A stretch of DNA of 16,891 nucleotides from Bdellovibrionales bacterium. Lineage in GTDB: Bacteria > Myxococcota > XYA12-FULL-58-9 > SYDY01. Every line of letters starts with the position of its first letter. The stretch's first letter is position 1. The notes beneath the pieces were generated by a model, which had not been told where the DNA came from, did no database searches, and saw only the letters and a program-made list of their open reading frames with translations. Position numbers and translations under genes: made by a program. The stretch is from positions 1-16,891 of the forward strand of contig SYDY01000106.1 in assembly GCA_005801425.1 (NCBI GenBank), read 5' to 3'. Positions 1 through 16,891 of this stretch are shown in pieces.

Positions 1-2
1 GG

Positions 3-50
3 TCGTCGCCCCCGCTTTCGCGGGGGCGGGCTCCGCGACGGGTGGGGGTG
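3..50. repeat. GC-rich palindromic element with GGTGGGGGTG tail
   Basis: A perfect 9-bp inverted repeat (7-15 and 20-28, CGCCCCCGC/GCGGGGGCG) encloses a 4-nt loop. CGTCGC at 4-9 also pairs with GCGACG at 34-39 as an outer stem. Read on the minus strand the core is CCCCGCGAAAGCGGGG, the same core as the repeat at 12754-12780. The tail GCGACGGGTGGGGGTG (35-50) resembles the tail of the element at 11071-11087. It could act as a terminator for a gene left of the window, but no U-run follows the stem directly, so a dispersed palindromic repeat is the better reading. Confidence 0.6.
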
Positions 51-91
51 TTTTAGCACACGCCCCACTGTGTCCGCCCTTTCATTACATC

Positions 92-107
92 ATTTTCTTC
101 GGAAAAT
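92..107 (+). other. Small hairpin with cTTCGg tetraloop upstream of 144
   Basis: ATTTTC (92-97) and GAAAAT (102-107) pair perfectly around TTCG, giving a C(UUCG)G tetraloop in RNA, which is known to be unusually stable. It lies 36 nt before the ATG at 144. It may be a 5'-UTR stabiliser of the following gene or chance; no run of U follows to make it a terminator. No convincing promoter was found in 51-143. Confidence 0.35.
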
Positions 108-143
108 CGATAAGATGGCACAATCTTGTGGCATCATTTAACA

Positions 144-2723
144 ATGAAACTTCGTTTATGGTTGCGCTGTGCAGGCTTGCTATGTGCCGTCGCTTCGTTG
201 AGCTGCGTTAAAAGCAGCACCGATCCGGGCGGTGGAGGCAGTCGCTCATGCAATTGTAGCCTTTCCCAAGGTTGTGACGCAGAGGGTGTTTGTTGGCCTG
301 CATGCAACAGCGATGCAGATTGCTCCGATTATGAATGCGACACCGGTTTGAAAATTTGCAACAAAACTTGCACACGTTTTGGTGCAGGGTGTGGCTGTGT
401 CGATTCCGATGGCGATTTAAAAGGGGACGCGTGCGATACATGCGATAAGAATGCAGATCCCACCGAATTGGATACCGACAATGATGGAAAATGCGATTCA
501 TGCACGCTGTCGTCGTGTGTTCCAGATCCATGTCCAACGATTAAAGATCAAGAAGGTGATGCCGATAGTGACACTGTGATCGATTGCAAAGATGCGTGCA
601 ACGGCGATGACCGTGTGTGCGATGCTGATTCAGATGGTTATTGTACATCAGCTTGTACTCCGCGGATCTCAGGGCACGTTGAATCATGCCCAGGGTTTGA
701 TGATGCTGAGAATGCAGATGATGACGCCCTCCCTGATGGGTGTGATTCTTGTCCTTCGCCTGCAACCGATACGGATAACGATGGTTATTGTACTGACTCA
801 GGGAGCACATGTTGCGATCTCAATAATAGTTCATGCACCGTCAATGTGGCCTGTGTGAAAGACCGCTGTGAAGGCGTCGACGATCGCACTTGGGTGGATT
901 CACGACAATGTTGCCCTAATGACGATCTTGCTGATGTGCCCGATCCACTTACATGGGGAGGGATTACTGCCGATTGGTGGCCTACCGGCGCAACCAATTC
1001 TCAGTGTTTGGGTAGAGCGGCGGAGCTCCCTGCAGATGATCCCGATTGCGATGGTGTGGATGGCAAAGCAAGCAAAGCGTGGTTTGTGCGATGCAATTCA
1101 GCAGCACCATCGGGTAGCCTAGGTAAATTAACCAATCCATATCCCACATTAAATGCAGCATTGCTTGCTTACAAAGTAGCAACTGAAAAGCCCAGCGCAA
1201 TTTTTGTGGCCACTGAATGGGACGATTCTGGTACGGTCAAATTATGCGAATACAATGAATTTCTTGATCTAGATAGCAGCACGCGTGTTCATATCTATGG
1301 TGCTTTTATCCATGATTTCAGTAAGCGTCTGGGTGCAAAACGCACGAAAATTGTTGCCCCCAATTACGATGCTCCAACCGTGCGCGTTGATCTGAATGGT
1401 ACGACGGAATTGCAATCCATTTTGTTGAGCGGGTTTAAGATCGAAAGTCGATCGACAAATGATGCCAATCCAACGGCAATCACAATTCGTGTGCAGGGAA
1501 CAGGTCTTGGTAAACTCATATTACAAGACAGCATAGCGCGGGCGACGATAGGAAACAGCCTGGGAGATACGGTGCCCCAAGCGTTAGCTGGGGCACCTGG
1601 ATGCCATGGCACTGTATATTCGTCATTTTATAGATGCAATTTTGAAAATGAACCTGGTGATGATGCGAAGCCAGTGGTGCGTGCAGATAATCCTTCAGGT
1701 TGCGCATCTGCCAGTGGAAATTACGGTGGGCGAGGTTGTACAAAGTCGGGATTTACTTCTGGTCAGGGCTTTTACTTTAATGCGGGCACTGGTGCGCCTT
1801 CTGAAGCGGGCGGTGGTGTAGGGGGTGGAACCCAGGCCTCGAACGGATCCCCTCCAAAACCCATATGTGCTAATGGCACATTTCCCCATTCGCATCTCAA
1901 TAATACGGGAGATGGATGCAATGGCATTAATGGCTCCAACGGTACAAAAGGGAATTTGAGCTTATTCTCGGGCAGCGACGATCAATTTTCTTCATTTGCA
2001 TGGCGTCCTGCGACTGGGAATATTGGGGCCTCAGGGACAAACGGTACAGCCGGTGGGGGTGGTGCAGGCGGTGTATTACCTCCAGAATTTACGGCACTTG
2101 CTGGTGATCCGTATTATTCGGAAGGTGCCTATTACAGTGGTACCTCAGGGGCTGCAGGAGGACTCGGTGGAGCGGGGGGTACTGGCGGAAGCGGTGGCGG
2201 GGGCAGCTTCCCTGTTGTTGTCGTTGATGGCGTGAGTAACTCGCTGCAATTGGATTGCAGCGCTTTGGTTTCGGATGGTGGCGGGACAGGACAAAAGGGT
2301 GGATGGGGTGGCAATGGTGGTGGAGGCGGCCAGGCGCAAGAAAGTTCGTTTAATTACAACGGGTTCAGTGACAAGGGAAATTACAATCGTGCTGGCGCAG
2401 GAGGCAACGGCGGCCATGGTGGCGGCGGTGGCGGTGGTGCGGGTGGCAATGGTGGACACAGCGTCTGCGTGTTGTTTACGGCCATGGGATATGATGATGA
2501 CTTTCAATGGGGCAACAGCAAATGTGTGCGGAACACAACTTCTGTTCCTGGTGGAGGTGGTTTAGGTGGATTGGGTGGGTGGCACGCAGCTCCCGGCGGC
2601 GGCCGTGCTGCTACGGGCGATACAGGAAAATCAGGTGTGGGTGCCGATGCCTGCAGTGTTGATACGACCAGCTCGAAATTCCATCATTTGACGTGTACTG
2701 GAAATACTGCGGGTGACTACTAA
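144..2723 (+). CDS. Large secreted/lipoprotein-type protein: Cys-rich DxDxDG repeats, beta-helix-like middle, Gly-rich tail
   Basis: The product is 859 residues from the ATG at 144. An in-frame TTG at 126 adds six residues before the signal peptide and is unlikely to be the start. Residues 1-21 form a signal peptide (Arg/Lys, then a hydrophobic stretch) ending SLSC; this is a poor lipobox because Ser sits at -3, so lipidation is uncertain. Residues ~30-310 are Cys-rich with many Asp-rich DxDxDG-like loops (SDGDLKGD, DNDGKCDSC, DSDGYC), like the calcium-binding thrombospondin type 3 repeats common in deltaproteobacterial surface proteins. Residues ~325-470 (NPYPTLNAALLAY, then repeating short beta segments) resemble a right-handed beta-helix of the DUF1565/pectate-lyase type. 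Residues ~530-830 are very Gly-rich with GG/GGxGG runs and interspersed Cys. No catalytic motif is seen. A cell-surface structural or adhesive role is inferred. It has no clear operon partner. Confidence 0.85.
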   Translation: MKLRLWLRCAGLLCAVASLSCVKSSTDPGGGGSRSCNCSLSQGCDAEGVCWPACNSDADCSDYECDTGLKICNKTCTRFGAGCGCVDSDGDLKGDACDTCDKNADPTELDTDNDGKCDSCTLSSCVPDPCPTIKDQEGDADSDTVIDCKDACNGDDRVCDADSDGYCTSACTPRISGHVESCPGFDDAENADDDALPDGCDSCPSPATDTDNDGYCTDSGSTCCDLNNSSCTVNVACVKDRCEGVDDRTWVDSRQCCPNDDLADVPDPLTWGGITADWWPTGATNSQCLGRAAELPADDPDCDGVDGKASKAWFVRCNSAAPSGSLGKLTNPYPTLNAALLAYKVATEKPSAIFVATEWDDSGTVKLCEYNEFLDLDSSTRVHIYGAFIHDFSKRLGAKRTKIVAPNYDAPTVRVDLNGTTELQSILLSGFKIESRSTNDANPTAITIRVQGTGLGKLILQDSIARATIGNSLGDTVPQALAGAPGCHGTVYSSFYRCNFENEPGDDAKPVVRADNPSGCASASGNYGGRGCTKSGFTSGQGFYFNAGTGAPSEAGGGVGGGTQASNGSPPKPICANGTFPHSHLNNTGDGCNGINGSNGTKGNLSLFSGSDDQFSSFAWRPATGNIGASGTNGTAGGGGAGGVLPPEFTALAGDPYYSEGAYYSGTSGAAGGLGGAGGTGGSGGGGSFPVVVVDGVSNSLQLDCSALVSDGGGTGQKGGWGGNGGGGGQAQESSFNYNGFSDKGNYNRAGAGGNGGHGGGGGGGAGGNGGHSVCVLFTAMGYDDDFQWGNSKCVRNTTSVPGGGGLGGLGGWHAAPGGGRAATGDTGKSGVGADACSVDTTSSKFHHLTCTGNTAGDY

Positions 2724-2740
2724 ATAGCATTAGAGCACCA

Positions 2741-2937
2741 TCACTCCCCCTCACACCTCACCATCACTGTCGACTTGGTCCCAGGCGCAATCCGCGCTGT
2801 TTGTTTTTTACGTGTGCCTTCCGGGCATTCAAACAAAAGTTCGTAATCGCCTTCGTAAAGTTTGAAGATCACCGGTGTTTCGCGTGGCGTATGGGTTCCA
2901 ACTTGTACCCATGCCCAAGGGGGTTGCATTCACTTCA
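2741..2937 (-). pseudogene. Truncated copy of the 3' end of the PEGA kinase gene
   Basis: The minus strand encodes a peptide almost identical to the last 59 residues of the kinase at 4051-6504 (the fourth PEGA-like repeat, PWAWVQVG to RCEGE), including the TGA stop. Positions 2741-2920 align with 4051-4230 without gaps and with 10 mismatches (about 94% identity). Eight mismatches fall on codon third positions and are silent; the other two give Val>Ile and Thr>Ala. A 1-nt insertion near 2921-2923 breaks the frame relative to the kinase, and similarity ends near 2937. An ATG at 2929 would open a 62-codon frame, but there is no ribosome site or promoter, and a lone C-terminal repeat without its membrane segment is unlikely to be functional. 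It is best read as a gene remnant. Confidence 0.85.
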
Positions 2938-3079
2938 TACTGGTGTCACGTGTTGATACATACTGGATACTGGTGTCACGTGTTGAATGTTGACGTTTCT
3001 GTCTTGCCGCGTCATTGGTGTCCTGCTGGTGTCACATGTCGAATGGTGAGGTTTGCGTCTTAGTGCGTTAATCGCTCAC
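2937..3079 (+). repeat. Cluster of three copies of a ~50 bp dispersed repeat
   Basis: Unit A (2942-2956) is short and starts GGTGTCACGTGTTGA; the 20-mer 2937-2956 recurs exactly at 2967-2986. Unit B (2972-3014) and unit C (3028-3079) are longer and align over about 43 bp with the pattern GGTGTCACRTGTYGAATG, then TGA, GTTT, GTCTT and GCGT. A fragment GGTGTCCTGCT (3017-3027) lies between B and C. A fourth copy, D, is at 3988-4039 just downstream of the kinase stop. The cluster starts exactly where the kinase-tail fragment ends, which suggests the repeats mark or mediated the rearrangement. No transposase is present. The family is not one I can name. Confidence 0.65.
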
Positions 3080-3304
3080 GACATCGCAAAATGGGCTGAA
3101 AGATAGTTTGACGACAGGCCCTAGACCTCTCTAAACATTCACCGATTGCTTTTGGCGGGGTTATTTTGTCCTTATCTTTGTCGCTCAGGCTCGGTATCTC
3201 TCAACTTTACCTCGCTTTCGCTTCTCGATAAGACCGAAAGCACCTGTGCTGAAATTCAATCACCGAAAATTGAAAGTGGTTGAGTCGACTTTTCAGAGGA
3301 ATTC
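3080..3304. other. Intergenic stretch before the SGNH hydrolase
   Basis: Together with the repeats at 2937-3079 and the pseudogene, this fills the 581-bp gap between the two plus-strand genes. I see no gene, tRNA or strong terminator in it. A ribosome site AGAGGA (3295-3300) sits 4 nt before the ATG at 3305. No promoter with both hexamers at good spacing could be assigned. Confidence 0.5.
3295..3300 (+). promoter_or_regulatory. Shine-Dalgarno site of the SGNH hydrolase
   Basis: AGAGGA lies 4 nt upstream of the ATG at 3305. It is one of the few clear ribosome sites in the window and fixes this start. Confidence 0.7.
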
Positions 3305-3976
3305 ATGAAATCTTCTAGGCTTGCTATGCTGCTTGTCTTTTTTGTTGCTTGCTCTTCGCATGAAGAGAAGAAGGCTTGGGAAGCATGGATGCCCGGCGTT
3401 ACAAAAGTACTCATCATAGGTGATTCGATTTCCTTGGGTTATACGCCGCATGTTCGAGAGCGCCTCAATGCGTTCCAAGTCCAGCATGGTGGTGGGGATG
3501 GTTCCAATAACAGTTCATCCCGTGAAACACGCAGCCAGGTTGATTCGTGGCTTGTGGGCCTTGGGCAGGGTGATTCGATTACGTGGAACAACGGACTTCA
3601 TGAGGCGATGAGGGATGCACTGCCAGCGGTTGAAACGCATATTTCACTCACAGAATACCGTGAAAATCTCCATGCCATTGCACAAAAGCTTGTGGCAACC
3701 CAAGCGAGGATTTTCTTTTTTACGACGACGTACGTCCCAGCACATATTTCTTGGCAGCCCGCGATACAAAAACGTGATGATCTCAATCGTGTGGCGCGTG
3801 AAGTGATGACCGATTATCCAGAAATCACGGTGGTGGACTTGGGCGCTTTTTCTGAGACGATCAAGCCTCTCATGATCAATGCCGATTTAGGAGACGATCT
3901 TCACTACACCTCTGCGGGCTATGATGCGATCGCAGATTTTATCGTGAATTCTTTATGGCCTCCGAAGCCTTCGTAA
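3305..3976 (+). CDS. SGNH/GDSL-family hydrolase, probable lipoprotein
   Basis: The product is 223 residues. The N-terminus is a short signal peptide (MKSSRLAMLL...) ending FVAC at residue 16, a plausible though not ideal lipobox, so an envelope-anchored esterase or lipase is likely. SGNH blocks are visible: block I IIGDSISLGY with nucleophile Ser41; a block II-like Gly/Asn-rich stretch (GGGDGSNNSSSRET, residues 62-75); block III WNNGLHE with Asn95/Asn96; and block V DDLHYTSAGY with Asp197 and His200. All catalytic positions are therefore present. The length suits a single SGNH domain. Substrate cannot be read from the sequence; family members act on acyl esters of lipids or sugars. The gene stands alone between copies C and D of the dispersed repeat and converges with the kinase gene, so it may be an accessory insertion. 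Confidence 0.85.
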   Translation: MKSSRLAMLLVFFVACSSHEEKKAWEAWMPGVTKVLIIGDSISLGYTPHVRERLNAFQVQHGGGDGSNNSSSRETRSQVDSWLVGLGQGDSITWNNGLHEAMRDALPAVETHISLTEYRENLHAIAQKLVATQARIFFFTTTYVPAHISWQPAIQKRDDLNRVAREVMTDYPEITVVDLGAFSETIKPLMINADLGDDLHYTSAGYDAIADFIVNSLWPPKPS

Positions 3977-3987
3977 GAAAAGGGCAT

Positions 3988-4039
3988 GGTGTCATATCTC
4001 GAAAGTAGAAGTTTGCGTCTTTGTGCATTAATTGCTCAC
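3988..4039 (+). repeat. Copy D of the ~50 bp dispersed repeat
   Basis: This 52-bp stretch aligns without gaps to copy C (3028-3079) with 9 mismatches (about 83%). Shared blocks include TTTGCGTCTT and a GCTCAC end. It lies between the stop of the SGNH gene and the stop of the kinase gene (4051). No hairpin with a U-run is evident here, so I cannot assign a terminator to these convergent genes. Confidence 0.6.
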
Positions 4040-4050
4040 TCAAAACCCCA

Positions 4051-6504
4051 TCACTCCCCCTCACACCTCACCATCACCGTCGATTTGGTCCCAGGCGTAA
4101 TCCGCGCTGTTTGTTTTTTACGTGTGCCTTCCGGGCATTCAAACAAAAGTTCGTAATCGCCCTCGTAAAGTTTGAAGACCACCGGTGTTTCCCGCGGCGT
4201 ATGGGTTCCCACTTGAACCCATGCCCACGGCGTTGCATTGACTTCAAGGATCCCACGCGTGCTGCTTACGGTGACCGTTTCCGATTGTCCTGCGGTCAGC
4301 TTCAACGAGCGCTCCAAGCGTGACCCTTCTTGGTGGCTTTTAAGCGCCATGGTGTAGTTTCCGGGGGGAATAGGCACTTCATGCATTGGTGCATCGGCCA
4401 TGTGTTTGTCATTAAGCCACACTTCCATTTTGATGGGCGAAACAACGGTCAATGATGCAGAGGTTTTGGGCAATTCCACAGCAGCGATAGGCGCTTTTTC
4501 TGGAATGATTTGTGGCGTGGGCGCAGGAGCAGGAGGCGTAAAGCGCAGTGTGTGGGGCAAGGCGCTGCTGCTTGGAAGAGGTCGATCCTGTTTTTTCCTA
4601 CCATCTGGAAGCAATTCGGCTTCAACAAAACGTCTCGATCCATGCTGCACCCAAAGGGTTTCGCGAAATGAAACGTAACCTTCGTGTCGAAGCTCTATCT
4701 GATGGGTTTGTCCCCCTTTGATGCGGAAATTGCTTACGGGTGTTCGTGTGCCAGTGTCGTTTCCATCAATCCAAATGGTTGCATTATCGGGTGTACTGAT
4801 GATGACCAAAGAAGCATCGGTATCGGCTCCTGCTTTCGCAGCAGGCATCATTTGTACGAACAATGGGAGTGGTGGACGGTGTTCTACACGTCTTGGGACC
4901 ATGACATCGATAGGTTGGTAACCATCTTTGCTGAAATGCACCACAATTTTCCCGCCGACCGGAAATCCTTCACCGACCTCAAATGGCGTTCGATAGTCGC
5001 GATACAATCGATTAAGATGCCTGGCGCCATTGCCTGAGAATGTAACCTGTGAACCTCGTGGTTCAGAGTCGATCAAGGCGGCCCCGGTGCGTGGTTCGCG
5101 CAAAAAGAGAGGGTTGAATCCCTGATTGCGTAAAACCAAAAATCCTCCAAGCAGAAGACCCATGACGAGAAGAGGCGCCAATATCTGGCGTAATCGTGAG
5201 GGCACTTTTTGCAATGATTTTGCACCGAGTGCTGTCATCGAAGACAGAGCACTTTCAGACAAGATCTTGGTTTTTGTGGGTTCTACGGGCAATTGCTGAT
5301 GCTTAGGCTTCTCAATGGCAAGTGTGGCTTCGTCATCATCATCGTGCGGCGGTGCATGTTGTGCGAGTTGTGTCCATTCTGCAATGGCCGCTGCGACGGA
5401 AGCTTCACCTTGCATGCTTTCGGGAAGCATGGTGGGACTGCCGCGTTTGGGCGTGCGCTGGAGATCTTCGGCAGATTCATCATTGCTAAATGCTTGATGC
5501 GACATTCCACTTGGGGGTTTGTCTTTGGGTTTGCGCGTGTGTGTCTCATCCCATGGGGATCCACCAAACAAAGCTTCGTCGGCAAGTTTGTCCGCAAACA
5601 GATCATGCATGTATTCGGCAAGCGTTGCTGCGCTTGTGCTTCTGCCGCGCCTGTGAAGATAATTTTCGAGATCGGCTTCCATCTCACCCGCAGTTTGGTA
5701 GCGTTGATCGGGATCTCGCTTCAGCGCACGCATCAAAATCGCTTCCAAATCGGTGTCGTATTGCGGAAGCACTTGGCTGGGTGGCGTTACTTCACATGCG
5801 ACGACGGCATTAAGTGTGTCGACCTCGCTTGCCTTTTTAAATAAGCGCGTTCCTGTGGTGACTTCGTAAAGTGTGATCCCAAGTGCGAAAACGTCACTGC
5901 GTCCGTCTACTTTATCTCCCGTGGCTTGCTCGGGAGACATATACGAATATTTTCCTTTGAGTACGCCCGATTTTGTTTGCGCAACCTTGTTATAGGCTTT
6001 GGCAACACCGAAATCGACGAGTTTGATATAGCCTTCGTAACTTATGATTACATTTTGTGGGCTGATGTCGCGGTGTACGATGCCTAAAGGTTCACCGTTG
6101 GAACCGGTTTGGCGGTGGGCAAAATCAAGTCCAGAGGCCACAGTCATGCCGACGTGCGCGGCGATGGTGGGAGGGATCACATGTCCACGATGAACTTCTT
6201 GATTGTACACGCGGCGTAGATCTTCGCCGCGAATGTATTCCATGATGATGTAAATGGATTCGCTGTCTTGTTCAACATCGTAGACTTGCACGATATTTGG
6301 ATGATTGAGCTGTGCCGCGATTTGGGCTTCATCCCAAAACATATCTACGAAGTCTTTGCGTTCACCCAGATGACTAAGAATGCGCTTGATGCATACCAGC
6401 CGTGAAAATCCGCCAACGCCTGTTTGTCTGGCCAAAAAAATCTCGGCCATACCACCTGCACCCAGCTTCTTGATGATCTCGTATTTACCAATGGATTTTG
6501 TCAT
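4051..6504 (-). CDS. Transmembrane Ser/Thr protein kinase with periplasmic PEGA-like repeats
   Basis: The product is 817 residues. A complete Hanks-type kinase domain spans ~8-283: Gly-rich loop GAGGMAE (15-21), ATP lysine Lys40, helix C Glu59, catalytic loop HRDISPQN (144-151, Asp146 and Asn151), DFG (164-166), SPEQ (190-193) and Asp204. HRDISPQN in place of HRDLKPEN is typical of myxobacterial-style kinases. A low-complexity acidic/Pro linker (~315-435) leads to one membrane segment (441-458). The C-terminal half, outside the membrane, holds about four PEGA-like repeats (starting near 475, 562, 676 and 746). This layout fits a receptor kinase sensing an envelope signal. The gene starts 21 nt after the cinA-like stop and is the last of the minus-strand string. 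Its ribosome site is weak. Its final repeat is duplicated at 2741-2937. Confidence 0.93.
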   Translation of the reverse strand: MTKSIGKYEIIKKLGAGGMAEIFLARQTGVGGFSRLVCIKRILSHLGERKDFVDMFWDEAQIAAQLNHPNIVQVYDVEQDSESIYIIMEYIRGEDLRRVYNQEVHRGHVIPPTIAAHVGMTVASGLDFAHRQTGSNGEPLGIVHRDISPQNVIISYEGYIKLVDFGVAKAYNKVAQTKSGVLKGKYSYMSPEQATGDKVDGRSDVFALGITLYEVTTGTRLFKKASEVDTLNAVVACEVTPPSQVLPQYDTDLEAILMRALKRDPDQRYQTAGEMEADLENYLHRRGRSTSAATLAEYMHDLFADKLADEALFGGSPWDETHTRKPKDKPPSGMSHQAFSNDESAEDLQRTPKRGSPTMLPESMQGEASVAAAIAEWTQLAQHAPPHDDDDEATLAIEKPKHQQLPVEPTKTKILSESALSSMTALGAKSLQKVPSRLRQILAPLLVMGLLLGGFLVLRNQGFNPLFLREPRTGAALIDSEPRGSQVTFSGNGARHLNRLYRDYRTPFEVGEGFPVGGKIVVHFSKDGYQPIDVMVPRRVEHRPPLPLFVQMMPAAKAGADTDASLVIISTPDNATIWIDGNDTGTRTPVSNFRIKGGQTHQIELRHEGYVSFRETLWVQHGSRRFVEAELLPDGRKKQDRPLPSSSALPHTLRFTPPAPAPTPQIIPEKAPIAAVELPKTSASLTVVSPIKMEVWLNDKHMADAPMHEVPIPPGNYTMALKSHQEGSRLERSLKLTAGQSETVTVSSTRGILEVNATPWAWVQVGTHTPRETPVVFKLYEGDYELLFECPEGTRKKQTARITPGTKSTVMVRCEGE

Positions 6505-6525
6505 GTGCTTTGACCATTCTACTGC

Positions 6526-7254
6526 TCAAGTAAACCAGGGTACATTTAATATGCCGATAAGGCTCTGATACGCTTGATTAAGCACTATGGGATCGCGACT
6601 GTCGAGGGTCACAAGTACTTGATATTCAGTTGACTCATAGGTCGGATAAGATCCAATGGCGACGTCTGGATATAATTGTTGAACATGGGCAAGCGGCGTT
6701 GCGATGGCCGTTTCATCGGCACGAATATACAGGCGCTTTGTGTGCATGGTTGTGCCTTGTCGAAGGCTGGGCGCAAGCGTTTCGTAGCAGGCACGTAAAA
6801 AAGATGGCACCCCAGGGAGCATGAATACGTTATCAGTTCGTAATACCGGGAAACCTTTGCGATGAAACGTTATTTGGGTATTTTCGGGAACATCCGCCAA
6901 CCCGAGTTGTGTATCCGAAGCGTTGGGTCCCCAAAAAAGTCGTAAGGCTTTTTCCAGTTCCGCATTGCGTTCCATCGTTTTCTTAAGGCCCATGGCAACA
7001 CCGCGGATGGTGAGATCGTCATGGGTGGGCCCAATACCACCTGAAGTAAAAACATAAGTAAGGTGCGAAGCCATGTCGTGGACACAATCGGCAATGGTGT
7101 TCAAATCATCGCGGATGGTTCGCATGTCCATGACATCGATGCCGTGTTGGTTAAGTTGTTGGATGAGATACGGTCCGTTGAGATCCGTGATCTTGGCTGT
7201 GAGTACTTCATTCCCAATAATGATGATCCCGGCGGTCACAATGTCATTACTCAC
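6526..7254 (-). CDS. CinA N-terminal-type molybdopterin-binding domain protein
   Basis: The product is 242 residues from a GTG at 7254. The longer open frame upstream (to 7422) runs through tmk and is not used. GGAG (7262-7265) lies 7 nt before this GTG. Family motifs of COG1058/MoCF_biosynth are present: IIIIGNEVL (10-18), TSGGIGPTHDDLT (70-82) and LPGVPSFL. Full CinA proteins are about 410 residues with a C-terminal nicotinamide-nucleotide amidase (PncC) domain; that domain is absent here, so this is a stand-alone COG1058 protein. Related stand-alone or N-terminal domains have ADP-ribose/CoA pyrophosphatase-type activity in some bacteria; which activity applies here cannot be told. The start overlaps the tmk stop by 8 nt, pointing to translational coupling. 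Confidence 0.85.
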   Translation of the reverse strand: MSNDIVTAGIIIIGNEVLTAKITDLNGPYLIQQLNQHGIDVMDMRTIRDDLNTIADCVHDMASHLTYVFTSGGIGPTHDDLTIRGVAMGLKKTMERNAELEKALRLFWGPNASDTQLGLADVPENTQITFHRKGFPVLRTDNVFMLPGVPSFLRACYETLAPSLRQGTTMHTKRLYIRADETAIATPLAHVQQLYPDVAIGSYPTYESTEYQVLVTLDSRDPIVLNQAYQSLIGILNVPWFT

Positions 7255-7867
7255 TTTGTAACTCCGGAAAATGGTGAAAAACGGCCTGTTGAATATTTTT
7301 TTCGACCTGATCGAAAGATCCACTGCTGTCGATACGTGCCAAGGGGCCATCATGGTTGGCGAGCAGGGATTGATAATGCACAAACACCATTTCCTGGCGC
7401 AATTGATGCTCAAGAAGCTCAATGGGTTGTGCGCGATTTTGGCGGCGTGCGATGGCTTCCTCTACCGAAATTTCGAGCATGATCGTGAGATCTGGGGGGA
7501 CGGCATATTGATTGATGCTGCGCACCCATTCCATAGGAAGCATCGCCGATTGATACGCAAGCGACGACATCACATAGCGATCACAAAGGACTATTTTTCG
7601 AGAATCGAGTGCTGGGGTGATCTCTGCGTTGACATGGTCCATGCGATCTGCGGCAAAAAGAAGTGCAAGTGTTGCTTCATCGCATGGCGATGTTTGTCGC
7701 AAACGCCGACGTATCTCTTGTCCTAAGCTTCCCGAGGAAGGTTCGGCAGTCACATGAATATCCAGACCACGTTTCACAAGAGTTGACGCCAAACGCTCTA
7801 TTTGAACGCTTTTTCCTGCGCCATCGAGTCCTTCAAAAACAATCAATTTTCCAGAGGGCATTGTCAT
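7247..7867 (-). CDS. tmk: Thymidylate kinase
   Basis: The product is 206 residues from the ATG at 7867, a normal length for bacterial TMP kinase, which converts dTMP to dTDP with ATP in the cytoplasm. Motifs seen: Walker A FEGLDGAGKS (11-20), the EP of the TREPG-like loop (42-43), LLFAADR (69-75), and DRYVMSSLAYQ (96-106), the family signature. The LID-like segment reads RRQNRAQPIELLE, less Arg-rich than some family members. The start codon overlaps the permease stop as ATGA. A longer open frame to 8128 lies within the permease gene and is not needed. A second in-frame ATG at 7861 would remove only two residues. Its position after an ABC permease and before the cinA-like gene is probably an operon convenience, not a functional link. 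Confidence 0.94.
   Translation of the reverse strand: MTMPSGKLIVFEGLDGAGKSVQIERLASTLVKRGLDIHVTAEPSSGSLGQEIRRRLRQTSPCDEATLALLFAADRMDHVNAEITPALDSRKIVLCDRYVMSSLAYQSAMLPMEWVRSINQYAVPPDLTIMLEISVEEAIARRQNRAQPIELLEHQLRQEMVFVHYQSLLANHDGPLARIDSSGSFDQVEKNIQQAVFHHFPELQSE
7262..7265 (-). promoter_or_regulatory. Shine-Dalgarno site selecting the cinA-like GTG start
   Basis: On the minus strand GGAG is followed by 7 nt and then the GTG at 7254. The site lies inside the end of tmk and supports the short start over the 298-codon open frame. Confidence 0.6.
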
Positions 7868-8808
7868 CTTTTGCCATAGTCTCGCAACAAATACAGGAAA
7901 AATGGACCACCCGCGAGGGCGGTGATTGCGCCCACGGGCAAACTTCCGCCGATCCATGGAAACATACTGCGGCCCATGGCATCTGCAGCGACCACGAGTA
8001 TGCCCCCAGCGTATGCCGTAATCGGTATAAGCAATCGGTGGGTATTTCCGAGATGGCGACGCACCACATTGGGCACGATAAGTCCGACAAATCCAATAAG
8101 TCCGGTGTAGGCCACAACAGCAGCGCAAAGAACGGTTGCTACCGATAAAAGTATGATGCGCGTGCGGTGGGCGGAAAGACCGAGCAATTCAGCATGGATT
8201 GTGCCGAGGCTCAAGAGTTGGAGTGCGTTTTGTGAGAAAGTTAATCCAATGACAGCGATCATGATCCCAAGTGTGAGCCAGAACAACACGGTGGGTGTTT
8301 CAATCCCGATCCCACCGACAAGCCAAAAGAGCATGGCCTGTGCGGTGGATGCAGGAACAACCATTTTGACAATCGTGACCATGGAACTGCTGATGGTGTT
8401 GAGAACAACACCCACCAGTACAATCGTCGCAGGATCGCGCCATCCAAAGGCGCCGCACAAAAGCATCAAACATAGAATGCTGGCCAAGGCGCCGATACCT
8501 GCCGAAAGCGGCAGCCATGCACCGCCAAGTCCCATCACAATGGCCAAAACGCCGCCTACGGCAGCACCTCCAGACACACCGATCACGTAAGGATCTGCGA
8601 GGGGATTGTGCAGTAGAATTTGCATCACAAGGCCACTTACGGCCAATGCGGCACCTGTGAGTAATGCAAGCCACATGGTGGGTGCTCGGATCTCCCAAAG
8701 CACGGCCTGATCAACATGCCACGGCCAATGCCATCCTGTAGATCCTACCGACAATGCGAGCATGCACAGCAACACGCTCAAGGCAGCATAGGCCGCTATT
8801 TTATACAT
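7864..8808 (-). CDS. FecCD/BtuC-family ABC transporter permease
   Basis: The product is 314 residues, very hydrophobic, with about nine or ten membrane segments, and close to the usual length for BtuC/FecD. The family hallmark near residues 52-85 is clear: LLTGAALAVSGLVMQ, then HNPLADPYVIGVSGGAAVG. A later RTRIILLSVATVL and GLIGFVGLIVPNVVRRHLG match the conserved region that contacts the ATPase. It would move a metal chelate (cobalamin, haem or siderophore) with the binding protein encoded just upstream. AGGA (8815-8818) lies 6 nt before the ATG at 8808, and the start overlaps the binding-protein stop by 13 nt. The expected next gene, the ATPase, is replaced by tmk, so an ATPase encoded elsewhere is needed. 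Confidence 0.93.
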   Translation of the reverse strand: MYKIAAYAALSVLLCMLALSVGSTGWHWPWHVDQAVLWEIRAPTMWLALLTGAALAVSGLVMQILLHNPLADPYVIGVSGGAAVGGVLAIVMGLGGAWLPLSAGIGALASILCLMLLCGAFGWRDPATIVLVGVVLNTISSSMVTIVKMVVPASTAQAMLFWLVGGIGIETPTVLFWLTLGIMIAVIGLTFSQNALQLLSLGTIHAELLGLSAHRTRIILLSVATVLCAAVVAYTGLIGFVGLIVPNVVRRHLGNTHRLLIPITAYAGGILVVAADAMGRSMFPWIGGSLPVGAITALAGGPFFLYLLRDYGKR

Positions 8809-9683
8809 TCAAGATCCTGTGCGAGTTCTTGCAATGCCTCTGGAAATCGTGGTCCCAAACGCACCCATGGATCAATATTTCGTGGTCGGATCATTCTTGT
8901 CTTTTTTTGTACTTTTGTAGGGGCGGTTCGTGAACCGCCCTTTCCCAGTCCTTCATGACTCAAATCAATCCACAGATCAGGATCTGCTGCTTTGACTGTT
9001 TCTTCGTCCACCATAGGATAGGCTATGGGACTCTTGATGGCATTTTTTAATCCCATCCATGCCATCGCTTCATGTAAAAAATTGTCAGAACCCACCACAA
9101 CCCACGGTTTAGACGACACGACCAACATAACCCGCCGTTCAGGTAGGGGCGCAGCTTGCTGTGCCCTGTGTCCACAGGACCCTTTGAGCTTTCCATATTG
9201 GCCTTGCAATTTTTCTCGCAAAACCCCGGCACTTTTTTTGTTAAAAAGTTTCCCGAGCACGTCGATGGCATCCCACAGATCTTGCATTGTAGAAGCGGGC
9301 AAAATCAGCGTTGGGATACCGCGAGCGGCAAGGGCTTCAAGTTGCCTTGTTGGCATGGCGTTGGAGACAGTAACGATCGCACCGGGCTTTGCCTGGTGTA
9401 TTCGTTCCATATCGAGATCGGCAAAACCACCGACGCGTGGCAATGTGAGCACTTCAGGTGGATAAGTATCAAAGCGTGTAACGCCCACCAATGCATCATC
9501 CGCATGCAGCGCAAAGATAATTTCTGTGAGCGAAGGTGCCAGTGATACCACCCGTGAAACGTGGGCAGGAGGTGTACCAATCCACTGTGCGTTTGCTGGA
9601 ATGCAAAACAATAGAGCAAGAATTATTTGGAACGCGGGCATCCTGCCCGCACATAACAAGCAAATAATGATGACACGCTTCAA
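8796..9683 (-). CDS. BtuF-like periplasmic binding protein carrying three palindromic insertions
   Basis: The product is a helical-backbone (TroA/BtuF-type) metal-chelate-binding protein, 295 residues from a TTG at 9683. Conserved core: RVVSLAPSLTEIIFAL, VGVTRFDTYPPEV, VGGFADLDMERI and a C-terminal GPRFPEALQELA. The TTG overlaps the asnS stop as TTGA, matching the coupled style of the operon, and gives a signal peptide of about 32 residues ending ANAQ. The alternative is an ATG at 9641, with a shorter signal peptide but a start codon buried in a palindrome. Three palindromes (8917-8940, 9143-9166, 9634-9650) are translated in frame. They give unusual Arg/Gly/Pro-rich stretches (KGGSRTAPT, HRAQQAAPLPER, CAGRMPAF) that lengthen loops or the signal peptide. 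Cobalamin is the best guess at the ligand, but haem or siderophore binding cannot be excluded. Confidence 0.85.
   Translation of the reverse strand: MKRVIIICLLCAGRMPAFQIILALLFCIPANAQWIGTPPAHVSRVVSLAPSLTEIIFALHADDALVGVTRFDTYPPEVLTLPRVGGFADLDMERIHQAKPGAIVTVSNAMPTRQLEALAARGIPTLILPASTMQDLWDAIDVLGKLFNKKSAGVLREKLQGQYGKLKGSCGHRAQQAAPLPERRVMLVVSSKPWVVVGSDNFLHEAMAWMGLKNAIKSPIAYPMVDEETVKAADPDLWIDLSHEGLGKGGSRTAPTKVQKKTRMIRPRNIDPWVRLGPRFPEALQELAQDLECIK
8917..8940. repeat. Palindromic element inside btuF-like gene (copy 1)
   Basis: GTAG is followed by GGGCGGTTC-GT-GAACCGCCC: perfect 9-bp arms (8921-8929 and 8932-8940) around a 2-nt loop. It is translated on the minus strand as part of KGGSRTAPTK, between the strand DLWIDLS and the C-terminal GPR helix, where BtuF homologues usually have a short linker. 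The form GTAGGGGCG...CGCCC is a well-known type of dispersed intergenic palindrome. Confidence 0.8.
9143..9178. repeat. Palindromic element inside btuF-like gene (copy 2) with adjoining small palindrome
   Basis: GTAG is followed by GGGCGCAGC-TT-GCTGTGCCC (9147-9155 and 9158-9166): 9-bp arms with one mismatch and a 2-nt loop, the same architecture as copy 1. CCTGTG-TC-CACAGG (9165-9178) follows at once as a second perfect palindrome. Together they encode the HRAQQAAPLPERR region, in the linker before the RVMLVVSS strand. Confidence 0.75.
9634..9650. repeat. Palindromic element in the btuF-like signal peptide (copy 3)
   Basis: GCGGGCA-TCC-TGCCCGC: perfect 7-bp arms with a 3-nt loop. On the minus strand it encodes AGRMPA in the middle of the signal peptide and contains the in-frame ATG at 9641. 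It is a different palindrome family from copies 1 and 2. Confidence 0.75.
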
Positions 9684-11008
9684 GGTCGAAGCCGATCCAT
9701 GGTTCGCGCAAAGGGAATGGTTTCTCGCACGTGATGCAGACCGCAAACCCATGCCACGCATCGTTCCAGGCCCATACCAAAGCCTGCATGTGTGACTGTC
9801 CCATAGCGTCTTAGATCAAGAAACCATTCAAAGGCATCGCGTGGGAGTTTATGTTCGGCGATGGCGGCTTCGAGTACTTCTAAATTGTCTTCGCGTTGTC
9901 CGCCGCCAATGACTTCGCCGTAACCTTCGGGTGCAAGCACATCCATACTGCGGGACACAAGAGGATTATGATCTTCGCGTTTCATGTAAAACGCTTTAAT
10001 TTGCGATGGAAACCCGTGGACGATGATGGGTCTATCGTGGCGTTTGGTGAGTTCCGTTTCATGGGGACTTCCAAAATCCATCCCCCAGCTGATTTCAAGC
10101 AAATCACGCAATTCTTTGTCTACTGTTTCTAATTGGATCGCTTTGATTTCTTCAATGGCTTTATCGTAAGAAATACGTGGAAATGGCTTCTGAACCCGTC
10201 TTAGAGGCTCTACATCGCGTTCTAAAATTTCGACCAATTCTTTTTCGTGTTTTTCCAATGCGCGTGCAACAACGTAGCATAGGAAATCTTCGGCCAAATC
10301 CATGTCGCCTTCAAGATCCATAAATGCAACTTCAGGTTCCACCATCCAAAATTCGGTGAGATGCCTTCTTGTCTTCGACTTTTCTGCGCGAAATGTGGGC
10401 CCAAAACAGTATGTTTTACGAAACGCTGTTGCGCCAGCCTCTTGATACAATTGACCTGATTGCGACAAGAATGCCTGATCGTCAAAGTACTTCGTTGAAA
10501 ACAGGGTGCTTGTTCCTTCGCAGGCGTTGGGTGTGAGGATAGGCGAATCGATGAGCACATAATCACGGTCGTCAAAATAATCGCGGATGGCGCGCACGAG
10601 GGTATGACGGATGCGCATGATGGTTTGTTGCCGTTTTGACCGCAACCACAAGTGCCGATGGTCCATCAAAAAAGCATCACCATGGGCTTTGGGCGAGATG
10701 GGGTAATCCACACTGCGTCCAAGGATCGCAATGTCTGAAATCTGCATTTCAAAACCGATATGACTGCGCGGATCGGCAACCACTTTCCCTGTCAGCGTCA
10801 ACGACGTTTCTTGGGTTAAAGATCCTGCGAGTTCAAACAATGCTTGACCTACATCGGCCAAACTGACCACGGCTTGGATGATCCCCGTTCCATCGCGCAA
10901 TTGAAGAAAATGCAATTTCTTCGAGGATCGCATGTTGTAAAGCCACCCTTTAAGGGTGACCGTTTGGCCTTCATGTTGGGCGATGCGCGCAATGGTAACG
11001 TCGTTCAT
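9680..11008 (-). CDS. asnS: Asparaginyl-tRNA synthetase
   Basis: The product is 442 residues from the ATG at 11008. A GTG at 11026 would add six residues; neither start has a clear ribosome site. The N-terminal anticodon-binding OB fold is at ~15-105 (VTLKGWLYNMRSSKKLHFLQLRDG). The class II catalytic domain follows: TPNACEG (159-165), motif 2 FRAEKSKTRRHLTEFW (206-221) and motif 3 GFGMGLER (409-416). TRRHLTEFW, IKAFYMKREDH and the C-terminal RETIPFART favour AsnRS over the archaeal-type AspRS, which usually ends FPRD. The enzyme charges tRNA-Asn in the cytoplasm. It heads the minus-strand string; its TGA overlaps the TTG of the binding-protein gene. The length is slightly short but within the family range. 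Confidence 0.93.
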   Translation of the reverse strand: MNDVTIARIAQHEGQTVTLKGWLYNMRSSKKLHFLQLRDGTGIIQAVVSLADVGQALFELAGSLTQETSLTLTGKVVADPRSHIGFEMQISDIAILGRSVDYPISPKAHGDAFLMDHRHLWLRSKRQQTIMRIRHTLVRAIRDYFDDRDYVLIDSPILTPNACEGTSTLFSTKYFDDQAFLSQSGQLYQEAGATAFRKTYCFGPTFRAEKSKTRRHLTEFWMVEPEVAFMDLEGDMDLAEDFLCYVVARALEKHEKELVEILERDVEPLRRVQKPFPRISYDKAIEEIKAIQLETVDKELRDLLEISWGMDFGSPHETELTKRHDRPIIVHGFPSQIKAFYMKREDHNPLVSRSMDVLAPEGYGEVIGGGQREDNLEVLEAAIAEHKLPRDAFEWFLDLRRYGTVTHAGFGMGLERCVAWVCGLHHVRETIPFARTMDRLRP

Positions 11009-11056
11009 GGGGTGGGTTTTTGGCACATTGCGCTTAAAGCATCAACTCTAACTCAC

Positions 11057-11087
11057 CTCCACTTCGCGAAGCGAGGCGGTGGGGGTG
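11057..11087. repeat. Palindrome with GGTGGGGGTG tail between asnS and the lipoprotein gene
   Basis: CTTCGCGAAG (11062-11071) is a perfect palindrome extended by CCTC (11057-11060) and GAGG (11073-11076) with a small bulge. It is followed by GGTGGGGGTG (11078-11087), the same 10-mer found at 41-50. It sits in the short gap between the lipoprotein stop and asnS. It could serve as a weak transcription stop, but no U-run follows on the minus strand; a dispersed element is more likely. Confidence 0.5.
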
Positions 11088-11109
11088 CGTGTGCAGATAC
11101 GGACCTTCT

Positions 11110-11844
11110 TCATTTTTTCCTCTCCCTCGGCGGCTTTGTGTCATCAAGCAGCCCATCGATGAACCAGATTTCTTCATCGCGATACCACGCGACCTGAACC
11201 TCACGTCCATCCCGTGCGTGGTCGTTCATCCATACTTCGGGCGTCCCCCGACTTGCTGTTACTTCGTCAATGCTCATGCCAGGCTCTACGGATTTGTGTT
11301 CGATGGCCTCTCGGATACTTGTTTTGCGTTCTTCGAGCCATGGAAGCACTTTGCTTTCTTCACCAAGCATCTTGTCTATTTCTTTTTCTGCCATTTCGCG
11401 TGTTTGAGTGCCTAGGGGCAGCAAAATCACAAAACTATCGCGCCCTTTAAGCAATTTTTCGTTGTCGACAGGTGTAAGATGCACCCAAATGCTAAATCGC
11501 GGTGAGGTAAGCAAGCGTGTGGCCACTTCCAATTGGCTGGGAAAACCGATGGCGGCCACTTCAAAGCGTGTGCCAGCGGGTATGATCCCTTGAGGGCTGA
11601 GGGGATGAATGGGTTCTCCATTGGCATGATTGAGGTGTGAGACGTATTCAAACGGATAAGGCGAAAGCATCCAAAATTCATTTTCGTCATAAAGATTGCC
11701 AAAATAACAGGATTGCCGAAGTGCTAATATACGTCCTGCGTATGCCTTGAGCACCGGTTCACGATCAGCACGCGGGAGGGTATGGATATTTGCACAACCT
11801 GACAAAAGAAAACCTAAAAAAATAAATCGGATCAGCGTGTCCAT
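11110..11844 (-). CDS. Lipoprotein with BamE/SmpA-like C-terminal segment
   Basis: The product is 244 residues from the ATG at 11844; the open frame reaches 11928 but that part overlaps dapF. A classic lipoprotein signal MDTLIRFIFLGFLLSGC has lipobox LSGC with Cys17, so it is likely tethered to the outer or inner membrane from the periplasm. The middle (residues ~30-150) is not recognised. It contains YPFEYVSHLNHANGEPI and PLSPQGIIPAGTRFEV, which resembles an SH3-like beta segment. Residues ~190-230 (VEPGMSIDEVTASRGTPEVW...VAWYRDEEIWFIDGLL) look like the SmpA/OmlA (BamE-type) fold, in which GMs..eV....G.P is conserved. A role in envelope assembly is only suggested. It is divergent from dapF and is followed by asnS after 101 nt. 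Confidence 0.8.
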   Translation of the reverse strand: MDTLIRFIFLGFLLSGCANIHTLPRADREPVLKAYAGRILALRQSCYFGNLYDENEFWMLSPYPFEYVSHLNHANGEPIHPLSPQGIIPAGTRFEVAAIGFPSQLEVATRLLTSPRFSIWVHLTPVDNEKLLKGRDSFVILLPLGTQTREMAEKEIDKMLGEESKVLPWLEERKTSIREAIEHKSVEPGMSIDEVTASRGTPEVWMNDHARDGREVQVAWYRDEEIWFIDGLLDDTKPPRERKK

Positions 11845-11868
11845 AGCAGACAACCTAACACGAAAGGG

Positions 11869-11897
11869 GTGACGTTTTAAGAACCCTGAGATATACT
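11869..11897 (+). promoter_or_regulatory. Candidate sigma70-type promoter of dapF giving a near-leaderless mRNA
   Basis: GTGACG (11869-11874) and TATACT (11892-11897) are separated by 17 nt and match the -35 and -10 consensus at 4/6 and 5/6 positions. Transcription would begin about 11904, at or next to the dapF ATG (11906). No Shine-Dalgarno sequence precedes the ATG, which agrees with leaderless translation. The 61-bp space also has to hold the promoter of the divergent lipoprotein gene; I could not pick that one out. Confidence 0.45.
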
Positions 11898-11905
11898 TAC
11901 CGGTT

Positions 11906-12724
11906 ATGGCATCTCTTCGATTTTCCAAATATCAGGGTATAGGCAATGATTTCGTGATCATCCACGGACCAGACCTTGATCATCCGCTTACGTCTGAGGC
12001 TGTACGATTTTTGTGCGATCGCCGTCACGGCATAGGCGCTGACGGCGTGCTGACGGTGTGGCCTGTTCAAGAGGGCGCCGGCCGCATGCAGGTTCAAAAT
12101 GCCGATGGCAGTGATACGGAAATGTGTGGCAATGGACTTCGTTGCGTCGCCGCCTATTTGCGCGATCAAAATCAAATTGATGTCCGCAATCCCTTTGTCC
12201 TCTACAGTGATCGCGGTCCACATCTGTGTCATTTTCAGGATGATGATGTTGTGATCGACATGGGAAAAGCCGAATTGGTACACCGAGACCTTCCGGTTGG
12301 CGAAAACGGTATTGTTCAACTTGATGTGGATGGTCTCACTTTTTCCGCAGTGGCTATTTCCATGGGCAATCCCCATGCGATTATTTTTACGGAAAGCGAT
12401 CCCATGCGCCTCGGCCTTCATTATGGTGCAGCGCTTGAAATCCATTCGGCTTTTCCAAACCGTGTGAATGTCAGTTTTGTTCGTGCAGAAAACCAAGGCT
12501 TTACGGTCTTTGTGCATGAGCGTGGGGTTGGACCGACCTTGGCGTGTGGCAGTGCTGCCTGCGCGGTGGTTGCTGCTGCGATCATCACCAATCGTGCCCA
12601 ATTCAATCAGGCTTATCGTGTAACGCTTCCAGGTGGCGATCTTGCTATCACATGCGATGACGATCTCGCTGTTCGCATGTGCGGCCCTGCAGTGCACGTA
12701 TTCAACGGCACGATCACGACTTAA
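11906..12724 (+). CDS. dapF: Diaminopimelate epimerase
   Basis: The product is 272 residues, the usual length. It interconverts LL- and meso-diaminopimelate in the cytoplasm without a cofactor, for lysine and peptidoglycan synthesis. Both catalytic Cys motifs are present: NADGSDTEMCGNGLRC with Cys74, and ERGVGPTLACGSAAC with Cys214. The N-terminal FSKYQGIGNDFVI and the MGNPHAI stretch are also family hallmarks. The start follows directly after a candidate promoter, with no ribosome site. It is the first gene of the plus-strand string; a palindromic repeat pair separates it from the acyl-CoA dehydrogenase, so cotranscription with it is uncertain. Confidence 0.96.
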   Translation: MASLRFSKYQGIGNDFVIIHGPDLDHPLTSEAVRFLCDRRHGIGADGVLTVWPVQEGAGRMQVQNADGSDTEMCGNGLRCVAAYLRDQNQIDVRNPFVLYSDRGPHLCHFQDDDVVIDMGKAELVHRDLPVGENGIVQLDVDGLTFSAVAISMGNPHAIIFTESDPMRLGLHYGAALEIHSAFPNRVNVSFVRAENQGFTVFVHERGVGPTLACGSAACAVVAAAIITNRAQFNQAYRVTLPGGDLAITCDDDLAVRMCGPAVHVFNGTITT

Positions 12725-12731
12725 ATATATT

Positions 12732-12780
12732 CGTCATCCGCGCGAAAGTTGATCGTCATCCCCGCGAAAGCGGGGATCCA
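12732..12780. repeat. Tandem pair of GTCATCCCCGCGAAAGCGG-type palindromic repeats
   Basis: Copy 1 (12732-12748) is partial and starts CGTCATCCGCGCGAAAG. Copy 2 (12754-12780) is complete, with perfect arms ATCCCCGC and GCGGGGAT around GAAA (12758-12777) and the ending CCA. This is a very widespread intergenic palindrome type in proteobacteria; its translation VIPAKAGI is a common false N-terminus. Here that translation appears in the frame running into the acyl-CoA dehydrogenase. The GCGAAAGC core is known to form an exceptionally stable mini-hairpin in DNA. Confidence 0.85.
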
Positions 12781-12835
12781 TTTTTATCGTCCCAAATCAT
12801 TGCGTGATCCACACGCAAATGCATATCGTCTTTGC

Positions 12836-14632
12836 ATGAACGATCTTTCCCCTGAACTGCCCGTGGGCGGTGATTTTCTGTATGCCCCTGTTGGCACACG
12901 CCCTATTTTTACCACCGAAAAAATGAGCGATGAGCAACACGAAATTTACAAGGTTGCTGATACGTTCATTCGTCAGGATGTTGAGCCCTATCATACGGAA
13001 CTGGAACACAAAAAATCGGGTCTTATGCAGAGCATTTTTCACAAAGCCGCAGAACTCGGTTTTTGTATGGTTGAAGTGCCTGAGGCTTACGGTGGCTTAG
13101 CACGGGACAAAGTCACCAGCATGTTGGGCTCCGAGGCTGTTGCGCGTGTTGGGTCATTTGCGGTCACATTGGGTGCGCATACGGGTATTGGCACGTTGCC
13201 GCTTGTTTATTACGGTACCGAGGCGCAAAAACAAAAATATCTTCCCCGTTTGGCAGCGGGTGAGATCATTGCAGCTTATGCGCTCAGTGAACCAGGAAGC
13301 GGATCCGATGCGTTGAGTGCGCGCACGGTGGCGACGCCAACGCCTGATGGTAAAAGCTTTGTTCTTCGCGGTACCAAGCAATGGATCACCAATGCGGCTT
13401 GGGCCGATTTGTTTACTATTTTCGCCCAAGTGGATGGCGACAAATTTACGGCATTTTTGGTTGAACGCAATTCGCAGGGCCTGTCCATTGGCAAAGAAGA
13501 GCACAAGCTTGGGATCCGAGGGAGTTCCACATGCCAGGTCATTCTTGATGACGTGATTGTGCCTCGCGAGAACGTTCTTGGCGATATCGGTCGTGGGCAT
13601 AAAATTGCGTTTAACACGCTCAACATTGGTCGTTGGAAGCTTGGTGTAGCAGGGATTGGTGCTGCCAAAGCGGCATTGCGCCATGGTGTGGCTTATGCAC
13701 TTGAACGTCGGCAATTTGATAAGCCGATTGCATCGTTTGGTCTTGTGCGTGAAAAATTGTCATCGGCGGTAACATCCATTTATGCGGGCGAAAGCATGGC
13801 CTATCGTCTCGGTGGGGCAATTGATGCACGCACGGCGTTGCTCGATCACGCAGCACCTGATTATTGGAAAAAAGCCGTTGACGTCATTGACGAATTTACC
13901 ATCGAAGCCAGTGTGCTCAAAGTGTTTGGGAGTGAGGCCTGTTACCGTGTGGTGGACGACATGCTGCAGATCCACGGTGGCAACGGTTACACCGAAGATT
14001 ATCCTTTGGAGCGTATGCTGCGCGATAGTCGTATCAATTTAATTTTTGAAGGCACCAACGAGATCAATCGTTTGATCATTCCTGCAACATTGTTGAAACG
14101 TGGCCTTACCGGGAAAATCCCATTGATGCCATTTGCAGAGCAGGTGATGTCGGAGCTTGCTGGAACATCCGAAATACCACAGGCTGGCAAAGGTGTCCTT
14201 GCGTCCGAGATTTTGGCGACCGAGTTGTGTAAGCGCGCCATTCTTTATGCGGCAAGCTATGCCATGCAAAAATACATGATCGATCTCAAAGAAAAACAAC
14301 ACATTCTTGGTGCGTTGGCCAATTGCGTGATTGCTCTTTATGGTATGGATTCCGTGCTTACACGGGCTTCTCAGGCTGTTTCGGCTATGGGCGAAGCAGG
14401 GGCGTCTGTTCATCTGGCGTGTAGTAAACTCCACTGTTTTGATGCGCGTGCCAGTGTTTTTCAAGAATTGCATCGCATTGCGATGAATATGGCCGACGGT
14501 GATGAGCTCGATACCATTTACAGCAACTTGGACAAGCTGGATCGTCGTTATCGTGTCGATATCCGGACAGCCGAAGAACATATCACGGATCGTTTATTAA
14601 ACGGCGGTACGTACGCTTCGTTATTCGCATAA
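12836..14632 (+). CDS. Acyl-CoA dehydrogenase, long (VLCAD/ACAD9-like) type
   Basis: The product is 598 residues from the ATG at 12836. The open frame extends to 12749, but its first residues (VIPAKAGIHF) come from the palindromic repeat, so that extension is rejected. This FAD enzyme introduces the alpha-beta double bond in fatty acyl-CoA at the first step of beta-oxidation. Visible motifs: YALSEPGSGSDA (148-159), WITNAAWAD in the flavin/substrate region, RRQFDKPIASF, QIHGGNGYTEDYPLERMLRDSR, and FEGTNE with Glu405 at the position of the catalytic base in long-chain enzymes. About 170 residues beyond the core match the C-terminal helical domain of VLCAD/ACAD9-type proteins and explain the length. 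There is no clear ribosome site. The phosphodiesterase gene follows 9 nt after the stop. Confidence 0.92.
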   Translation: MNDLSPELPVGGDFLYAPVGTRPIFTTEKMSDEQHEIYKVADTFIRQDVEPYHTELEHKKSGLMQSIFHKAAELGFCMVEVPEAYGGLARDKVTSMLGSEAVARVGSFAVTLGAHTGIGTLPLVYYGTEAQKQKYLPRLAAGEIIAAYALSEPGSGSDALSARTVATPTPDGKSFVLRGTKQWITNAAWADLFTIFAQVDGDKFTAFLVERNSQGLSIGKEEHKLGIRGSSTCQVILDDVIVPRENVLGDIGRGHKIAFNTLNIGRWKLGVAGIGAAKAALRHGVAYALERRQFDKPIASFGLVREKLSSAVTSIYAGESMAYRLGGAIDARTALLDHAAPDYWKKAVDVIDEFTIEASVLKVFGSEACYRVVDDMLQIHGGNGYTEDYPLERMLRDSRINLIFEGTNEINRLIIPATLLKRGLTGKIPLMPFAEQVMSELAGTSEIPQAGKGVLASEILATELCKRAILYAASYAMQKYMIDLKEKQHILGALANCVIALYGMDSVLTRASQAVSAMGEAGASVHLACSKLHCFDARASVFQELHRIAMNMADGDELDTIYSNLDKLDRRYRVDIRTAEEHITDRLLNGGTYASLFA

Positions 14633-14635
14633 GGA
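14631..14635 (+). promoter_or_regulatory. Shine-Dalgarno site of the glycerophosphodiesterase gene
   Basis: AAGGA, overlapping the TAA of the preceding gene, lies 6 nt before the ATG at 14642 and supports cotranscription with the acyl-CoA dehydrogenase. Confidence 0.6.
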
Positions 14636-14641
14636 TTTCGT

Positions 14642-15412
14642 ATGCATTTGCCCGCCTTTGAAATCATTGCACACCGTGGTGGATCTCTAGAGGCACCTGA
14701 GAACACATTGCAGGCCATTGAACATGGCATTGCTGTTGGCAGTGATTGGCAAGAAATAGATGTTACGTTGACTTGCGATGGCCATGCTGTTGTGATCCAC
14801 GACGATACGCTTGAGCGCACCACAGACGGTTCAGGTTCTGTTTCTGATCACACGCTTGCTTATCTTACGGCATTGCATGCGGGGCAGCCTGTGCCCTCGC
14901 ATCGCACGTGTGAACGACTCAAAAGTCTTGGTATCCCAATCCCAGACTTTGGAAGGCGTTTTCTCGAAGCAACAGTTCCGTCACTCGACGATATTCTTGC
15001 CAATCCAAACGCGCATTTGATGATAGAGATAAAAAGTCACACCGACGTTGCACGCCTTGCCTCTGCGGTGGTGGCTTGCATCCATCGACACGATGCGCAA
15101 TCGCGCGTGGCGGTGGGTAGCTTTCAATATGATATGGTGGAAGAGGTGCACCGTTTGGACCCGTTACTGAAATTGGTAGCGATCATGGACTCGCTTGAAC
15201 CACTGCCCATGTTTCTTAGCCTTCCCATTTCCCGATTTGCCGTGAGTACAATGATTGCGGCAGATGTGGTCAAGCATGTACCAAGTCATATTCCTGTATG
15301 GAGTTGGACTGTTTACCGTCCTGAGGATGTTCCCGCGCTTGTTTTAAGCGGTGTACGAGGGATCATCACCGATGCGCCTCAGGCCGTGATAAGCGCCTTC
15401 AGGCCTTGTTGA
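14642..15412 (+). CDS. Glycerophosphodiester phosphodiesterase (GDPD family)
   Basis: The product is 256 residues, typical of UgpQ-like cytoplasmic enzymes, with no signal peptide. It hydrolyses glycerophosphodiesters from phospholipid turnover to glycerol-3-phosphate plus an alcohol. Metal and catalytic motifs: AHRGGSLEAPENT (10-22; His11, Arg12), EIDV (38-41; Glu38, Asp40), VIHDDTLERTT (His53), MIEIKSH and a C-terminal VWSWTV...GIITDAP. All key residues of the GDPD TIM barrel are present. The gene follows the acyl-CoA dehydrogenase by 9 nt, so a joint role in lipid recycling is a reasonable inference. ugpQ is the nearest E. coli counterpart, but the symbol is not certain. Confidence 0.92.
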   Translation: MHLPAFEIIAHRGGSLEAPENTLQAIEHGIAVGSDWQEIDVTLTCDGHAVVIHDDTLERTTDGSGSVSDHTLAYLTALHAGQPVPSHRTCERLKSLGIPIPDFGRRFLEATVPSLDDILANPNAHLMIEIKSHTDVARLASAVVACIHRHDAQSRVAVGSFQYDMVEEVHRLDPLLKLVAIMDSLEPLPMFLSLPISRFAVSTMIAADVVKHVPSHIPVWSWTVYRPEDVPALVLSGVRGIITDAPQAVISAFRPC

Positions 15413-15443
15413 CCCACATCAAATTGCGCTACCAGTCCCTCTT

Positions 15444-16142
15444 ATGCAGCCACACGAACGTCTCATTCTTGCTTTAGATCTTCCTCAGCACGATGCTATT
15501 CTGGCACTGGCCAAACGCACTGTAGGCCATGTGGGCATGGTTAAGGTGGGGCTTGAGGCGTATGTTCGCTATGGCAATGCGCTGCTTGAGGTACTTGCAG
15601 AATTGGGCCACAGCATTTTCCTAGACCTCAAACTTCACGATATTCCGCGGACCGTCGCTGCAGTCGTCAAAGGCATTGACGCACGGCATATCCGCCTTCT
15701 CACGGTGCATGCGTCAGGTGGCCCAGAGATGATCCGTGCTGCGCGTGATGCTGCCCCTGATACCCTCGATATCATTGCGGTAACGATGCTCACGAGCATG
15801 GACGATTCTACGGCCAAGGCTGCGGGTTTTTTGGGCGGCATTGATGCCACGGTACGCGCTTTGGGCGATATGGCGATTTCCAGCGGTGCAGATGGGCTTG
15901 TGTGCGCATCCCCTGATCTGCCTCTTCTGCATCATATTGGCGGCAAACGTGTGGTTCCTGGCATTCGTTTAGGACACGTTGATGGCGATGATCAGCGTCG
16001 CACGGCAACGCCCGTCGATGCAGTTCGTGCAGGCGCGACTTGGTTGGTTCTTGGACGCCCCGTGCTTCAATCTCCAGATCCGGTGGCAACGCTTAACAGC
16101 ATTGCAAAAAATATTGCAGATGCAGAAACGAGTTCACAGTGA
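15444..16142 (+). CDS. pyrF: Orotidine 5'-phosphate decarboxylase
   Basis: The product is 232 residues, the normal size of the bacterial subfamily. It decarboxylates OMP to UMP, the last step of de novo pyrimidine synthesis. Active-site residues are visible: Asp12 (LALDLP), Lys34 (MVKVGLEAY) and the signature FLDLKLHDIP with Asp61, Lys63 and Asp66. The phosphate-binding end reads VVPGIR and later WLVLGRPVLQSPDP. It starts 31 nt after the phosphodiesterase stop without an obvious ribosome site. Its TGA overlaps the GTG of rlmB by four bases, so the two are probably coupled. Confidence 0.96.
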   Translation: MQPHERLILALDLPQHDAILALAKRTVGHVGMVKVGLEAYVRYGNALLEVLAELGHSIFLDLKLHDIPRTVAAVVKGIDARHIRLLTVHASGGPEMIRAARDAAPDTLDIIAVTMLTSMDDSTAKAAGFLGGIDATVRALGDMAISSGADGLVCASPDLPLLHHIGGKRVVPGIRLGHVDGDDQRRTATPVDAVRAGATWLVLGRPVLQSPDPVATLNSIAKNIADAETSSQ

Positions 16143-16840
16143 GTGATCATGTTGCAGGACGACATGCCGTGCATGCATGCCTTGTGTCGGGATTTGTTTC
16201 CCAGCTTCTTGTTGAAGAACAGGGGCGCGGTCTTGAAGAATTTATTGTGCTTGCCCAACAAAAAAAGATCCACATCAAGAACGTCTCACGGCGAGAGTTG
16301 GATCGTCAGTCGCAGGGCGCACCTCACCAAGGTGTTATGGCACTTTTGCTTCCCTATCCTTATGCAACGCTCGAAAGTGTGCTTGCCCTAAACGCCGATC
16401 TCATTCTCGTGCTCGACCAAATCCAAGATCCACGTAATCTGGGAGCCATCATCCGAAGTGCCGCCGCATTCGGTGTAGGGGCTATCATCTGCCCTAAGGA
16501 CAACAGCTCACCGGTCTCTGGCGTGGTTCATGAAACCTCCAGCGGATTGACTGCCAAGGTGCCCATTGCGCGTGTTGCAAATTTATGCAGAGCGCTCGCA
16601 GCACTCAAGGAGCGGGGTTTTTGGATTTATGGTGCGGACGGCGATTCGGCCTGTGACTTACCCAAGACCCGTCTTAATTCGCCTTGTGTCATCGTAATGG
16701 GGGGTGAGGGCGATGGTATGCGGCGTCTCACCCGTGAAATGTGTGATGTCGTATTTAAAATCCCCATGGCACCCCATGTGGAATCCTTGAATGTTAGCGT
16801 GGCGTCGGCGATCGTGCTTTATGAGTTCCGGCGTACGTAA
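16139..16840 (+). CDS. rlmB: 23S rRNA (guanosine-2'-O-)-methyltransferase, TrmH/SpoU family
   Basis: The product is 233 residues from a GTG that overlaps the pyrF stop (GTGA). An N-terminal substrate-binding domain (VAGRHAVHACL, then HQGVMALL at 63-70) precedes the SpoU knot domain. Motif 1 is LDQIQDPRNLGAIIRSAAAFG (Asn100, Arg106), motif 2 VIVMGGEGDGMRR (184-196) and motif 3 IPM...VESLNVSVASAI (Glu215, Asn218). The N-terminal domain and these motifs fit RlmB, which methylates the 2'-O of G2251 in 23S rRNA using S-adenosylmethionine. Another TrmH-family enzyme is possible, but the RlmB type is the best match. The last 51 nt of the window hold nothing I can assign. Confidence 0.9.
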   Translation: MSDHVAGRHAVHACLVSGFVSQLLVEEQGRGLEEFIVLAQQKKIHIKNVSRRELDRQSQGAPHQGVMALLLPYPYATLESVLALNADLILVLDQIQDPRNLGAIIRSAAAFGVGAIICPKDNSSPVSGVVHETSSGLTAKVPIARVANLCRALAALKERGFWIYGADGDSACDLPKTRLNSPCVIVMGGEGDGMRRLTREMCDVVFKIPMAPHVESLNVSVASAIVLYEFRRT

Positions 16841-16891
16841 CTTGGCAATCAGGGCTGTGTTTTGCCTTGACTTCCTTCTGGCGCCTCCCTA

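Follow-up and report, generated by a model that had tools for sequence, protein, structure and literature searches.

Two dispersed and probably mobile hairpin families, a GTAG-tagged REP of about 200 copies (family A) and a second repeat of about 17 (family B), have with high probability been inserted into the coding sequence of a single BtuF-like gene. The window, i.e. the whole stretch of 16,891 nucleotides analysed here, comes from a draft Myxococcota genome of 3.38 Mb in 121 contigs (G000). Its features relevant to this study are as follows.

8796..9683, minus strand: host gene of all three elements, encoding a class III substrate-binding protein of the BtuF/heme-binding type (Peripla_BP_2), about 295 codons
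8917..8940, plus strand: element 1, a GTAG REP, whose gene-strand reading gives residues 248-256 (KGGSRTAPT)
9143..9166, plus strand: element 2, a variant GTAG REP, whose gene-strand reading gives residues 173-181 (RAQQAAPLP)
9165..9178, no strand assigned: small palindrome CCTGTG-TC-CACAGG, adjoining element 2
9629..9650, plus strand: element 3, of the second repeat family (GGARCGCGGGCATCCTGCCCGC), which either encodes signal-peptide residues 12-19 (AGRMPAFQ) or coincides with the start-codon region
7864..8808, minus strand: FecCD-type permease gene (PF01032, E 6e-71), sharing 13 bases with the 3' end of its neighbour, the host gene, in the ORF list

All three palindromes originally noticed (8917-8940, 9143-9166 and 9634-9650) were present at those places. 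Element 1 consists of GTAG followed by GGGCGGTTC, the loop GT and GAACCGCCC, with a perfect 9-bp stem, and element 2 of GTAG followed by GGGCGCAGC, the loop TT and GCTGTGCCC, its 9-bp stem having one G-T mispair. Both carry, at one palindrome end, the unpaired tag that characterises GTAG-tagged REPs, and their 9-bp stems and 2-nt loops lie inside the ranges of 5-13 bp and 2-20 nt listed in Table 1 of PMC3733652. The design proposed as common to these two elements was thus found in tag, stem and loop, but the GGGCG motif is situated inside the 9-bp arm and does not form a separate module preceding it. About 0.09 hairpins of this geometry would be expected in a stretch this long, and two were observed. 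Element 1 is identical to the commonest variant of family A (53 of 177 aligned copies), and the variant represented by element 2 occurs three times. It should be added that the small palindrome at 9165..9178 may be part of the stretch inserted at element 2, or could be due to chance.

The core of element 3, GCGGGCA / TCC / TGCCCGC, forms a 7-bp stem inside the longer repeat GGAACGCGGGCATCCTGCCCGC, the longer conserved repeat around this core being TGGARCGCGGGCATCCTGCCCGC; its loop carries ATG on the gene strand. Neither a GTAG nor a CGTC tag was seen on the element, and since the conserved 5' extension of the family, TGGARCG, comes without either tag, we consider family B as a separate palindromic repeat belonging to neither superfamily. 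The assignment of the third palindrome to another family than the first two was therefore correct: it is a repeat of its own, with its own set of copies.

Searching the genome for further copies of both palindrome types, as had been suggested, returned 206 matches to the family A pattern GTAGGGGCG-N11-GCCC in 3.38 Mb (one for the reversed-pattern control), and 13 exact copies of the family B core, or 17 with one mismatch (none for the control), so that neither palindrome is unique. This copy number ruled out chance palindromes. Among 96 relatives, no genome had more than 11 matches to the family A pattern, mostly with other stem sequences, and the amplification is, as far as sampled, nearly private to this lineage. 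A T-rich stretch precedes GTAG in family A. Furthermore, 26 pairs of copies (a few of them counted in overlapping loci) form head-to-head dimers in which the GTAG ends face outwards and a spacer of 27 bp surrounds TTTGATTCAA; of the remaining close pairs, nearly all have the same orientation. Several dimers are surrounded by a dispersed repeat of 150-230 bp, 70-82% identical between copies and resembling a larger composite miniature element (L083 2283-2476, L127 2118-2349, L092 2379-2591, L027 1457-1665 and L123 5097-5329).

The fetched genome stretches covered 184 distinct family A copies of the 206, of which 22 lay between two coding flanks, 25 had a single coding flank and 137 were without coding support, in line with the expectation that such palindromes are usually intergenic. 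Some of the 22 intragenic calls near ORF ends may be false. As 22 of 184 is far below random placement (85% coding assumed), genes strongly exclude the elements, as they do in other REP-rich genomes. The window also contains a CGTC-tagged REP, CGTCATCCCCGCGAAAGCGGGGATCC, at 12754-12779, preceded by a degenerate copy and located just upstream of an acyl-CoA dehydrogenase gene. Its family pattern has five exact matches in the genome and 25 when a single mismatch is allowed (control 0); the long ORF starting from TTG 12749 reads it as VIPAKAGIH, this start being probably wrong.

As regards the mobiliser, the draft genome has four Y1_Tnp matches, none of them flanked by two copies of either palindrome, and no intact RAYT flanked by inverted REPs was found among the four. 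One RAYT-like ORF (L081, G000:C1:3533-6697) is disrupted by some 190 bp of inserted sequence containing stops; it has a GTAGGGGCG half-site about 100 bp upstream, being the only Y1_Tnp match with a half-site nearby, and could be the defunct mobiliser of family A. The high number of identical copies points to recent mobility, while present-day mobility is unproven, because none of the Y1_Tnp genes is palindrome-flanked and the RAYT-like ORF is broken.

The host protein matched Pfam PF01497 (E 5.5e-19), and its predicted fold superimposed on BtuF 1n4a with Z 25.6 and on heme-binding 2r7a with Z 25.9 (rmsd 2.4-2.6). Thus, both the Peripla_BP_2 domain and the fold with interdomain helix, which define BtuF and class III substrate-binding proteins, are present, and the protein is, on the basis of this model, an uptake component of the vitamin-B12/heme type, with B12, heme or a siderophore as candidate ligands. 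The FecCD permease and host genes presumably constitute one transport operon. The host gene may start from TTG at 9683 or, alternatively, from ATG at 9641-9639. The TTG start, which overlaps the stop codon of an asparaginyl-tRNA synthetase-like gene located upstream, gives MKRVIIICLL... with a positive n-region, whereas the ATG start has none.

The open frame continues across all three elements, and elements 1 and 2 are flanked on the outside and separated from each other, in a single frame, by the invariant family residues A49, P50, G85, E93, P100, P193, E228 and P278. A hexamer-based coding score, for which 258 long ORFs from the genome served as training set, was positive over most of the host gene and dropped at all three elements to values from -7 to -12, with one other weak dip, to -1.4. 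With invariant residues on both sides in one frame and negative scores at the elements themselves, in-frame translation of elements 1 and 2 is almost certain, as far as can be judged from sequence. It had been predicted for all three elements; for element 3, located at the start codon or within the signal peptide, the region may be that of the start codon and not an insertion into the protein.

Net length effects were assessed against 75 homologues from named genomes. The span of element 2, from L155 to P193, counts 39 residues against a mode of 32 (46 of 75 homologues), a length of at least 39 occurring in three of 75, which corresponds to a net gain of seven residues; the gap recurs against 28 relatives and against E. 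coli BtuF. The span of element 1, D240 to P278, is also of 39 residues; 53 of the 75 homologues equal or exceed this, and the minimum over all 75 is 36. Simple additive insertion of element 1 failed this length test. Since its removal would leave about 31 residues, fewer than in every one of the 75 homologues, element 1 is not a pure addition with respect to known homologues. The “repeat-driven protein growth” proposed originally accordingly applies to element 2 but not to element 1, and the alignment gaps do not match the encoded residues exactly for every element, only element 2 being a net addition. No homologue examined carried the encoded residues, which also ruled out that conserved residues merely happened to be palindromic. 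Around element 3, N-terminal lengths of homologues vary widely.

In the AlphaFold2 model calculated from a 50-sequence alignment (mean pLDDT 88.7, pTM 0.85), element 2 falls at the end of the interdomain helix and in the loop leading to the next strand (pLDDT 73, with 92-97 in the adjoining stretches), element 1 in coil at 241-262, a variable loop (pLDDT about 63-65), and element 3 within the N-terminal 20 residues (pLDDT 51-66). The model hence agrees with the predicted placement of the elements in the signal peptide or in loops, all of them at low-confidence loops or the N-terminus.

Apart from the BtuF-like gene, intragenic copies of family A were found in genes for NqrA, an MrfA/YprA-type helicase, an ABC exporter, a NifS-like protein, MurD, an AddA-like nuclease-helicase, DnaG, MutL, a TonB-dependent receptor, DnaX and an exosortase-type protein, and of family B in that for ferrochelatase. 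The MrfA/YprA-type helicase has a net insertion, with an alignment gap starting exactly at the element, and NqrA is longer by 1-5 residues than most homologues; MurD is inside the length range of its homologues, the ABC exporter linker is about equal to them, the NifS-like protein is shorter than solved homologues, and ferrochelatase HemH, with a pristine family B copy, is in the compared stretch eight residues shorter than all 29 homologues. As gains, neutral cases and losses are mixed, these alignments point to intragenic elements patching length-tolerant loops rather than simply lengthening proteins. In ferrochelatase (G000:C93:41603-42634; L040:1496 region) the repeat encodes VRAGCPRS, with one cysteine, in an internal cysteine-rich segment, and to judge from this reading it might have changed a cluster ligand.

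Random placement of 24 elements in an assumed total of about 3000 genes would give 0.1 genes carrying at least two; three were observed, and therefore some genes take elements more readily than others. The VGAxREPP-type frame was used by 13 of 22 intragenic copies against about 4.7 (some 22%) expected from open frames, a figure counted by eye and weakened by several copies being in the same gene. Two GTAG REPs stand close together in the AddA-like gene (L088, G000:C21), with a third lying some 4 kb away in a long ORF, and repeated REP-encoded units (VGAVREPPVRSEK and similar) occupy the C-terminal part of an FHA-domain protein (L102, G000:C40). The AddA-like, MutL, DnaG, DnaX and MrfA-type helicase hosts echo the replication and repair bias described for intragenic REPs in PMC3733652.

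To explain these observations, we propose that the elements arrived by REP transposition, with a RAYT-type transposase, and are near-neutral. The GTAG element measures 24 bp, a multiple of three, and four or five of its six frames are stop-free, so that its insertion into a surface loop would keep the downstream frame and would be tolerated by the protein. Element 2 would have added about seven residues; element 1 may have replaced an equal stretch of a variable loop, or an equal loss may have compensated for it; and element 3, which we suppose to be translated, would have changed the signal peptide or supplied the start codon. Insertion is read here from gaps in distant alignments, given that the closest homologues of the host protein are 37-40% identical to it and that the search of genome contigs revealed no close relative with an empty site. 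Joined flanks likewise detected no empty sites within the fetched genome loci, only a larger dispersed repeat.

That element 3 lies outside the protein, with translation starting at the loop ATG (9641) and the palindrome lying at the ribosome-binding region, has a chance just short of even. Counted from this ATG, MPAFQIILALLFCIPANA is as long as the signal peptides of homologues, the coding score is negative ahead of it, and REPs at annotated N-termini are often extragenic according to PMC3733652; however, only the TTG start provides the positive n-region and overlaps the stop of the upstream gene, and another family B copy sits in frame within a lipoprotein-like signal peptide, MKLRTL-GARASCPH-IILYLMGFCLILGAC (L038 1496-1517, G000:C87), parallel to the situation of element 3. 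Both readings can be held, because nothing upstream is conserved and the loop ATG gives a signal peptide of normal length.

Length-neutral replacement of a loop segment by REP sequence, e.g. through gene conversion or microhomology-mediated repair, appears unlikely. It would account for element 1, a pristine copy without which about 31 residues would face the homologue minimum of 36, as well as for the shortened HemH, the ABC exporter linker and the NifS-like protein, but net insertions are seen at element 2 and in the MrfA-type helicase, and at 35-50% identity an insertion with subsequent loop trimming looks like replacement. A yet more speculative extension, to which we give a somewhat smaller chance, is that REPs overwrite loop codons with no net length change, in a conversion-like or repair-coupled manner and in the preferred frame VGAxREPP, and so act as a source of ready-made loop-compatible peptide patches. 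Finally, selection of the palindromes as regulatory hairpins (attenuators or mRNA stabilisers) instead of tolerated insertions seems very improbable: element 1 RNA does fold better than 198 of 200 shuffles, but elements 2 and 3 are unremarkable in this respect (z -0.02 and -1.38), and the same sequences occur in many unrelated genes in both orientations. Tolerated insertion of mobile-type repeats is thus the reading we prefer.

GTAG REPs have been characterised by the unpaired tag, 9-bp stem and 2-nt loop, hundreds of copies, head-to-head dimers and mostly intergenic location (Di Nocera et al. 2013, PMC3733652). That survey also reports in-frame intragenic copies, sometimes two per gene, with genes of Opitutus terrae and Rickettsia conorii holding more than one GTAG REP, a strikingly high proportion of host genes concerned with replication and repair, and the usual company, though not in each species, of a RAYT gene flanked by inverted REPs. 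Family A resembles this superfamily in tag, stem, loop, copy number, dimers and intergenic bias, its match with the 24 published families being one by description. It differs in its host, Myxococcota not being among those named in the parts of the survey consulted, and in two GTAG elements and one of another family sharing a gene of 295 codons. Inverted dimers with a conserved spacer and Y1_Tnp proteins are likewise shared with REPIN/BIME composite units and their RAYT transposases (Nunvar et al. 2010, PMC2817692), from which our case deviates by having no intact RAYT with two inverted copies and single elements in the host gene. The originally suggested analogy with Rickettsia palindromic elements, compared by description, is right as to palindromes in frame inside genes but loose otherwise: the taxon is another, RPE-1 is longer and RPE-4 and RPE-6 are placed in the CGTC superfamily according to PMC3733652, and the appropriate class is GTAG-tagged REPs. 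The present case is clearly a new example of a known, under-studied phenomenon and no new kind of system; it extends what is described to a host in the Myxococcota and to a short gene with an unusual load, and contributes measurements of net length effects. It thereby offers a compact natural case of mobile-type non-coding repeats turned protein sequence, in a genome with about 20 further decorated genes, well-studied enzymes included, in which cost, frame preference and insertion versus replacement are accessible.
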